In this document: piece after piece, positions 1 to 64,000 of the stretch
How positions within the stretch are numbered: the first letter of the stretch is position 1
Layout: each line of letters starts with the position of its first letter
DNA from: Haloarcula sp. H-GB4
GTDB taxonomy: Archaea; Halobacteriota; Halobacteria; Halobacteriales; Haloarculaceae
Direction: 5' to 3'
Assembly: GCF_030848575.1 (NCBI RefSeq)
Contig: NZ_JAVDDX010000004.1
Location: forward strand, 62,001 to 126,000
Length of the DNA: 64,000 nt
Notes under the pieces: model-generated
The model's database searches: none
Seen by the model: the letters and a program-made list of their open reading frames with translations, nothing else
Told to the model about the DNA's origin: nothing
Program-made: the position numbers and the translations under genes

Positions 1-596
1 CCCGGTTGGATACGTGTCTTCCCGGTCGGAAAGATTGTCGCTCCGTTCCGGAAGATGACAGCGAACGTGAGCGCGTCGTACGCATCGGCTTCACTGATCG
101 TTTGGCCGAGAATTGGACTGTCCGGCTTGATTTCGAACTCGGCCATCTGAACCGTCCCGCCTGCGAAAACATCGAAGTTCTGTGCAGCTGGTAGGCCAAT
201 CCCTCCGGCTGCTGCGGCGACTGTCAGCAGGTTACTCCCGACCATGAAATCGACATCGAAGACGTTCTCAGCCTGATCCCAGGTGTCGATATATTTCAGA
301 TCCTTGACGCGTGCAACCGTCGTAACGTCAGTGAGTGCCCTCGCTGTGCCACAGGTGATGATGTTGATCTCGTCGCTGTCGGTAATAGCGATTAGAATAT
401 CGGCATCCTTGATGCCGGCCTCTCGGAGGGTTTCAATGGCCGAACTGTCACCAGGTACCGTGAGCACATCGAGGTCATATCTGAGCCTGTCAATCCGGTC
501 GGTGTTCACGTCGATCATTACGACGTCGTGATTTGCATCGAGTGCTGCTGCGACCCTCGTTCCCACCTGACCAGCGCCAGCTATTATGACCCGCAT
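1..596 (-). CDS. trkA: TrkA-type K+ uptake regulatory protein, partial
   Basis: The minus strand reads from an ATG at 596 to the window edge without a stop, so the C-terminal part is missing. The N-terminus MRVIIAGAGQVGTRVA is the glycine-rich GxGxxG loop of a TrkA-N (RCK) Rossmann domain, followed by the acidic residue at the end of strand 2 (VVMIDVN) and the GDSS segment of the second half. After about residue 130 the sequence moves into a TrkA-C type region. TrkA proteins bind NAD(H) or ATP in the cytoplasm and gate Trk potassium channels; no trkH lies in the visible part. In a halophile such genes are often multicopy, and this copy cannot be assigned to a particular channel. Confidence 0.85.
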   Translation of the reverse strand, partial: MRVIIAGAGQVGTRVAAALDANHDVVMIDVNTDRIDRLRYDLDVLTVPGDSSAIETLREAGIKDADILIAITDSDEINIITCGTARALTDVTTVARVKDLKYIDTWDQAENVFDVDFMVGSNLLTVAAAAGGIGLPAAQNFDVFAGGTVQMAEFEIKPDSPILGQTISEADAYDALTFAVIFRNGATIFPTGKTRIQP

Positions 597-1031
597 TCGT
601 GTATTTGATTCATATCCGGATACATTGATTTGACTCCTCCCTTCTGATTCCACCGATATCAACAAGCTGTCAGACTACATAGAAATTGGTGGTTTGACGT
701 TGACTACGTAACATTTCAAGCATCGGCCTTAGGAATGATGTATGAGGAAACGTAACCTCTGGTTCATCGTATATCTCTTCGTTAACCTCCAAGTTCGTCG
801 ATTTCACTCACACTTCCTGCGGTATCGGTCGATCATACAAGTTATGCACCTTTTGAAGCAGGCGTAGACTGAAGATCCGAATGGTGATCAACGTCATTCC
901 CGAATCCTCGGGAACGACCGACACAGCACAGATTCCAGAGAGTCCGATAACCACCCGTAGCCGATCGATGTAGGCAAAAATTCGATATGGGAATTCTTCA
1001 TACTATTTATGAACTACGCTAGAATCCTGAC
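597..1031. other. Gene-free stretch between trkA and an 81-bp repeat
   Basis: I find no convincing reading frame on either strand. The sequence is AT-richer than its neighbours. It should hold the trkA promoter just upstream of 596. No RNA gene was recognised. Confidence 0.4.
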
Positions 1032-1112
1032 ATGCATTGAGCTGGCTAGTCTCAACTATTGTTCGTGTTTGGTAGTTGAGACTACGGCGGGTTTAGCGGG
1101 GCTACAATGCGT
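1032..1112 (+). repeat. 81-bp dispersed repeat, full copy 1
   Basis: The unit starts ATGCATTGAG and ends ACAATGCGT. It has a short hairpin (TTGAG...CTCAA) near the left end, and in the right half GTAGTTGAGACTAC followed by a GGGTTTAGCGGGG-like block. Full copies of exactly the same length occur at 28045-28125 and 61843-61923, and an 84-bp copy in reverse orientation at 16366-16449. Half copies are listed separately. Confidence 0.75.
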
Positions 1113-1271
1113 AATTCGGCCGAATTGTCAATCAAAAACCGCTCGTTGATAGCTCAAATCGTACAGCGGTGTCGATCGATATGCAGGCCAGTCGATATAT
1201 TGAACCTTTGTAATCGAGAAACACATCGCGACGTGACGTCTACGTTGCCGTCATCTGGCTATAGCATTGCT

Positions 1272-1800
1272 ATGAATCACATTACTTATGCAGAAGATTG
1301 GCTCACTACCAGCGACAGTGTGGGTGGTGCTGAATACATGGCATCTGTGATTCTCGTTCTCGGGATTGCGCCGCTCGCGGCGCTGTTCATGTCGTTCACA
1401 GTCGGGGCGAACAGTAACTCGGCTCCCGTTGCTCCCGCCGTCGGAGCAAACGCATCTCGGTTCTTCGAGCGGCCCTCTTGGTCGGAATCGTGGCTGGGCT
1501 CGGAGCAATCCTCCAAGGAGGCAGTATCTCCGAGACCATTGGGAAAGACCTCGTGACCGGTGTAACGATCACGCCGCTCGCCGCCGCAGCAGCCTTACTC
1601 ACCGCGGCAACGCTCATCACGATCGGGAACACCTACGGATATCCGATTCCATCGGCGTTTACCGCCGCGGGGGCAATGATCGGCGCGGGCATTGCACTCG
1701 GTGGGGATTCGCTGTCGACGAGTACGTCGTCATCCTCGGATTCTGGTTTGCGATTCCCGTCGTTGAGGGTGTCCTTGCCTACGGACTCGCGCGTGGCTAA
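1272..1800 (+). pseudogene. Broken PiT-family phosphate permease, N-terminal half
   Basis: Three reading frames must be joined to obtain a PiT-like sequence. The first (from the ATG at 1272) has the segment FTVGANSNSAPVAPAVGAN typical of Pho4/PiT permeases. The second, from about 1478, continues with GAILQGGSISETIG and GYPIPSAFTAAGAMIGAG. The third, after about 1725, reads VVILGFWFAIPVVEG and stops at 1800. At least two frameshifts are therefore present, and only the first repeat of the usual two-repeat permease is left (about 175 codons). The intact permease at 2888-4132 carries the same two motif types, so this is probably a decayed paralogue. Sequencing error could explain a frameshift but not the missing half. 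Confidence 0.75.
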
Positions 1801-1992
1801 CCAACAATGTCTGTCAATAGCCGTTTTGGTTGGATAGCGCTGTAGATTGGTTTTCAACTTAGTCAGCACAATGATGGTAGCGACCGAAACCGGACAAAAA
1901 GCCATTTCAACACCCGTATAACCTTTTATCCACGGAATATAGGATTTAAAAATCCCCAAACAAATATATAGTCAATTATATAACATTTGGGT

Positions 1993-2565
1993 ATGAGAAC
2001 CAAACAGACTCTACAGTCGGAGATGCTCGGGCGCAGTGTCACGTTCGATTACTCGGAGACGTGGGTCGGTTACTCCCTGTTCTTCATGCGTATCGTGATG
2101 GGATGGACGCTGTTCCAAGGCGGAATCACGAAACTCGTCACGTACATCGACGGCGACCCCGCGAACAACTGGACTGCGGCAGGGTTCTTGCAGAACGCAG
2201 TGCCGGCAGGGAACCCATTTACCGGCTTTTTTGCCTCGATGGCGGGGATGCCGATTATTGACTGGTTGAACATGCTCGGACTGACCTTGACCGGCCTTGC
2301 CCTCTTGCTGGGCGTGTTCGTTCGGTTCAGCGCGTTCTGGGGCGCAGTGATGATGCTGTTCTACTGGCTCGCCGCGTTACAGGGCGGACTGCTAGCTGGC
2401 CTTCCGGTTGCCCACGGCTGGGTCGTCGACGACCACATGGTCTATGCTGTGTTGCTGTTCGGATTGGGTGCGTTCGGCTCGGGCCGCATCCTGGGCCTGG
2501 ACAGTTACATCGAAGATTTGTCGCTCGTACAGAACAACAAGTGGCTCAAACTCCTGCTGGGCTGA
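1993..2565 (+). CDS. DoxX family membrane protein
   Basis: This is a 190-residue protein with four hydrophobic helices (around residues 25-45, 85-108, 112-135 and 143-165), the layout of DoxX/DoxD-type membrane proteins. The region after helix 1 (GGITKLVTYIDG) and the WTAAGFL segment resemble haloarchaeal DoxX proteins. I chose the ATG at 1993 over an in-frame TTG at 1987. An AT-rich TATA-like stretch (ATATATAG...TTATATAA) lies about 15-35 nt upstream, fitting a leaderless transcript. DoxX proteins have been linked to thiosulfate-quinone oxidation or thiol redox balance, but no partner for this lies nearby. The function here is open. Confidence 0.8.
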   Translation: MRTKQTLQSEMLGRSVTFDYSETWVGYSLFFMRIVMGWTLFQGGITKLVTYIDGDPANNWTAAGFLQNAVPAGNPFTGFFASMAGMPIIDWLNMLGLTLTGLALLLGVFVRFSAFWGAVMMLFYWLAALQGGLLAGLPVAHGWVVDDHMVYAVLLFGLGAFGSGRILGLDSYIEDLSLVQNNKWLKLLLG

Positions 2566-2887
2566 CCCGGAGGGTACCGGGCCATTCACAAGCAAAAAGG
2601 CGATTTCAGTACCCATTTCGCTTTTTGTACCGCCTAGAGAGCGACGCTTCGCACCGCGGGCACAGCCACTACAGATACAGCATCGAGTAGTTTGGAGGGG
2701 TACTACCAGCTGTTGCAAATACAAGCTCTTCATGCAGTATTCGGCGTGGTCTTTTCGTGCCGAGTCTTTCGTTTCGTCTGAGTTATCGCACCTGGTGAGC
2801 TTCGACATTTTTCCAGTCTGACCCGGCTTCGCTCGCGATCGACCAATCCAGGTGTGTATCACCGCCCGTTTAGCGTTTGACCACCGC
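2566..2887. other. Gap between convergent DoxX and PiT genes
   Basis: The stretch separates two convergent genes. A weak inverted pairing between an A-rich run near 2595 and TTTCGCTTTTT near 2618 could serve as a terminator for DoxX. A minus-strand frame of modest length exists but has no recognisable domain and overlaps the DoxX 3' end, so I do not call it. Confidence 0.3.
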
Positions 2888-4132
2888 TCACAGCAGCACT
2901 GCGAACACCGGGTAGGAAACGGCAACTGCCAGCGAGGGTGTCAGGACCCACATCGTGACGATCCGCTTGGCTGCCGCTGGGTCGAAGAGGCTCCGCTCGT
3001 CGAGATCGGCCGGCCCCTCTGCACCGATATCCGGAACATCCGGGACCGCCTCTGACCCCTCCGCGGGCTCTTCGTGTCGGGCGATGTCTCCGATGGTCGG
3101 ACTCGTAGGCGCCTCCTCGGCGCGTGACGTAACCAGCGCCCCTGTGGCGACATCGAGCTCCGACTGTTCGGGCGTCGGGGTGGCTAGTTCCGAAAGCGTT
3201 GCAGCCCGACTCGCCCGCCCCCAGCCAAGCCCGATAATCGCAGAGGTAGTGCTGACCGCGAGACTCGCAGGGATTCCCAAGTATGAGAGGATCGTGATGA
3301 CCGTCCCACCAACGACAGAGACGATCAGCGACGCGAGAATCGGGAGTTCCGTGATGTCGTCTCCGACCGTCTCTAGTGTACGCCGAGCGATGGTGAAACT
3401 CCCCAGTCCGAAAGCTACCACCGCGAGCAGGACTCCTTGGTCGACGGTAAGGGCGCCACCTTCCCCGACGAGGGGCGCAACGGCGTTCGCTGCGTTCGAC
3501 GCGCCCGCCGAGAACGCCATATAACAGCCGATGAGGACCACCGAAAGTGACCCGACAACGTCCTGTGGCGACGCGTTCTGGTTCAGATATGGGCGTGGAA
3601 TTGTCCCTGATCGGTCAATCTGGACGAAGTGGAGATCGAACTTCGTGAAGGCGACGTAGCGGTCGAGATACGGGTAGACATAGCGCCCGACCACGAGCCC
3701 AATGGCGAGGCTCACCAGTGGAGCGACGATCCACGCCGAGACGATGACGAACATCAGCGCCTGATTGAGCGTGCCCGAGGCGAGACCCAACCCCACAATG
3801 GCACCGACAGCCGTCATCGATGTGGAGGCGGGAACGCCGTAGAGATTCGATATCAACAGCGACGCGCCCGTAAAAAACAGAACCCCGACGCTTGCAATGG
3901 GCGTGAACTGGGCTGCCGGCACGATACTGCTGCTCATTGTTGCGATGACGTTGCGCCCTACGGTCCATGCCCCGAGGAAGCCGAAGCCGACGAACAGAAC
4001 TCCCGCAGTCGCCTTTCGAACGAGGCGTGAGCCCACCGCCGGCCCGAACGCCACGCCTGTCGACGAGCCGCCGATGTTGAAGCCGACGAACACGGCGACA
4101 GCGATGCCGGCGACGGTTAGCAGTGACACCAT
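2888..4132 (-). CDS. PiT family inorganic phosphate transporter
   Basis: The 414-residue membrane protein belongs to the PiT/Pho4 family, which imports phosphate (as neutral metal-phosphate) with H+ or Na+. The two signature repeats are visible: GFNIGGSSTGVAFGPAVG near residue 18 and AFSAGASNAANAVAPLVGEG near residue 215. Ten or more hydrophobic helices surround them. A hydrophilic acidic segment (about residues 320-395) sits before the last helix. I use the ATG at 4132; a TTG four codons earlier is also open but less likely. The broken paralogue lies 1.1 kb away on the other strand. Confidence 0.9.
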   Translation of the reverse strand: MVSLLTVAGIAVAVFVGFNIGGSSTGVAFGPAVGSRLVRKATAGVLFVGFGFLGAWTVGRNVIATMSSSIVPAAQFTPIASVGVLFFTGASLLISNLYGVPASTSMTAVGAIVGLGLASGTLNQALMFVIVSAWIVAPLVSLAIGLVVGRYVYPYLDRYVAFTKFDLHFVQIDRSGTIPRPYLNQNASPQDVVGSLSVVLIGCYMAFSAGASNAANAVAPLVGEGGALTVDQGVLLAVVAFGLGSFTIARRTLETVGDDITELPILASLIVSVVGGTVITILSYLGIPASLAVSTTSAIIGLGWGRASRAATLSELATPTPEQSELDVATGALVTSRAEEAPTSPTIGDIARHEEPAEGSEAVPDVPDIGAEGPADLDERSLFDPAAAKRIVTMWVLTPSLAVAVSYPVFAVLL

Positions 4133-4472
4133 TGTGTGGGTCAACGACTGCGGACCTTCAAATAATCCCCGACGTTTTTCTGAGGTGGTGTCTCGATTTT
4201 GTCATCTAACCAGAGTTACAAGCGTTCCTCCTCAGTGCCGTGCTCAACGGGTACGATTAGCCCCTCGTAACTCCGCACGTTCAAGGGATGAGAAGTGTCA
4301 ATTTACCCTAATATACGAGTCTCCACCGGGAGTAGCATCCAAGCAACAGGCTTCGAGACGGAGTAGAAGGCTTCCCCGGAACATATCGTTCTGAATAGCA
4401 GTCGAAGCAGAAACCGATATCATCCCGTTGGGTATTCCGACGGCTGATGAAAGGAGACGACGGGAGCGGCGG
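4133..4472. other. Gap between PiT start and the ABC-operon 3' end
   Basis: This stretch has no supported gene. It must contain the PiT promoter just upstream of 4132 and the 3' end of the minus-strand operon terminating at 4473. I see no strong hairpin. Confidence 0.3.
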
Positions 4473-6413
4473 TCATTGACGAAGCCACCACCATCCGCTC
4501 ACGATCACGACCGCCGCGAGTACGGCCGCGCCGGCGACAATAGCGGTGTCACCGCCCGGACCCGTCGGTTCCGCGATAGCTACTGGCACGAGCGACGGTT
4601 CCGTCCGGACCACGTCGCCGTCGGCTGTCTTGGCGGTCGCGTTGAACGCGACGGCGTGCGTGCTCTCGACCGCGTCCTCCGAGACGGTGAGTTCGAAGCC
4701 AAGCGTCGCGGTCTCGCCAGGGTTAAGCGCGCTGACGAACGCGCCCGGAGACTCGCTGGTGAACGGCGGGGCCGTCACGAGGGTGACCCGCACGTCTTCG
4801 AGGCGCGTGTCGCCGACGTTCGTGGCGCGGACGCGGAGTCGGTTGCTCGTATCGATGCCGTAGCTAGCGTTCACCGCTTCGAACGCAAGGCGGTCGGGCT
4901 GGGGCGCGACCTCGCCCCGGACCTGGAGCGGCGCGCTCTGTCTGTCGTCGCCGCTCGGCCCTTCGTAGCGGACGGTCACGTCGAACGGACGGGGACCGGC
5001 CTCGCCCGTCGGCGCGACCGCAGCGTCGAACGCGAAGTCGGCCGACGAACCCGCATCCAGGTCGCCGACGGCGTACGTCGTCTCCGCGAACCTGACGGTC
5101 GAAGACGGAGCGGAGATGACGACCACGGCGTTGCGCGCCGGCGTGGTGCCGTTATTGACGACGGTCCCACGCACCTTCCCTTCCTCGCCGACGGCCAGCG
5201 AGACGCCGGCGTCGCGGACGGAGAAATCGGGATCGGGCACGACGGTCACACCGACATTCGCGGGCCTGGCCGATGCGTCGACGCCCCCGTCGGTCCGGTA
5301 GTCGACGGTCGCGTCAAGCGTGTAGGTCCCGCCCTCCGTGCCGGATGGCGTAGTCACGCCGACGGTGACGGTTCGCTCGGCCCCGGCCGGCCAGTCCCCG
5401 ACGAACCGGGTGGTCGCGCCGCCGCCGTCGATGGTGAGCGTCCCGGCGGTCGACCGGAGGGCGAGCGTGGCATCGCTCGTTCGCGGCCCGTCGTTCCGGA
5501 GCGTGACGGCGAGTGTTCCCGATCCGCCGGCTGCCACGTCGCTGTTCACGTCGGTGACGACGAACCGGCGACCGGTCTGTGGCTCGACGCCGACGACGCC
5601 AGACTCGTCGGTCCGCCGGACGCCGCGGTCGTCGTCGAACGCCGTCGTCACCCGGAAGGGGTACGTCGCATTCGTCGCCGTGTCGGCTGCCGCGACCACG
5701 TAGGTGAGCGTCCGGCGCTGGCCGGGCTCCCACGCGCCAGCGTACTGGCTCGACGATCCAGACGACCCGACTTGGACGTCGGGGTCAAGGGAGGCGAGCG
5801 ACACGGAGGTCTCGTTGGCCACCTCGCTGCCCACGTTTTCAAGGGTCACGGAGACCGTGCCGACGCTCGCTGGCCCCAGGTCCCCCTCGGTGTCGACGAC
5901 GCTGAAGCGGGCCCGCTCGACGACCCGGACCGTCACGGACAACGTCTCCTCGACAGTCCGCGTCCGGGAGAAGCCCCCTCCCTCATCGATCTCCGCCGTG
6001 TGCGTGTACGTCACCCGGAGGGGGAGGCGATAGGTCCCCGGTGAGGCGTCCTCGTCGACCGAGATGGTGAATGGGACGACCTGCTCGCCGCCGTCGGCAA
6101 TGCTCCCGACGCTCTGCCGGCGGGTAGTGACTGAAAGCGGCGCATCGTCGGCCCGGAGCCGGGTGCTGATGCCGGTCGCTGTGAGGACGCGCTGGTTCAA
6201 CTCCGGGTTCGTCGTCGACATGGTTTCGAGTTCGCCCGCGTTCGTGATCATCACTTCGAGGGTCGCCTCCTCGCCCGCGACGATGCGATTCTCGGCGAGC
6301 GAGGCAGAGAGTTCCGGCGAACCCTCGACGAACCCGAGAGCGACGGTCGAGGCCAGCAGCGAGCAGACGATCACGACAGTGAGCAGCTTCGCTCCGGCGG
6401 CGAGTCGGCTCAT
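4473..6413 (-). CDS. Secreted, membrane-anchored CARDB/NEW3-repeat protein
   Basis: The 646-residue protein has an N-terminal signal helix (about residues 8-27), a long beta-rich exterior part and one C-terminal membrane helix (about 622-641) ending in WWWLRQ. The exterior part repeats a pattern of 100-120 residues with LxNxG...T and LxxGexxtvtf elements, as in CARDB/NEW3 or COG1361 S-layer-like proteins. Examples are TNAGELETMS, ENVGSEVANET, RNDGPRTSDAT, VNNGTTPARNA and TNVGDTRLEDV. It lies 108 bp downstream of the ABC-2 permease on the same strand and very likely belongs to that operon. Such proteins often accompany ABC-2 exporters in archaea, perhaps as cell-surface partners. GC content is very high, which creates many long spurious frames on the other strand. 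Confidence 0.8.
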   Translation of the reverse strand: MSRLAAGAKLLTVVIVCSLLASTVALGFVEGSPELSASLAENRIVAGEEATLEVMITNAGELETMSTTNPELNQRVLTATGISTRLRADDAPLSVTTRRQSVGSIADGGEQVVPFTISVDEDASPGTYRLPLRVTYTHTAEIDEGGGFSRTRTVEETLSVTVRVVERARFSVVDTEGDLGPASVGTVSVTLENVGSEVANETSVSLASLDPDVQVGSSGSSSQYAGAWEPGQRRTLTYVVAAADTATNATYPFRVTTAFDDDRGVRRTDESGVVGVEPQTGRRFVVTDVNSDVAAGGSGTLAVTLRNDGPRTSDATLALRSTAGTLTIDGGGATTRFVGDWPAGAERTVTVGVTTPSGTEGGTYTLDATVDYRTDGGVDASARPANVGVTVVPDPDFSVRDAGVSLAVGEEGKVRGTVVNNGTTPARNAVVVISAPSSTVRFAETTYAVGDLDAGSSADFAFDAAVAPTGEAGPRPFDVTVRYEGPSGDDRQSAPLQVRGEVAPQPDRLAFEAVNASYGIDTSNRLRVRATNVGDTRLEDVRVTLVTAPPFTSESPGAFVSALNPGETATLGFELTVSEDAVESTHAVAFNATAKTADGDVVRTEPSLVPVAIAEPTGPGGDTAIVAGAAVLAAVVIVSGWWWLRQ

Positions 6414-6521
6414 GCGCCCTCCGTCAGCCGGTCCGTCTCAGTGGCAGTTCCGCCGTCGCGAGGTGTGGTATGGTTATGCATTGGTGTCGAGGAATCGAAG
6501 TCGGTGGCATCGGTCACACTA

Positions 6522-7313
6522 TCAGATGTCCCGTCGTTCGAACAGGACGACGCTTATGCCGACACAGGCGATGGCCCCCGCGAGCAGGAACAACGCGCCG
6601 GCCATGTCGTAGGTCCCTTCGCTGAGGATGTCTACAGGGCTGTAGTACCGCGTCGGGCTGACGGCCCCGAGCCACTCGAAGTCGGTATCGGTGCTCACCG
6701 TGTCCAGCAAGAACAGGCCGAACACCGCACCGATCCCGCCGCGCTGAGCGATGTCGGCACGGTTCAGACGGACCGACAGCAGCAGGCCGACACCGGCACA
6801 GGTCAATAGATATGGGACCGAGAGCAGGTGGAGCGCGAACAGCGACACCGGGTCGATCGTCTCGTCGATAGCAAGGAGGCCAGCGTAAACCACGAACGGT
6901 GTCACCAAGTTGACGCCGAGGATGGGGACCAGCAGCGAGAGGTACTTCTCGACCGCGACCCGTGAGCGTGATATCGGCGTCGCGAGTAACATGTCCAGTT
7001 TCCCTTTCTCGATGTCCGCCGCCACGAGCGCGCCCCCGCTGTACGCGATGTACAGGCCGAGCAGCAGGAGCCAGAGGAACTGGTACATCTCGACTGAGAG
7101 AAACCCTTCGACAGTGGAGAAGCTCGCCGACCCGACAAACCCCTCCTGGAACGCCGGTGGGAGATTCTCGACGTACTCCTCAAAGTCGACACTCGATTCT
7201 GCAATCGACGGATACAGGAAGATGATCAACAACGCGTAAACCGCGAGCAAGACGGTGAGGACGGCCGTTCCTCGCACCCGTCGGCGGCCCTCGTAGCGGG
7301 TCACTTCGAACAT
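6522..7313 (-). CDS. ABC-2 type transporter permease
   Basis: This 263-residue integral membrane protein has about six hydrophobic helices and the NosY/ABC-2 arrangement. A first helix around residue 20-37 is followed by an external loop, then YIAYSGGALVAADIEKGKLDMLLATPISR, whose central part is the coupling segment seen in these permeases (EKGKLDMLLATPISRS). Its start overlaps the stop of the ATPase gene (TGATG at 7311-7315), showing translational coupling. With the ATPase it should form an exporter of unknown substrate. Confidence 0.88.
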   Translation of the reverse strand: MFEVTRYEGRRRVRGTAVLTVLLAVYALLIIFLYPSIAESSVDFEEYVENLPPAFQEGFVGSASFSTVEGFLSVEMYQFLWLLLLGLYIAYSGGALVAADIEKGKLDMLLATPISRSRVAVEKYLSLLVPILGVNLVTPFVVYAGLLAIDETIDPVSLFALHLLSVPYLLTCAGVGLLLSVRLNRADIAQRGGIGAVFGLFLLDTVSTDTDFEWLGAVSPTRYYSPVDILSEGTYDMAGALFLLAGAIACVGISVVLFERRDI

Positions 7314-8191
7314 CAGCCCTCTCCATAGAAGTGCATAAACACGTCCTCCAGGGGGGGTTCCTCGACTTCGAGATCGACGATGTCATAGTCTGCAAGCAGA
7401 GACACGAGGGCGTTGTAATCGCCAGTGAACATGAACTGGACGCCGTCGTCGAACGTCTCTCGATCGACGATGCCGTCTCCATTGAGACTGGCGAGGTCGA
7501 CGTTTGACCGCGTGTGGACCCGGACGCGCTTCCCGCCGCGTCGGAGCAGTGTATCAATCTCTTCGAGCGTCACGAGCTTCCCCTCACGGATAATTCCCAC
7601 TCGGTCACAGACTCGTCGGACCTCCCCGAGGACGTGCGACGAGAAGAACACCGTCTTGCTTTTCGCTCGTTCTCCTCTAATGAACTCGTTGAACGCCTCC
7701 TGTTTCAGTGGGTCCAGCCCCGAAGTCGGTTCGTCCATAATGACTAGGTCCGGATCGTGCATGAACGCCTGAACGATACCGACCATCTGTTTGTTGCCAC
7801 GGGAGTACTTCCGGATCTTCCGGTCGAGCGGCGGATCGAACAGCTCCAACAGCTCCTCGCGGCGCTCGTCGCTCTTCAGCGACGCCTGGTAGTCAAGGTA
7901 CTCGCGGCCCGTGACCTGCTCGTCAAGAGCTGGATCGCCTGGGAGATACCCGATGTCGGCCTTTGCCTTGAGGAGTTCATCCTCGTCACGAATGTCACGG
8001 CCGAGCACCGTCGCGGTTCCCTCGGTCGGCGACTGGAAGCCAAGCAGATTGCGGATTGTCGTCGTCTTCCCCGCGCCGTTCGGCCCGAGGTAGCCGAAAA
8101 TCTCGCCCTCTTGAACAGTGAACGTCAGGTCGTCGTTGGCCCGAACATCACCGTACTGCTTGCTCAGCCCCGAAACCTCAATCGCCGCCAT
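7313..8191 (-). CDS. ABC transporter ATP-binding protein
   Basis: The 292-residue protein has a complete ABC ATPase core: Walker A GPNGAGKTT at about residues 36-44, a Q-loop, a signature written YSRGNKQ (a common variant in ABC-2 exporters) near residue 130, Walker B LVIMDEPTSGLDP near 150, and the switch histidine in FFSSHVLGE near 183. A C-terminal domain of about 80 residues follows, as in drug/antibiotic exporters of the CcmA group. I start at the ATG at 8191 although the frame is open upstream, because a TATA-like GTTATATTC lies 20-29 nt above it. The IS6 remnant begins about 50 bp upstream. Confidence 0.93.
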   Translation of the reverse strand: MAAIEVSGLSKQYGDVRANDDLTFTVQEGEIFGYLGPNGAGKTTTIRNLLGFQSPTEGTATVLGRDIRDEDELLKAKADIGYLPGDPALDEQVTGREYLDYQASLKSDERREELLELFDPPLDRKIRKYSRGNKQMVGIVQAFMHDPDLVIMDEPTSGLDPLKQEAFNEFIRGERAKSKTVFFSSHVLGEVRRVCDRVGIIREGKLVTLEEIDTLLRRGGKRVRVHTRSNVDLASLNGDGIVDRETFDDGVQFMFTGDYNALVSLLADYDIVDLEVEEPPLEDVFMHFYGEG

Positions 8192-8207
8192 GGCCGGATA
8201 TGACGGC

Positions 8208-8222
8208 AAGAGAATATAACAT
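8208..8222 (-). promoter_or_regulatory. TATA element of the ABC operon
   Basis: On the minus strand TGTTATATTCTC lies about 20-30 nt before the ATG at 8191, the spacing expected for a leaderless haloarchaeal transcript. The IS6 remnant starts immediately upstream, so the BRE region may be partly IS-derived. Confidence 0.5.
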
Positions 8223-8242
8223 TTTGTATGCTTTTTGCGGTC

Positions 8243-8758
8243 GTGTTTAGTTTGGGGCATTGTGCCAGCAAGCGAAACTCTGGAGCCAATTTTCGGCTGT
8301 TTCCGGCTTGACGTGGCTGAAGCAGTTCGAAAACGACGAGCTTCGACGTTTCAGCTCTCAAAAAGCCTGTTCGGTAGCGTTTCGATTTCCGTGGCGTTGT
8401 GTCTGAAATCGAAGTCCAACTTGTTGAGAGGTAGTTTGGTGGTATTGAGCGCCATCAATGAGAAAGACGGCAGTTTCGACATAGTGTTGTTGCCGAAGTT
8501 CTCGCAGGAAAATTTCTGTGAAGGTGGTCGTAGTCGTCGCAAATAGCCGGTCGTGAAGCGGTTCGTTCGACTTCGGATACCGGTAGTGTACAGCCAGAAT
8601 TGCTGATCGTTAATGCGAACCACTGTTTCATCGAGCACAATCTTATTCGGTGACTTACCTGAGTCTGGCTGTAGATCAGCTTTCTGCACTCAATCGGAGA
8701 GGGCTTCGACTGCGCTGAACACCCAGTATATGAAGTGATTTGACCGTATTCGACAACT
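8243..8758 (-). pseudogene. IS6-family transposase remnant 1
   Basis: Minus-strand sequence closely resembles the transposase at 10627-11142. It begins at the same terminal motif GTGTTTAGTTTG (8243-8254) and carries KADLQPDSGKSPNKIVLDET and INDQQFWLYT in frame. Downstream the frame is broken several times. The 5' part (about 45 codons and the other terminal repeat) is missing. The truncation point, just after GTATTCGACAAC near 8758, is the same as in the second remnant. It cannot be active. Confidence 0.75.
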
Positions 8759-8909
8759 ATTCCGAAATCACGACGTTAACAGGAACATAAATTAACACGG
8801 CTTAATTGTCTCTCTGGATAGTCTTTCAAGCTCTGTTTTGGTTACGAGATAGCGGGCATAGTGCTCAGCGTGATAAACTGATTTGCCCTTTGCACATGAA
8901 TATGGCCGT

Positions 8910-9246
8910 CTAACTCGTTGCCTCTTTGAGCCCGGACTGGACATCCTCCAAGTCGACGTGGGCAGGAACAAATCGAGCCCATCGCTCACCTGCGTAATGT
9001 AATCGTGTGGGTCCGCGCCGTCAAGCAGGACATCAGCGGCGTGGTTGGTGTTCCAGCGCTCGCCCTGGTATGCATCGTCGTGACCGAGGATGAGCGTCAT
9101 GTGGCCATTGTTATCAAGGTCAACCAGTAATCGCGCTCGTTCCGATGTGCAGGTTCGCGGCCAAGATTGATTGCGGTCGTAGTCTTCCCGAGGCTGCCCT
9201 TGAGGACGCTGACACTGACTACGCGAGAGGTTGACTCACCACCCAT
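8910..9246 (-). pseudogene. ParA-type partition ATPase fossil
   Basis: From an ATG at 9246 the minus strand reads SVSVLKGSLGKTTTAINLG, a ParA/Soj deviant Walker A in which the usual GG is GS. A frameshift near 9130 leads to LLVDLDNNGHMTLILGHDD (the Walker A' region). The following stretch, AADVLLDGADPHDYI and ITQVSDGLDLF, is typical of ParA. A second frameshift near 8960 gives HVDLEDVQSGLKEATS and then a stop at 8910. Only about 110 codons remain of the usual 250-300. The protein is not functional, but its presence suggests this region once belonged to a replicon with its own partition system. Confidence 0.75.
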
Positions 9247-9257
9247 AACAGGCTAAG

Positions 9258-9302
9258 CTACCTTAGGTGACTTAGCTGTTGTTACTTAGTCACCTAAGGT
9301 AG
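9258..9302. promoter_or_regulatory. Perfect 14-bp inverted repeat before parA
   Basis: The arms CTACCTTAGGTGAC (9258-9271) and GTCACCTAAGGTAG (9289-9302) are exact complements with a 17-bp spacer, 11 bp upstream of the parA start. Each arm itself contains the palindrome CCTTAGG or CCTAAGG. Position suggests an operator or partition site bound by a lost ParB-like protein; this role is inferred. Confidence 0.6.
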
Positions 9303-9313
9303 ATCAAGTAGGT

Positions 9314-9439
9314 TGGGTGGCTGGTGTGGGAACGCAAGCTGGAGTGGACGAGGTGCCTATTACAGTGGCAACAGCGCGAAAGCTTCCCCCATTAGGGGAA
9401 GGAAGTGCGTCAACTTCACAAGACGCCCCACCGGGTTAG
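9314..9439 (+). pseudogene. C-terminal tail of a TnpB-like protein
   Basis: One frame ends ...VPITVATARKLPPLGEG, then SASTSQDAPPG and TAG at 9437. This tail, and the DNA around it (GTCAACTTCACAAGACGCCCCACC...GGGGTGAGTAGCTGAC split over 9403-9450), resembles what I remember from the 3' end of haloarchaeal IS200/IS605-type tnpB genes. No catalytic RuvC or zinc-finger part is present. A short hairpin (CTTCCCC...GGGGAAG) lies inside. If the end is intact it could still contain a guide-RNA-like 3' segment, but there is no nuclease. Confidence 0.5.
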
Positions 9440-10516
9440 GGGTGAGTAGCTGACACTAACCGATAGTGGTCCTATATCGACACCCGGTACTTGATTTCTT
9501 ATAATATATATTACAGGAACAGCAGTGTAGCAGAGAACCGTTATTCGATAGAAAGACTAGTTTAGCGGGGCCTGTGTTTCCGGAGCATCACTACGAGATT
9601 AGCTACAAGAGTGTGATGACACCGCGAACCAATATTTAATGGCCAAGAATTCTTGATCACGAAAGCCAAGATTTTGACCCAACCCCTCAGGTAAGTGAAG
9701 TTGCTGTCTCTCAATTGTAGATGGGGCTATGGAACATACAGGCCAACCCCCTCTCCCGGAACGCGAACATGGGGTCGAGCCGCCGACACACTGGGTTGGT
9801 CGGACGGTGGGTCGGCTACCTATGGCGGATACTCCCCTGTCCTCTCCTCGGCACATCGTCGGACAGAAGAGTTCCCGGCCACGCGCGGGACCGTCGGCAC
9901 TGTGCCGGTCGAGCGTGGGGACCGCGTAGCAGTGGCGGACACTCCCGCGCTCGCGCGTAGTCCGAGTCGATCTTGTTGATGCAGTTGTCTTGACAGATGC
10001 AGAACCGGTACGCGGTGTACTCGGACCAGTCGATAGAACCGGGAAGCTCCGGCTTGTGTTCCTGCGGCAGGTTCTCACGACCGGAGCCGCGTGTCGACGG
10101 ACTCGAAACTGATTGCGCCGCCTCTCGGTGCTCCGAGTCGGTCACCGGAACCACCTCGTGGTAACAGCCTGAGCCGTAGTAAACGCCAGACTACGGCAGG
10201 GTCCGCAAGGTTTCCTTACGAGTTGACAGAGAGTTCCTTCAGCGGCATCTTTCAATTCCGACGAGATCGTCAATCTACAATGCTGTAGCTCCGGTTCTGG
10301 TAAAGCAAGGAACGGGAAGAACTCGGTATGGGCCAACGATTGTTGGATAACGCCAACGACTTTTGATTAGCCAACTCTCGATTCGCTTTCTGACCGTCGC
10401 TCGCTGTTCGGCCATCCGCCTGAAACAACAACTCAGTAGACGTGCGTAGTTAGCACTACGAATTCTATCAGTAGCGGCTGAAATTGTGTTAGGGTTGCTG
10501 AATGCAAAGAGCGTAT
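9440..10516. other. Degenerate intergenic DNA, no supported gene
   Basis: Several overlapping frames exist on both strands, but none has haloarchaeal codon use over its length or a known domain. The minus-strand stretch around 9960-10150 (containing IDWSEYTAYRFCICQDN) looks locally coding and may be a scrap of a lost gene. An AT-rich TATA-like run lies near 9500-9515. Confidence 0.35.
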
Positions 10517-10546
10517 CAGTAGTTGAGACTGACTCTCTCAATGCAT
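10517..10546 (-). repeat. Half copy of the dispersed repeat (palindromic half)
   Basis: CAGTAGTTGAGACT...AATGCAT is the left half of the 81-bp unit in reverse orientation. It is followed by about 80 bp that are also conserved, in inverse orientation, next to the IS6 copy ending at 58015. In both places this conserved block sits between the half repeat and the IS6 terminal repeat. Confidence 0.7.
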
Positions 10547-10626
10547 ATGGCGTGAGCAGGTCAGAGAGATCCCAAAGGGATTAGGACGGATCAACTGTTC
10601 CGTAAGTGTGCCTACTCACAATGGGA

Positions 10627-11142
10627 GTGTTTAGTTTGTAGCATTATGCCAGCAAGCGAAACTCTGCAACCAGTTTTCGGCCGTTTTCGGGTTGACGTGA
10701 CTGAAGCAGTTTGAAAACGACGAGGTTTGACGCTTCAGTTCTCGAAAACTCCGTTCGACAGCATTCCGATTTCCGTGGTGACATATCTGAAATCCGAGTC
10801 CAGTTCGTTGCAGTGCAGTTTGGAGGTGTTGAGCGCTATCGACGAGAAATACAGCAGTTTCGACATCGTGTTTTTGCCGAAGTTCGCGCAGGAAAGTTTC
10901 CGTGAGGATGGTCGTAGTCGTCGCAAACAGCCGGACGTGAAGCAGTTCGTTCGACTGCGGACCGGCGGCGTACAGCCAGAATTGCTGATTGTTGATGGGA
11001 ATCACTGTTTCGCCGAGCGCAATCTGATTCGGAGATTTCCCAGATTCGGGCTGTAGATCGGCTTTCTGAACCCAATCGTGGACGGCTTTACCACTGCGTT
11101 GGACACCCAGCAAGAATAGTAATTCGACTGTATTCGACAACC
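10627..11142 (-). pseudogene. IS6-family transposase, 5'-truncated
   Basis: The frame is open from 11140 to 10631 (169 codons). It holds the central and C-terminal part of a haloarchaeal IS6-type DDE transposase: VHDWVQKADLQPESGKSPNQIALGET, whose first part precedes the first acidic residue, then AVFLVDSAQ with the second Asp, and GNRNAVERSFRELKR with the catalytic Glu. It ends in the terminal motif GTGTTTAGTTTG at 10627-10638. About 45 N-terminal codons and the distal terminal repeat are missing, compared with the copy starting at 57377. The break lies at the same codon as in remnant 1. Probably inactive, although the DDE residues are still there. Confidence 0.8.
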
Positions 11143-11197
11143 TTCGACTTCGACGCGGACCCGATCATCCGACAGCCCATCGAGTGGGAAGAGTGAG
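11143..11197 (+). pseudogene. C-terminal scrap of an unidentified protein
   Basis: Directly next to the IS6 break one frame reads FDFDADPIIRQPIEWEE and then TGA at 11195. Codon use is haloarchaeal. It looks like the tail of a gene cut by the IS6 event. No family can be named. Confidence 0.3.
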
Positions 11198-11278
11198 CGG
11201 CGACCCGTAGCGCTCAACAACAACCTTGCCCGGAGGGAAGATTGTACCACCCCGCCACGTCAACCCACTAATATCCCA

Positions 11279-11446
11279 GAATTCGATCGGATCAGTCTCT
11301 ATTCGGTAAAAAGAGCTCGACAGGTCGACGTCATCAACGAATCGTGTACCTGTCCCGACTGGCAGCAGCGTTCACCCGAAGGCGGCTGTAAGCACCTGCG
11401 TCGCGTCGATTACGGGATCAAACGGGGCCGCCTTCCCTTCCCGTAG
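11279..11446 (+). pseudogene. SWIM zinc-finger fragment
   Basis: One frame reads VINESCTCPDWQQRSPEGG followed by CKHLRRVDYG and stops at 11444. The spacing CxC...CxH is that of a SWIM zinc finger, found in short haloarchaeal proteins of unknown role, often on plasmids. The frame is open upstream to at least 11220 but has no clear start codon, so I treat it as a remnant. Confidence 0.5.
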
Positions 11447-11457
11447 TCGTGGCCGGA

Positions 11458-12261
11458 CTATTCCACTGGACGGACTGTGTCGCCATCCCGACGGACCCGG
11501 TCGAACGTTGAGAGATACGCGAGCCGGTCCCGAACCTCCTCGGCATCCAGCTTCAGTTTCGGGGCCAGTTCGTCAACGGTCATCGGTTCATCGAGTGCCT
11601 GGAGGACTTCGAGCCCCCGGTAGTACCTATTCGTGAGCTCTTGGATGCGGGCCTCAATCGGCGTGGTCACCCCGTACCGCTCATCGAGTTCGACCAAGGC
11701 CTCGTTCGCAAACGTGGCGAACTGATCGTCCACCAGGCGTTCGATCTGGGCTTCGAGTTCTTCTCGGACGACGTCGTAATCGAGGCCGGCCTGCACGAGC
11801 ATATTCATGTCCTCGATGTCGTCGTCGCGGCCTGCGATCGCCTTGAACAGGAAGATATCCTCGTTGCTGACCAGCCGGACTGTCAGTCGATCCGTTTTGA
11901 GGAACGGCTCGCTACGCTCTTGCATGCCGTCGGTGAGGACGAGCTTGTTCGCGACCTGCTGGTTGAAGATGTCGAGGCGACACCCATCGTCGTTTTCGAC
12001 GCAGCTCGTCGCCCCCAGTGCCCGATAATCTGGATCCAGCGATTGAACCTCTGCATACCCGAGGTCCATCAGGACGGCCCACAGCTGGCCGTACGCGTCG
12101 CCATCTGGAACGACCAAGTCGATATCTTTCGTCGCCCCCTTGAGGCCGCGCAGCGACATCGCGCCACCACCGATCAGGTAGACCGTGAGCGGGGCTGAGA
12201 GGCCATCAGCGATTCGCTGGAATTTGCGCTCGATGTACTCACGTCCAAAGGTTGGTCTCAT
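11458..12261 (-). CDS. Nucleotidyltransferase-fold protein (MNT/AbiEii-like)
   Basis: The 267-residue protein has the nucleotidyltransferase signature LIGGGAMSLRGL followed by KDIDLVV around residues 31-51; the GG and the DxD pair bind the nucleotide and metal. A third acidic candidate is in CRLDIFN near residue 97. The C-terminal 100 residues are helical and end in a small winged-helix-like part (EPMTVDELAPKLKLDAEEV). Its ATG overlaps the stop of the upstream wHTH gene (ATGA at 12258-12261). Proteins of this kind include toxins of toxin-antitoxin or abortive-infection pairs and DUF6036-type enzymes. Which applies here cannot be read from the sequence. Confidence 0.75.
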   Translation of the reverse strand: MRPTFGREYIERKFQRIADGLSAPLTVYLIGGGAMSLRGLKGATKDIDLVVPDGDAYGQLWAVLMDLGYAEVQSLDPDYRALGATSCVENDDGCRLDIFNQQVANKLVLTDGMQERSEPFLKTDRLTVRLVSNEDIFLFKAIAGRDDDIEDMNMLVQAGLDYDVVREELEAQIERLVDDQFATFANEALVELDERYGVTTPIEARIQELTNRYYRGLEVLQALDEPMTVDELAPKLKLDAEEVRDRLAYLSTFDRVRRDGDTVRPVE

Positions 12262-13184
12262 TGTGGTAGTGTCACCTCGTAGTCAGCCGCCAGCTCTTGG
12301 AACTCGCCCCACTCCGGGAGCCGGGAATCGTCGACCTCGCCGTGTGTCTCGAGGTAGCGGAGCAAGGCGTCGATATCGTCTTCGAGGCCATACTTCGCCG
12401 CCTGCTCTCGGAGGTCATCCTCGTCGACGTCGACGTGGCTGAGGAGAAGGAGACAGTACGAGCGGTGGCGGCTACCGTCATCGATTAACAGCGTATGACA
12501 ACACAGCTCCGTCGGCGAGACTGCGTCGAGCTCCTCCGAGTAGACATAGTATCGATGGCCGGTGAGCAGGAACTGGAGGTCGAAGGCCGCAAATCGAGCG
12601 AGGCCGGTTTCGTGGAACCTCTCCGCGTCGATCTCCGTCTCAGCCTGGGCGAGGAATTCGTCGTAGTCCTCCCAGAGAATCGTGCCCTTCGGGGCGACGG
12701 ATTCGAGGCGTTGGCGGTGCAGATGGTGTGCGAGTTCTTGAGCGAACTCGTGAAGGCGGTCGAAGTCGGCGTTGAAGTCATAGCTGCCGTTGTCCGTGCT
12801 GACGAGACCGCGGTCGCGAAGCTGCTTGAGGACGCGGTTGACCGTGTTGCGGTAGTTGTCGCTTCGGTCAGCGATCTCGGAGACGGTTCGCGGCTGGTCG
12901 AGGTGGTACAGCACCTCGAGTGCCTTCCCGGTCAGCAGCTCGGGGAACTCGATGTGGGAGTGTTGACGGACGAGGTTCCGATAGAGTTCGACGGCGCGAG
13001 CATCCGACGGGACGACTCGTTTTCGCCGACCGTCTCGTTCCGTGTAGACGATCCCCTTCTCGACGAGGTTGCCGACGGCACGGGAGAGGTAGCTTTCGCT
13101 GTGGTCGAGCTTCGTCGCGAGATCGGAGATTGTGTCGCCGCGGTCAACCGTAGCGAGGACCTCGAGTTCGATGCGCCGGAGCAC
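12258..13184 (-). CDS. Double winged-helix regulator paired with nucleotidyltransferase
   Basis: This 308-residue protein starts MLRRIELEVLATV (GTG start) and has two winged-helix modules: ISDLATKLDHSESYLSRAV near residues 18-36 and VSEIADRSDNYRNTVNRVL near 100-118. A C-terminal domain of about 170 residues follows (GTILWEDYDEFLAQAET onwards, with FLLTGHRYYVYSEELD), of unknown fold. The frame is open 211 codons upstream, into the IS1595 element, but TATATATTAG 25 nt above the GTG at 13184 fixes a leaderless start. The four-base ATGA overlap with the nucleotidyltransferase gene shows that both are made together. This order (regulator first, MNT second) resembles AbiEi/AbiEii-like pairs. Confidence 0.75.
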   Translation of the reverse strand: MLRRIELEVLATVDRGDTISDLATKLDHSESYLSRAVGNLVEKGIVYTERDGRRKRVVPSDARAVELYRNLVRQHSHIEFPELLTGKALEVLYHLDQPRTVSEIADRSDNYRNTVNRVLKQLRDRGLVSTDNGSYDFNADFDRLHEFAQELAHHLHRQRLESVAPKGTILWEDYDEFLAQAETEIDAERFHETGLARFAAFDLQFLLTGHRYYVYSEELDAVSPTELCCHTLLIDDGSRHRSYCLLLLSHVDVDEDDLREQAAKYGLEDDIDALLRYLETHGEVDDSRLPEWGEFQELAADYEVTLPQ

Positions 13185-13203
13185 AGTGTAACACAGTACG
13201 AAA

Positions 13204-13217
13204 CTAATATATAAAGA
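13204..13217 (-). promoter_or_regulatory. TATA box of the wHTH/nucleotidyltransferase operon
   Basis: Minus-strand TTTATATATTAG lies 20-32 nt before the GTG at 13184. It decides the start codon, because the reading frame itself is open much further upstream. Confidence 0.6.
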
Positions 13218-13270
13218 AGTTTCGAGTAGTGTTACAGCCAGCAGGCGCGAGAACCGTCTCCACCGGCTCG

Positions 13271-14312
13271 CTCTTATGTAGAACTGTGGAAAGACCGTAT
13301 AGTTACACTGAAACAGCCATAATCTAGGAGTATGTCTTCTGCTCAGCCGGCGTTCGGCGCGATGTTTCGAGAGCTGATTGAGCTGGGCATCGTCGAGATC
13401 GACGCTGAGCCGCTCGATGCGGGCATCGAGCGGCGACTCAAGGAATTCTGGGAGAATACGTCCTGTCCACGGTGCGGACACAACTCCGTTCGAACGTGGC
13501 CACATCTCGACCGCGTTCACTGCCGTGACTGTAACTTCAAGCCGGTCTACACCTACGGAACGCCGTTTCACGAGAAGCACCTCTCCTGCGGCGAGGTGCT
13601 TCTCGCATTCACGCTCTACGCGGACACGTTGCTCAGTATCAACCAGATCGCGCCATTGCTCGGTCGGGCCTACAAAACCGTTCACACGGCGATTCGAGAG
13701 GTGGAAGCCGCGGTTCAGCGCGGCTTCCCCGTTGTCTGGGGGCTCCTCGACCAGACCATCGATGGACCGACACAAGTCGACGAATCTGGCAAGGTCTGCT
13801 CGGGCTACAAAGGGCAAGAGCCGCCGCGGAACAGCCGTTCTCGCGGCGGCTCATCCCAGACAGGCCGATCACGCTGGCGAGGCCGCCACGGTGATCAGTT
13901 GACGCTCGTCGCGGCATGCCGCGACTCGCTTCGCGTGATTCGCGGCCAGCTCGGCATCGACTACAGTGGCGATCTTGAACCAGTGATTCAGGAGGCTGGA
14001 GACCTCTCCCAGCCGCTGGGAGAGGTCTGGACCGACGGACTCCAAGCGTACCGAGAAATGGAGCGTGACCACCGAACAGTCGTCCACAAAGAGCAGTACG
14101 TATCGCCCGACGGCGTCCACATTAACCAAGCAGAGTGCCTGTTTTCGCTCGTCCAGCCGTGGCTGCGGAAGTTCCGCGGCCTGTCCAAGCAGGGCTTGGA
14201 ACAGGCCGCTCACACCTTCGGTATCGTTCGTTCACTCAACCTAGCTGGTGAATCCACCGAGTCAATCATTGACTGTGTCGTTATCGGGGCTTTCCACAGT
14301 TTTACATAAGAG
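13271..14312 (+). mobile_element. IS1595-type (ISH4-like) insertion sequence
   Basis: The 23-bp ends CTCTTATGTAGAACTGTGGAAAG split as 13271-13293 and its complement at 14290-14312 differ at one position. They enclose one transposase gene. The element is 1042 bp, the usual size for this group. The flanks (CACCGGCTCG and TGCCGAAGAA) show no obvious target duplication, so the copy may have been rearranged after insertion or its flanks have changed. It lies about 55 bp upstream of the wHTH promoter and directly upstream of thiM. Confidence 0.85.
13332..14309 (+). CDS. IS1595-family transposase
   Basis: The 325-residue protein opens with a zinc ribbon (CPRCGH near residue 46 and CRDC near 66) and a helix-turn-helix part (SINQIAPLLGRAYKTVHTAI). 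An ISXO2-like catalytic domain follows, with acidic candidates in TQVDESGK (near 154) and EVWTDGLQAY (near 235) and the HINQAECLFS motif (near 266) that matches the H-N-E pattern of ISXO2/ISH4 transposases. The frame is intact from ATG to TAA, and both terminal repeats are present, so it may be active. Confidence 0.88.
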   Translation: MSSAQPAFGAMFRELIELGIVEIDAEPLDAGIERRLKEFWENTSCPRCGHNSVRTWPHLDRVHCRDCNFKPVYTYGTPFHEKHLSCGEVLLAFTLYADTLLSINQIAPLLGRAYKTVHTAIREVEAAVQRGFPVVWGLLDQTIDGPTQVDESGKVCSGYKGQEPPRNSRSRGGSSQTGRSRWRGRHGDQLTLVAACRDSLRVIRGQLGIDYSGDLEPVIQEAGDLSQPLGEVWTDGLQAYREMERDHRTVVHKEQYVSPDGVHINQAECLFSLVQPWLRKFRGLSKQGLEQAAHTFGIVRSLNLAGESTESIIDCVVIGAFHSFT

Positions 14313-14352
14313 TGCCGAAGAATGAGGTAGCACCATCCGTTTTTACGAATGT

Positions 14353-15183
14353 ATGCCAGTCGAACTTGACGCTGATATGGAAACGGTCGCTGAAGAATCG
14401 CCGTTGGTCAACGCCGTCACGAACGATGTCACCGTCAACGACGTGGCACAGACCATCCTTCACTGGGGCGGTCTGCCAGTGATGTCCGACGACGAGCGAG
14501 AAGTTGGGGACATGGTTGCTGGTGCTCAGGCCTGCCTGCTGAACATGGGCACTGTCAGCGAGACAGGCGAGGCGACAATGCTTGAAGCCGGCGAGTCTGC
14601 CAACGACCACAGTGTCCCGGTCGTCGTTGATCCCGTCGGTGTCGGTGCGACGCCGACACGGAACCGAGTCGCCGAGCGTCTCGTCACAGAACTCGATGTC
14701 GCGATAGTCAAGGGAAACTACGGCGAGATCACAGCCTTAGTCGGCGACGAAGCCGAAGTTAGAGGCGTCGAGTCCATTGGCGAGTACTCCAATATCGCGA
14801 CGACGGCCGTCGCCGCTGCGCAAACGTTCAACACTGTTGTCGTCGCCTCCGGCGAGACAGACATCGTTGCGACTGAGGACGTCGCCTACCAAGTCAGCGC
14901 CGGCCACTCCAAGATGGGAACTATCGTCGGCACAGGGTGTATGCTCGGAGCGACAGTCGCAGCGTTTGCAGGGGCTATCGACGACACCGCACACGCCGCA
15001 CTGGCCGGAACCGCCGCCTTCAGTTTGGCTGGGGAAGCCGCCGCAAACGGTGACTTCGGTAAGGTCCACGGACCAGCGAGTTTCAACGTCTCATTCAAAG
15101 ACGCCATCGCTGGTCTCGCCGGCGTCGACACTGCCGACGCTAGGAGCCGAATCAAGGAAGTACTCTCGACTACTGAGGCATGA
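14353..15183 (+). CDS. thiM: Hydroxyethylthiazole kinase
   Basis: The 276-residue protein phosphorylates 4-methyl-5-(2-hydroxyethyl)thiazole for thiamine salvage. Diagnostic segments are PLVNAVTNDVTVNDVA near the N-terminus (substrate site), VVVDPVGVGATPTR near residue 95 and GTGCMLGATVAAFAGA near 195, whose glycine-rich loop holds the catalytic Cys. In archaea thiM is usually followed by thiE, but here the downstream DNA holds only a short broken frame. The gene starts 41 bp after the IS1595 right end, so its native promoter was probably displaced. Confidence 0.93.
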   Translation: MPVELDADMETVAEESPLVNAVTNDVTVNDVAQTILHWGGLPVMSDDEREVGDMVAGAQACLLNMGTVSETGEATMLEAGESANDHSVPVVVDPVGVGATPTRNRVAERLVTELDVAIVKGNYGEITALVGDEAEVRGVESIGEYSNIATTAVAAAQTFNTVVVASGETDIVATEDVAYQVSAGHSKMGTIVGTGCMLGATVAAFAGAIDDTAHAALAGTAAFSLAGEAAANGDFGKVHGPASFNVSFKDAIAGLAGVDTADARSRIKEVLSTTEA

Positions 15184-15246
15184 GCCTCGGTTCGCTTGTC
15201 ACTCCTGGATCCGTTGGTATCAGCCCGTCGTAAGCGGCCCAAGTGA

Positions 15247-15414
15247 ATGGACAAGGTTGCCCGCAAGTTCACCGTCTGGGACCCAGATGTGGGCTTGGAG
15301 AAAGGCAACCTCTACCGGACTTTCGGCAAAGAGCGAACTTAGGACCCGCTCGGCGAGATTCAGATCCAGATTAGCGATGCCGACCACGCCGACTCACTCT
15401 GTGAAGGCGAGTAG
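15247..15414 (+). pseudogene. Short gene interrupted by an in-frame TAG
   Basis: From the ATG at 15247 the frame reads MDKVARKFTVWDPDVGLEKG, then NLYRTFGKERT and TAG at 15340. The same frame resumes with DPLGEIQIQISDADHADSLC until TAG at 15412. Both parts have haloarchaeal codon use, so the first TAG looks like a nonsense mutation (CAG to TAG is one change). The family is unknown to me. Confidence 0.4.
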
Positions 15415-15424
15415 GTAGGATTAA

Positions 15425-15454
15425 CAATAGTTGAGATTGGCGCTCTCAATGCAT
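15425..15454 (-). repeat. Half copy of the dispersed repeat
   Basis: CAATAGTTGAGATT...AATGCAT matches the left half of the 81-bp unit in reverse orientation. The roughly 45 bp that follow (CGCCTCAAGCC...GCGGCTTGT) also match the flank after the full copy ending at 16449, so a longer block is shared between these two loci. Confidence 0.65.
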
Positions 15455-15537
15455 ACGCCTCAAGCCTCGTCTGCTCAGTACATCAGAGTCGGTCGAGCGG
15501 CTTGTGGAAATATAGGATTTCAACAGAGATACTATTG

Positions 15538-15789
15538 TTACTTATCGGCTCTTTCGTTGGAGAAGTTACGATCTATACCGATCCCAATGGTTACTCCTGA
15601 AATCAGTATCCCTGCGAAAAGAAGCATATCACTTGGCTTGAAATCGGAAACAACGAATGCGGAGTTATAATTAATCTTTATATTGCCGAGAACTACACCG
15701 TGCCGGGTGCATTCATAGAAGATATCCCTTCCGCTACATGTCTTCCCAATAACAAATGGTTCAGCGTTCCCGTCGGCAAGGCAATTGGA
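15538..15789 (-). other. Possible small membrane protein, no upstream ATG
   Basis: An 83-codon minus-strand frame reads VIGKTCSGRDIFYECTRHG, then INYNSAFVVSDFKPSD and a hydrophobic helix MLLFAGILISGVTIGIGI before the stop. Composition is protein-like, but the only ATG is at 15627, which would leave 29 residues. The start is lost, or the gene is a remnant. It overlaps the beginning of the plus-strand gene at 15756. Confidence 0.3.
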
Positions 15790-16124
15790 TTATATACACC
15801 ATCTTTGTCCTGTTCATCCGCGGCTTACCAGGGTGGGAAGCCTTGCTCGCGGGTTCCCCCTCCGCTGAGTGGGTTCCGTCAATAACACTAGCTTTTCTCT
15901 GGGGTGCATTCGGTGTTTTTGGACTCTATGGCGCAACGTTTGCCCCCTCCACAGACTCGCTGAAGCAGCGTGCCAACCACCAATGGGGCATGTTAGTAGT
16001 ACTTATAACCATCTTTGTCGCCGGGCTATTCTTTCTTACCCAGGCTTATCGATTCGTCACTGTCGGCGTAAATGTCATTTGTACATCCATATTGCTCCTA
16101 CTTTTGTTGTACGCCAATAAATAG
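15756..16124 (+). CDS. Small four-helix membrane protein, unknown
   Basis: The 122-residue protein has hydrophobic segments at about residues 12-30, 42-62, 76-94 and 97-119 (VNVICTSILLLLLLY). A basic N-terminus (MVQRSRRQGN) suggests cytoplasmic placement. I recognise no family. Nothing nearby hints at a role; both neighbours are repeats or remnants. GC content is lower than in the core genes, suggesting foreign origin. Confidence 0.5.
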   Translation: MVQRSRRQGNWIIYTIFVLFIRGLPGWEALLAGSPSAEWVPSITLAFLWGAFGVFGLYGATFAPSTDSLKQRANHQWGMLVVLITIFVAGLFFLTQAYRFVTVGVNVICTSILLLLLLYANK

Positions 16125-16365
16125 AAAATTCGCGATAAGAAACAAGCACAGGCGTAACGAGTGTTATTTTCCACAATATAGATGTAGGAAAATAGGGTGT
16201 TATAAAAGAGGTCTCACACCGTGGGGGCTGGCATGTCTAGTTGAGCGACTTTGAGTGGCTACGCTGCCGGAAGTCGTCAAAATTCGCGTGTATAGTTGGT
16301 GGTTCAACATGATTGAGCGTTTGGAGAGCAATCTGAGTCAGTTTCCGTTCACTGGATCGTCCAAA
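16125..16365. other. Gene-free stretch before a repeat
   Basis: No supported gene or RNA. The sequence near 16260-16350 is moderately GC-rich and without long frames. The full repeat copy follows directly. Confidence 0.3.
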
Positions 16366-16449
16366 TACATACATTACAGCCCCGCTACACCCGCTGTAGT
16401 CTCAACTTCCCCCGGCGTGCAGTAGTTGAGACTGGCGCTCTCAATGCAT
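16366..16449 (-). repeat. 84-bp dispersed repeat, full copy in reverse orientation
   Basis: Read on the minus strand it starts ATGCATTGAGAGCGCC, contains CAGTCTCAACTACTGC and GTTGAGACTACAGCGGG, and ends GGGGCTGTAATGTAT. It is three bases longer than the 81-bp copies, the difference lying in the central spacer. Confidence 0.75.
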
Positions 16450-16740
16450 ACGGCTCAAGCCCCAACTCCTCAGTAAGCCAGAGTCGGTTAATCGGCTTGT
16501 TGATTATGTTGAATACTTCGTTCGCTAGGTAGAATCGATTCCGATCACGGTGAGTTTCTCGGGTGTCCCGTCATCGGGCGGTTGGGGTGGAGCTACGGTA
16601 CAGGTGAGCCAGACCACCGAAGAAGGACTGTTAGATGAACAGCAGACCTCGATGGGTCTCTGTGCGGGTAGCAGCCGCTAAGAGGGCATTTAATTGCCCA
16701 CGACCCGGTAGTTTATTTTGTCGGGCATATATGAAATCCC
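16450..16740. other. Gap with TATA-like sequence before a small membrane gene
   Basis: No gene is supported. The first 45 bp match the flank after the half repeat at 15425-15454. The last 40 bp (TTTATTTTG...ATATATG) probably hold the promoter of the gene at 16741. Confidence 0.3.
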
Positions 16741-17088
16741 ATGGCCAATGGAGGCGACTCCGAGTTCAGCGATGAGGAAATTAGCGGCTATATGAATGAC
16801 GTGGTCATCCTGATGTCAGGCTTTCTGCTGACGGTGTTTCTCACATTCCTCCTCGTTGAGTTGGTGATCGGGCCAATTCTGGCCTCCATCGTCCCTGCGT
16901 TTTCAGGAAGTCTCATCAACTGTACCTTGACCGGCACCGAGTCCGTGTGTACCGGCGGGTTGAGTGCTCGTTGGCTGCTGGTCGTCGCCGTTGGCCCTCC
17001 GCTTACTATCCTTTGGCTGAATAATTATCAGGGCAGGGTTCGGCCTTACTTGGCTGCCCGCGGAATTGTGCCCGAGAAGACTCAGTAA
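16741..17088 (+). CDS. Small two-helix membrane protein, unknown
   Basis: The 115-residue protein has an acidic N-terminus (MANGGDSEFSDEEISG), hydrophobic helices at about residues 22-50 and 78-98, and two cysteines in the loop between them (INCTLTGTESVCTGG). These could form a disulfide outside the cell. The acidic tail and codon use are haloarchaeal, so I accept it as real. No family is recognised. It lies alone between repeats. Confidence 0.6.
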   Translation: MANGGDSEFSDEEISGYMNDVVILMSGFLLTVFLTFLLVELVIGPILASIVPAFSGSLINCTLTGTESVCTGGLSARWLLVVAVGPPLTILWLNNYQGRVRPYLAARGIVPEKTQ

Positions 17089-17136
17089 GCTGGCTGTACT
17101 GAGCAGCGCGAGAGTGATGAGACCGTATGTTGCGAA

Positions 17137-17166
17137 CAGTAGTTGAGACTGGTTGTCTCAATGCAT
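17137..17166 (-). repeat. Half copy of the dispersed repeat (left half)
   Basis: CAGTAGTTGAGACT...AATGCAT contains the best palindrome of the family (TTGAGAC, 5-bp loop, GTCTCAA). The matching right half lies 78 bp further at 17244-17289, in the wrong order to be one unit. Confidence 0.65.
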
Positions 17167-17243
17167 ACGGGGGAGATATTCTGCTCCTACGGACGTCGAC
17201 GCGGAAACCGGCCGTATCAAGGAACTGATTGCCAACCGAAACT

Positions 17244-17289
17244 ATGCATCACAGCCCCCGCTAAACCCGCTGTAGTCTCAACTACGCAT
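17244..17289 (-). repeat. Half copy of the dispersed repeat (right half)
   Basis: ATGCATCACAGCCCC...GTAGTCTCAACTACGCAT is the right half of the unit on the minus strand. Together with the half at 17137-17166 it brackets 77 bp and gives a permuted order, 160 bp upstream of a tyrosine recombinase gene. Confidence 0.65.
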
Positions 17290-17450
17290 CCCGCGGTTTT
17301 AGTATAGCATTATGCAGTTTACCAAGTCCAGAATGTACAGTTCTCAGGTCGTTTAGTCCCTGAAACGGCGATATTCGGTTTTGTAGGTTGGGTTTGTATT
17401 ACGACAGTAAGCACCACCAGTTTTACCCGCACCGTCGCTGTATGGGAAGC

Positions 17451-18473
17451 ATGAATCGGCTTCCGCCTGAGTACGACGCTACTCCCGGGGATGATGCCCT
17501 CGAAGCAGCCATCGAAAAGCGACTGGTCGATATCGACTCCGGACGCTACCGAACGAACGTCGCGAGCGTGCTGCGGAAGTTCGCAGCGTGGAGTCGAGCC
17601 CAGCATGGCGTCACTGACCCCAAGGACATTGACGATGATCTCTGCCGGCAGTACGCTCGTGATCTAGCCCGAGCCGACGATCGGGACGATATCTCGCCGG
17701 AAACAGCACGGCGGTACTTCGCCTACGTCCGCTCGTTTCTCACCTGGGCCGTCTATGAGGGCCTGATACCGACGAATCCGGCCAAGACCAACCACGCCGA
17801 AGGTCCGCTTCCGACCGACGAGACAGAAACTGACCAACAGTACTGGACTGCACGGGACCGTGAAGCCATCTGTGCCACTGCGACCGCTCGTGTCGACGAC
17901 GCCGGTGAAAGCGACGGTGTCGACCGCACGGCGGCCTACCGCGACCAGGCACTCGTCTTCTTGCTCGCCTACTCTGGAGCCCGTAGCGCTGAACTCGTGG
18001 CCGTCTCCGATGACGAGGAACGGAACGGTCTACGGTGGCGTCACGTCAATCTTGATGCTGGCACGATGCAGGTGTTCGGCAAGAACCGGACTCGTGAGTC
18101 TGCACCCATCCTTGACGATGCACTTCGCCCACTCCGGCGCTGGAAGCAACTCCGAGAGCCTGACGAGAACGAGGCCGTGTTCCCCAGACTCGACAACGCG
18201 GCGAAAGCACTGGACCCAACGCCGTCGATCACAACCCAGTCAGCCCGAAACATCCTCGCCGACCTCTGTGAGTGGTCTGAGTATGACTTCGAGGAACCGC
18301 TGAAACCACACGGCGCTCGCCGTGGCCTCGGGCGAGAAATCTATCGCGAGAATCCACAGCTGGCTCAAGACATACTGCGGCACAAGTCCATCGAGACAAC
18401 ACACGAGGGCTATGCACAGGAGGCCGCGAAACGGACACGCGACGAAGCAAACGACATCATCTCCGGCGAGTAG
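17451..18473 (+). CDS. Tyrosine recombinase / phage-type integrase
   Basis: The 340-residue protein has an N-terminal SAM-like core-binding domain (about residues 15-115, with DISPETARRYFAYVRSFLTW) and a catalytic domain. The catalytic set is visible: Arg in YSGARSAELV (near 178), Lys in VFGKNRTRES, HxxR in KPHGARRG (near 285), the second His in ILRHKS and the nucleophile Tyr in HEGYAQE near the end. The protein is full length. In-frame ATGs also occur at 17442; I use 17451 because MNRLPPEY resembles other haloarchaeal XerC/D-like proteins. It lies next to half repeats, but no tRNA attachment site is recognised. Confidence 0.9.
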   Translation: MNRLPPEYDATPGDDALEAAIEKRLVDIDSGRYRTNVASVLRKFAAWSRAQHGVTDPKDIDDDLCRQYARDLARADDRDDISPETARRYFAYVRSFLTWAVYEGLIPTNPAKTNHAEGPLPTDETETDQQYWTARDREAICATATARVDDAGESDGVDRTAAYRDQALVFLLAYSGARSAELVAVSDDEERNGLRWRHVNLDAGTMQVFGKNRTRESAPILDDALRPLRRWKQLREPDENEAVFPRLDNAAKALDPTPSITTQSARNILADLCEWSEYDFEEPLKPHGARRGLGREIYRENPQLAQDILRHKSIETTHEGYAQEAAKRTRDEANDIISGE

Positions 18474-18550
18474 ACTAGCCAACTCAGATATCTAAAATCC
18501 CCATGCTGTTAGTAGCACAATCAGGAGGATGTGCAGGACGAACATCATGA

Positions 18551-18703
18551 CTACTCCGGCGCAACGACGCCTCCGCACATGGGACACTCTGCCCAGATAC
18601 CCTCTGTACCGTCGTCTCGCTCGTATTCAACCAAAACCCACGGACTTGTGATCCATTCGTCGCAGTTAGGGCAGCGGCCGAGACGTTGTGTGTGATCAGG
18701 CAT
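18551..18703 (-). CDS. 50-residue zinc-ribbon protein (DUF7837-like)
   Basis: The minus strand from ATG 18703 encodes MPDHTQRLGRCPNCDEWITS and so on to GIWAECPMCGGVVAPE. The two CxxC knuckles (CPNC, CPMC) are about 30 residues apart and form a zinc ribbon. Very small zinc proteins of this type are common in haloarchaea. The layout (ribbon, WVLVEYE strand, ribbon) fits a family of putative zinc-binding proteins that I recall as DUF7837. Its role is unknown. It is convergent with the integrase gene, 78 bp away. Confidence 0.7.
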   Translation of the reverse strand: MPDHTQRLGRCPNCDEWITSPWVLVEYERDDGTEGIWAECPMCGGVVAPE

Positions 18704-18933
18704 GGAACCAAGATATAGTACTGTTTTGTACTGGCAGAACGGTCCATAATCGATACAGGGAATATAGTCAGCACAACAATTTGATTTCTTTCAGCGACCC
18801 GCCGCTCACTCACTTGCTCAGTGATATTCATCAATGTACCGTGCAATAGGTTTCGTACTCCGCCTATCGAGACTGTTACACCAGTGCATACAGGATATAT
18901 GTGTCTCGCCCGACGAAATCAGCCGAAGAGAGT

Positions 18934-19704
18934 TTAATCAGCCGCCTGGCCACCGTCAACTGGTATCGTGACGCCAGTCACGAAGGAGGCATCCTCAGAG
19001 CAGAGGAACGCCACTACACTGGCCATTTCGGCCGGATCAGCGTTGCGACCCATCGGTACGTCCGACATGGCACTCGTATCGAACGGTAACTCACGAGGGT
19101 CCGATCCGCCTGCCATTGTCTCCTGGATATTCGTCTCCGTTGGCCCAGGTGCAATCGCATTGACACGGACGTCTCGGTTGGCATATTCGATGGCGGCCGT
19201 CTTCGTGAGACCCACGACGCCGTGTTTACTGGCGACGTAGTTGCCGAGTCCACCCATCCCGACGAGTCCTGCTTCGGAGGCTGTATTCACGATAACTCCT
19301 CCGCCCTGCTCTTCCATCACGGGCAACTGAGCTTTCATCCCCGCCCAGACCCCCTTTAGATTGATACCTATGAGCTGTTCCCAGTCGTCTTCATCGATAT
19401 CAGTAATATCCTGAAAGCCGGTGAGGATACCAGCGTTATTGTGGGCGATGTCGAGACTTCCGTACGTATCGATAGCGACCTCAACTACCCGCTGGACCGC
19501 TTCAGGGTCAGCAACGTTGGCTGATACGAAAGTGGCAGACCCACCGTCGGCCTCGATGGATGCAACCACGTCCTCTCCTCGATCGTCATCGATATCAGAG
19601 ACCACGACGTTCGCACCCTCGCTGGCGAGGCGCTCAGTTGTTGCACGTCCAATTCCTGATCCGGCTCCCGTTACGAGCGCTGTCTTGTCGGTAAATCGGT
19701 TCAT
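18934..19704 (-). CDS. Short-chain dehydrogenase/reductase (classical SDR)
   Basis: The 256-residue protein has the classical SDR landmarks: TGAGSGIGRA (NAD(P) loop, about residues 12-21), an acidic residue in VVVSDIDDD favouring NAD over NADP, NNAG near 90, Ser in VNTASEAG near 140, YVASK near 155 and PGPTET near 184. The C-terminus GVTIPVDGGQ is typical of 3-oxoacyl reductase-like SDRs. I start at the ATG at 19704. Substrate is unknown. It is the first gene of the oxidation cluster running to 26.7 kb, and could reduce or oxidise an aldehyde/alcohol intermediate. Confidence 0.9.
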   Translation of the reverse strand: MNRFTDKTALVTGAGSGIGRATTERLASEGANVVVSDIDDDRGEDVVASIEADGGSATFVSANVADPEAVQRVVEVAIDTYGSLDIAHNNAGILTGFQDITDIDEDDWEQLIGINLKGVWAGMKAQLPVMEEQGGGVIVNTASEAGLVGMGGLGNYVASKHGVVGLTKTAAIEYANRDVRVNAIAPGPTETNIQETMAGGSDPRELPFDTSAMSDVPMGRNADPAEMASVVAFLCSEDASFVTGVTIPVDGGQAAD

Positions 19705-19885
19705 AAGTGAACCTCCGCCAGGTATAAACAATCAATATAGGTATGTTCTGACCTGCTGGTTCTGTTGAATTTGGACGCTTACCGAATAGTTGTTTCAGGC
19801 GAACGACTCATTCACTGGAAAGACCCCATCACGGCCTGAAGCCCCAGTGTCGACGTGCTTGGGTCGATCTCAGGGAAAGTGGGGT

Positions 19886-20410
19886 CTACTCGACGACGAT
19901 GGCGCCTTTCATTCCGACTCCTTCGTGGGGAACACAAACGTATAGGACCATCTCGGGTCCCTCGAAGGTCTGTGTGTACGTTTCGCCAGCCGACGACTTC
20001 TGCTCGCTCTCAAAGTCGGCACCGTGCCGTGCCTCGACGTTGTGCACGCCACCCTGACCGGTCCACTCCCATGTGACCGTCGTGCCGGTGTCGATACGGA
20101 TTGCTGCTGGGTTGAAGCCGTAATACGCTCCGTTTGCCTCGACACCGACGTCGACCGTGACGGAATCGGTGCCAGTCTCGTCGGTGATCCCGTCGTAGTT
20201 GTTCGTCTGGGAGAGAAACTCGTCGACGGACGGAGCATCGTTTGACTCGGCGTGCGTGTCGGCGGATGTTGGCTCTGGCGACGCTGTGTCGTCACTGGCT
20301 TCGTCCGTGTTACTACTCGTCGAGCTATCGCCCCTACAACCGGCAATAGTACCAGCAACTGTGATCCCCGCGGTCCGAAGCAGTGTTCGTCGGTTGTATG
20401 GACCTGTCAT
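19886..20410 (-). CDS. Halocyanin-type blue copper lipoprotein
   Basis: The 174-residue protein begins with a twin-arginine signal (NRRTLLRTAG) and lipobox TIAGC near residue 23, so it is exported folded and anchored by a lipid on the cell surface. A Ser/Thr/Asp linker leads to one cupredoxin domain with copper ligands His in GGVHNVEA, Cys in YVCVPHEGVGMKG, and the His and Met of the same loop. Halocyanins carry single electrons at the membrane. It is divergent from the large lipoprotein at 20753, suggesting a shared job, perhaps as its electron acceptor (inference). Confidence 0.9.
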   Translation of the reverse strand: MTGPYNRRTLLRTAGITVAGTIAGCRGDSSTSSNTDEASDDTASPEPTSADTHAESNDAPSVDEFLSQTNNYDGITDETGTDSVTVDVGVEANGAYYGFNPAAIRIDTGTTVTWEWTGQGGVHNVEARHGADFESEQKSSAGETYTQTFEGPEMVLYVCVPHEGVGMKGAIVVE

Positions 20411-20752
20411 TGTCAACAGTGTGCACAAACGAGAGTACCCAAATATAGGTTATGGTGAGTGAATTATACTCTGAGATGATATTGGGCCCCTGTATTAGAG
20501 TGTGAACTTGTTTTTTCGAGGTTTTTGCAGTTACGTAGCGTACTTGTCGACAAAATCTAGTTTCAGACAGTCGTATCTTCGCCCGAGTAGTGAGATCCCC
20601 GTCTGAAACTGAGGTTGCATGCCAAGGTTAGGGATACCGTCGGCAAAAAGAGCCGTAAGATCCTGTCTGTCTGGTCAACACTAGCATGAGATCGGGGGTA
20701 TTAGTATCACCCCAATATATAAGTGACAGCTAATACCATAATGTGCTAGACT
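20411..20752. promoter_or_regulatory. Divergent intergenic region with an inverted repeat
   Basis: This 342-bp region separates the halocyanin and the 636-residue lipoprotein genes. It contains AGTTTCAGAC (20559-20568) and its exact complement GTCTGAAACT (20601-20610), the 14-mer TACTTGTCGACAAA at 20541-20554 that recurs at 26793, and a TATA-like CAATATATAAG near 20712-20722, about 30-40 nt before the lipoprotein ATG. Confidence 0.5.
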
Positions 20753-22663
20753 ATGACAGGCGATGACCTTCATGATAAAATTAGACAGTCGAGCCGCCGG
20801 AAATTTATTTCCGCGATGAGTGTCGTAACGGGTGTCTCACTCGCTGGGTGTAGCTTGAGCGATGACGGTAACGACGGCACGCCCACGGAGGCATCGGTAT
20901 CAAGCCAGACCACGGACGACACCGATGATGAACCCTCCGAGCCGCCTGAACCAGATGATCGGATCACGTCCGCGCGACGAATCGGTCCCCGCGATGTGAG
21001 TGACTTCGGGTTCGAAGATTTGTGGGCATACCGGAAGCGCCAGGCTGTCGAGGCGCTCGTCTCCGACCCACGGGTCAACGACGTTGCCAGCGACTGGGTC
21101 GCGTCCTTCGAGGCGTACGATCCCTTGACTAACCGGCTAGATGCCGTTAGCGTGCAAGGAACCACGGGGATGACCGTCGACGGGGGTCCCGACGACACGC
21201 CATTTGAGGTAACTGCAAAGAACCGCCAGGTTGCCTACGGACTCGTCCATCGGGTAACCGACGAGCTTGTCGCGCTGAAAATTAACGAACCGACCGATGT
21301 GACCTGGACCAGAGGCGACTGGGACGAGACCCAGCGGTCACGCCACGAGAAGATGCTGGAGAAAGAGGAAATCTGGCAACATCTCGAAGGGAAAGAGTGG
21401 TACCCGATGGTCAAGGCCGCCGAAATAATCACCAGCTACGGCGACTACGCCCACGGTGAAGTCTCCAACCTTGCGTACTTCGTGATGGACGAGGGTGAGC
21501 TCAAGGTTGTCAGCGGCTTCATGGACGTAACCGGCGAGGAAGCCGAGCTGCTTGACGTTCACATAGTCAACGACTTCGCTGAGCACCCGGCATACAGGAT
21601 AGCCCAGAACACCGGGACCGTAGGCGAATCTGTGTTGGGCGAAGTTCCGGAACCGCCGATGATGCAACGGCCACAGATTACGGCTCCCAACGGTTACCAC
21701 CGCATCGAAGAGCCGCCGAACGAGTTCGAACAGAACAGCTGGTCTATCAACTGGAGCGGACCTCGGACGGTCGGTGCGGAGGTGAGCGCGGACTTTAACG
21801 GCAAGCCGGTCTTCTCGTTGACCGCGCCGTTCAGTACCTCAACCTGTTATGACATGCCCAAGCGCAACGGTCGAAATACCCGTGAGTGGATGTTCCCGGA
21901 CAATGAACCGACCATCAGCGGTGAACTCCTCTACTGGGACATCCACAGCCTCAGCCTTGGCGGCCCCGGAATCCTCGGAAAGACCGAGTATCCCTCGACG
22001 CAGAGCCGTCCGGGTGGATTCAACATTCGCACCCACTATCACACTGGAGCCGTCCAAAACGCTCGTGACTTCCACTCCGGCCACCGCTTCGCACCATACA
22101 ACTACTACATCAACTACCAGTTCTACGAGGACGGCGTCTTCATGCCGGTGTTCCAACGGCATGGCCCTGGCTACGTCAACGAGTTCTACGAGTACCGCGA
22201 GCGCGAAAACGACGGCCCGGCGCAGTACTATCTAGAAAACTGGTTGACCAAACCGACGCCCGGGACCACAGACGGTGTCGAAACGAAACTCTTCGACGGC
22301 AATGAGTGGCAGATCCCCGAAAGCGAGTTCTACCTCGACAGTAACGATGTGAGCGAAGAGCACTTACTCCGGTTTACGAACCCAGACGGACCGGAGACTA
22401 TTGACATCCCGCTGGATAACCTGAAGGAAGTCGTGGTTGTCCGGCCTAAAGAGGATGAAATCGGGGAGGCGTTGCGCGTTATCGACGACGTGCAGGCAGA
22501 ACTTGGGTTCTACCACCCCGCGCAGTACGTTGACGACGAACCGATCCAGGGTGAGGAAGTCCTCTTCTGGCTTCTGATGGAGGCCCCAACTGATGAAGTT
22601 CCACACGCCTCGGGTATTACGACCTACACGCAGATGGGCGAATTCAACCTCAGCGGCTACTGA
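20753..22663 (+). CDS. Large Tat lipoprotein resembling copper amine oxidase
   Basis: The 636-residue protein has a twin-arginine signal (SSRRKFISAMS), lipobox VSLAGC near residue 32 and an acidic linker. The rest is a beta-rich extracellular protein. Three places recall copper amine oxidases: an N3-like stretch (DELVALKINEP near 168), NYYINYQFYEDG near 458 (compare the N-Y-D/E topaquinone motif and following FYxDG), and a C-terminal VPHASG near 620. However, the residue after the presumed topaquinone Tyr is Tyr rather than Asp/Glu, and I do not find a clear HxH copper pair after it; histidines instead cluster before it (THYHTG, DFHSGH). It may therefore be a divergent family member with another metal site, or unrelated. 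Neighbours (halocyanin, aldehyde dehydrogenases) support a role in oxidising amines or alcohols outside the cell. Confidence 0.45.
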   Translation: MTGDDLHDKIRQSSRRKFISAMSVVTGVSLAGCSLSDDGNDGTPTEASVSSQTTDDTDDEPSEPPEPDDRITSARRIGPRDVSDFGFEDLWAYRKRQAVEALVSDPRVNDVASDWVASFEAYDPLTNRLDAVSVQGTTGMTVDGGPDDTPFEVTAKNRQVAYGLVHRVTDELVALKINEPTDVTWTRGDWDETQRSRHEKMLEKEEIWQHLEGKEWYPMVKAAEIITSYGDYAHGEVSNLAYFVMDEGELKVVSGFMDVTGEEAELLDVHIVNDFAEHPAYRIAQNTGTVGESVLGEVPEPPMMQRPQITAPNGYHRIEEPPNEFEQNSWSINWSGPRTVGAEVSADFNGKPVFSLTAPFSTSTCYDMPKRNGRNTREWMFPDNEPTISGELLYWDIHSLSLGGPGILGKTEYPSTQSRPGGFNIRTHYHTGAVQNARDFHSGHRFAPYNYYINYQFYEDGVFMPVFQRHGPGYVNEFYEYRERENDGPAQYYLENWLTKPTPGTTDGVETKLFDGNEWQIPESEFYLDSNDVSEEHLLRFTNPDGPETIDIPLDNLKEVVVVRPKEDEIGEALRVIDDVQAELGFYHPAQYVDDEPIQGEEVLFWLLMEAPTDEVPHASGITTYTQMGEFNLSGY

Positions 22664-24177
22664 TCTTCGCCTAGATCCATCGTTATCGATTTCGTCTGGG
22701 TGTACTCCCGGAGTGTCTCCATCGCACCTTCTCGGCCGATGCCGGATTGTTTGTAGCCACCGAATGGCTGGCCGGCAGGCAGACGATTGAACGTATTGAC
22801 CCAGATGTTGCCGGCCTTAATGTCCGCTGCGATGCGGTGAGCAAAGGAAAGGTCATCAGTCACTACACCGGCAGCCAGGCCGTAATCGACGTTGTTCGCG
22901 CGTGCGACCATCTCGTCGTAGTCGTCCCATTCGAGCAGAACCTCGACGGGTCCGAAAATCTCCTGTGTCGCGACTGTGTTGTCGGCATCGATGTCAGCGA
23001 TGACGGTCGGTTCGACGAAACACCCCTCGGCTAGGATTCCCTCTTCAGCGGTTCCGCCGCCCCGAAGAATGTCCGCATCGGAATCTCTTGCCAAGCCGAT
23101 GTAATGGAGTGTCTTCTCGACTTCCGTACGGCTGACCTGTGGACCGATATCGGTGGCCGCGTTGAGCGGGTCACCCATCCGGAGCTGTCCGATGGCATCG
23201 AGAAACGCGTCAACGAACTCGTCCGCGCTGCTCTCGTGGACGAACAGCCGGGTCCCAGCACTACAGCACTCGCCACTGTTGAAGAACATCGCATCGACAG
23301 CGATCTCCGCAGCGTCGGTCGGGGCTGCATCTGGCGCGACGATGAGCGGACTCTTGCCGCCAAGTTCGAGTGTGATATCACTGATCGTGTTCGCGGCGGC
23401 TTTCATTACCCCTTGCCCCACTTCAGTCGACCCGGTGAAGGCCACCTTCGGGACCCGCTCGTGAGAGACCAGCGGCGCACCGGTCGCCGGGCCTGACCCT
23501 GTGACGACGTTGACCACGCCATCAGGTAACACATCCGCGACTTCGCGCATGTACGTCAGCAGGGAGGTAGGGGTCTGCTCAGCTGGTTTAAGCACAACCG
23601 TGTTGCCGGCGGCGAGTGCCGGCGCGAGTTTCCAGGTGGCCAGTAACAGCGGGAAGTTCCACGGCACGATCTGTCCGACGACACCGTACGGTTCTCGACG
23701 TGTCTGAACGTGTAACTCACCGTTCGGGACAGTTTTGCCTTCAATATTTCGAGCAGCGCCGGCGAAATATCGGAGATGGTCGACAGCGAGTTCAATATCC
23801 TCGCGGGCCTCTGTAATCGGCTTTCCGTTGTCTAGGACCTCGATACGTGCAAAGTCCTCTGCGCGCGCGTCGAGTCGGTCGGCCAGTGTCTGGAGTACCT
23901 GCTGTCGCTCCGCTGGCGTGGCTCCTGCCCACCGTTGTTCGTAGGCCTCCCAAGCGGCGTTGACCGCCCGGTCGACGTCCTCTTTGGTTCCCTCGTAGAC
24001 CCGAACGAGCGGCTCACCCGTGGTCGGATTGATCGATTCAAACGTGTTGTCGCCGCTTCCAGTAATCCACTCGCCACCGACAAAGTGTTTGAGCGGCCCC
24101 GACGGGAGCAACGAATCAGCGAGTGCTGCGTGCCGGTCTTTGATTCGCGCCGAATCTGTCTCTGTATGTGATGCCAT
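22657..24177 (-). CDS. NAD(P)-dependent aldehyde dehydrogenase
   Basis: The 506-residue enzyme has all class motifs: VPWNFPLLLATWKLAPALAAG near 164-184, FTGSTEVGQ near 242, catalytic Glu in LELGGKSP near 266, catalytic Cys in SGECCSAGTRLF near 300 and EIFGPV near 398. It oxidises an aldehyde to a carboxylate in the cytoplasm; the similarity is to betaine-aldehyde and gamma-aminobutyraldehyde type enzymes. It is convergent with the lipoprotein gene and the two stops overlap by 7 bp (22657-22663). A second enzyme of the family is encoded at 25157. Confidence 0.93.
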   Translation of the reverse strand: MASHTETDSARIKDRHAALADSLLPSGPLKHFVGGEWITGSGDNTFESINPTTGEPLVRVYEGTKEDVDRAVNAAWEAYEQRWAGATPAERQQVLQTLADRLDARAEDFARIEVLDNGKPITEAREDIELAVDHLRYFAGAARNIEGKTVPNGELHVQTRREPYGVVGQIVPWNFPLLLATWKLAPALAAGNTVVLKPAEQTPTSLLTYMREVADVLPDGVVNVVTGSGPATGAPLVSHERVPKVAFTGSTEVGQGVMKAAANTISDITLELGGKSPLIVAPDAAPTDAAEIAVDAMFFNSGECCSAGTRLFVHESSADEFVDAFLDAIGQLRMGDPLNAATDIGPQVSRTEVEKTLHYIGLARDSDADILRGGGTAEEGILAEGCFVEPTVIADIDADNTVATQEIFGPVEVLLEWDDYDEMVARANNVDYGLAAGVVTDDLSFAHRIAADIKAGNIWVNTFNRLPAGQPFGGYKQSGIGREGAMETLREYTQTKSITMDLGEDQ

Positions 24178-24248
24178 TCTAACCCTGCTGACACATGGGA
24201 TACAGTGGTGTCCTTACACACACTCGGTAAGCAACCAGAATAAGCGTT

Positions 24249-24845
24249 TCACTGGTTTACCGAGACTCGGTCAGTTTCTTCCTGCTCGCCAGGGTCCTGT
24301 TCTACGTCCCCAAGATACTCCTCACCTCCCATGTCACGTAGCAAGTCGTTAAAGATGGCTGCCGCCGTTTCGAACTTGTGGACTGCCGGGAGCGCCGTCT
24401 TGTCGATTTGCGCGATGAAGTCACCGTATTCCTTGACAAAGTCGTGACGCCACGCCTCACTCTGCTCTGGTGAGGGAAATTGTGCGACGAACTGCCACTC
24501 GTGGTAGTCGTCAGCGCTGACGAAGAATATTACGTGTGGGTCGTCAAGTAACCGTTCGTAGCATCTCTCCCAATTCTCATCAAAATTCGAATAATGAAAG
24601 GCAACCTGGAAAAGATAGTATTCGAAGATGTTGTGGTTCGGGATTGCACGCATCGAGAACACATTCTCGTCGTGCATCTCATTTAGAATTTCGTTCACCC
24701 GATTGTGTGACAGTGAGATATCGAACTCTTCTTCCAAGATGTCTCGAAGTTTACTGGCAGGCTTCTCGGGATATTTAACCCTCGCCTTAAGTATAGCCAC
24801 ATCGCGGGGTGAAAGATCGAATTCGAAATCGTTCCCGTTGATCAT
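24249..24845 (-). CDS. Winged-helix regulator of haloarchaeal type
   Basis: The 198-residue protein starts with a helix-turn-helix in SPRDVAILKARVKYPEKPAS and the recognition part FDISLSHNRVNEILNEMHDE (about residues 45-64), an Lrp/AsnC-like winged helix. The C-terminal part (HVIFFVSADDYHEWQFVAQF onwards) is an alpha/beta domain that could bind a small molecule. It lies between two aldehyde dehydrogenase genes, divergent from the second, so it probably controls this cluster. I recognise no named family. Confidence 0.7.
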   Translation of the reverse strand: MINGNDFEFDLSPRDVAILKARVKYPEKPASKLRDILEEEFDISLSHNRVNEILNEMHDENVFSMRAIPNHNIFEYYLFQVAFHYSNFDENWERCYERLLDDPHVIFFVSADDYHEWQFVAQFPSPEQSEAWRHDFVKEYGDFIAQIDKTALPAVHKFETAAAIFNDLLRDMGGEEYLGDVEQDPGEQEETDRVSVNQ

Positions 24846-25156
24846 TGTATTCTGTTATCTCTTTTTACGGTCCGCAATCGCAATAAATGTTCTCCACCTA
24901 TGTTATAGGCGAATCTATATGATTGAATATAATACTACATTCCGTTTTTATCCCAGCATGAAGGGATTTAGCAGCGTTTTACGGCCTCTAGTGTAAACAA
25001 AAGTATCATATCTCGCCTTGGTTGTAATAGTTATACAACACACCCACTGAGGGAAAAATGTGATAGTCTCATTTCTGCGTCGTATTGATGTTGGAGTATA
25101 ATGTCTTTTCAGTTAACTATTTACTATCGCATGGCAAATATTGACACTGCCCTATC
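24846..25156. promoter_or_regulatory. Divergent promoter region, regulator / aldehyde dehydrogenase
   Basis: The 311-bp region is AT-rich and without genes. Outward promoters are expected on both sides. TTTACTATC lies about 30 nt before the ATG at 25157 and could be its TATA element. I see no clear palindrome. Confidence 0.35.
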
Positions 25157-26689
25157 ATGAGTACAGCCAGTGACGATTCCACAGAGACGAATAGTAAAAT
25201 CAAACAACGTCACCGGGAGGCCGCTTCAGACGCGGTCCCGGACACCCTCAACCACTACATCGGTGGTGAGTTTGTCAGTGGCGACAGCGACGACAGAATC
25301 GAGACCAAGGACCCAACGACAGGTGAAGTGCTCGGTGAGGTGCCAGCAGGAAACCCAAACGACATTGACAGCGCTGTTGAGGCGGCACAGGAGGCGTTCG
25401 ACGAAGGGTGGAAGGATGCATCACCGGGTGAGCGCCAGCGAGTACTCTCGGATATGGCGCGAGCTGTCGAAGAGAACCAGGAGATGCTCGCGACGCTCGA
25501 AGTACTCGACACTGGGAAGACGATTACCGAAGCGATGGGTGACATGGGGCTTGTCATCGACCACCTCACCTATTACGCTGCCGCGGCCCGCAACGTCAAT
25601 GGCGAGACGCGCCAGACGAACGACCTCTTCAATCGTGAGAAACAAGTTCTCACGGTCAAGGAACCATACGGCGTCGTCGGCGCGATCGTGCCGTGGAACT
25701 TCCCGCTGCTCATTGCGGTCTGGAAACTCGGTCCTGCCATCGCCGCCGGTAACACGGTGGTCCTCAAACCGTCCGAGGAGACGCCGCTGTCGATTCTGCA
25801 GCTGATGGAGCTTGTCGACGATACGGTTCCGGACGGTGTTATCAACGTCGTCACCGGCTACGGTGAAGATGCCGGTGAACCCCTCTCAACCCATGCGGAC
25901 GTGCCCAAAATTTCTTTCACAGGGTCGACGGAAGTTGGAAAAGAGATTATCCGAAGCTCCGCAGAGGACATCAAGAAAACAACGCTCGAACTGGGTGGGA
26001 AAAGCCCCATTATCGTCTATCCGGACGCCAACCTCGAAGAGGCGGTCGAGGCAGCCATGATGGCCATCTTCTTCAACAAGGGCGAGTGCTGTGCCGCCGG
26101 CTCCCGACTGTTCGTCCACGAGGACATCGAGGAGCAATTCCTCGAGGCGTTCACTAACGCCGCAGCGGGCATGACTGTCGGTGACCCGCTACTGGAAGAG
26201 ACAGACATGGGACCGAAAGTCTCTGACGAGCAGGTCGAACGAACAAACGAGTTCGTCGAAGCCGCCCGCGAAAGCGGTGCGACCATCCGAACAGGCGGCC
26301 ACAAACCTGACGACGAGTCGCTCGCTGACGGTGCGTTCTATGAACCGACCATCATCGACGACATCGACCACGACCACCCATCGGTTCAGGAGGAAATCTT
26401 CGGCCCCGTCATGGAGACGTTCTCCTGGAGTGACGAAGACGACGTGGTTGCACTGGCCAACGACGTCGACTACGGACTGGCTGCCGGTGTCATTGCAAAT
26501 GACATCACGAAGGCGCTCCGAACCGCGCGCCGCCTCGAAGCTGGCGTCGTTTGGGTAAACCACTACAACGACGTTTCTGCCGGCCAGCCCTTCGGCGGCT
26601 ACAAGCAGTCCGGTTCCGGCCGCGAGAACGCCATGGAAGCCATCGACGAGTTTACCCAAACCAAGGCAATCAACGTCAACCTCGGTTGA
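25157..26689 (+). CDS. Aldehyde dehydrogenase, second copy
   Basis: The 510-residue enzyme aligns along its length with the one at 22657 and keeps the same catalytic residues: Glu in LELGGKSPIIV near 268, Cys in KGECCAAGSRLF near 302, and VPWNFPLLIAVWKLGPAIAAG, FTGSTEVGKE and EEIFGPV. The N-terminus is more acidic. Two related enzymes flanking one regulator suggest different substrates or different induction rather than simple redundancy. Transcription is divergent from the regulator gene. Confidence 0.93.
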   Translation: MSTASDDSTETNSKIKQRHREAASDAVPDTLNHYIGGEFVSGDSDDRIETKDPTTGEVLGEVPAGNPNDIDSAVEAAQEAFDEGWKDASPGERQRVLSDMARAVEENQEMLATLEVLDTGKTITEAMGDMGLVIDHLTYYAAAARNVNGETRQTNDLFNREKQVLTVKEPYGVVGAIVPWNFPLLIAVWKLGPAIAAGNTVVLKPSEETPLSILQLMELVDDTVPDGVINVVTGYGEDAGEPLSTHADVPKISFTGSTEVGKEIIRSSAEDIKKTTLELGGKSPIIVYPDANLEEAVEAAMMAIFFNKGECCAAGSRLFVHEDIEEQFLEAFTNAAAGMTVGDPLLEETDMGPKVSDEQVERTNEFVEAARESGATIRTGGHKPDDESLADGAFYEPTIIDDIDHDHPSVQEEIFGPVMETFSWSDEDDVVALANDVDYGLAAGVIANDITKALRTARRLEAGVVWVNHYNDVSAGQPFGGYKQSGSGRENAMEAIDEFTQTKAINVNLG

Positions 26690-26831
26690 TTCTCTACCAT
26701 GATTCAATACACGACAGAGTGAGTACGAGTAACCAATCAGACGAGTTGACCCATTCTGGGGGACCTGCGACCACGGAAACCTGACAAGTGCTTACTTGTC
26801 GACAAACGCAAAAATGTATTATTACAGGAAG

Positions 26832-27020
26832 TTACCCGTCTTGTTTGGGCTGAGCATCCCGAAGCTGACCACTAACCTCCTGCTCGTGCTCTTCTAAGAG
26901 CGTGTGGAACTCTGCAATCGTCTCCTCAACAGTCTCACCCTCCCCTTGATCGTTACAGTGTCTTCGTCTCGTGTCCTGGTTCCTCGTTTCAGCCGAGCCT
27001 CCCTCCGGTCGGTCTGCCAT
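26832..27020 (-). CDS. Short helical protein, unknown, possibly a remnant
   Basis: From the ATG at 27020 a 62-residue protein reads MADRPEGGSAETRNQ and ends in a very acidic amphipathic helix (VEETIAEFHTLLEEHEQEVS). The end looks like a genuine haloarchaeal protein; the start is arginine-rich and less convincing. The frame is open further upstream. No family is recognised. Confidence 0.35.
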   Translation of the reverse strand: MADRPEGGSAETRNQDTRRRHCNDQGEGETVEETIAEFHTLLEEHEQEVSGQLRDAQPKQDG

Positions 27021-27237
27021 GCACGAGCTGACGAGGTCCAGACCAGCATTGAGTGTGCTTCGTGTCCAGACTCGGAGTCGGAGTTTGAGCCGGAGGCAGG
27101 ATTCAACGACTCGATAGGTGGGCGGTTGAAGACCTAAGACACAAAAGATACCTACACGAGAGGACTTGCGGGAGTGCGCGTACCTTTGATACATACGGAA
27201 ACACATAGTTATCTACGCGTCAACTCTTTACGCACCG

Positions 27238-27972
27238 ATGTACACAGTCGCAGATTTACCTATCGATAACCAACTCCAGACCGTCGAATACGATCTTGAG
27301 CTTGAATCGGCGCTTCGTCGGATGTTTGAGAATAGCTACACGCAAATCGGTGTTGAGCGGGATGGCGAATTAGTTGGGATTGTCACCTACCGGTCAGTCG
27401 TCCGGACACTCCTTGCGTTCCACCAGCTAGAGGTCGGGCACAAAACACTGGACAAGATATCAGTCGGGGCAGCAGTTGAAGATGCACACACAATCAGTGA
27501 GGATGAGAACCTCCTCGGGATATTCGATGCACTCGCGGAATACACGTATATCGTGATCAGTCGAGACGATGAGTGGCGTATTCTGACTGACTACGATCTT
27601 CTAACGCGGCTAAAACAAATGCTCGAGCCGTTTTTGTTGATTGAGTCGATCGAAATGCGGTTGCGGGAGATTTTCATACGAGTGTTTGGCGATTCGCTGT
27701 CGGAGCAGTTAGCAGAGACATTTGACGATGATCATCCACTGCCAACGCCGGCGTCGGTCGAACATTGTAGCTACGCACACTATGCCCAGTTCATTTCTAT
27801 TCACTGGGAGGAATTTGAATCGCTTTTCGATGATCAACAGGATGTGATTCGTGAGTTGGTGCTTGAAATCGGGGATATGCGAAATCAGCTCTTCCACTTT
27901 CGAGTCGACAATCCGGACGAGTTTGATCGAGATCTACTCCGTTTCGGCCAGTCGTACTTTTCTTCAGTGTGA
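27238..27972 (+). CDS. CBS-domain protein with HEPN-like C-terminus
   Basis: The 244-residue protein has two CBS-like repeats (about residues 1-65, with QIGVERDGELVGIVTYRSVV, and 70-130, with TYIVISRDDEWRILTDYDLL), which usually bind adenine nucleotides. The C-terminal 110 residues are helical and contain RNQLFHFR near residue 220, matching the R-x4-H pattern of HEPN ribonucleases and related proteins. A TATA-like TAGTTATC sits about 30 nt before the ATG, giving a leaderless start. This fusion suggests a nucleotide-sensing effector, but no antitoxin or partner gene is adjacent. Confidence 0.7.
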   Translation: MYTVADLPIDNQLQTVEYDLELESALRRMFENSYTQIGVERDGELVGIVTYRSVVRTLLAFHQLEVGHKTLDKISVGAAVEDAHTISEDENLLGIFDALAEYTYIVISRDDEWRILTDYDLLTRLKQMLEPFLLIESIEMRLREIFIRVFGDSLSEQLAETFDDDHPLPTPASVEHCSYAHYAQFISIHWEEFESLFDDQQDVIRELVLEIGDMRNQLFHFRVDNPDEFDRDLLRFGQSYFSSV

Positions 27973-28044
27973 CTCCTGAAATCACGAGCAGGTTGTCCTG
28001 AGAACCATACAGCTTGACGACGTATAGAGTAACTGGCTGGGCTC

Positions 28045-28125
28045 ATGTATTGAGACTGCCTGTCTCAACTACTGTTCGTGTCCGGGAGTTGAGGCTATAG
28101 CGGGTTTAAAAAGACTGTAATGCGT
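28045..28125 (+). repeat. 81-bp dispersed repeat, full copy 2
   Basis: ATGTATTGAGACTGCC...GGGTTTAAAAAGACTGTAATGCGT, with exactly the same length as the copies at 1032 and 61843. A remnant encoding SEWQHYR follows on the minus strand, as it does (EWQHYR) after the copy at 61843. Confidence 0.75.
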
Positions 28126-28181
28126 GTATTTGGCCGAATCGTCGACTGGCGATCACTCAAGATTAGCTCTCAACCACCCCT

Positions 28182-28310
28182 TCATGTTGTATCGGTGACT
28201 ATATCGTCGGATTGCGAAGGTTTTCTGTAGTGTTGCCACTCAGACATCACGCTACCCCAGATCGACTCCTCTACCCGATTCTGGTTTCCTTCTTCAACAG
28301 CGTCAGCGTG
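28182..28310 (-). pseudogene. Repeat-linked gene fragment with EWQHYR motif
   Basis: A 43-codon minus-strand frame reads AVEEGNQNRVEESIWGSVMS, then EWQHYRKPSQSDD and stops at 28182. It has no start. The EWQHYR part and its position relative to the 81-bp repeat match the fragment at 61978-62139. The parent family is unknown to me. Confidence 0.4.
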
Positions 28311-28615
28311 TTATCTGCCGTCACCATCGGCGAGTGTTCGCACTCACCAGTCAGTTCGACCTGTACGGGTTGTCAGTGATATGAACTGTCCTGCTCAATT
28401 TTTGTCTGTCGACTCGATGGATGGGATTTTGACATAGCGAGAGAATAGTCGCTGGTGAAGACTTTCCCGTTGAGTTCGTGAGAATGAAATTGAAGCATCG
28501 GGCAACTATGGCCAACCTACGAGATGTCCGACAAGCACCTCAACGTACTGACTAACTCAGCAGCTATACATTTCCACTGCTGGGTCAGACTGGATACTGC
28601 CTTGCCGACAACTGT
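28311..28615. other. Gene-free stretch before rdfA
   Basis: No supported frame or RNA gene. The last 100 bp should contain the rdfA promoter. Confidence 0.3.
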
Positions 28616-28642
28616 ATGAATGGCATCGGAGTACTAGAATAT

Positions 28643-29284
28643 ATGCCCCAAACAAACAACGAGACCGGTGATGCCGGGCGCAGCCCGACTAGTTTCAAAG
28701 TCGGTCGCATCATCGAAGAGTATGACTTAGATGGGCTTGGTGAAGAACTGAAAGCTCGTTGGACGGGAGAGGAAGGTGAACGAACAAGCCTCCGTGATCT
28801 CGCAGACCTCTTCAACAAACGTCTGCTGCGTGAAATGTTGGTTAATAATGGCCAGAATCCGATCCAGAGCGAGGTTGAACGCAAGTATGAAAACATGACT
28901 GGAGACGTTAGTGCAGGTGTGAAAGCGGATGCTAGGTCGGCGTTAGAACACAGCGGCGTGGATGTGGATGAATTGCAATCCAACTTTGTTACCCACCAAT
29001 CAGTCCACACATATCTCACTGAGTATCATAACGCTGAGCTTGAAAAACCAGAGGGGGCTGAAAAGGTTGAAAAAGCTCTTGAGACGATCCGGCGTCTTCA
29101 AAGTCGAACACTTGCTGTTACGGACAATACGGTCTCGCGCCTCAGTAAAACAGATCAGCTATCGACAGGAGAGTTGGAAGTTTTCGTTGATATTAGTGTG
29201 ACGTGTACAGACTGTGGACAGGGATACAACATTGGAGACCTCCTTTTAGAGGGGGAGTGTGACTGTCCCAACGGAGCCGAGTGA
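28643..29284 (+). CDS. rdfA: Rod-determining factor RdfA-like protein
   Basis: The 213-residue protein resembles RdfA, the haloarchaeal factor needed for rod shape: VGRIIEEYDLDGLGEELKARW near the start, then LRDLADLFNKRLL, RSALEHSGVDVDELQSNFVTHQSVHTYL and LETIRRLQSRT, and a C-terminal zinc motif (CTDCG near 195, CDCP near the end). I start at 28643; an in-frame ATG at 28616 would add nine residues. Many genomes carry several rdfA-like paralogues, often on plasmids, so this copy may not control shape. It stands alone between remnants. Confidence 0.75.
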   Translation: MPQTNNETGDAGRSPTSFKVGRIIEEYDLDGLGEELKARWTGEEGERTSLRDLADLFNKRLLREMLVNNGQNPIQSEVERKYENMTGDVSAGVKADARSALEHSGVDVDELQSNFVTHQSVHTYLTEYHNAELEKPEGAEKVEKALETIRRLQSRTLAVTDNTVSRLSKTDQLSTGELEVFVDISVTCTDCGQGYNIGDLLLEGECDCPNGAE

Positions 29285-29554
29285 GTAGCCAAGATATCGA
29301 AACATCCGTCATTTACTTACGACCGAGTGCCCTAATACGAGCTATGTTCTTAGCGGCTTTGTGGTGGGTCTATACTTTATAGATCTATATTAGTCTAATA
29401 CGATAAGAAAAAGAATGAATTAACACAAACATACACATATCTTGAGGGGGTACCATCAAATATATCACACTTAGCGATATTCTATCCGATTCACCATGGA
29501 TTTCAGCAGAGAGAGGGCCGCCGTCTCCATCTCAGTGCTGTGTTGCCGGCGACG
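29285..29554. other. AT-rich gap after rdfA
   Basis: No gene is supported. The middle (about 29370-29470) is strongly AT-rich with several TATA-like runs, but no clear downstream start. Confidence 0.3.
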
Positions 29555-29945
29555 CTACGCGTGCCTATCACCATCACTCCAGATGGACTCACAAGTCGAC
29601 GTCTTGGACGTGCTCCAAGGCGTCCAGACTACTAATGACCGTGGACACGACACTCCTGTAATAAATGGATTGAATCTGTCGAGTGTCTCGGCCGAGGCAT
29701 CCTCGGCAGCCCCGCCGAAATAGTCCATCGCTCCCCCGACGCTCTCTGACATCTCCGTCTGAAGATCCTGGAGCGTCTCCTGCTGTTCAATGGATCGGTT
29801 ACGTTTGCCAGTAGCTCAACTGTCCCGACTGTCTCCCTCAGGGTCCATAACGTGCTTCTGGGCGTTCGATCGCGACCGTAGCCATGCGCTCGGCGTGGGT
29901 ACCGAGAGTTACCGAGAGCAGTTCGGAGGACCAGTCGGCGAGGGA
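29555..29945 (-). pseudogene. Frameshifted coding remnant next to hydroxyacyl-CoA dehydrogenase
   Basis: Pieces in different minus-strand frames look coding: SLADWSSELLSVTLGTHAER (just before 29870), then QQETLQDLQTEMSESVGGAM and DYFGGAAEDASAETLDRF (29650-29790). The amphipathic, Gln/Glu/Ala-rich character would fit a granule-associated (phasin-like) protein, which would suit the acyl-CoA neighbourhood, but I cannot confirm this. Stops and frameshifts break it at least twice. Confidence 0.35.
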
Positions 29946-29946
29946 T

Positions 29947-30837
29947 TTACTCATCATCGTCTCCCCAGTGACCACTCATACCGACTTTCTCGCCGTCTTC
30001 CCAGACGTAGAAGCCCTCGCCGGACTTTTTTCCGAGGTTGCCAGCGCGCACCTTCCGACGGAGCGCCTGTGGTGGCTTGAATCGCTCGCCGAGTTCCTCG
30101 CGGAGGTATTCGGCGATGTGAAGCCGAACGTCGAGGCCGACGTGGTCGCCGAGTTCGATCGGTCCCATGGGATAGCCGTATCCCTTCCGCATGGCGGCGT
30201 CGATGTCCGCTGGACTGGCGACGCCCTGTTCAACCATGCGAATCGCTTCCAGTCCGAGCGCGAGGCCAAGCCGCGAGGTCGCGAAGCCGGCGCTGTCCCG
30301 AACGACGACGGCTTCTTTCTCGATCCCTTCGACGTATTCGATCGCACGCGCCTCCGTCTCGTCGCTGGTCTGCTCGGCGACGACGATCTCTACTAGGTCC
30401 ATGATATGCGGTGGGTTAAAGAAGTGAAGGCCGACGGTCCGGTCTGGGTGCTCCAGCACGGACGCCATCTCCGTGACCGAGAGCGAGGAGGTGTTGGAGG
30501 CAATGAGAGCGTCGTCCGGCGCCGAGGCTTCGACGTCCTGGAAAATGTTCTGTTTGAGATCCATGTCCTCCGGAACGGCCTCGACAACGAGGTCGGCGTC
30601 CGAGACGGCGTCGCCGAGCTCCGTCGTTCCGGAAATACGATCGAGCGTGGCCTCCATTTCTGCTTCGGTCACCTTGTCGCGCTCGATGCCCTCAGCGAGG
30701 TTTTGACGGATACCGTCGATACCCTCGGCCACGAGATCATCTTCAATGTCGCGGAGGACGACATCGTGTCCAGCCATCGCTGAGACTTGTGCGATTCCGT
30801 GACCCATACTACCGGCTCCGAGTACTGCGACCTGCAT
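29947..30837 (-). CDS. 3-hydroxyacyl-CoA dehydrogenase
   Basis: The 296-residue enzyme oxidises 3-hydroxyacyl-CoA with NAD. The N-terminal Rossmann domain starts VAVLGAGSMGHGIAQ and ends strand 2 with RDIEDD. The catalytic part has VVEAVPED, SNTSSLSVTEMA, and GLHFFNPPHIMDLVEIV, where the His of HFFNP is the catalytic base. The C-terminal domain has GYPMGPIELGDHVGLD and RKVRAGNLGKKSGEGFYVW. Length is normal. The ATG at 30837 is used. A shortened relative lies at 49519. Confidence 0.93.
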   Translation of the reverse strand: MQVAVLGAGSMGHGIAQVSAMAGHDVVLRDIEDDLVAEGIDGIRQNLAEGIERDKVTEAEMEATLDRISGTTELGDAVSDADLVVEAVPEDMDLKQNIFQDVEASAPDDALIASNTSSLSVTEMASVLEHPDRTVGLHFFNPPHIMDLVEIVVAEQTSDETEARAIEYVEGIEKEAVVVRDSAGFATSRLGLALGLEAIRMVEQGVASPADIDAAMRKGYGYPMGPIELGDHVGLDVRLHIAEYLREELGERFKPPQALRRKVRAGNLGKKSGEGFYVWEDGEKVGMSGHWGDDDE

Positions 30838-31020
30838 ACTGTCGTACTCAGAGAGTGCGGTCAAAAGCGTTTCTTACTGGTAGTGTGACACAGTGCGCCA
30901 AAGAGAAAGCGGCAAACCCCGTTTCGCTACGTGTCCGAAGGCGAGACGTGTATCTGGTGGGTGCCGCCCAGACGGACTCCGGACCGAACTATTAATGTCA
31001 TTGCTTCTAACCTGTATGGT

Positions 31021-32184
31021 ATGCTCGACTATGTTGACCTAGAGAGCGAACTGTCGGAAGAAGAACGGATGGTACGCGACACCGCCCGCGAGTTCGTCGC
31101 CGAGAAGATCAAACCTGACGTCGGCCAACACTGGATCGACGGCACATTTCCGATGGATCTCATCCCCGAGATGGGGGAGATGGGCTTTTACGCGCCGAAC
31201 CTGGACGGCTACGGCCTGCCGAATCTGAGTGAGACAGCCTACGGGCTGCTCATGCAGGAACTCGAAGCCGGTGATTCGGGCCTACGCTCGATGGCCTCCG
31301 TCCAAGGTGCGCTCGTGATGTATCCCATCCACGCGTTCGGATCGGAAGAACAGAAAGACAAGTGGCTTCCTGAACTCGGAACCGGCGAAGCCGTGGGCTG
31401 TTTCGGCCTGACCGAGCCCGAGCACGGCTCGAACGCCTCGGCCATGGAAACACACGCCGAGAAGGACGGCGACGAGTACGTGCTCAATGGGGCAAAGACC
31501 TGGATCACCAACTCCCCGATCAGTGACGTGGCCGTCGTCTGGGCGAAAGACCGCTCGATAGACGGAACCCCGGTCCGGGGCTTCCTCGTCGAAACGGAGC
31601 GTGACGGCGTCACCACGAACAAAATCGACGAGAAGCTCTCCTTGCGTGCGTCGATTACCGGTGAGATCAGCCTGCAGCACGCCCGCGTCCCCGAGGAAAA
31701 CGTCCTCCCGGGCGTCGAGGGGATGAAGGGCCCGCTGTCCTGCCTCACCCAGGCCCGCTACGGCATTGCTTGGGGCGCTGTCGGGGCTGCGATGGACTGT
31801 TTCGAGACGGCCCTCGAGTACGCGACCGATCGTGAACAGTTCGGCAAACCCATCGGCGGCTTCCAACTTCAGCAGGACAAACTCGCCGAGATGGCCACGC
31901 AGATCACGAACGCACAGTTGCTCGCTCATCGGCTGGCCGACCTCAAAGAGCGCGGTGACCTCCGGCCAGAACAGGTGTCGATGGCCAAGCGCAACAACGT
32001 CCGGATGGCCCGAGAACAGTCCCGCATCGCCCGTGAGATGCTGGGCGGCAACGGGATCACGGCGGACTACTCGCCGATGCGGCACGTCACTAATCTGGAG
32101 ACAGTGTACACCTACGAGGGCACCCACGACATCCACTCGCTCATTCTCGGCCACGACCTCACCGGTATCCCCGCATTCGAATAG
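31021..32184 (+). CDS. gcdH: Glutaryl-CoA dehydrogenase-like acyl-CoA dehydrogenase
   Basis: The 387-residue flavoprotein matches glutaryl-CoA dehydrogenases: GLRSMASVQGALVMYPIHAFG (holding the Arg that binds the distal carboxylate), GCFGLTEPEHGSN, LNGAKTWITNSP, KLSLRASITGEI, and the C-terminal TYEGTHDIHSLILG with the catalytic Glu. GcdH converts glutaryl-CoA to crotonyl-CoA plus CO2, giving electrons to ETF. Related enzymes act on other dicarboxyl-CoAs, so the exact substrate is open. I start at 31021 although the frame runs up to 30931. The stop is directly followed by the thiolase ATG. Confidence 0.85.
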   Translation: MLDYVDLESELSEEERMVRDTAREFVAEKIKPDVGQHWIDGTFPMDLIPEMGEMGFYAPNLDGYGLPNLSETAYGLLMQELEAGDSGLRSMASVQGALVMYPIHAFGSEEQKDKWLPELGTGEAVGCFGLTEPEHGSNASAMETHAEKDGDEYVLNGAKTWITNSPISDVAVVWAKDRSIDGTPVRGFLVETERDGVTTNKIDEKLSLRASITGEISLQHARVPEENVLPGVEGMKGPLSCLTQARYGIAWGAVGAAMDCFETALEYATDREQFGKPIGGFQLQQDKLAEMATQITNAQLLAHRLADLKERGDLRPEQVSMAKRNNVRMAREQSRIAREMLGGNGITADYSPMRHVTNLETVYTYEGTHDIHSLILGHDLTGIPAFE

Positions 32185-33339
32185 ATGACTGCAGACTCTC
32201 ACCCAGTTGTCGTCGCTGCCCGGCGAACCCCACAGGGCAAGCGCGACGGCATGTTCGCCGACGTTCGGAGTGAAGACCTCTCAGTCCCACTCGTCAACGA
32301 GTTGTTGGCCGAAACAGACCTCACAGGTGAGGACGTCGACGACTTGCAGTGGGGCTGTGCGAAGCAGGTAAAAGAGCAAGGCAACAACCTCGCACGCATT
32401 ATCGCCCTCCTCTCGGACCTGGGCGAGCGGGTGCCCGCGACGACGGTCGATCGGCTCTGTGGCTCGTCGGCCCAGACCATCGCGGCTGCCTCGGACGCCA
32501 TTCGTGCCGGCCAGCGCGAGTGCATCATCGCCGGCGGCGTCGAGAACATGTCGCGCGTCCACCGTGACCACGGGATCGACTCCTACCCCGGCATCCGCGA
32601 GCAGTACGACACCCACGCGCTCCAGATGGGAATGACGGCCGAAGCCGTCGCCGAACGATTCGACATCAGCCGAGAGGCACAGGACGAGTACGGTGCTCGC
32701 TCCCAGCAGCGCGCCGTTGAGGCCACCGAGGAAGGCCGCTTCGACGAGGAGATAGTCCCCATCCAAGGCCACGACGAAGACGGTGATCCGATCACTGCCA
32801 CTGAAGACGAGGGTCTCCGCCCGGGCACGACGACCGCGAAACTCGCCGAATTGCCTACGGTCTTCAAAGAGGACGGAACCGTCACGCCCGGGAACGCGTC
32901 GCAGATTAGCGACGGCGCGGCCGCCGTTATGCTCACTTCCCGACGGTTTGCCGAGGAGCACGGCCTGGACGTTATGGCCGAAGTCGGTGGCCACAACGTG
33001 GCGGGCGTCGATCCCGAGATTATGGGCATCGGTCCGATCCCGGCCGTCCGAGGGCTCATGGACCGCACTGGAACAACCATCGACGAGTATGACCTGGTCG
33101 AACTGAACGAGGCATTCGCCAGCCAGACGCTGTACTGCCGACGCGAGCTTGGAATCGACGACGCGACGTTCAACGTCAACGGCGGTGCCATCGCCATCGG
33201 TCACCCGCTCGGTGCGTCGGGGGCGCGACTCCCCGTAACCTTGATTCACGAAATGCACCGACGGAACGCGCACCGGGGGCTCTCGACAATGTGTATCGGC
33301 TATGGCCAGGGGATCGCACTCGAATTCCGGATTCCGTGA
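32185..33339 (+). CDS. Acetyl-CoA C-acyltransferase (thiolase)
   Basis: The 384-residue thiolase has the nucleophile Cys in VDRLCGSSAQT near 92, the NEAFA loop near 308, the His in GGAIAIGHPLGASGAR near 340 and the second Cys in STMCIGYGQG near 370. It cleaves 3-oxoacyl-CoA with CoA. Its ATG follows the gcdH stop with no gap, so the two are one operon. After GcdH and hydration/oxidation of crotonyl-CoA, it would yield acetyl-CoA. Confidence 0.93.
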   Translation: MTADSHPVVVAARRTPQGKRDGMFADVRSEDLSVPLVNELLAETDLTGEDVDDLQWGCAKQVKEQGNNLARIIALLSDLGERVPATTVDRLCGSSAQTIAAASDAIRAGQRECIIAGGVENMSRVHRDHGIDSYPGIREQYDTHALQMGMTAEAVAERFDISREAQDEYGARSQQRAVEATEEGRFDEEIVPIQGHDEDGDPITATEDEGLRPGTTTAKLAELPTVFKEDGTVTPGNASQISDGAAAVMLTSRRFAEEHGLDVMAEVGGHNVAGVDPEIMGIGPIPAVRGLMDRTGTTIDEYDLVELNEAFASQTLYCRRELGIDDATFNVNGGAIAIGHPLGASGARLPVTLIHEMHRRNAHRGLSTMCIGYGQGIALEFRIP

Positions 33340-33417
33340 GCCTGCGGCTCGCTGATTTTTGCCGCGCAAAAAGGGACAGACACGACTTGTCCTACGAGAG
33401 GTGACGTTTCTTCTCCG

Positions 33418-34557
33418 TTATAGGAGACGGTCAGCGATAATATTCTTCTGAATCTCGCTCGTCCCTTCGTAGATCTTCGTGATGCGAGCGTCCCGATAGT
33501 AGCGCTCGACCGGGTGATCGGAGACATAGCCTGCACCGCCGTGGACCTGGATGGCCTCATCGGCCACGTCGACGGCGTGCTCGGCGGCGAACAGCTTCGC
33601 CATGCTGGCGAACTTGGCTGCTAGGTCGTCGTCGCCGTTCTCGACTTGGGAGGCGGCGCGGTAAGTCAGCGACCTGGCGGCCTCGATGTTGGTCGCCATC
33701 TCGGCGAGTTTGTGCTCGATGGCCTGGAACTCGCCAATCTTCTGGCCGAACTGCTCGCGTTCGTCCGCGTAGTCGAGGGCGGCGTCAAGGGCGGCCTGGG
33801 CAGCCCCGACAGCTTGGGAGGCCACTCGGGTGCGCCCGGATGCAAAGAAATCCATGAGCTGATAGAAGCCCTTGTCGACTTCGCCGATGACGTTCTCCTC
33901 GGGGACGCGAACGTCGTCAACGATGACCTCAGCGAGGTCCGACGCCCGGATTCCGAGTTTGTTGTCGATTTTCTCGGTCTTGAAGCCGTCTAGGTCGGTC
34001 GGAACGAGGAACGCTGTGATGCCACGGTGGCCCTCGTCAGGCGAGGTTTTGGCCATCATGACGCCGACGTCGGCGACAGTGCCGTTCGTGATCCACATCT
34101 TGGTGCCGTTGAGGACGTATCCGTCGTCGTCCTTCTCTGCGCGGGTTTCGATCCCCGCAACGTTCGACCCGTGGGCCGGTTCGGAGATTGCCGAGTACGA
34201 GGCGGCCTCACCATTGGCTATCTTGGGGAGCCACTCCTCTTTCATCCACTCGTCACCATACTTGATGATCATGTTCGTCCCGAACCCAGCACTCCCGACG
34301 GCACTCCCGATACCTGGGTCGGCACGCCAGAGTTCCTCAGTGACGAGGACTGCCTCGAACAGGTCCATGCCTGCGCCGTCGTATTCGAGGGGAATGTGGG
34401 GGGCAACAAAATCGAACTCAGCAGCCTTCTTGCGGAGTTCGATCGGATAGGATCCGTCCTGGTCATGTTGTTTTGCGACCGGTTTGATCTCGTTTTCGCC
34501 AAACTCACGGACGGCCTGCTGGATAGCACGGTGCTCGTCCGATAGCTGGAACGCCAT
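33418..34557 (-). CDS. Acyl-CoA dehydrogenase
   Basis: The 379-residue enzyme has the family signatures SYSAISEPAHGSN near 120, LNGTKMWITNG near 150, REQFGQKIGEFQAIEHKLAEMA near 270 and the catalytic Glu in ITKIYEGTSEIQKNII at the C-terminus. The first domain begins LSDEHRAIQQAVREF. It removes two hydrogens from an acyl-CoA and passes electrons to EtfAB. Chain length preference cannot be read. It is transcribed in the direction opposite to gcdH and convergent with the thiolase gene. Confidence 0.93.
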   Translation of the reverse strand: MAFQLSDEHRAIQQAVREFGENEIKPVAKQHDQDGSYPIELRKKAAEFDFVAPHIPLEYDGAGMDLFEAVLVTEELWRADPGIGSAVGSAGFGTNMIIKYGDEWMKEEWLPKIANGEAASYSAISEPAHGSNVAGIETRAEKDDDGYVLNGTKMWITNGTVADVGVMMAKTSPDEGHRGITAFLVPTDLDGFKTEKIDNKLGIRASDLAEVIVDDVRVPEENVIGEVDKGFYQLMDFFASGRTRVASQAVGAAQAALDAALDYADEREQFGQKIGEFQAIEHKLAEMATNIEAARSLTYRAASQVENGDDDLAAKFASMAKLFAAEHAVDVADEAIQVHGGAGYVSDHPVERYYRDARITKIYEGTSEIQKNIIADRLL

Positions 34558-34660
34558 GGCAGATACTAACACGTGCTGTGTAAAATATATTCTGATATCT
34601 CCAACCTTCGTTAGGTAAGACAGTCAGATAGAATTCCTGTGGAAAGCGAGACGGCCGACT

Positions 34661-36229
34661 TCAGCTGTCGTTTCGGAGTTCGTACTTCTGGACTTTCCCT
34701 GTCGTGGTCCGTGGCAGTTCGTCACGGAACTCGACGATTCGTGGGTGTTTGTATTCCGCGAGGTTGTCGAGTGTGTACTGTTTGATCGCTTCTTCGGGCA
34801 CGTCTACCCCGGGTTCATACCCCGGCGCAGGAACGATGAAGGCTTTGACGGTCTCTCCACGGCGGTCATCGTTGGTGCCGACAACGGCTGCGTCCGCGAC
34901 CGCGTCGTGCTCGTACAGGAGTTCTTCGACTTCCCGAGGGTAGACGTTGTAGCCGCCAGTGATGATCATATGATTCTCCCGGTCGACGATGTAGACGAAG
35001 TTGTCCTCGTCCCAGTACCCTAGGTCTTCCGTGTGGAACCAGCGCTTTCCGTCCGCGTGGGTGAACGCGTGTTCGTTCGCCTCCGGCAGCCCGGAGTAGC
35101 CCTGCATCACGTTCGGCCCGGCGACGACGAGTTCACCGACCACGTCGTCAAGGTCGACTTCCGACTCGTCGATGGGACCCTCCTCGACTCGGGGCATCTC
35201 CTCGAAGTCCTGGTCGACGATCTTGGCGTCGACATTCTCGACGGGCTGGCCGATGCTTCCTTTGCGGCGTGCACTGGGTCGGTTCGCGTGCGTGACGGGA
35301 CTCGTTTCAGTGAGCCCGTATCCCTCGAACAACGATATCTCGAACAGTTCCTCGAACCGCTCTAGGACTTCCATCGGGAGGCTGGACCCCCCGGAGTTGA
35401 CGAACCGAAGCGACGTGAGGTCGACCTCGTCGGCGTTCGGCTGGTTGATCATATCGTTGAACATGGCCGGGACGCCGTACATCACGGTGATGGCCTCTGA
35501 CTCAATGAGGTCGAAGACGACCTTCGGGTCCCACTCGGCTACCGGATAATAGGTTGCCCCGGTGAACACCGCGGCGTTCATCACGGCCGACATGCCGTAG
35601 ATGTGAAAGAGCGGAAGCGTACCGATGAGGTTGTCCTCGTGGTTGATCGACGGTTCCAGTAGCGCCGTATTCGATCTCGTGTTCGATGCGAGGTTGTGAT
35701 GTGATAGGAGGACGCCCTTTGGCTGGCCGGTCGTTCCGGAGGAGTACGGCTGGACTGCCACATCGTCGTCCGCGCGCTTGACGACGGGGACCATCTCGTC
35801 GGCCAGGAACTCCTCGAAGTCCGTCGCGCTCTCGACGGGTGCCCCGACGCTGACGACGGTCTCGACGTCCGTCTCCGGTTGCACCTCGGCGACGGCTTCG
35901 GCGTTTTCAGAGAGGGTCACGACGGCTTTCGAGCCACTATCGGAAAGGAGATGGCTGATTTCACGAGCCTTGTACTGGGGGTTCATCGGCACGACGATGC
36001 TTCCGGTCCGGAGGGCCCCGTAGAAGGCAGTCACGAACTGGGGGAGGTTCGGGAGATAGATGGCGATGCGGTCATCCTCGCCGATCCCGCGGTCGTTGAG
36101 TGCGGCCGCGAACTGGCCGGTGCGTTCCCAGAACGTTTCGTATGTCTGTTCGGTTCCGTCGTAGGATAGTGCCACCGAGTCTGGCGTGGACGAGACAGTA
36201 TCAGCCACTTCCGTTACGAGGTTTGTCAT
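34661..36229 (-). CDS. Acyl-CoA ligase (AMP-forming)
   Basis: The 522-residue enzyme belongs to the ANL superfamily. The AMP-binding P-loop YSSGTTGQPKGVLLSH lies near residues 168-183; GYGLTETSPV near 310 and TEDLGYWDEDNFVYIVDRENHMI near 395-417 carry the adenine and hinge residues, and the catalytic Lys is in RTTTGKVQKYEL at the end. It activates a carboxylic acid with ATP and CoA, the likely first cytoplasmic step after uptake by the TRAP system encoded beside it. The overall look is that of medium/long-chain or aryl-acid ligases. Confidence 0.92.
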   Translation of the reverse strand: MTNLVTEVADTVSSTPDSVALSYDGTEQTYETFWERTGQFAAALNDRGIGEDDRIAIYLPNLPQFVTAFYGALRTGSIVVPMNPQYKAREISHLLSDSGSKAVVTLSENAEAVAEVQPETDVETVVSVGAPVESATDFEEFLADEMVPVVKRADDDVAVQPYSSGTTGQPKGVLLSHHNLASNTRSNTALLEPSINHEDNLIGTLPLFHIYGMSAVMNAAVFTGATYYPVAEWDPKVVFDLIESEAITVMYGVPAMFNDMINQPNADEVDLTSLRFVNSGGSSLPMEVLERFEELFEISLFEGYGLTETSPVTHANRPSARRKGSIGQPVENVDAKIVDQDFEEMPRVEEGPIDESEVDLDDVVGELVVAGPNVMQGYSGLPEANEHAFTHADGKRWFHTEDLGYWDEDNFVYIVDRENHMIITGGYNVYPREVEELLYEHDAVADAAVVGTNDDRRGETVKAFIVPAPGYEPGVDVPEEAIKQYTLDNLAEYKHPRIVEFRDELPRTTTGKVQKYELRNDS

Positions 36230-36451
36230 GACAGTGTGCTGTTGTTGCTACCTCGACACAAAAGTTTTCTCGATTGTGCCTCCCTCGATGGGGCGTCACG
36301 AGCACCGGGCCGAGCTAATCGTGTACGATGACATAGTCGAGGTCGGCCCTACTGATGGCGTCGAGCAACGGTAACTCGGTTGTTCCCGGATTGCGAAACA
36401 TGTGTTCGACGCTGTCTGTTCGAGCACGCCGAGAAGTAGGTCTATACCCGT
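36230..36451. other. Gap between ligase start and a coding scrap
   Basis: No gene is supported. It contains the ligase promoter next to 36229. Confidence 0.3.
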
Positions 36452-36572
36452 CTATCTGTCTGACATGTGAATATCCCAACCGCGGTGCCCTCCCTCAAAG
36501 TAGTTGACTTCCGCTTGCAGGTGCACTGCTTGTTTGGCATCAGAAGCGACGAAAAGCGTCGGGTCAGAGGTG
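36452..36572 (-). pseudogene. Unidentified coding scrap after the TRAP gene
   Basis: Just downstream of the TRAP permease stop, a minus-strand frame reads DPTLFVASDAKQAVHLQAEV and NYFEGGHRGWDIHMSDR before a stop. Codon use is haloarchaeal but there is no start codon of its own. It may be the C-terminus of a lost gene. I know no matching family. Confidence 0.3.
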
Positions 36573-38939
36573 TTACGGTTCTCGAATCTCGGCTGATGGT
36601 GTAACGGCTTTGGGGAGGCGGTCGAGTTGGGCCAGCGCCATGCCAACGAGTGCGACCGCCGCGGTCACGATTTGGAGTATCGTCGCAGTCGTACCACCAA
36701 TAAACCCAGACAAGGCGGGTCCGTACAGCGCACCGAACGCGAGGAGAAGATAGACGAGACGGTGGGGAATACCGAGCACATGTCGGCCGTCGAAGCCGAT
36801 GGTGACGGCTGTCAACGCGATGACGCCGACGAACACGCTGACCGCGGCCACAGGCGTTCCGGTCACGGTCCACGTGACTAAGCTATCGTTTGCGACCAGC
36901 GCGAACGGAATAAAGAAGCCCGCGATCCCGATTCGGAGCGCCTGTTTCGCCGAGATGAGGAAACCGCTGTCCGCGATACGCGAGGCGACAGCGACCCCGA
37001 CGGCTACTGGTGGCGTAATCGCCGACAGCATCGCGAAGTAGAACACGAACAGGTGCGCCGTGATTTCGGCCACACCGAGTTCCTGCAGCGGTGCCGTCAG
37101 CAGTGCCGCCACGAGCACGTAGGCTGCCGGCGTCGGCATACCGAGGCCGAACAGAATGCTGGTGAGCATCGCGAGGATCAGCGCGATCAGCAGGACCCCG
37201 CCAGCCAGTGCGACCATCCGCAGACTGATCTTCCCGGAGAGGCCGGTCTGGGTGAGCATCTTGATGATGACACCCATTGCAGCCAGGACACCGACGAGGG
37301 GTGCCATGTCGAGTGCACCCTTCTTGAACCCGCGCAGGGTCTTGACTGTCGTGACGAACAGTTGCTTCCCGACCGTGACGCCGACGGACGGTGTCGAACC
37401 AGTCGCATCGCGCGTCCCTGCCACCCATGCGTCCGCTGATTCGTCACCGATGAACAGGAGCGTCACGTCACGGACGTACATGACGGCGACCAGAGTCACC
37501 ACCGCGTACAGTCCGGTTGCCAGTGCGGACAGTTGCATTACAGCGAGCGCGTAGACCAGCACTGCCATCGGCACGAGGAAGTATCGGCCCTGGAAGAACT
37601 GTTCGACTGCACCAGTGAGTTCTGCCCTCCCACCACTGACCGATGTCGTGGCGACACCGTGGACGTACCGGCCTATGAGAAGTGCAACGATCGTCGCGAC
37701 GCCCGCGAGGACGAGCGACAGGCCGCCGATCTGGCGTGCCGCGGAGAACGCGCCGACAGCGAGGCCGAAGTACGCCGTGATGACGAGCGCACTCTTGCTG
37801 AACACGACTTCGAGGATGCCGCCAATGTCTTCTCCTTTGTCGCTGGTCCAGCCGTATCGGAGCACGGCGAACTGAACGGCGACACCCACGCTGAAGTAGA
37901 ACAGGAGCGCGGGAATGAAGCCAGCCTGGATGATGCGGACGTACGGGACACCAATGAAGTCGGCCATCAAGAAGGCGGCGACGCCCATGACGGGTGGCAT
38001 GATCTGGCCACCACTAGACGCGACGGCTTCGATGGCGGCGGTGAAGTCCTTGCGGACGCCCTGGCGTTTCATCATCGGGATGGTGAAACTACCCGTCGTC
38101 GCCGCATTGGCCGCCGCACTCCCGGTGATCGATCCCATGGCCATCGAGGAAATGACGGCGACGTGGACGATCCCACTCCGAAGCCGCTTGCCGAGACGCT
38201 GACTCAGATCGAGGATGATGTCCAGGATACCGTACGCCCTGGCCAGGCCGGCGAACATGATGAAGATGGCCACGTACTTCGCACCAGCCTGGGTGATAAA
38301 TCCGTATAGACCGGACCGTTCAATCTGTGTCGCACCGTACAGGGAGACGTCACGAAGACTCAACCCGGTGTGCTGGAGGAAGCCAGGGAACACCGAGCCG
38401 AACAGCGCGTACAGGACCGACCCGACGCCGACCAGCGCGATTGACCAGCCGTAGGCTCGTCGCGTGGCGTCGAGAGCTATCACGACGACGATCAGCCCCA
38501 GCGTGAGGTCCGTGTTCGAGTAGCCGAGGAGGATCGCATCCCCGGTGAGTCGGTCGTAGCCAGCTACGAAGTAGTAGCCGACAATCGCCGAGGTGACTGC
38601 CGTCGCGAGGCACAGGACTATATCGACCCGAGCGTACAGGGTCCGCATGGACTCGCTCCACCTGCCGACAATCGGGCCGGTGATCACCGACGGGCCCTTC
38701 GCGACGCGCTCGTAGGCAAGATGAAGGTAGTACAGAGAGAGTCCAAAGTGGAGAAAGACCATTCCGTGGATGATCTGTGTGAACGGGCGAGCCCAAGCGT
38801 AGTAGATCGTATAGCCTGTGAGCGCGACCGCGAAGAGCGACACCAGAGGTAACAGCAACCGTTCCGAAAGCGACCCCTCGGAGAGGACTGCGAGCAGGTC
38901 AGCCGGTGAAGTTGCTGGATCGTCGGTTGTCTCGGTCAT
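36573..38939 (-). CDS. TRAP transporter fused permease (4TM+12TM), system 1
   Basis: The 788-residue membrane protein fuses the small and large TRAP permease subunits, as usual for TAXI-type systems. The N-terminal helices (about residues 30-170) form the DctQ-like part. The large subunit holds the duplicated signatures MGSITGSAAANAATTGSFTIPMM, ASSGGQIMPPVMGVAAFLMA and, in the second half, ILFGLGMPTPAAYVLVAALL and AMLSAITPPVAVG. A membrane domain at the C-terminus extends it. TRAP systems use the sodium gradient to import a carboxylate-like solute captured by the binding protein. The binding-protein gene lies 30 bp upstream. Confidence 0.93.
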   Translation of the reverse strand: MTETTDDPATSPADLLAVLSEGSLSERLLLPLVSLFAVALTGYTIYYAWARPFTQIIHGMVFLHFGLSLYYLHLAYERVAKGPSVITGPIVGRWSESMRTLYARVDIVLCLATAVTSAIVGYYFVAGYDRLTGDAILLGYSNTDLTLGLIVVVIALDATRRAYGWSIALVGVGSVLYALFGSVFPGFLQHTGLSLRDVSLYGATQIERSGLYGFITQAGAKYVAIFIMFAGLARAYGILDIILDLSQRLGKRLRSGIVHVAVISSMAMGSITGSAAANAATTGSFTIPMMKRQGVRKDFTAAIEAVASSGGQIMPPVMGVAAFLMADFIGVPYVRIIQAGFIPALLFYFSVGVAVQFAVLRYGWTSDKGEDIGGILEVVFSKSALVITAYFGLAVGAFSAARQIGGLSLVLAGVATIVALLIGRYVHGVATTSVSGGRAELTGAVEQFFQGRYFLVPMAVLVYALAVMQLSALATGLYAVVTLVAVMYVRDVTLLFIGDESADAWVAGTRDATGSTPSVGVTVGKQLFVTTVKTLRGFKKGALDMAPLVGVLAAMGVIIKMLTQTGLSGKISLRMVALAGGVLLIALILAMLTSILFGLGMPTPAAYVLVAALLTAPLQELGVAEITAHLFVFYFAMLSAITPPVAVGVAVASRIADSGFLISAKQALRIGIAGFFIPFALVANDSLVTWTVTGTPVAAVSVFVGVIALTAVTIGFDGRHVLGIPHRLVYLLLAFGALYGPALSGFIGGTTATILQIVTAAVALVGMALAQLDRLPKAVTPSAEIREP

Positions 38940-38969
38940 AATTGAATTGTAACGGAGGTGCCCTCGGCC

Positions 38970-40031
38970 CTACTGTTCTTTCCCGCGCTCGAACTCGTCA
39001 GACCAAATGCCTTTCTCCTGATAGAAGTCGGCTGCTGCAGGGTGGAACGGAATACCGGGGTACGCGTTCTTCACCCAAGCGTCGCCCTCTGCCATCGGCG
39101 CGAGGAGACCGGTTTGCTCTTGGAGTCCTTCGCGCTGTGCCCAGAGCGTCTCGAGGAACGACCTCAGCGTGTCGTAGTCGTGGTCTTCGCGGACGATGAA
39201 GTTGTACGCCAGCGTCGGTGTGCTGAGCGTGTCCGGCGTGTAGCCGTACTTCTCGAACTGGCTCATGTCGATGTCGGAGATGACGACGGCCGGGTCGTCT
39301 TCCAGTTCCGAGACGATCTCGTCGGGCCAGTTGAGGACGCGGAGATCAACGGTGCTTTTCATCTGCTGGAGCCACCCTGGCTCGATAGAGAGGTTGACGT
39401 ACGTCGCGGCACCGGCGTCGAGTCGTCCCTCGCTCATGGCACCGGCCTGGTCACCGTAATCGACACTCGTCCGCTTATAGTCGTCAACGGCGAAACTGAG
39501 CGCGTGCTCGAGCATCTCGGCCGTCCCAGATCCGCTCGGTGTAGGCGAGACGCTCGAGTCGGCCGTGATGTCCGTGACGCTGGTCCAGTCGTCGTTCGCC
39601 GTCGCCAAGAACCACGCTAGGTCGTACAGGTGGAACACCTGATAGGGCTGATAGTCTAGGTCACCGAACGGTTTCTCGCCCTGACGGATCTTGTTCGCCG
39701 CCCAGTTCTGGACGTACGCAATCTCCGTTTTCCCCTGAATGACTTCCGAAACGTTTCGGTTCGTTCCCTGACTGGGTCGCGCGTCCACGGAAATGTCTGA
39801 GTTCTGACTGACTGCCGACGCGAGGACCTGGCTCATTGAATAGGCCGCCGTCGTCTCCGAGGCTGTCTTCATGATCATCTCGCCGTCGGAGCCAGGACCC
39901 GTCTTACTCGCTCCGCCAGAGTTACCGAAACACCCCGCGAGTCCAGCCGTGCCGATTAGCCCAGCAGTACCGACTGACCGTTTGAGGAATGACCGTCTAA
40001 CGACACCATCGGATTTGTGATTACCACACAT
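38970..40031 (-). CDS. TAXI-family TRAP solute-binding lipoprotein, system 1
   Basis: The 353-residue protein has a Tat signal (VRRSFLKRSVGTAG) and lipobox GLAGC near residue 33. The mature part fits the TAXI family: AAYSMSQVLASAVSQ, TNRNVSEVIQGKTEIAYVQNWAAN near 90-113, SGSGTAEMLEHAL near 165 and MSEGRLDAGAATY near 200. It catches the substrate outside the membrane and hands it to the fused permease. I start at the ATG at 40031. Confidence 0.92.
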   Translation of the reverse strand: MCGNHKSDGVVRRSFLKRSVGTAGLIGTAGLAGCFGNSGGASKTGPGSDGEMIMKTASETTAAYSMSQVLASAVSQNSDISVDARPSQGTNRNVSEVIQGKTEIAYVQNWAANKIRQGEKPFGDLDYQPYQVFHLYDLAWFLATANDDWTSVTDITADSSVSPTPSGSGTAEMLEHALSFAVDDYKRTSVDYGDQAGAMSEGRLDAGAATYVNLSIEPGWLQQMKSTVDLRVLNWPDEIVSELEDDPAVVISDIDMSQFEKYGYTPDTLSTPTLAYNFIVREDHDYDTLRSFLETLWAQREGLQEQTGLLAPMAEGDAWVKNAYPGIPFHPAAADFYQEKGIWSDEFERGKEQ

Positions 40032-40301
40032 AGAATCTGTATTAACAGTCACACATTAAATAGTCTTCCATGAAAAATATGTTATGATACACGCAGCTAT
40101 AGTTAACATCTGAAGCTTCTATGAAGCACAGAACCAGTTGCTGTCTTGTGATTACGTATTGCACACACTCGATACAATGGTCACGCAGCTGAATGATTCT
40201 TGACCTTTCGCGCACGAAACGCTTTGCCAAAGGCGAACTCGACGAGAAACTGAACGGATACCAACGGCTTATATGCTCTTAGCGTAAAATGGCGTAGTAC
40301 T

Positions 40302-41552
40302 GTGGTTTCGCTCGCTTCCCTTTTTGGGAGAGATGCTAGTGTCCTCTACAATCGGAGTTTCCAATTACTCTTACTGACCAACCTAACCCCGCCGCTCGGT
40401 GTTGCGCTCATTTCGCCCCTGTTAAACACTCTCACAGGACCGTTTGCCGTCTCAGGTGCGAAGATCGGACTGCTTGTTACTGCATTTTCCGCACCGAGCA
40501 TCGTTTCGATTCCGCTCGTCGGATCGCTCGCGGACCGATACGGCCGGAAACCGGTGTTAGTTACTGGATTGCTAGTGTTCGGTGTTGCTGGTGCGGCCGT
40601 CGGATTGACGACGGATTTCCATACCGCGTTAGTGTTTCGGTTCGTACAGGGGATCGGGTTCGCAGGGTTGACGCCAGTCATCGTCACTAGTACCGGTGAT
40701 CTCTTCCAAGATAGTGCTGAAGCAACAGCACAGGGCATTCGGTTTGCCACGTCTGGAGTGACGATGATGGTGTTTCCCCTCGTCGCGGGAGCGCTAGTGG
40801 CGATCGCGTGGCAACTCCCGTTCTTCCTTTACGGGATCTCGATACCTATTGCACTCGTGTTGCTCCTATTTCTTGACGAGCCACATACGCGAGCGGCGTC
40901 GAAAGATACCACCGAGCAGCCGAACTTTCGGGATCTCATTGCCTATCTCGACACCCAGATTACAGCGTTGTTGATCGCACGTGCGGTCCCAAATGCGTTC
41001 TATACGGCGTTTCTGACGTATAACTCGCTAGTCATCGTACGCGTCCTTGATGGGTCACCGGGACAGGCCGGGTTGCTCGTCGCGACGGCAAGTTTGGCTC
41101 ACACGGTTGCAGCGACACAAAGCGGTCGGATGACGGCGTACTTCAGCACTCGTTTTCAACCACTCCTTGGTGCTACACTGGGTATGAGTGTCGGGCTTTT
41201 GTTCGTGGGGGTCGCGCCTTCCTACCCGGTCGTGGTCCTTGGGAGTGCGTTGGTTGGCTTTGGATTCGGAACGACACTATCTCTGTACAGAAGCGTTATC
41301 ACGAGTATCTCAGAGACGTTACGCGCCGGTCTTGTGAGCATTGGGTCGGCACTTGGCCGCGTCGGGTCGACGTTCACACCGGTTCTCATCGGCGGCGGGA
41401 TCAGCCGTCTGAGTCCACTCGTCGGGACTACTGGTGCGATCAAAACCGCAATTGTCTTGCTGAGCATCGTTGGGGGAACAATCGCCCTCGTTTGTTTGCT
41501 CGTTTCTGACCTTCATGGCCATTCTCACTGCCACGTGGGAAAGTATAGCTGA
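40302..41552 (+). CDS. MFS transporter
   Basis: The 416-residue protein has twelve hydrophobic helices and the MFS motif A in GSLADRYGRKPVLV near residues 75-88, plus a related pattern in the second half. The start is a GTG at 40302; a TATA-like TTATATGC lies about 30 nt upstream. A short His-rich tail (HGHSHCH) ends it, which might bind metal. The gene is divergent from TRAP system 1. Drug efflux or export of an intermediate is possible, but the substrate is unknown. Confidence 0.88.
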   Translation: MVSLASLFGRDASVLYNRSFQLLLLTNLTPPLGVALISPLLNTLTGPFAVSGAKIGLLVTAFSAPSIVSIPLVGSLADRYGRKPVLVTGLLVFGVAGAAVGLTTDFHTALVFRFVQGIGFAGLTPVIVTSTGDLFQDSAEATAQGIRFATSGVTMMVFPLVAGALVAIAWQLPFFLYGISIPIALVLLLFLDEPHTRAASKDTTEQPNFRDLIAYLDTQITALLIARAVPNAFYTAFLTYNSLVIVRVLDGSPGQAGLLVATASLAHTVAATQSGRMTAYFSTRFQPLLGATLGMSVGLLFVGVAPSYPVVVLGSALVGFGFGTTLSLYRSVITSISETLRAGLVSIGSALGRVGSTFTPVLIGGGISRLSPLVGTTGAIKTAIVLLSIVGGTIALVCLLVSDLHGHSHCHVGKYS

Positions 41553-41566
41553 ATACAGTCACAAGT

Positions 41567-42241
41567 ATGAAACAGGCCATCTCGCTGGCCATTAGCGACA
41601 GCGATAGTATCTATCTAGCAGGATTCACTGATCTACGAGTCAGGAACAATCGACTCCAACCCTTCCAGCTTCCCACTCTCTATCGGTGACCCTGTGCTGG
41701 CCTCAGGTGCGGCATCCATCGAGTCCCCACACGGCGGCTTCAATTACTACCTACAAGCAGGCCGATTGATGCCAGATTTCTCAGTGATGCACAGGTCGAC
41801 AGGGACGGAGACAGCAACTCCACTGTCATCGGCGATTATGACGTCCCGGACGTTCGCCTTCCCGGGAGCGGCGGGGCCTGCGAAATCGCGGGCAACGTCG
41901 AACGAACCACCATCACCACATCCTACCAACGCCAGCGTTTCCATGAGAAAACCGACTTCGCCACAAGCCCTGGCTTTATCGACAGCGAGGGAGCCCGTGA
42001 GAAGCATGGTCTTCGAGCGGAAGGGTTCACAACAGTCATTACGGATATGGCCGTGATGGGCTTCCAAAACGAGGAGATGGTTGTTGAATCGATTCATCCC
42101 GGCGTTGGACGAGAGGATGTGCGGGAGGCGACTGGCTGGGAGATCAAATTTGCGGACGATGTTGGCGAAACGGAACCGCCAACTGACGATGAACTCCGAC
42201 TGATTCTCAAGGAGTTGGACCCAGACGGGGTCTACCTCTAG
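41567..42241 (+). pseudogene. Collapsed CoA-transferase gctA/gctB remnant
   Basis: From the ATG at 41567 the reading MKQAISLAISDSDSIYLAGF resembles the start of a glutaconate/3-oxoacid CoA-transferase subunit A. About 60 bp later another frame reads LIYESGTIDSNPSSFPLSIGD and SGAASIESPHGGFNYYLQAG, a subunit B sequence. After a further frameshift near 41762, subunit B continues (STVIGDYDVPDVRLPGSGG, VITDMAVMGFQNEEMVVES, GVGREDVREATGWEIKFADD) to its normal C-terminus at 42241. Most of gctA and the start of gctB are therefore deleted. Loss of this enzyme leaves the ligase and the CaiB-type transferase for activation. Confidence 0.8.
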
Positions 42242-42660
42242 TCGGTTTTCGGTCGGAACTTCGCACCGTAGCGGACGATACCTTCCTGATCGTAGATGCG
42301 TCGAACCGTCGCCTCCACGCGGTCGCCGCGACCGCATTCGTGCGGGTCACAGTCGGTAAGCATCCCAGGGACGCGTGCGCCCTCATCGAGTTCGATAAGG
42401 ACCGCACCGATGGCATCCTCGGTGTTAATTAGCTCCGAAAACTCTGGCGGTGGTCCTCCCTCGATAACTGTGTGAGCGACGATTTCTCCAGTTCCCTCCG
42501 GTTCGGCCGGTTCCAGCGCGCTGCCAGGGGCAGCACAGTTGATACAGGCACCTTCAGGCGGGAACTTTGTCGCACCGCATTCTCCGCACTCACCAATCGT
42601 CAACCGATAGCGACTGTCGAGATTCTGCCACCACGTCGGGACGCTGATATACGCTCCCAT
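42238..42660 (-). CDS. DUF35 zinc-ribbon/OB-fold acyl-CoA-associated protein
   Basis: The 140-residue protein has the DUF35 layout: an N-terminal helix (VPTWWQNLDSRYRLTIG), a zinc ribbon with CGECG near 25 and CINC near 39, and an OB-fold (GTGEIVAHTVIEGGPPPEFS onwards). In archaea DUF35 proteins bridge thiolase and HMG-CoA synthase and hold the CoA tail. The gene is the third of a coupled operon: its ATG shares a base with the stop of the preceding gene (TGATG, 42658-42662). It is convergent with the broken CoA-transferase and overlaps it by 4 bp. Confidence 0.88.
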   Translation of the reverse strand: MGAYISVPTWWQNLDSRYRLTIGECGECGATKFPPEGACINCAAPGSALEPAEPEGTGEIVAHTVIEGGPPPEFSELINTEDAIGAVLIELDEGARVPGMLTDCDPHECGRGDRVEATVRRIYDQEGIVRYGAKFRPKTD

Positions 42661-43610
42661 CACTCAGCACCTCCGTCAGGGAGAATATGCCCACGTTTCC
42701 GAAGGTACTCCGCGTACGAGATATCAGTCGCCGACCGATCAATTTCGACTGACAGCGATCCCTCAATTGTGACGGCGTCAGCCCCAGCGCCGTCGCCGAA
42801 ACCGATGACAGTCACGGGACTCGCGTTGTTCTCCCAGGCTGAGATCAGGCCAAATAGTGGACTCGCCGCGCCGGTATCGCCGAGCTTGTCGGCATACTGG
42901 TAGACAGTAGCGCCGTCAGCAACGCTCGCTGCACGATTAGGGAGAGAACCATCGGGTGCTGCTGGCGCAATCGCAGCCGGTGGTTCCGCCAATTTCTCGA
43001 CTGCGCCGCCGATTACCGTGGTGTACGCATCGCGCTCGTAAGCGGTAGCATCATACTTTTCAGTCGTTTCGGCTCCGCGTCGCCGGAACCGCGTCCCAGG
43101 ATACTCGCTTGTGTATGTCGCTGTCTCGACTACGTTCGCGCCGTCGTCTCCGATAAGGAACGCTACGGCACCTGCACCTGCTGCGTGGTCGACAGCGTCG
43201 TCAGGCTCGCCCAGCGGATAGTCGGCGGCAACGACCAGACTAGGTGTGTCCGCACGGAGTGCAGTAACCAGTGCGCGTGTTCCTGCCCGTGTAGACTGAC
43301 TATGAACCACCACTTCGGTTGTGCTATCCAGTCCGAGAATCTCAGCGACTTGGACTCCGATGTCACCTTCCTCTACTGGTGGCGTGGTCGTGCCAAGCGC
43401 CAATGTTTCGATGTCCTCGCGTCCGTGGATTGACGAAGCGAGCGCGTCTTTTGCCGCTTCGATTGCCATGGTTACTGCGTCCTCGTCGCCGGCTGCCACA
43501 CGTTTCTCATCCACACCCCGAGCCTGGAAGCCGCCCCATGCTTCGGCGATGGTGTCGGCAGTAATCCGATATCGTGGAACGTACGTCCCGGCGCTTTCGA
43601 TGGCACTCAT
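42660..43610 (-). CDS. HMG-CoA synthase-like thiolase-fold protein without catalytic Cys
   Basis: The 316-residue protein has the thiolase-fold layout of archaeal HMG-CoA synthase / KAS III: AIESAGTYVPRYRITADTI at the start, EDAVTMAIEAAKDAL, TLALGTTTPPVEEGDIGVQ, and GAGAVAFLIGDD. At the nucleophile position, where archaeal HMGS reads roughly F-A-C-K-A-G-T, it reads HSQSTRAGTRAL near residue 105: the Cys is replaced by Thr. Sequence at the expected His sites is also poorly conserved. It probably does not form an acyl-enzyme. Stop and start overlap with both neighbours (ATGA at 43607-43610, TGATG at 42658-42662) imply a stoichiometric complex with the thiolase and DUF35 protein. Confidence 0.75.
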   Translation of the reverse strand: MSAIESAGTYVPRYRITADTIAEAWGGFQARGVDEKRVAAGDEDAVTMAIEAAKDALASSIHGREDIETLALGTTTPPVEEGDIGVQVAEILGLDSTTEVVVHSQSTRAGTRALVTALRADTPSLVVAADYPLGEPDDAVDHAAGAGAVAFLIGDDGANVVETATYTSEYPGTRFRRRGAETTEKYDATAYERDAYTTVIGGAVEKLAEPPAAIAPAAPDGSLPNRAASVADGATVYQYADKLGDTGAASPLFGLISAWENNASPVTVIGFGDGAGADAVTIEGSLSVEIDRSATDISYAEYLRKRGHILPDGGAE

Positions 43611-44776
43611 GCCCATCCCTCCTCGTAGATATGAACAGCGACAGCGCCACCTGACCCTCCGACGTTATGCGAGAGTCCTCGCTCGAGGCCGTTAACCTGC
43701 CGATCACCGGCTTCACCCCGTAACTGCTTGAACACTTCCGCGCACTGTCCGATCCCGGTCGCGCCGATCGGATGGCCCTTGGATTTCAGCCCGCCGGATA
43801 GGTTGACTGGCCGTTCACCATCCGGTTCAGTCGCTCCGGACGCGATGTACCGGCCAGCCTCTCCCTTCTCGCAGAAACCTAAGTCTTCGTAGGCTATCAG
43901 TTCAGCGATGGAGAAGCAGTCATGAACTTCCGCGAAATCAATTTCTTCAGGACTGACGCCTGCTTCCTCGTAAGCCTGTTCTGCTGCATCCTCCGTAGCT
44001 GGAATACCAGTGATGGTCGGACGTTGGAACAGACCGACGGCTCCACTGGCCTGTCCGCTTCCAGTGAGCCGGACCGGAGAATTAGTTAGCTTCTCTGCCG
44101 CTTCACGGGATGCTAGTATGGCAACACTCGCACCATCTGATGTCGGACAACAATCGTAAAGATTCAGCGGATCAGCTATCGTCGATGCTTCCATCGCGTC
44201 TTCTAGCGAGCAATCGAACCCAAGGTGTGCGTGGGGATTCTTTGCGCCATTCCCGTGGTTTTTCGCAGCAACCCGAGAGAGGTGCTCACGAGTTGTCCCA
44301 TACTCGTCCATGTGTGCCGACGCCATTTGTGCATATACCCCCGCGAAGGTCGTGCCGGCCATTCGTTCCCATTCTGTCTCTCCGGAAACCCCAAGCCAGT
44401 AGCGAGTTTGTTCGCCACTCATGTCAGTCATGATTTCAACTCCGCCTGCGACTGCGATGTCGGAAACGCCGGCTCGGATAGACGTGAGCGCCTGGCGGAG
44501 TGCAACGCCGCTCGCTGCACAAGCGTTTTCGACACGGGTACAGGGTGTCCCGTCAAGTCCGACGTACTCGGTGACAGCTGGGCCAGAAAGTCCGAGTTGA
44601 CGACCGCCGACGCCAAGTGTCCCAATAAATGCCTCATCTACTTCGGTGCGGTCGAAATCGCCATCAACGCTTTCGACGGCACTTTCGAACGCTGAGCTGA
44701 ACAGCGAGCGATAAGATTCGTTGGGAAAGGTGCCGAATTTTGATTGGGCAGCCCCCACTACGTACACATCTCGCAT
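43607..44776 (-). CDS. SCP2-type thiolase
   Basis: The 389-residue protein belongs to the SCP2/archaeal thiolase group. It has the nucleophile Cys in VENACAASGVALRQAL near 85, the HDCFSIAEL motif near 285 replacing NEAFA, His in KSKGHPIGATGIGQ near 335 and SHNVGGSGG near 375 in place of the second Cys motif. It opens the operon thiolase, HMGS-like, DUF35. The biosynthetic or degradative direction is unknown; the setting among catabolic genes suggests cleavage of a branched or aromatic 3-oxoacyl-CoA. Confidence 0.88.
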   Translation of the reverse strand: MRDVYVVGAAQSKFGTFPNESYRSLFSSAFESAVESVDGDFDRTEVDEAFIGTLGVGGRQLGLSGPAVTEYVGLDGTPCTRVENACAASGVALRQALTSIRAGVSDIAVAGGVEIMTDMSGEQTRYWLGVSGETEWERMAGTTFAGVYAQMASAHMDEYGTTREHLSRVAAKNHGNGAKNPHAHLGFDCSLEDAMEASTIADPLNLYDCCPTSDGASVAILASREAAEKLTNSPVRLTGSGQASGAVGLFQRPTITGIPATEDAAEQAYEEAGVSPEEIDFAEVHDCFSIAELIAYEDLGFCEKGEAGRYIASGATEPDGERPVNLSGGLKSKGHPIGATGIGQCAEVFKQLRGEAGDRQVNGLERGLSHNVGGSGGAVAVHIYEEGWA

Positions 44777-44851
44777 ACCGGAATGGATGTAGTCGTTATG
44801 TAAATAATTTATCGTCGGAAATCGAAGCCACTGAGGAAAATGACTCTCGAT

Positions 44852-46858
44852 TTAGCCGCTTCTCGAGACGGAATCGACGGATCGGAATCGGGGGAGATGA
44901 GTCTGTGCGACGATGAGCAGCACCGAGACAACAACGACACCGATACGCGGCGCCGTCCCCGGCCAGACCATCGCAAGCGTGCCTAATAGCACGAATATAG
45001 CTCGGACACCGTAACTGAACGGCGACGGGATAGCGAACGGCTTCGGTGCACAGTTCAGACCGTGAGTAATCGTGACTGCACCGAGCAAGACGATAAGTCC
45101 GGAGCCAGCAGTCATAGGACCGAATCCGCCGGTTACAATCTCAGAATTGTAGATAAACGTGAACGGGAGAACAAACAGGGGCAGTCCGAGCTTGAGCGCT
45201 TCCAGAGCTGTCCGCCAGAAGTCTGCCTCCGCGATTCCAGCGGTAACAACTACCGCGATTGCTATTGGTGGCGTGATTCCTGAGAGGATTGCTGCATAGA
45301 AGACAAAAAAGTGTGCGGCCAGCGTCGGTACGGCGAAGTTGGTGATTATCGTTGGGGCGATAAGTAGTGCAACGATCGTATACGCTGCGACTGTCGGCAT
45401 ACCTAGTCCCAGTATCAGGCAGATGATCATCGCCAGAATAACAGTGAACAGCATAACACCACCCGCGATACTGACCAGTGCAATCGACAGTTTTCCCGGC
45501 ATCCCAGTTGCGTTCAGCAAGTCGACAATGCCGTTGACTGCTGCGATGATAACCGTGATTGGTGCAATCGCGATTGCACCGAACTTGAACCCAGAGACTG
45601 TGCTGCTAAATGCATCTGTAACGGTCTCGACAGGGCTGAGTCCGTTCTGTGCGAAGCTTAGAAGAATGGGAAGACCAGAGCCTGTCAGAACCATCGCTAC
45701 GCACGTGTACAGCGCGGATGAAATAACCGTCCACTGCGCAATACCGAGAGTGTAAAGCAGCACAGCAAATGGAACACCGAAGCGCAGCGCTTCAATTACT
45801 GGATGATACCCGTCCGCGACCTCCTCGATACGCTTCTCGAGATTGATCCCATCCTGCGGGAGCTGTTTGATCGCCATGTAGTGCACACCGATAGCGACTG
45901 AGATGTAGAAGACAAGCGCGGGCACAATTCCAGCGACGAGGACATCTACGTACCCAACGGAGGGAACAAGTGACGCCATCACGAAGGCCGCCGCGCCCAT
46001 CACCGGCGGCATAATTTGTCCACCAGATGACGCAACGGCTTCAATACCACCCGAAGTTTCGCTTTTCATTCCACTTTCCTTCATCAGTGGAATGGTGAAC
46101 GAGCCCGTCATTGCAGCATTCGCTGTCTGTGCACCGTTAATTGATCCGACGATGAGACTTGACAAAACAGCCGATTGGGCGACCCCAGACTGCAGGTACT
46201 TCGCCGTCCGAAATGAGAGTTTCATGATCAGATCAAACGCGCCGTATCCGCGCATCAGGCCTGCATACAGCAGGAACATCGAGACCTTGACAGCGACTGT
46301 TTGTGTGATTGACCCGAAGAACCCGTCGAACTCCATCGTTAGTAGATTGATTATCTGGCGCTCTCCAATCCCACTGTGGCCGAATATTCCTGGGATTGCG
46401 TAGCCGAAGTAGGCGTAACCGATCGTCGCGATGACGACGCCAACGAAGGCTGTACCGAACGCTCGATAGGTCAAATAGAGCACGACTATCGAAAACACTG
46501 CACCGAGGGCGTACTCTCGTGGCAGTGCATACCCGATACGACGGGTCTCCAGTACCTGGTAGTGCCACCACACATACCCGGGACCGATAATGCTCATCGC
46601 TGTACAAAACCATAGCCAGAGCCGTTCAAGTAGGCTTCCCGCCTCTAAGTCACGCAGTTGTTCAACAACGTAAATCAGCATTCCGCCACCGAGGAATACG
46701 GCAGCAAACTTCGCTCGAGGTACTTCTTGGTTCCAGGCGTATAAGATGATCCGCGCCCAGAAAAGCAGGGAAACCGCTGTGAGGAGGTTGTTTAGCAGAT
46801 GCCTGCGCTCAAACCCTAGCGGCGACCATACGGATGGTTCACTTTCTCTGTGACTCAT
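44852..46858 (-). CDS. TRAP transporter fused permease, system 2
   Basis: The 668-residue protein is a second DctQM-type fusion. Signatures match system 1: VGSINGAQTANAAMTGSFTIPLM near 210-232, ASSGGQIMPPVMGAAAFVMA near 255, CLILGLGMPTVAAYTIVALL near 490 and AAILSGITPPIAIAV near 535. It lacks the longer C-terminal region of system 1. Base composition is more AT-rich and identity to system 1 looks moderate, so it is not a recent duplicate. The binding-protein gene lies 29 bp upstream. Confidence 0.93.
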   Translation of the reverse strand: MSHRESEPSVWSPLGFERRHLLNNLLTAVSLLFWARIILYAWNQEVPRAKFAAVFLGGGMLIYVVEQLRDLEAGSLLERLWLWFCTAMSIIGPGYVWWHYQVLETRRIGYALPREYALGAVFSIVVLYLTYRAFGTAFVGVVIATIGYAYFGYAIPGIFGHSGIGERQIINLLTMEFDGFFGSITQTVAVKVSMFLLYAGLMRGYGAFDLIMKLSFRTAKYLQSGVAQSAVLSSLIVGSINGAQTANAAMTGSFTIPLMKESGMKSETSGGIEAVASSGGQIMPPVMGAAAFVMASLVPSVGYVDVLVAGIVPALVFYISVAIGVHYMAIKQLPQDGINLEKRIEEVADGYHPVIEALRFGVPFAVLLYTLGIAQWTVISSALYTCVAMVLTGSGLPILLSFAQNGLSPVETVTDAFSSTVSGFKFGAIAIAPITVIIAAVNGIVDLLNATGMPGKLSIALVSIAGGVMLFTVILAMIICLILGLGMPTVAAYTIVALLIAPTIITNFAVPTLAAHFFVFYAAILSGITPPIAIAVVVTAGIAEADFWRTALEALKLGLPLFVLPFTFIYNSEIVTGGFGPMTAGSGLIVLLGAVTITHGLNCAPKPFAIPSPFSYGVRAIFVLLGTLAMVWPGTAPRIGVVVVSVLLIVAQTHLPRFRSVDSVSRSG

Positions 46859-46887
46859 TATAAGCTATGGACATTTTGTCGAGGAGT

Positions 46888-47994
46888 TTAACCCTGAACT
46901 TCGCCACGCGTGTAGGCGCTCATGTCGACGCCCTGCTCTTCAAGGAAGTCATACGGACCTGCGTGGACCGGGTGATCTTCGAGGAAAAGCGAAGCCATGG
47001 TCTCCGGGTCGCTGTGGTCACGGTATGCGGGCTGTCCGTCTTGGATGGATCCAGTGTTCTCGTGGCTAATGCGCGCGAGTTCGTAGCCGACGTCTCGCGA
47101 AATCGACGGACTCAGGAAGAACTGGAAGTCGGCACCGTAGACATCCAAGTTGTCTCCGTTGAAGTCCTGATTTTCCCAGCCGTAGGCCTCGATTTCGCTG
47201 TGAGTGGTGCCACGGGTTGAATTGGCACCTTCAATGAATGAGTCGGTCCACTCGACGGGATGAAGAGCCGCCCTAGCGTCGACTTCAGTTGCCCAGCCGG
47301 GGAGATTAGCGAATCCGGATCCATAGCTGATTAATGCGTCGGCGCTTCCCTCCTCGATTCGACCGGCGACCTGCCCTGTGTCAGCGTTGACGATGGAGCC
47401 GGAATCTTGGAGTTCACTCCAGAGGCCGGCATTCTGAAGCACTACTTCTGCCTGCGAGCGAAGCCCCCACTGGGGGGGAAGTGGCCAGAGATTCTTCCCG
47501 ACGAGGTCATCAGTTGTCTCTATTCCCGACCCATCGATTGCGAGGATGTGCATATGGAGCGTTGCGAGGGAGAACAGCTGATGTGGGATTTCTTCTACCG
47601 GACGCTCCGAGAAAGGCGGTGCGTCCTGCAACGCTGACGCGATGACGAAGTTCCCGCTGGTCATTGCTTGTACGTTCCCCTGATTGTACTGTCGAAGACT
47701 CGGGGGGTCCCCACCGGTCTCTTGATTATTCCACCGGATTTCACCGGCTGGTTCGGTTTCACCTGAGACGCCCTCAATAACACGTTGGAGAGAGTTACTT
47801 GCGGAACCGCTCGTGGTAGTGGCGCTCGGAATTCCGACCCCGATGGAGGTTGTCCCGCCTCCGCCGCCGTTGCTGTCGCCGCCATTGCCGTCACTGTCGC
47901 CACTGCTATCTCCGTTTCCGAGGCAACCGGCCAGTGCGAATGTTGTTAAACCGCCCGTGGCCTTCAGCATATTCCGTCTACTAACAGGGGGCAT
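46888..47994 (-). CDS. TAXI-family TRAP solute-binding lipoprotein, system 2
   Basis: The 368-residue protein has a Tat signal (VSRRNMLKATGG) and lipobox ALAGC near residue 24, a long Gly/Asp/Ser/Asn linker (about 27-50), then the TAXI domain (LRQYNQGNVQAMTSGNFV near 103-120, GRIEEGSADALISYG near 218). I use the ATG at 47994; the frame is open to 48144 and another ATG lies at 48003. It should deliver a carboxylate to the permease encoded just downstream. Divergent from the CoA-transferase gene at 48185. Confidence 0.9.
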   Translation of the reverse strand: MPPVSRRNMLKATGGLTTFALAGCLGNGDSSGDSDGNGGDSNGGGGGTTSIGVGIPSATTTSGSASNSLQRVIEGVSGETEPAGEIRWNNQETGGDPPSLRQYNQGNVQAMTSGNFVIASALQDAPPFSERPVEEIPHQLFSLATLHMHILAIDGSGIETTDDLVGKNLWPLPPQWGLRSQAEVVLQNAGLWSELQDSGSIVNADTGQVAGRIEEGSADALISYGSGFANLPGWATEVDARAALHPVEWTDSFIEGANSTRGTTHSEIEAYGWENQDFNGDNLDVYGADFQFFLSPSISRDVGYELARISHENTGSIQDGQPAYRDHSDPETMASLFLEDHPVHAGPYDFLEEQGVDMSAYTRGEVQG

Positions 47995-48184
47995 ACATAC
48001 CATCACATCAATGATTAACATAAAGGTTTGGTCCACCGGTTGGCTTCTTCTTCGGTTGAGGCTGGGAATTCCAGAGAAGGTGGTCAGTGCATCATTCGAG
48101 CGCACGCGTTCATTATCCCGCAAATTCGGTACGTTAGATAGCACCCGTCGTAACGACTAAGAAGAACGGCAATTACGCACAAGT

Positions 48185-49363
48185 ATGCAGCCATTAGAGG
48201 GCATTACTGTCGTTGATGCGACACAAGCCTTGGTTGGACCGTTCGCCACCCAGACGCTCGGTGATCTCGGTGCCGAGGTCCTCAAGATTGAACATCCAAC
48301 CCACGGCGACCTGACGCGTTCATTCACGCCCGAATACAACGAGCTGTCGGCCTACTTTGTTAGTCTTAATCGGAACAAGCGAAGCCTCACCCTCGACTTG
48401 ACTAGTGACCAAGGGCAGGATATTCTCCACGAACTGCTCGAAAAAGCAGACGTATTCATACAGAATTTCAGTCCAGGAGACGCCGAGAAGTTCAATGCGG
48501 ACTACGATACCGTCGCTGAACTAAACGACGAGATTATCTACTGTGATGTATCCGGCTACGGCGAAGACAGTCCGTACAGCGAGCAGAAAGCGTTTGACAT
48601 TGTGCTGCAGGGTCGATCCGGTATTATGAGCGTCACTGGAACCGACAACCAGCCCGCTCGCGTGGGCATCTCAGTATCAGATATCGCGGGGGCAATGACT
48701 TCTCTGTATGCGATTACGACTGCTCTCTACCACCGTGAGCGTACCGGGGAAGGAGAACACATCCAGTTGGCGATGCTTGACTCGAGTTTCCAGTTTCTGC
48801 TCTATCACGTCACAACCCTCTTCGCCACCGGGGAGAATCCTCAGCGGATGGGGACTCGCCATCCAAACTTGATGCCGTACCAAGCGTTTGAGACAGCAGA
48901 CGGGTTCCTCGTTGTCGGCGTCATCAGCGAGGGACACTGGGAGCCCTTCTGCCACGCAATCGACCGCGAGGAATGGCTGGACCGTAAGGAATACGCCACA
49001 TTCACCGACCGCGTCTCAAATCGGGCTGAACTCGACCAAGCTCTCGATGAAATTTTTGCCCAGCGAACGACTGAAGAATGGATGGATCGCCTTAACGCCG
49101 AAGGGGTTCCCTCGACACCCCTGAATACCGTCGAGGACATCGTCAACGACCCCCATATTGAGGCCACCGACATGATTACGGAAATGGAACACCCTGACCT
49201 TGGAACCTTTCAATCGCCTGGTAACCCTGTGAATTTTGAGGGTCTCGAAACAGACACGAGTCAGGCCCCCCCGATGCTCGGAGAACATACCGACGAAATA
49301 CTTGCAGAGTTAGGATACAGCGATGAGGAAATCTCTCGGTTCCAAAGCGATGAAATCGTCTGA
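48185..49363 (+). CDS. Class III CoA-transferase (CaiB/BaiF family)
   Basis: The 392-residue protein has the class III pattern: LEGITVVDATQALVGPFATQ at the start, LGDLGAEVLKIEHPTHGDLTR near 27-47, RNKRSLTLDL near 63, and KAFDIVLQGRSGIMSVTG near 137-154, whose Asp is a candidate for the catalytic acid. Enzymes of this class move CoA between carboxylates, for example from succinyl-CoA, without free acyl-CoA release. It could replace the broken gctAB in activating the imported acid. Divergent from TRAP system 2, with a 190-bp shared promoter region. Confidence 0.92.
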   Translation: MQPLEGITVVDATQALVGPFATQTLGDLGAEVLKIEHPTHGDLTRSFTPEYNELSAYFVSLNRNKRSLTLDLTSDQGQDILHELLEKADVFIQNFSPGDAEKFNADYDTVAELNDEIIYCDVSGYGEDSPYSEQKAFDIVLQGRSGIMSVTGTDNQPARVGISVSDIAGAMTSLYAITTALYHRERTGEGEHIQLAMLDSSFQFLLYHVTTLFATGENPQRMGTRHPNLMPYQAFETADGFLVVGVISEGHWEPFCHAIDREEWLDRKEYATFTDRVSNRAELDQALDEIFAQRTTEEWMDRLNAEGVPSTPLNTVEDIVNDPHIEATDMITEMEHPDLGTFQSPGNPVNFEGLETDTSQAPPMLGEHTDEILAELGYSDEEISRFQSDEIV

Positions 49364-49518
49364 GCAGGTAAAATATCCAGCGACAACTCTCAACAGGAAC
49401 GGTCTCGAGCAGGTCATTACACGATTCCTAGTGTCATTGGGACGCCACTATTTGATCCGTCGCCGTCAGATGGCGAATGAGCGTAACGTTTATTTGTTTC
49501 CCAAATTCTCCTAAATCC

Positions 49519-49914
49519 ATGCGTAGCACAGTTATTAGTGCAGGGAACATGAGTCACGGTCTCGCGCAAGTTCCGGCCGGTCCTGGCCATGATGTAACGT
49601 TGAACGACGTGGATCAACAGCGTGTACAGAATGGGCTTGATTCTATTGGGAACAACCTCACAGAAGGCGTCGAACGAGGAAAATGTTCAGAGGAAGAGCG
49701 CAAAACTACCTTAGAGAACATCGAGGGTCCCGCAGACTTCGAAGTTCTAGACATTGCAGAATACTTGACTGAGGAGTTCGGTGAGCGGTTCCGCCCATCC
49801 CAGATTCCCCGTCGAAAGGTTCGTGCCGGCAAATCTGGAAAGAAATCTGGGGAGGGGATCTACGTCTGGGAGGGCGGTGCAGCTGTCCGGCCTGCTGAGG
49901 AGGATTACCGATGA
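49519..49914 (+). pseudogene. 3-hydroxyacyl-CoA dehydrogenase with internal deletion
   Basis: The 131-codon frame is open and coupled to the next gene, but it joins two distant parts of the family. Residues 1-75 (MRSTVISAGNMSHGLAQVPA, GNNLTEGVERGKCSEEER) match the first 75 residues of the enzyme at 29947. Residues 76-131 (DIAEYLTEEFGERFRPSQIP, RRKVRAGKSGKKSGEGIYVW) match its last 55. About 165 residues, including the catalytic His loop, are gone without loss of frame. The NAD loop is also damaged: GAGSMG has become SAGNMS. It cannot act as a dehydrogenase. Confidence 0.8.
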
Positions 49915-50717
49915 GCGAGTTTGACGAGTACGAAACGGTGGCTGTTGAGTTCGGTACGATCGCTAAACACGTCGCTACGCTTACGATTAGCCGGCCAAAC
50001 GCGCGGAACGCGCTAAATGGGACGGTTCGCTCGGAGGTTAAGATGGCGATCGACGCATTGGAGGAGACTGAGAGGGACGTCCGAGTGCTAGTGATTACAG
50101 GCGACGACGACGGAGGTGCATTCGTGGCGGGTGCGGACATTAGCGAATTCCGGGACCGCGATCAGTTCGACCAGCGGGAAGCGAGCACCCAGCCACGGAT
50201 TTACGAGCGTGTTGCAGACTTCCCACTCCCCGTTATCGCTGCGATCAACGGGCACGCACTTGGTGGGGGGTGTGAACTCTCGTTGGCCTGTGATATTCGC
50301 GTCGCCAAGGAGGGAGCAAAGCTTGGCCAGCCTGAAATTGGCCTTGGTCTTATTCCAGGCGGTGGCGGTACCCAAAGACTGCCACAAGTGGTTGGAATGG
50401 GGCAGGCGATGAAGCTTATACTGTCTGGAGAGCTGGTAGACGCTACGGAAGCAGAAGAGATTGGTCTCGTTGAGGAAACGCATCCTGAGGGCGAGTTTGA
50501 AGCGCGTCTCTCGGAACTCGCGAGGACTATCGCAGAAAAGAGTCCGAAAGCACTTGAACACGGTAAGCGTGCCCTCTCTGCGAGTGCGGAGATGAATTTA
50601 GATGCAGGATTGGACTACGAATTGGAGTTGTTCACCTCTTTGTTCGCCACTAAGGATATGCGGGAAGGGATTGAAGCGTTCTACGAGGACCGAGACCCCG
50701 AGTTTACCGGCGAGTAG
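49911..50717 (+). CDS. Enoyl-CoA hydratase
   Basis: The 268-residue crotonase-fold enzyme has ISRPNARNALN near 27-37, the CoA-binding and oxyanion region AFVAGADISEF near 70, INGHALGGGCELSLACDIRVA near 105-125 with the first catalytic Glu, and GQPEIGLGLIPGGGGTQRLP near 132-151 with the second. It hydrates 2-enoyl-CoA. The start overlaps the stop of the deleted dehydrogenase (ATGA, 49911-49914), so the operon layout survived although the first gene is ruined. Confidence 0.93.
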   Translation: MSEFDEYETVAVEFGTIAKHVATLTISRPNARNALNGTVRSEVKMAIDALEETERDVRVLVITGDDDGGAFVAGADISEFRDRDQFDQREASTQPRIYERVADFPLPVIAAINGHALGGGCELSLACDIRVAKEGAKLGQPEIGLGLIPGGGGTQRLPQVVGMGQAMKLILSGELVDATEAEEIGLVEETHPEGEFEARLSELARTIAEKSPKALEHGKRALSASAEMNLDAGLDYELELFTSLFATKDMREGIEAFYEDRDPEFTGE

Positions 50718-50940
50718 CTACGCTGGAACTGATGCGGTGTGATACGCATGTTTCACCGTATTGGGTCTTAAACAGCCCGCTCTCTGACAGCTAGCGGCGA
50801 CTAAGAGGTAGTAGCACTGAATTCAGTTGAGTACACGAGCCAACACACTACGGATGGTTCTTTGATATGAGGCATCGTCGCTACAATTGGTTTGATTTTA
50901 GACAGCTGATAGGGGGGTTACAGGTAGACAGTCTGGGCAG

Positions 50941-50961
50941 GTGTTTCTGAATAGGAAACAC
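50941..50961. promoter_or_regulatory. IclR-type palindrome 1
   Basis: GTGTTTCT (50941-50948) and its near complement GGAAACAC (50954-50961) with a 5-bp centre lie 29 nt before the iclR start. The core TGTTTCTNNNTAGGAAACA recurs at 51970-51990 and, reversed and slightly shortened, at 52537-52553. Location over the likely promoter suggests autoregulation. Confidence 0.6.
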
Positions 50962-50989
50962 TCACATGACTGCAGACTACTGCTAAGGT

Positions 50990-51781
50990 GTGAGCAACGA
51001 TACACCAGACCGGACGGAGGGCGGCGAGATTGATGCCCCGATCAAGAGTTTAGGAACTGCGTTTACAGTTATTGATGCGCTGAAGGAGAATGATGGTGGT
51101 CGAGTCACCGAAATTGCGGCAGAAACAGGGCTGTCGAAGAGTGCGGTCTACAAGCATCTCACGACCTTGGCAGCACATGGATACGTTGTCAAGGAAGGTG
51201 ACCGATACCAGTTGGCCCTTCAGTTTCTGGATCTTGGGGGCTATGTCCGAGATCAGTTCCCGAGTACAAACATTATCAAGACGAAGGTACGAGAACTCGC
51301 CGTTGAAACAGGGGAGGTGGCACAGTGTATGACTGAACAGCATGGCAAATCAGTCGTTCTTTATCGAGAAGCAGGGGCCAATGGAGTCCCCTCACGAACG
51401 CGGCCAGGCACACAGATGTACTTACACCAAACCGCGTCTGGGAAAGCAATTCTATCACAGCTCTCGATTGAGCGTGTTGACGAAATAATCGGCCGTCACG
51501 GCCTTCCTCGTGCGACTGAAGCCACGATCACAGACCGTGATGCGCTGGTCGAAGAACTCGAAACCATTCGGGAACGCGGTGTCGCCTATAGCGTCGGAGA
51601 AAGCACTGAAGGGCTCTATGCTGTCGCTGCACCTATGACTAAGCCCGATGGAACAGTACTCGGTGCAATCGTCGTTTCGGGTCCGAACCACCGAATGCGC
51701 GGGTCGCCGATGGATGACGAGTATCCTAATCTTCTTTTGAGCCTCGTCAATGAGATAGAGCTCACTATCGCCCACTCATAG
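50990..51781 (+). CDS. IclR family transcriptional regulator
   Basis: The 263-residue protein starts at a GTG and has a winged helix (RVTEIAAETGLSKSAVYKHLTTLAAHGYV, about residues 38-66) followed by the IclR effector domain. The latter includes LHQTASGKAILSQL near 143, ATITDRDALVEELETIRERGVAY near 182 and AAPMTKPDGTVLGAIVVSGP near 210-229. IclR regulators in haloarchaea control carbon-source catabolism, with an organic acid or acyl-CoA as ligand. It sits inside the catabolic island, and three matching palindromes lie on either side. Confidence 0.92.
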   Translation: MSNDTPDRTEGGEIDAPIKSLGTAFTVIDALKENDGGRVTEIAAETGLSKSAVYKHLTTLAAHGYVVKEGDRYQLALQFLDLGGYVRDQFPSTNIIKTKVRELAVETGEVAQCMTEQHGKSVVLYREAGANGVPSRTRPGTQMYLHQTASGKAILSQLSIERVDEIIGRHGLPRATEATITDRDALVEELETIRERGVAYSVGESTEGLYAVAAPMTKPDGTVLGAIVVSGPNHRMRGSPMDDEYPNLLLSLVNEIELTIAHS

Positions 51782-52187
51782 TGCCAAAGCGGGCCTATCT
51801 TCGGGTATCGGATTTAATTGCATTGAGATACTACGCTGCCTTTCTCAACAAGCGAGCTTAGTGTGGTAATGTGGAGAATACAGCGTTGCACGGTTCTCAA
51901 ACGCGTTTGACGTACGGTCCACAGGCCGACGCAATCGCGACAATCGCAGCCGTAATGGACAGTCCAGCCCTGTTTCTAGTTAGGAAACAGACAATCACAT
52001 AGTGTCTGTGAGGAATATACACTTTCTGAACATTATTCGGAGTTTTAGTGAGTGAGTGTTTATTAATATCGAGCTATCTCAGCAATAAGACACAGATTGC
52101 CTTCTTAGATGCCGTTTTCCATCTGGGTTGGCGAACCGGTAGTCCGCTCTTCGCTACGCCTTATCCTCTCAGAGGGATTTCGATGAC
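51782..52187. other. Long intergenic stretch after iclR
   Basis: No gene or RNA recognised. The palindrome at 51970-51990 is the only clear signal. Confidence 0.35.
51970..51990. promoter_or_regulatory. IclR-type palindrome 2
   Basis: The core TGTTTCTAGTTAGGAAACA is flanked by C and G so that the arms pair over 8 bp. It lies 190 bp after the iclR stop, with no gene start near. It matches palindrome 1 in both arms and in spacing. Confidence 0.55.
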
Positions 52188-52310
52188 ATGTTTGTAATAA
52201 GGCCCTGATGGTTGCTGTTACACTGGTAGAATTACAGTACTATGTTTGTAATGGAACCATGGTGATTGCTGTCACACCGGTAGAATTACAGCACTATGTT
52301 TGTAATAAAA
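52188..52310 (+). repeat. 54-bp tandem repeat, about 2.3 copies
   Basis: Units start at 52188, 52242 and 52296 with ATGTTTGTAAT. Each of the two complete units ends GGTAGAATTACAG plus two to four bases; the third stops after about 15 bp. The first two units differ at about nine positions, so the duplication is not very recent. No reading frame runs through it. An iteron-like or regulatory role is possible. Confidence 0.7.
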
Positions 52311-52536
52311 TAGCCGATGAACTGATTCATAGATATGTAGTAAGTTCTACCCGATGATATTTTACTTAGTAGAAGCTGGGAAAAAACATATGCCATAACA
52401 ATAATCGTCCGTCGTTACGTCTTGGACACCACTCGAATTTGTAGACGAAATGCTTGACTCGTCTTTACCCCCATGGATATATTGTTCTGTATTTGCGATT
52501 CATCGAATGGACCATGTCTAAATCGTCCGACAAGCC

Positions 52537-52553
52537 GTTTCCTATTAAGAAAC
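52537..52553. promoter_or_regulatory. IclR-type palindrome 3
   Basis: GTTTCCTATTAAGAAAC, read on the minus strand, is GTTTCTTAATAGGAAAC and matches the core of palindromes 1 and 2. It lies 200 bp past the MaoC stop, in gene-free DNA. Confidence 0.5.
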
Positions 52554-52738
52554 AACAGCTTTTCTTGGTACCATACAACAATAATGCGGTTCCAAATACA
52601 CTAGTTCAGTTCTCTTTCGAGATTCAGAGCGCCTCCAAATTCTCACTGACACCCTGCCTTAGTAACAAGCGGTCTTCCTGTCCAGAGCTGATTGGAACGA
52701 GCTATCGGTCGTTAACCAGTATTCCTATGTCGAAAAGC

Positions 52739-52756
52739 CGCGCCGCTCACGGCGCG
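52739..52756 (-). terminator. Hairpin terminator of the MaoC operon
   Basis: CGCGCCG and CGGCGCG pair over 7 bp with a 4-base loop. On the minus strand a TTTT run follows four bases later. The hairpin starts 6 bp beyond the MaoC stop at 52763. Confidence 0.6.
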
Positions 52757-52762
52757 AGGATG

Positions 52763-53164
52763 TCACAGGGAGGCAACAGCACTCCCCGTAACCACTGTTT
52801 CACCGTCTTGATTTATGACCGTGACATCTACTTCGACATGCGTTCCTTCATCTGTCTCATCTACTGCTGTTACCTCAACTGTGGTAGAGAGAGTATCTCC
52901 AGGCCAGACCTGAGCGTTGAATCGTGTCCGGTATTCGTCGAGATGCTGGAGACCGAGAGCTTCGCGGACGGAGCGTGATGCGATCCCTGCCGAAAACATG
53001 CCCTGTCCAAACACAGCGTCGTAGCCCGCTTGCTTCGCGTGTGGTTCGTCGTAGTGGATCGGGTTAAAGTCGCCACTCGCTCCAGCGTACTTCACAAAAT
53101 CCGCCCGGCCCACGTCCGTGACGGTATGCTCGAACAAATCGCCTACCGTAAACTCGTCAGTCAC
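52763..53164 (-). CDS. MaoC-type (R)-enoyl-CoA hydratase
   Basis: The 133-residue hot-dog protein has the hydratase-2 motif YAGASGDFNPIHYDEPHAKQ near residues 26-45, with the catalytic Asp and His, and GYDAVFGQGMFSAG after it. It hydrates trans-2-enoyl-CoA to the (R)-3-hydroxy form. The start is GTG at 53164, overlapping the stop of the upstream hot-dog gene by four bases (GTGA). Such pairs normally work as one heteromeric hydratase. Confidence 0.9.
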   Translation of the reverse strand: MTDEFTVGDLFEHTVTDVGRADFVKYAGASGDFNPIHYDEPHAKQAGYDAVFGQGMFSAGIASRSVREALGLQHLDEYRTRFNAQVWPGDTLSTTVEVTAVDETDEGTHVEVDVTVINQDGETVVTGSAVASL

Positions 53165-53724
53165 TCTGACTCACCTGCAATTGCTCCCCCTGTCTCGATG
53201 CGAGTATTATACGCTGACAGTACATGTTCACCATCTTTATCCCTGAAATCTGTACGTAGGACGGCAAACGTCATGGTCCCACCATTGCGGCCTTCCCGCT
53301 GGTAGATCTCTTCCATAGTAGTATCCCCGACAAGAACATCGCCTACGTAGAGTGGTCGATTGTACTTGTACTTTTGTTCACCATGAACCACGCGGGCGCG
53401 GTCAAATCCGAGATCAAATCCGAGGCTATAATCGATGCCCTCGGGACGATACCGAGAGAAGTACGATGTCCGGGGAAACGTAGGTGGCGCAGGAATCGTT
53501 TCGTAGCCCGCTTCGTGTGCGGCGGCCTCGTTGAAGTAAATCTCTGCCGTGTCGTGTATCGCACGCGCGAACTCTGCAACCTTCCCGCGCTCAACTTCAA
53601 AGTCTTCGACCGTTCGATTCGTCTCACCGATAGTCTCTCTCAACGCTTCGAGGGGTTTCGATGGCACAGTCGTCTTCTTGTGTATCGCAACAAAAAACGC
53701 CTGATTCAAATCATAATTGTTCAT
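53161..53724 (-). CDS. FAS1-like/MaoC N-terminal hot-dog dehydratase subunit
   Basis: The 187-residue protein shows the N-terminal half-type hot-dog domain: VERGKVAEFARAIHDTAEIY near 45-64, IPAPPTFPRTSYFSRY near 77-92 and HGEQKYKYNRPLYVGDVLVG near 113-132. In two-gene hydratases this subunit binds the acyl chain while the MaoC partner holds the catalytic residues. I keep the ATG at 53724 because TATATCG lies about 26-33 nt upstream; an inner GTG at 53667 would remove 19 residues that homologues may lack. Confidence 0.82.
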   Translation of the reverse strand: MNNYDLNQAFFVAIHKKTTVPSKPLEALRETIGETNRTVEDFEVERGKVAEFARAIHDTAEIYFNEAAAHEAGYETIPAPPTFPRTSYFSRYRPEGIDYSLGFDLGFDRARVVHGEQKYKYNRPLYVGDVLVGDTTMEEIYQREGRNGGTMTFAVLRTDFRDKDGEHVLSAYNTRIETGGAIAGESE

Positions 53725-53800
53725 GCAGGGATCTCATTTCCAGCCATCGATATACGTAGAAAACCAGAACAGCGCACGGCCGGACAGACTGACACTCGAA

Positions 53801-54229
53801 CTACTCGCTGGACGAAACCATTACCGGACACTTCGCTGAGAGCATCACTGACTGCGTCGTGCTCCCGAACAAGACCTTCCCCGTCGGACTCCGCTTGCGA
53901 CCGCCCATCACAATACTGTCAGCGCCAGTCTCGTCAGCAATAGCTATTATCTGCTTCGTGATGTCGCCATGTTCACGTCGCTTCGACACCGCCGCAACGC
54001 GCGAATCCAGGTAGCTCTCAACGGCCGCAACGCTATCCGGATATTCGGATTTATCCCACACGTCCTCGGACTTGACCTGCCCAGCCTCACCCGTGACGTC
54101 GAACTCTTCGAAGACGTTCAGAATAACAACATCGACCGCTTCCTCGGCACTCGGAAGGCTCGAAGCGGCCTCCGCCGCTTTCATCGCTCGTTGCTCGCTC
54201 TCTCCTACCGGAAGTAGCACTCGGTACAC
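53801..54229 (-). CDS. UspA-family universal stress protein
   Basis: The 142-residue protein begins VYRVLLPVGESEQRAM (GTG start) and ends with the nucleotide-binding loop GADSIVMGGRKRSPTGKVLF followed by GSTTQSVM, matching the G-2x-G-9x-G(S/T) pattern. I prefer the GTG at 54229 over the longer frame from 54283, because TTTTTATC lies about 27-34 nt upstream and the length becomes typical. Usp genes are common beside catabolic and transport operons in haloarchaea. Confidence 0.85.
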   Translation of the reverse strand: MYRVLLPVGESEQRAMKAAEAASSLPSAEEAVDVVILNVFEEFDVTGEAGQVKSEDVWDKSEYPDSVAAVESYLDSRVAAVSKRREHGDITKQIIAIADETGADSIVMGGRKRSPTGKVLFGSTTQSVMLSAKCPVMVSSSE

Positions 54230-54475
54230 ATCACAAATTCGTACACAAGTTCTGATAAAAATTTGCCCTACCAGACGGGTCATGGTTACCGAGGATCAAG
54301 GCGGGACCGGCTACGTTTGGGCTAGCAGCGCTCAAAAAAGTCCAATGCGGCTCAACCAGTTTACCCTCTCGTGTTCGGGACCACTTGCTTTTCTCTCGTC
54401 GACCACATGGAATCTCTGTCTTGGGAGCCGAATTCGACTAAGTCCAGAAATCCCCAACTACACAGCAACCCCTCA

Positions 54476-54793
54476 TCACGGGAAAGACCATGCCATCTCT
54501 CCGGTATTCGTCTCTGTCGCTTTCGCCTCGATGGCTTCGACGAGCGGTTCGGTGGCGTCCGTGATTTCGATGTCGTCCTCGTAGCCGCCGGTCTTCCGGC
54601 CGTCCTCGTACATCGTCATGCACATCGGGCAGGCGACCAAGCGGTCGATGTCCGGTCCCGCGTCCGTGTCCTCTAACGCCTCGATGTTTTCTTCAGCGAC
54701 CATCTCGAAGAGGCCCTCCTCGCCGGCGTGGCCGATGCGCCAGAACGTGGACCGCGTTTCGGCCTTGGCTTGCGCTAACCTGTACAAGGGCAT
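54476..54793 (-). pseudogene. Truncated heterodisulfide-reductase-like Fe-S protein
   Basis: The frame from 54793 gives 105 residues with RLVACPMCMTMYEDGRKTGG near 56-75 and DDIEITDATEPLVEAIEAKA, the C-terminal CCG-type domain of HdrD/GlpC-like Fe-S oxidoreductases that often accompany etfAB. The ferredoxin-like domain and the first CCG motif, several hundred residues, are missing. A full gene would probably link EtfAB to the quinone pool. The 5' end near 54793 has no coding continuation. Confidence 0.65.
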
Positions 54794-54906
54794 ATCTCAA
54801 CTCTAGGCGACCACTCAGAGAGACTGAGACGATATTATCTCAGTCGGCGCTACTGAGTTTTGAATGGTTTGACATAAAAATTCGCGCTTTGTCCCGAGGT
54901 ACTACC

Positions 54907-55881
54907 TCAGACGCCCGGTGGTTCCCCGCCGAACTCCTCGATGAGTCTGGGCATGACGTCGAAGAGGTCGCCGACGACGCCGTAGTCTGCGATGTCGAAG
55001 ATGGGCGCATTCGGATCCGTGTTCACCGCAATGATGGTATCCGCGCTTTTCATCCCGGCGACGTGCTGGACGGCGCCGGAGATGCCGATGGCGAGGTAGA
55101 CGTCCGGCGTGACCTGCTTGCCGGACTGGCCGACCTGCCGGTTCTTTGGCAGCCAACCGTTGTCCACGATGGGGCGTGAGGACGAGAGCGTCGCGCCGGT
55201 GACCTCGACGAGTTCCTCGACGAGTGCGAGGTTCTCCTCCTCCTCGATGCCGCGGCCGATGGAGACGAGGAACTCCGCTTCGGCGATATCGACGTCGCCG
55301 CCGCCAACCTCCTCGAAGCCCTTTACCGTTGACCGGATCGCGTCCTCGTCGACATCCACGTCGAACGCCGAGATTTCGGCGTCACCGGAGCCCGCAGTGG
55401 GCGGCCACTCGCCGCCGCGGACAGTCACCACGAACGGCCCCTCCGCGACGTCGACGGTGGTCTCGACCTTTGAGCCGTACATCTCGCGTGTGACTTCGAG
55501 GGTGCCGTCGGCGTAGTCGAGGCCGGTAGCGTCGGAAACGTACGGGCGCCCAAGTCGAATCGCGACCGCGGGCGCGTAGTCGAGGCCATTGACGCTGTTC
55601 GGCGTCACGACGACCTCAGGGTCGAGCTCTTCGGCAAGCGCGACGGCCGCCTGCGTGTAGACGTCGTGGTTGAACTCCTCGCCGTACTCAACCGTGTGAA
55701 TCCGGTCGACACCCTCGCGGTTCAGCGACTCGGCGAACTCCTCGACACCCCCGGAAATGACGGCCGCATGGAGGTCGCCGCCCGTAGCGTCCGCGAGCTC
55801 GCGGCCCGCGGTTAGCGACTCGAAGCTGACGTCCCGCAGGTCGCCGCGGCGGTGGTCGGCGACGACGAGTACGTCGCTCAT
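54907..55881 (-). CDS. etfA: Electron transfer flavoprotein, alpha subunit
   Basis: The 324-residue protein has the FAD-binding C-terminal domain of ETF-alpha: LSSSRPIVDNGWLPKNRQVG near 232-251, YLAIGISGAVQHVAGM near 265, ADTIIAVNTDPNAPIF near 282 and YGVVGDLFDVMPRL near 302. The N-terminal part resembles the beta subunit fold. With EtfB it takes electrons from acyl-CoA dehydrogenases. Its ATG overlaps the etfB stop (ATGA, 55878-55881). GC content is markedly above the neighbouring genes. Confidence 0.95.
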   Translation of the reverse strand: MSDVLVVADHRRGDLRDVSFESLTAGRELADATGGDLHAAVISGGVEEFAESLNREGVDRIHTVEYGEEFNHDVYTQAAVALAEELDPEVVVTPNSVNGLDYAPAVAIRLGRPYVSDATGLDYADGTLEVTREMYGSKVETTVDVAEGPFVVTVRGGEWPPTAGSGDAEISAFDVDVDEDAIRSTVKGFEEVGGGDVDIAEAEFLVSIGRGIEEEENLALVEELVEVTGATLSSSRPIVDNGWLPKNRQVGQSGKQVTPDVYLAIGISGAVQHVAGMKSADTIIAVNTDPNAPIFDIADYGVVGDLFDVMPRLIEEFGGEPPGV

Positions 55882-56678
55882 TCGCCGACCACCCCCTTCT
55901 CGCGGAGTACATCAGCCAGTGCGGACGCCTGCTCGCCCGCGTCGCCCTCAAGGTACTGGGCGTCGCTCTCGGTCTCCGGCTCGTACATCGCCGTGACGTC
56001 GAGGTCGCTCGTGACGTCGTCGGCGCCGAGCCCGAGGTCCTCAAGGCTCTGGACGTCGGTTTCCTTCGACTGGGCCTGCCGGATGCCGCGCAGGCTCGCG
56101 TACCGCGGCTCGTTGATGCCCGTCTGGATGGCGAGCACGGCAGGGAGCTCGACGTCGGTGAGTTCCTCGATGCCGCCTTCGAGTTCACGGCGGACGGACG
56201 CCACGCCCTCCTCCAGCACTTTCTCGGTGTCAAGGGCGTTCACAACGGCCGCCCACTCGTAGCCAAGTGTTTCCGCGAGCGCGATGCCAGTCGCGCCGAA
56301 GCTGTCGTCGTTCGCTTGGACACCCGAGAGCACGACATCCGGGTCCTCATCCTCGACGACGGCGGCGAGCAGTTTGGCCTTTGTCTCGACGTCGAGCAGG
56401 TCAACATCGTTGATGGCGTCGTCCCAGACCCGGACCGCGCGGTCCGCGCCCTTCGCGAGCGCCATCCGAATCGTCTCCTCGCTGCGCTTGGGTCCGATGG
56501 TGACCGCGACGACTTCGACGTCGTCGCTCGCTTCCGCGAGCTGGACGCCCTCCTCGACGGCGTAGTCGTCCCACTCGTTGAGGTCGTAGTTGAGGTAGGT
56601 CTCCTCGATCTCCGTGCCGGAAATTTCGAAGTCGTCCTCGACGGTCGCAACCTCCTTGACAGTGACAAGGATCTTCAT
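55878..56678 (-). CDS. etfB: Electron transfer flavoprotein, beta subunit
   Basis: The 266-residue protein starts MKILVTVKEVATVEDDFEI and has NEWDDYAVEEGVQLAE, VVAVTIGPKRSEETIRMALA near 58-77, DPDVVLSGVQANDDSFGATG near 115, and VRRELEGGIEELTDVELPAVL near 157, all typical of ETF-beta (FixA). Together with EtfA it binds FAD and usually AMP. It is the only complete ETF pair in the window and would serve GcdH and the acyl-CoA dehydrogenase. I use the ATG at 56678, 13 codons inside the open frame. Confidence 0.95.
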   Translation of the reverse strand: MKILVTVKEVATVEDDFEISGTEIEETYLNYDLNEWDDYAVEEGVQLAEASDDVEVVAVTIGPKRSEETIRMALAKGADRAVRVWDDAINDVDLLDVETKAKLLAAVVEDEDPDVVLSGVQANDDSFGATGIALAETLGYEWAAVVNALDTEKVLEEGVASVRRELEGGIEELTDVELPAVLAIQTGINEPRYASLRGIRQAQSKETDVQSLEDLGLGADDVTSDLDVTAMYEPETESDAQYLEGDAGEQASALADVLREKGVVGE

Positions 56679-56716
56679 GTCACAGCAGAAATATCCTGTA
56701 TTGTTAAGTTTTATCA

Positions 56717-57215
56717 TTAAATAGAGGAGAGAGCGACACCCAGTGTGTATCGAAGGGAATGGTATTTACTTGACTGTTTCTGGGGTTGCGTCATCCACTC
56801 GCTAGCCTGGGTTTCCGTTGGGCCAGTTGGAACCTCAACGAGGGAGCTCTCCTTCACCACGTTATCATAGGTCGCTGGTGGTGTTTCATGAATTCCGTCA
56901 CCACCACGGACCGATGGTTCGGTTTCGAGGGCAATATGAATTAACGGGGGACAGTCACTTAATGCATCCTTTAGACCATTCATTACATTCATGTCGCCTG
57001 GACTAGGGATGACAATCGTACCTGCAACTTCACCACCTGACTCGGCATATCCCCAGGCATTATGAGAAACCGCAGTCTCGTGACGGGCATACCTACCTCA
57101 ATTCCAAATTCATTCATGGCCTTATTCAGCGGGAGTGTCTGCCTGCATGGGATGCCGAAGATAGTTTCTACGCCTTCTGCTGAAAGGCGCTGACTACCTC
57201 ATCACCAACGGTCAT
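56717..57215 (-). pseudogene. Broken thiamine-diphosphate enzyme, N-terminal part
   Basis: Three minus-strand frames join to the start of an acetolactate-synthase-type ThDP enzyme. They read MTVGDEVVS from 57215, LSAEGVETIFGIPCRQTLPL next, and then RHETAVSHNAWGYAESGGEV, GTIVIPSPGDMNVMNGLKDA and RGGDGIHETPPATYDNVV down to about 56810. RHETA contains the conserved Glu that activates the cofactor. There are two frameshifts and the last 400 or so residues are missing. The parent enzyme may have decarboxylated a 2-oxoacid or oxalyl-CoA-like substrate. Confidence 0.7.
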
Positions 57216-57326
57216 ACAACCCCTCTGTTTTCGGAGGTTTGCGGGTATTCAAGTTCAGTTCTGTGGTAGATATTACTGACACCCAGTCGATCCCTAAAGT
57301 TGATCATATCGTGAGTGAGCACCGTA

Positions 57327-58015
57327 GTGTTCAGATAAGGGTTGAAGAGTGGGGCGTAGCGTTTTCTGCGTGATTCATGCCCGAAAACGTACGCCTCAGC
57401 GGTAGTCTCGACCAATTTGACTTAGATTTTGTGGAGCGAGAAGCGACACCGCAGATGCTGATGAATCTGAGTATTCAGTTATATCTGGCTGTACTATCAC
57501 TCTCGAATACTGTTTCAGTTTTTGATGTTTTTGGTGTCAAACGCGCTCGGTCAACTGTCCATAACTGGGTGCACAAAGCAAATTTACAGCCCGAAGATGG
57601 ACAGTCTCCGAATCACGTTGCGGTTGACAAAACTGTGATCCAACTCAATGATGAGAAATATTGGCTGTACGCAGCTTCGATCCAGAAACGAACAAGTTGC
57701 CCCATACGGGGCTCAAACCGACTAAAACGAGGTTCTGTCTCATTCGTTTCTCACCGAACTCAGTGCGAAACACGACGTCGATGACGCCGTGCTTCTCGTC
57801 GATGGCTCGAGATCGTTGCAGGCTGTGTGTCATCGGCATGGCTTCGATTTCAGATGCGAAAAAACATGGAAATCGGAACGCCTTCAAACGTGTATTCAGA
57901 GAAATAAGAGGCCGAACCGTATGTTTTTCAAACTGTTTCAGCAACGCCGAAGCAGGATCAGCCGACGATTGGATGAGGTCATTCAGGTTCGCATGGAATC
58001 AGCTTATCTGAACAC
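57327..58015 (+). mobile_element. IS6-family element, degenerate transposase
   Basis: The ends GTGTTCAGATAAG (57327-57339) and CTTATCTGAACAC (58003-58015) are exact inverted repeats enclosing 689 bp. The transposase starts MPENVRLSGSLDQFDLDFVE at 57377 and keeps VHNWVHKANLQPEDGQSP, then shifts frame near 57690, again near 57740 (FLTELSAKHDVDDAVLLVDG) and near 57860 (KHGNRNAFKRVFREIRGRTV) before its normal end. It is inactive. No target duplication is visible. About 75 bp beyond the right end lies a half copy of the dispersed repeat. Confidence 0.82.
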
Positions 58016-58088
58016 AGTGGTAAGCACACCTACTGAACAGTTGATCCACCCTAGTCTCTTTGAGATCACCCTGACCTGCTCACGCCAT

Positions 58089-58118
58089 ATGCATTGAGAT
58101 GACCAGTCTCAACTGCTG
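58089..58118 (+). repeat. Half copy of the dispersed repeat beside IS6
   Basis: ATGCATTGAGATGACCAGTC...ACTGCTG matches the left half of the 81-bp unit. The 73 bp between it and the IS6 end are conserved in inverted orientation at 10547-10620, next to another IS6 copy. Confidence 0.65.
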
Positions 58119-58142
58119 TCGACCCCCGGCCTGTGCGAGGTC

Positions 58143-58787
58143 ATGCCTGCATCCCCGCGTCCTCCACAAGACAATCAGGGGAACCGAACGCGCCGACAGT
58201 TCCTAGCTGCAGGAGGAGCGGTTGCCGCTGCTGCCCTTTCTGGCTGTAACGGGCTGCTGGGAACCGGGCCACGAACACTTGAGACCGCTGTGCACGAAAA
58301 CTCAGCAGACGAACTGTCGTGGGACTTCCCGGACCAATCCGACGCAGAGAGTATCGGGTACGTCGAAATCCACAGGGAACCACAATTCGACTCGGAAGAA
58401 TCGATGCCGGCGAGAGGGTTCGGCTTCAACGCGAGCAGTGATCCGTCATCGTCTTACGAGCTGGACCAGTTCACGGTGGCGTTCGACACCCCGAGTACCT
58501 ATTCCGACCAGCACGTCCAGATCACTTACTTGGTGAGCCCACCAACGCAGAGTGACAGCTTCAACACCTCCTATCAGCGTATTCAAGCTGGAACGACACA
58601 TCGGAAGCTCGTGATTGAGATGAATAAAATCGATACAGGTGGGACAATCAAATTCCCCGTCGGCATTCGGGACGCTCAGTCTCTCCCGTCAAAGTTACAC
58701 TGTTCGTTTTCGGTTCAGGCATCCGAACCCGGAACGTTTGGCGAAACAGTAACTGCATCGGGTTCTGGCACATTCGAATTTGGTTGA
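58143..58787 (+). CDS. Tat lipoprotein of unknown function
   Basis: The 214-residue protein has a twin-arginine signal (RTRRQFLAAGGAVAAAA) and lipobox LSGC near residue 35. The mature part is beta-rich and acidic, without a domain I recognise; YELDQFTVAFDTPSTYSD and THRKLVIEMNKIDTGGTIKF suggest a sandwich fold. It probably sits on the outer face of the membrane. No neighbour hints at its role. Confidence 0.7.
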   Translation: MPASPRPPQDNQGNRTRRQFLAAGGAVAAAALSGCNGLLGTGPRTLETAVHENSADELSWDFPDQSDAESIGYVEIHREPQFDSEESMPARGFGFNASSDPSSSYELDQFTVAFDTPSTYSDQHVQITYLVSPPTQSDSFNTSYQRIQAGTTHRKLVIEMNKIDTGGTIKFPVGIRDAQSLPSKLHCSFSVQASEPGTFGETVTASGSGTFEFG

Positions 58788-59162
58788 GACGGAGCGCAGC
58801 CTCGGTTCACCATCTGTGACTGAAATACGGCAGAATGACTCGGTTCAATGTCTCCACTGAGGAGTTCATCAATGTACTCAGATATAGCGGCGTGGAATGC
58901 TGTTATTGACTATTTGACCGCTATAACCGCTTGATTATCCGTTCCCCGTGCTTCTCACTCTGTTGAAGAACGTTTCATATTCAGCACTCGGTTCCTCATA
59001 TAACCTAAATAGGTCGGATCCGATTGTGCTAAATACAAGATGTGGTTACAGCATCAGCCATAGTCTGTCTATTGTTCGTATCAGCCAGTCCGACGCAGCC
59101 ATCTCCGTTTCCCGAGAGTACATCAGGTTGCCCTGAACGTCGAGGTTTCTAAAGCAGGTAGC
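58788..59162. other. Gene-free stretch, AT-rich
   Basis: No supported gene or RNA. It separates a plus-strand lipoprotein gene from the 3' end of the cupredoxin gene. Confidence 0.3.
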
Positions 59163-59996
59163 TCACATTTCGCGTACGGTCACAGTCCCTACCATATTAA
59201 GAGAATGTAGGAGGCACAGATACGGATACGTACCCGGTTCCTCAAACGTATGAATGAATGGCCCTTCTGGAAGTATATCGCCCTTTCGCGCTGTTCCCCA
59301 GTCCTCAACCGCAGCCTCTGCCGAAGCAAACCCTCCACTTGCAAAGTACTCACCGTTCTCCGGGAACACCCTATCATCACCCTCGGGAATCGCCTGTCCG
59401 CCATCCTCGCCGGTCACGGAGTGAGCGATCCCCGTCCCGTTCACCCACCCGACGCTGTCACCTGGTTGAACTGTCAGTGACTCCGGGTAGTATCTCATCA
59501 GGCCCATCTGGATGACGTGGTCGGTATCGGGCTCGACGACTTTGGGAGGTGGTGGAATTTCGCCTGCCGACGTCCGAACCACGACTTTTCCGGCCATCGT
59601 CTCAAAATCCTCATGTGGAAGACAACAGTAGTGATAGTGTCCAGGGACGGTAAACTGGTGCGCAAACCTGTCGCCCGGACTAAGCAGTCCGGGATCCGTC
59701 TGTTCGGACCGAGCAGCGATTTCGGAGTCAAACCCACCGCTCGCGAAGTAGTCCGCCTCTCCGGGGATTCGTTTTTCGTAGGCAGTAACGGTATGCTTGA
59801 GACTCTCGATATCCCACCATGTGACTGTCTCACCAGGGTTGATGACAAGCCGACCAGGGTTGAACCCGTTGGACTGGACATCAATCCGGGGTTTTGGTGG
59901 TGGCACCCCAGGGATAGATGTAGAGCAGCCTGCGACGCTGGTGAGTCCAGCCATGGCAATACCTTGGAGTAGCGACCGTCGTGTCCACTTCGCCAT
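59163..59996 (-). CDS. Two-domain cupredoxin (halocyanin-like) lipoprotein
   Basis: The 277-residue protein has a Tat signal (WTRRSLLQGIAMAG), lipobox SVAGC near residue 24 and two cupredoxin domains. Domain 1 carries copper ligands His in SLKHTVTAY near 68, Cys and His in HYCCLPHEDFETM near 123-135, and that Met. Domain 2 has His in GIAHSVTGE near 193 and YLCLLHSLNMVG near 262. Both sites look complete, so it could hold two copper ions and pass electrons between them. Single-domain halocyanins are the rule; this double form might dock to a different partner. Confidence 0.88.
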   Translation of the reverse strand: MAKWTRRSLLQGIAMAGLTSVAGCSTSIPGVPPPKPRIDVQSNGFNPGRLVINPGETVTWWDIESLKHTVTAYEKRIPGEADYFASGGFDSEIAARSEQTDPGLLSPGDRFAHQFTVPGHYHYCCLPHEDFETMAGKVVVRTSAGEIPPPPKVVEPDTDHVIQMGLMRYYPESLTVQPGDSVGWVNGTGIAHSVTGEDGGQAIPEGDDRVFPENGEYFASGGFASAEAAVEDWGTARKGDILPEGPFIHTFEEPGTYPYLCLLHSLNMVGTVTVREM

Positions 59997-60124
59997 TACG
60001 TTCTTTTGCACCCCACAATGCAATACTTATTGGGTAGATGATTGCTATGAGAACTGAGTCAAAGAGAGGTCTTAGGGCATGGATTTCTGGTTGACAACTG
60101 TGTAAAATAAAACCTATGCTGATC

Positions 60125-60153
60125 GTTTCAAATTTATATATCGCAATTGAAAC
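60125..60153. promoter_or_regulatory. Inverted repeat around a TATA-like run
   Basis: GTTTCAA (60125-60131) and TTGAAAC (60147-60153) enclose ATTTATATATCGCAA. It lies in the divergent region between the cupredoxin and mmsA genes, 102 bp from the mmsA start. Position over a possible promoter suggests an operator. Confidence 0.4.
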
Positions 60154-60254
60154 TAGATACCGAATTGCCTTTTTAAACTGAAGTGTAGATGGTTTGTTAA
60201 TTTATGTCTGACGCAACACCGATGTTGAAGTAATATGGTAAAAAACTGTGAGGT

Positions 60255-61709
60255 ATGACACGGCAGATCCGAAACTACGTCGGCGGCGAGTGGGTCGACA
60301 CCACCGGCGGCGACGGCGAACCCATCGTCAACCCTGCGACAAGTGACACTCTGGCCGAACTGACCTACAGCAGCGATGCTGATGTGGATCGCGCTGTCGC
60401 CGCCGGCACCGAGGCGTTCGAGTCTTGGCAGAACAGAGCGGTCGAGGAGCGAATTCAGCCGCTCTTCCGTTTCAAACGACTGCTGGAAAATCATCAGGAG
60501 GAACTCGCGGAGATTCTTGTCACTGAACACGGGAAAACGAAGCAGGAGGCGATGGGCGAACTCCGGCGGGGCATCGAGAACGTCGAAGTCGCCTGTGGCG
60601 TCCCCTCGATGATGCAGGGAGGCCACTTACCGAACGCTGCTCCCGATATCGACGAGACTGCTGTGCGAAAGCCGCTCGGAACATTCGTCGCCATCACACC
60701 GTTCAATTTCCCCGGAATGATCCCATTGTGGTTTCTCCCGTACGCAGTTGCGACGGGCAACACGTTCATCCTCAAACCGTCTGAGCGGGATCCACTTGTC
60801 ATCCAGCGTATGTTCGAACTCCTTGACGAGGCCGGCTTCCCCGACGGCGTCGTCAATCTGGTCAACGGCAGCGTCGATACGGTGAACAATCTCATCACCC
60901 ACAAGGGCGTCGCAGGCGTCTCCTTTGTGGGATCGACACCGGTAGCCAAGCACATCTACGAGACGGCCGCCGCCGCCGGCAAGCGCGTCCAAGCACAAGG
61001 CGGTGCGAAGAATCATGTTATCGTCTCTGACAGCGCTGACATTGAGTTCGCGGCCGAAAAGACGCTCTCGTCGGCGTGTGCCTGTGCCGGTGAGCGCTGT
61101 CTGGCCAACGATGTTGTCCTCGTCCACGAGTCAGTCTACGAGGAATTCGCCGAGGAACTTACCACGCAGGCCGACGAGATGACAGTCGGTTATGGTCTTG
61201 ACGACGTGGACATGGGTGCCCTCATTACGCCCGAACACGAGTCCTCCGTTCGGGAGTTCATCGACAGCGCAATTGATGACGGTGCGACCCTGCTTCGCGA
61301 TGGTCGTGACGTATCCGTCGATGGGTATCCCAACGGCAATTTCCTGGGCCCGACAGTTTTCGGCGATGTCGAGGAGGAGTTCGCTATCTCGCGTGAGGAG
61401 GTATTCGGCCCAGTCATTGCACTTGCCAGCTACGAAACCTTCGAGAACGCCATCGCGCGACTAAACCGCAGCGAGTTCGGTAATGCCGCGAGTCTCTTCA
61501 CCGAACGGGGCGCGGAAGCCAGAACCTTCCGCCAGGATGCGGAGGCAGGGAATCTGGCGGTGAACGCCGGTACCGCCGCTCCAATGGCGTTCTTCCACTT
61601 CGGTGGGCGGAAGGCTTCGTTCTTCGGTGACCTCCACGCACAGGCCGATGATATGATTCGGTTTTACACTGACGAGACGATTTATATCGAGCGCTGGCCC
61701 TCAGCCTAA
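60255..61709 (+). CDS. mmsA: Methylmalonate-semialdehyde dehydrogenase (CoA-acylating)
   Basis: The 484-residue enzyme is of the MMSDH group of aldehyde dehydrogenases: ITPFNFPGMIPLWFLPYAVA near 148-167, catalytic Cys in CACAGERCLAN near 279, and AQGGAKNHVIV near 250, where the usual general-base Glu is Asn, as expected for a CoA-dependent enzyme. The C-terminus FFGDLHAQADDMIRFYTD is diagnostic. It converts methylmalonate or malonate semialdehyde to propionyl- or acetyl-CoA with CO2 release, in valine, beta-alanine or inositol breakdown. Confidence 0.93.
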   Translation: MTRQIRNYVGGEWVDTTGGDGEPIVNPATSDTLAELTYSSDADVDRAVAAGTEAFESWQNRAVEERIQPLFRFKRLLENHQEELAEILVTEHGKTKQEAMGELRRGIENVEVACGVPSMMQGGHLPNAAPDIDETAVRKPLGTFVAITPFNFPGMIPLWFLPYAVATGNTFILKPSERDPLVIQRMFELLDEAGFPDGVVNLVNGSVDTVNNLITHKGVAGVSFVGSTPVAKHIYETAAAAGKRVQAQGGAKNHVIVSDSADIEFAAEKTLSSACACAGERCLANDVVLVHESVYEEFAEELTTQADEMTVGYGLDDVDMGALITPEHESSVREFIDSAIDDGATLLRDGRDVSVDGYPNGNFLGPTVFGDVEEEFAISREEVFGPVIALASYETFENAIARLNRSEFGNAASLFTERGAEARTFRQDAEAGNLAVNAGTAAPMAFFHFGGRKASFFGDLHAQADDMIRFYTDETIYIERWPSA

Positions 61710-61842
61710 ATCGCAGACCGATCGCGGCCGCCTCTGTCTCGCGGGGGAAGAATATGTTACCTGCTTCGACGAAGATTTGATCTGAAGGTTACAACTGTTT
61801 CGAGAGAGGGCTTGACCCCGCTCCGATAGAGTCCAAGACTTG
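61710..61842. other. Short gap before repeat
   Basis: Nothing recognised between the mmsA stop and the repeat. Confidence 0.3.
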
Positions 61843-61923
61843 ATACATTGAGAGAGCTAGTCTCAACCACTACGCATGATTGGAAGTTGATGCTATAGCA
61901 GGTTTAGCGAGCCTATGATTCGT
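61843..61923 (+). repeat. 81-bp dispersed repeat, full copy 3
   Basis: ATACATTGAGAGAGC...GCAGGTTTAGCGAGCCTATGATTCGT, the most divergent full copy, but of the same length as those at 1032 and 28045. An EWQHYR-encoding fragment follows on the minus strand. Confidence 0.7.
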
Positions 61924-61977
61924 GGTATCAGCCAGACCAGTGAACAGAAACTCAGTCGATGCGTTTCAGACGATCTT

Positions 61978-62139
61978 TCATTCGCCCCTTTGTGTCAATC
62001 GAACAACTATATCAACGTTTTCCCGAGCTTCTCGATAGTGTTGCCACTCAGCGAATTGAATCGCAGTCTCTGGTCTGTGAATCTCGGCTGCGATCATTCC
62101 ATGTTGAATAGATTCGATAGCTGTACGAAGATTCGAGGG
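61978..62139 (-). pseudogene. Repeat-linked gene fragment with EWQHYR motif, second copy
   Basis: A 54-codon minus-strand frame reads RTAIESIQHGMIAAEIHRPE, then TAIQFAEWQHYREARENVD and IVVRLTQRGE, and stops at 61978. An ATG at 62097 would give 39 residues. It resembles the fragment at 28182 in the EWQHYR part and sits at the same side of the same repeat. Composition is protein-like; the family is unknown to me. Confidence 0.45.
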
Positions 62140-62247
62140 TTAGACGCGAACGGCTTACTAAGCCGGTCTTCACCTCAGATTTGCAATGGCAGGAAACAAC
62201 GACCGACACGTCGAGGGTAGTGATTCTAGAACGGGGTGCAACTGATC

Positions 62248-62583
62248 ATGCGCATTCCAGTCCCCAATAACAAACTCGTCGCCTTCACGCTGGCAAGTGC
62301 CCTCCTCACAGCCATCGTGGCTGGTGGCCTTGCAATGCCCGGCGTCGGCTTCGGGCAAACTGGTGGGCAATCTGACTCGTCTGGAACGTCCGCGTCGGAC
62401 GCTTCTCAACAGGTTGCTGCCGATACCCCAACGCCCAATCAGGAGTTCACGCCAGCAGTCCAGACACAATCCGGCTACGAGGAGGAAGAGCACGAGGAGT
62501 ATGACGGAGACGAGGACGACGAAGACCACGAGGAAGAATACGAAGCGGAAGACGAGGACGAAGAACACGAAGAGGATGAGTGA
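62248..62583 (+). CDS. Secreted protein with Asp/Glu/His-rich tail
   Basis: The 111-residue protein has a signal helix (about residues 9-33, KLVAFTLASALLTAIVAGGL), a Ser/Gln/Thr linker, and a tail of about 35 residues made almost only of Glu, Asp, His and Tyr (EEEEHEEYDGDEDDEDHEEE). The tail could bind metal ions or act as an ionic spacer. The gene starts the ApbE operon: its stop is 5 bp from the apbE ATG. In an operon with ApbE a secreted flavoprotein is expected, but no flavinylation motif is visible here. Confidence 0.7.
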   Translation: MRIPVPNNKLVAFTLASALLTAIVAGGLAMPGVGFGQTGGQSDSSGTSASDASQQVAADTPTPNQEFTPAVQTQSGYEEEEHEEYDGDEDDEDHEEEYEAEDEDEEHEEDE

Positions 62584-62588
62584 CCAAG

Positions 62589-63458
62589 ATGATGGAATCG
62601 CTCGCATCGCTCACTACACGGTTCGGAGACAGTCGCCGCGAGTTCGATTGCTGTGATACGACGTTTCGAGTCCAGGCGACGGGTGTCCGGGCCGGCGCTG
62701 CGGTGACCGCGGCGCGAGACACGGCCGAGTCACTCGAAGCTCAGCTGAACGCCTTTGATGAAGCGAGTGCCGTCAGCAAACTTAACCGCGGAGGAGAGGT
62801 CGTGAATGAGCACATTGCCCGTATCGTTCGCCGTGGACTCGAATACAAGGATCGGACCGATGGAGTGTTTGATATCCATCAGGGCCGCATTGAGCAGGAA
62901 CTCAAAACGTTCCTGGGTGGCGACAGTGAAACACCCCCCACAGAATTTGACGCTGGAACAGTCCGCGTTAGCGGCTCTCAGGTCGCTGCTGATGTCGAAC
63001 TTGACCTCAATGGTCTCGCGAAGGGATATATTGTCGATTGTGCTAGCAAGACACTCGCAGGTCTCGGTCGACGTGGGTTCGTCAGCGGCGGGGGAGATAT
63101 GTCTCCGCCGACCGGCCCGGTCGCAATTGAGAGCCCGTACGGCGACGACACACCGCTGAAGATTCTGGAGACGGACTGGCACGTCGCGACATCCGGCGGA
63201 TACCGACGTTCACGAAACGGCACGGACCACATATATGACTCGACTACCGAGTCGCTCGGCTCGCGCCACGAGTCCGTTACCGTCGTCGCGCGTCGGGACT
63301 GTATGGAAGCTGATGCCCTAGCGACGACGTTGGCCGCACTCCCACTTGATGAGGCACATGTATTAGCCACCGAATGGGATGGGATGGAGGCGCTGATTAT
63401 TCACGATGGCATCTTCCACACGACAGACGGGTTTGAGACACATGTCAGGGACACATAA
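62589..63458 (+). CDS. apbE: FAD:protein FMN transferase
   Basis: The 289-residue protein is of the ApbE family, which uses FAD to attach FMN to Ser/Thr of extracytoplasmic proteins. Visible marks are DTTFRVQATG near 22, LNAFDEASAVSKLNRGG near 51, DLNGLAKGYIVDCASKTL near 138 (usually DLGGIAKGYAVD), GFVSGGGDM near 162, ATSGGYRRS near 200 and the metal/FAD segment MEADALATTLAALPLDEA near 240. No signal peptide is evident. It may start at the ATG at 62589 or at a GTG at 62580 overlapping the previous stop. Confidence 0.88.
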   Translation: MMESLASLTTRFGDSRREFDCCDTTFRVQATGVRAGAAVTAARDTAESLEAQLNAFDEASAVSKLNRGGEVVNEHIARIVRRGLEYKDRTDGVFDIHQGRIEQELKTFLGGDSETPPTEFDAGTVRVSGSQVAADVELDLNGLAKGYIVDCASKTLAGLGRRGFVSGGGDMSPPTGPVAIESPYGDDTPLKILETDWHVATSGGYRRSRNGTDHIYDSTTESLGSRHESVTVVARRDCMEADALATTLAALPLDEAHVLATEWDGMEALIIHDGIFHTTDGFETHVRDT

Positions 63459-63729
63459 ACAGCGAATCACTATTATCGCAATCGTCGTGCTAGTCGTGGC
63501 CGTTCCGGCCCTTTGGCAAATCAGCGGCGTTCGTGCCACCCAAGCGACCGAAGAGAAGCAAAGCGACCTCGTCGCTCAGACCGTTTCGGAGCGACAGGCA
63601 CCGGCGGATTACGACGGGGATGGCATCAACGACTCCACCGACCAGTGTCCGACCCGCCCGGAATCAACGAACGGGTTTCAGGACTCAGACGGGTGCCCAG
63701 ATGTCGTCGAGACGACAGGGGCATCGTAA
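63442..63729 (+). CDS. Secreted thrombospondin type-3-repeat protein
   Basis: The 95-residue protein has an N-terminal membrane/signal helix (ITIIAIVVLVVAVPALW, about 9-25) and a calcium-binding-type module near the end: DYDGDGINDSTDQCPTRPES followed by FQDSDGCPD, with the two Cys of a thrombospondin type 3 repeat. It ends ETTGAS, which recalls, without matching, the S/T-G-A-T/S flavinylation motif. It overlaps apbE by 17 bp, and its stop shares a base with the next ATG (TAATG), so all are co-translated. Confidence 0.75.
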   Translation: MSGTHKQRITIIAIVVLVVAVPALWQISGVRATQATEEKQSDLVAQTVSERQAPADYDGDGINDSTDQCPTRPESTNGFQDSDGCPDVVETTGAS

Positions 63730-64000
63730 TGTCGCAGTTTGTCTGGCTCCTTGACCGGGGTGCCGCGCTCGTCGCATATCCGGTGCTGTACCTGGCGGTA
63801 CTCACCGGTGCCCTCTACAACACAGAGTCGTTCGGCGTGCTCCATGAGGCCGCCCAACGCATACACATCGAACTCTCTGTGCTTGCGATGATCGTTACGC
63901 TACTCCACGCGGGGCTTGGTATCCTTGACGCGTGGTTCGTCGTCAGCGGTCAGGTTCCAGCGCCGGCATACTCGATGCCGTATTTCTTTGGAGGGATCAC
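63729..64000 (+). CDS. Membrane protein of the ApbE operon, partial
   Basis: The frame from 63729 is open to the window end (90 codons). It has hydrophobic helices at about residues 13-31 and 46-70 with histidines at helix ends (LHEAAQRIH near 38-46, LLHAGLG near 59). This pattern would fit a heme-binding or ferric-reductase-like transmembrane protein, but the rest is missing. Its coupling to apbE suggests an electron-transfer role. Confidence 0.6.
   Translation, partial: MSQFVWLLDRGAALVAYPVLYLAVLTGALYNTESFGVLHEAAQRIHIELSVLAMIVTLLHAGLGILDAWFVVSGQVPAPAYSMPYFFGGI

Follow-up and report, generated by a model that had tools for sequence, protein, structure and literature searches.

The window, by which we mean the whole stretch of 64,000 nucleotides of Haloarcula sp. 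H-GB4 that was analysed, encodes a Tat lipoprotein of 636 aa (20753-22663, forward strand) that is predicted to have the scaffold of a copper amine oxidase (CuAO), yet does not qualify as one. We do not file it as a CuAO because the copper triad, the consensus around the precursor tyrosine and the Pfam model were all tested, and none of them was found in it. As read from the aligned sequences, the canonical copper site is gone, and two active-site tyrosines of CuAOs remain. CuAOs generate topaquinone from a tyrosine within this fold by means of copper and O2. A family retaining fold and tyrosines yet devoid of the copper ligands offers a natural experiment on what the fold is capable of in the absence of copper. 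The fold and the halocyanin gene beside it hint at an altered extracellular oxidation, and the reading that we tentatively favour, plausible though somewhat short of probable, is that the lipoprotein would be an extracytoplasmic redox enzyme on a CuAO scaffold, with a rebuilt site, serving the halocyanin.

The gene cluster and the lipoprotein family

The five genes of the cluster are complete and real, and open reading frames and profiles confirmed the layout given in the preliminary description, namely a halocyanin, the lipoprotein and two aldehyde dehydrogenases around one regulator. The halocyanin, a type-1 copper protein of 180 aa with a Tat lipoprotein leader, is encoded at 19886-20428 on the reverse strand (TIGR03102, E 1.7e-47; PF00127, 1.1e-14), with ATG at 20410 a likelier start than TTG at 20428. 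It exceeds the curated TIGR03102 cut-off (160.2 vs 93.8 bits) and is an ordinary member, unremarkable in sequence, whose location beside the lipoprotein is the point. The intergenic region between these two divergent genes, taken from the gene coordinates, is 20429-20752. The lipoprotein, assigned by its open reading frame, an AlphaFold2 model, Foldseek and VIA searches and profile alignment, has a leader (SRRKFI...LAGC) in which a Tat signal and a lipobox were recognised by inspection.

Aldehyde dehydrogenase 1 (22657-24177, reverse strand, 506 aa; PF00171, 5.2e-163, 543 bits) is convergent with the lipoprotein gene and the two stop codons overlap. It is followed by the helix-turn-helix regulator (24249-24845, reverse strand, 198 aa; weak HTH_32 and HTH_33 matches only), which lies between the two dehydrogenases, and by aldehyde dehydrogenase 2 (25157-26689, forward strand, 510 aa; PF00171, 1.1e-171, 572 bits). 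With the halocyanin divergent and aldehyde dehydrogenase 1 convergent, no neighbour is in an obvious operon with the lipoprotein, and the link between them is therefore one of neighbourhood only. Both dehydrogenases belong to the superfamily (PF00171 over its cut-off), carry the catalytic Cys and Glu by inspection and are about 53% identical to each other. For aldehyde dehydrogenase 1, no NCBIfam equivalog among the 25 matches listed reached its cut-off, and the best scores of the phenylacetaldehyde and betaine-aldehyde dehydrogenase equivalogs were under theirs (e.g. 504.5 vs 593).

Three further genes adjoin or lie close to the cluster. A short-chain dehydrogenase (18934-19731) adjoins the halocyanin and is absent from the other family loci by tblastn, and a CBS domain is encoded at 27238-27972, with a weak match to a Swt1-like HEPN domain after it. 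An integrase gene resembling a tyrosine recombinase by its look is found at 17388-18473. Plasmid pHsi540 of Haloarcula sinaiiensis carries the cluster, a plasmid of Halorubrum sp. PV6 carries the lipoprotein, and given the integrase-like gene and the plasmid copies, the cluster may be mobile.

The source genome has a single full copy of the lipoprotein, and no ordinary CuAO (PF01179) was found in it; the closest named relative is that of Haloarcula sebkhae JCM 19018 (99%). Scanning a single genome for each species recovered four loci, all in haloarchaea. When 392 genomes of the order were searched with a profile, 59 places in 50 genomes matched at E < 1e-30 (counted from the listing), and further weak matches were mostly to the Tat leader only. 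Among 392 genomes sampled across the phylum, seven had a family match at E up to 1e-15, all of them in the same order, and the family is so far haloarchaeal. It is patchy within the genus, where the order-wide search found the lipoprotein in 3 of 26 genomes. Six plasmid records carry a relative, including the two plasmids named above, and where these relatives are annotated they are called 'hypothetical protein'. The family alignment comprised 57 members; three partial ones (the second copy of G688, G475 and G499) were omitted, and a locus identical to a named one was not entered again. Genes around the loci were called by a composition rule, with antisense errors present, e.g. near L098-L100 and L119. 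Searches of Pfam (E up to 10), NCBIfam and PHROGs with the lipoprotein gave no match, phmmer and profile searches of PDB sequences gave at most chance rows, and the family was named in no title or abstract opening found in the open-licence literature. These results hint that the family is so far unstudied, and no member is characterised.

Predicted fold and alignment to the CuAO active site

With the 57 relatives aligned, AlphaFold2 gave a model of the lipoprotein with a pLDDT of 85 and a pTM of 0.84. Among the matches listed, 50 of 50 were CuAOs both by Foldseek (E 2.4e-13 to 1.5e-11, identity 8-13%) and by VIA-align (Z 22.0 to 19.1), and the best VIA match (Z 22.0, rmsd 4.0, 329 aligned) covered model residues 190-636, corresponding to the CuAO D3-D4 fold. 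The Foldseek TM-scores were merely 0.30-0.46, therefore domain placement differs from that of CuAOs. An earlier model built on 10 sequences had a low pLDDT of 53, and its sole Foldseek match under E 0.001 was the E. coli amine oxidase. The preliminary description had seen features of copper amine oxidases in this protein and called for a structure prediction; the fold returned is not an unrelated one, and its Foldseek and VIA matches agree with that relation. The predicted model supports a relation to CuAOs by fold, beyond the reach of the sequence searches tried.

For profile-profile alignment (hhalign), we used a reference of 12 CuAOs including E. coli TynA (ECAO). Four MAFFT modes and hhalign agreed in placing topaquinone 466 of ECAO on Y449 of the lipoprotein and the copper ligands H524, H526 and H689 on A490, Y492 and T613, respectively. 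By hhalign, moreover, ECAO Y369 fell on Y366, N465 on P448, D467 on N450 and Y468 on Y451. The catalytic base, ECAO D383, was aligned to P382 by hhalign, beside D383 and N384 of the lipoprotein, and to M380 or N384 by the MAFFT modes; an Asp occupies lipoprotein position 383 or 384 in 56/57 members. The hhalign score of the family against CuAOs was 30.8 (E 0.013), which none of 100 column-shuffled CuAO alignments reached (<= 29.2), while HHsuite's own probability was 0.7-3.4%, which is no proof of homology at the sequence level. Since this probability is low, the active-site register leans on a weak profile score together with the fold. The unrelated DUF7405 family scored higher against the lipoproteins (53.9) than CuAOs did, because the Tat leaders align (residues 20-50). 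Global hhalign modes produced no useful alignment of the family with CuAOs.

The lipoprotein resembles CuAOs (EC 1.4.3.21; E. coli TynA, Arthrobacter AGAO; PF01179) in the predicted D3-D4 fold over residues 190-636 and in the tyrosines at the topaquinone and Tyr369 positions, and an Asp next to the catalytic-base position may be a further likeness. It differs from them in having no copper-His triad, no T-x-x-N-Y-D/E and no PF01179 match, in being a Tat lipoprotein and in its halocyanin neighbour.

Copper ligands, tyrosines and histidines across the family

None of the 57 members has His at copper-ligand positions 490 and 613 (0/57), and position 492 is His in 23/57 and Tyr in the window protein. 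Likewise, an HxH 20-110 residues after Tyr451 was found in 0/57 members, whereas 7/7 haloarchaeal CuAOs have one 51-54 residues after the topaquinone Tyr; the absence of the usual HxH, noted earlier for the window protein, thus extends to the whole family. Could the lipoprotein be an ordinary CuAO whose ligands were misaligned? The strong fold match to CuAOs would fit, but the absent HxH contradicts it, and PF01179 matched 0/10 members scanned at E up to 10, though it finds true CuAOs in 6/392 genomes of the phylum sample. We set this explanation aside as very improbable.

The codons for residues 438-464, the region of the topaquinone motif by alignment columns, lie at 22064-22144 on the forward strand and include D439, H441, P448-Y449-N450-Y451 and D460-G461, with H428 and H430 just upstream. 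Y366 is present in 52/57 members (a gap in 5), and Y449 and Y451 in 51/57 each. According to a review, the CuAO consensus around the precursor Tyr is T-x-x-N-Y-D/E, and topaquinone formation in CuAOs needs a metal, naturally copper (PMC3382800). The flank here reads R445-F-A-P448-Y449-N450, outside this consensus, and, since the copper site is gone, any quinone in this family must form otherwise. The preliminary description had also reported a non-standard residue after the topaquinone Tyr. This holds for Tyr451, followed by Tyr452 in the window protein, but the profile alignment puts the topaquinone at Tyr449, and the residue after that is Asn450. Position 452 is Asp in 20/57 members and Tyr in 19 (the window's group). 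By motif (N-Y-D), Tyr451 is a possible topaquinone position; as a choice made from N-Y-D alone it was set aside, since the four MAFFT modes and hhalign favour Tyr449.

The histidines before the motif, to which attention had been drawn earlier, are indeed conserved: H398 in 52/57, H428 and H430 in 51/57 each and H441 in 48/57 members. Together with Y366, D439, Y449, Y451 and H588 they form a dense set of conserved polar residues. One may ask, along the lines of the preliminary description, whether the lipoprotein is a quinoprotein with a relocated metal site, in which His398, His428, His430 and His441 (or His588) would bind a metal, a topaquinone-like cofactor would form from Tyr449 or Tyr451, and amines would be oxidised with halocyanin or O2 as acceptor. 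The retention of the four candidate histidines, each in 48-52 of the 57, is in its favour, as are Asp452 after Asn450-Tyr451 in 20/57 and the alignment of Y451 with ECAO Y468. This residue is separated from the precursor Tyr by two positions, as is HPAO-1 Tyr407, assigned by the same review to the O2 pocket of biogenesis (PMC3382800). Five distant members that retain Y449 and Y451, however, have H428 and H441 replaced. Further, no precedent is known to us for a topaquinone-like cofactor that arises in the absence of the canonical copper site, and we consider the relocated metal site doubtful, ranking it as a rival after the one discussed below.

Six members (L049, L093, L095, L096, L097 and L103) carry Ser or Thr in place of Tyr449 and His in place of Tyr451, and in the tree a branch supported at 100/99-100 separates them from the rest. 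Among the 143 columns that the 46 core members conserve, 12 differ in every one of the six (115, 221, 374, 430, 440, 448, 449, 451, 493, 514, 571 and 594), so that H430, P448, Y449, Y451 and Y493 are lost jointly, as expected if these residues act together. Within 428-453, a range chosen post hoc, 5 of 14 conserved columns are among those lost (hypergeometric P 0.002). The five distant members, in which H428 and H441 are replaced, retain H430, P448, Y449 and Y451. From this pattern of substitutions, we infer that H430, Y449, Y451 and Y493 probably form one functional site. As six members lack the tyrosines, the scaffold has a tyrosine-independent role in at least this clade.

The serious and main rival to our preferred reading is a non-catalytic descendant, i.e., a CuAO scaffold turned into a protein for binding, scaffolding or partnering at the surface, its conserved residues maintaining the fold or a pocket for a ligand. 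It would account for the loss of the copper-His positions and of the T-x-x-N-Y-D/E flanks, for the six tyrosine-less members (6/57), which are still open frames, and for the Pro aligned to the general-base position. On the other hand, a dense polar set is conserved (Y366, H398, H428, H430, D439, H441, Y449, Y451 and H588) and two different redox-type partners are retained by clade, and we hold such a descendant to be possible, though on the unlikely side.

Beside the tyrosine-less clade only, we also observed tandem Tat-leader proteins of about 168 aa, with no recognised Pfam domain, encoded upstream in three divergent copies in L049, L093, L095, L096 and L103; two copies were called in L097.

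Partner genes and the proposed electron transfer

A halocyanin gene adjoins 13/57 family members, all of one clade (the window's and 12 others; 1.6 kb away in L044), which supports the earlier proposal of halocyanin as the partner. All 13 are within the 19 members with Tyr452; the remaining six of these 19 have no halocyanin within their flanks and the other 38 members have none within about 7 kb. The pair is retained down to 55% lipoprotein identity, and, with 12 halocyanin-type matches, 8 of them over the cut-off, in the 4.19 Mb of the source genome, chance adjacency is improbable. On the tree, the halocyanin label requires one change among labelled rows, with six unlabelled rows inside the group. 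In the halocyanin tree, in which the second, non-adjacent halocyanin of L106 was given its own row, 11 of the 13 neighbours were grouped (81/79), with L046 and L111 outside, and the branching order of the 11 was broadly like that of the lipoproteins.

The sister clade has another partner, which is absent from the window. A DUF7405 gene lies directly downstream in 17/57 members, which is every member of this clade (16 by gene call and L119 by tblastn; L047, L048, L078, L081, L082, L084-L087 and L116-L123). One of these neighbours is named Dyp-type peroxidase by NCBI, and Dyp_perox_C gave a sub-threshold match in one of three members scanned (18.4 vs 20 bits). In the DUF7405 alignment, the position of the DyP motif GxxDG reads GFRSG or GFRAG, i.e., Ser or Ala at the distal Asp position.

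These neighbours also bear on copper or redox-stress handling, in which the lipoprotein would be a copper-sensing or copper-storing partner of the halocyanin and not an oxidoreductase. In the window's clade the most constant neighbour is a copper protein, and conserved histidines are available, but in the sister clade a DyP-like protein stands in its place and no copper transporter or chaperone was recognised among the recurring neighbours, whose families are partly identified; such a role appears improbable.

Returning to the redox enzyme that we favour, we picture a haloarchaeal family with a CuAO scaffold that has lost its three-histidine copper site and retains buried tyrosines (366, 449 and 451), along with an acidic residue close to where the catalytic base falls. 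The lipoprotein would act outside the cell membrane, more as a dehydrogenase than as an oxidase that uses O2. A rebuilt site (Tyr449, Tyr451, Tyr493, His430 and perhaps a metal), with a putative tyrosine-based cofactor, would take electrons from a small substrate and may pass them to the divergently encoded halocyanin, which in the sister clade would be replaced as partner by the DyP-like protein. Such transfer has a counterpart in methylamine dehydrogenase and amicyanin, a pair in which the quinoprotein dehydrogenase reduces a blue copper protein; for the lipoprotein we likewise propose an extracytoplasmic electron acceptor that is a type-1 copper protein. Methylamine dehydrogenase differs in its fold and in its tryptophan-derived cofactor, and the cofactor and the transfer remain putative for the lipoprotein. 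Further, the exchange of halocyanin for a DyP-like protein by clade leads to a testable prediction on haloarchaeal electron acceptors. In its boldest form, which we consider unlikely, though not negligibly so, the proposal would be a CuAO-fold family that forms its redox cofactor from tyrosine although the canonical copper site is lacking, acting as a dehydrogenase to halocyanin and paired with a DyP-like protein in the sister clade. It would be a third way to oxidise amines or similar compounds extracellularly, next to CuAOs, which use O2, and to amine dehydrogenases linked to cupredoxins.

The two aldehyde dehydrogenases had been expected to finish the oxidation inside the cell. This single pathway now appears weak: they stand beside 7/57 lipoproteins (both at six loci and one at the seventh), and a regulator relative with aldehyde dehydrogenases occurs without the lipoprotein at 8/30 regulator loci (L130-L137; flank about 1.5 kb). 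The dehydrogenases of these eight loci are 56-64% identical to aldehyde dehydrogenase 1, and their genomes gave no match to the family profile or a weak leader-type match only. Orthologues of the regulator (78-95%) lie beside the same genes in L004, L005, L108, L110 and L045. As members of a fixed system the dehydrogenases were rejected, being missing at 6/13 halocyanin-linked loci and occurring with the regulator separately. The low co-occurrence and the lipoprotein-free loci indicate that they are a module of their own, which became linked to the lipoprotein within part of a single clade. In E. coli, the genes for the CuAO, an aldehyde dehydrogenase and a regulator are also neighbours (tynA-feaB-feaR), a likeness that keeps the earlier pathway idea alive, and in the minority of loci that have them, the dehydrogenases may use the lipoprotein's product.

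Finally, a glucose/sorbosone dehydrogenase family protein is encoded directly downstream of a distant member of the lipoprotein family at 8976-10085 of L101 (PF07995, 1.7e-68), and likewise in L102.
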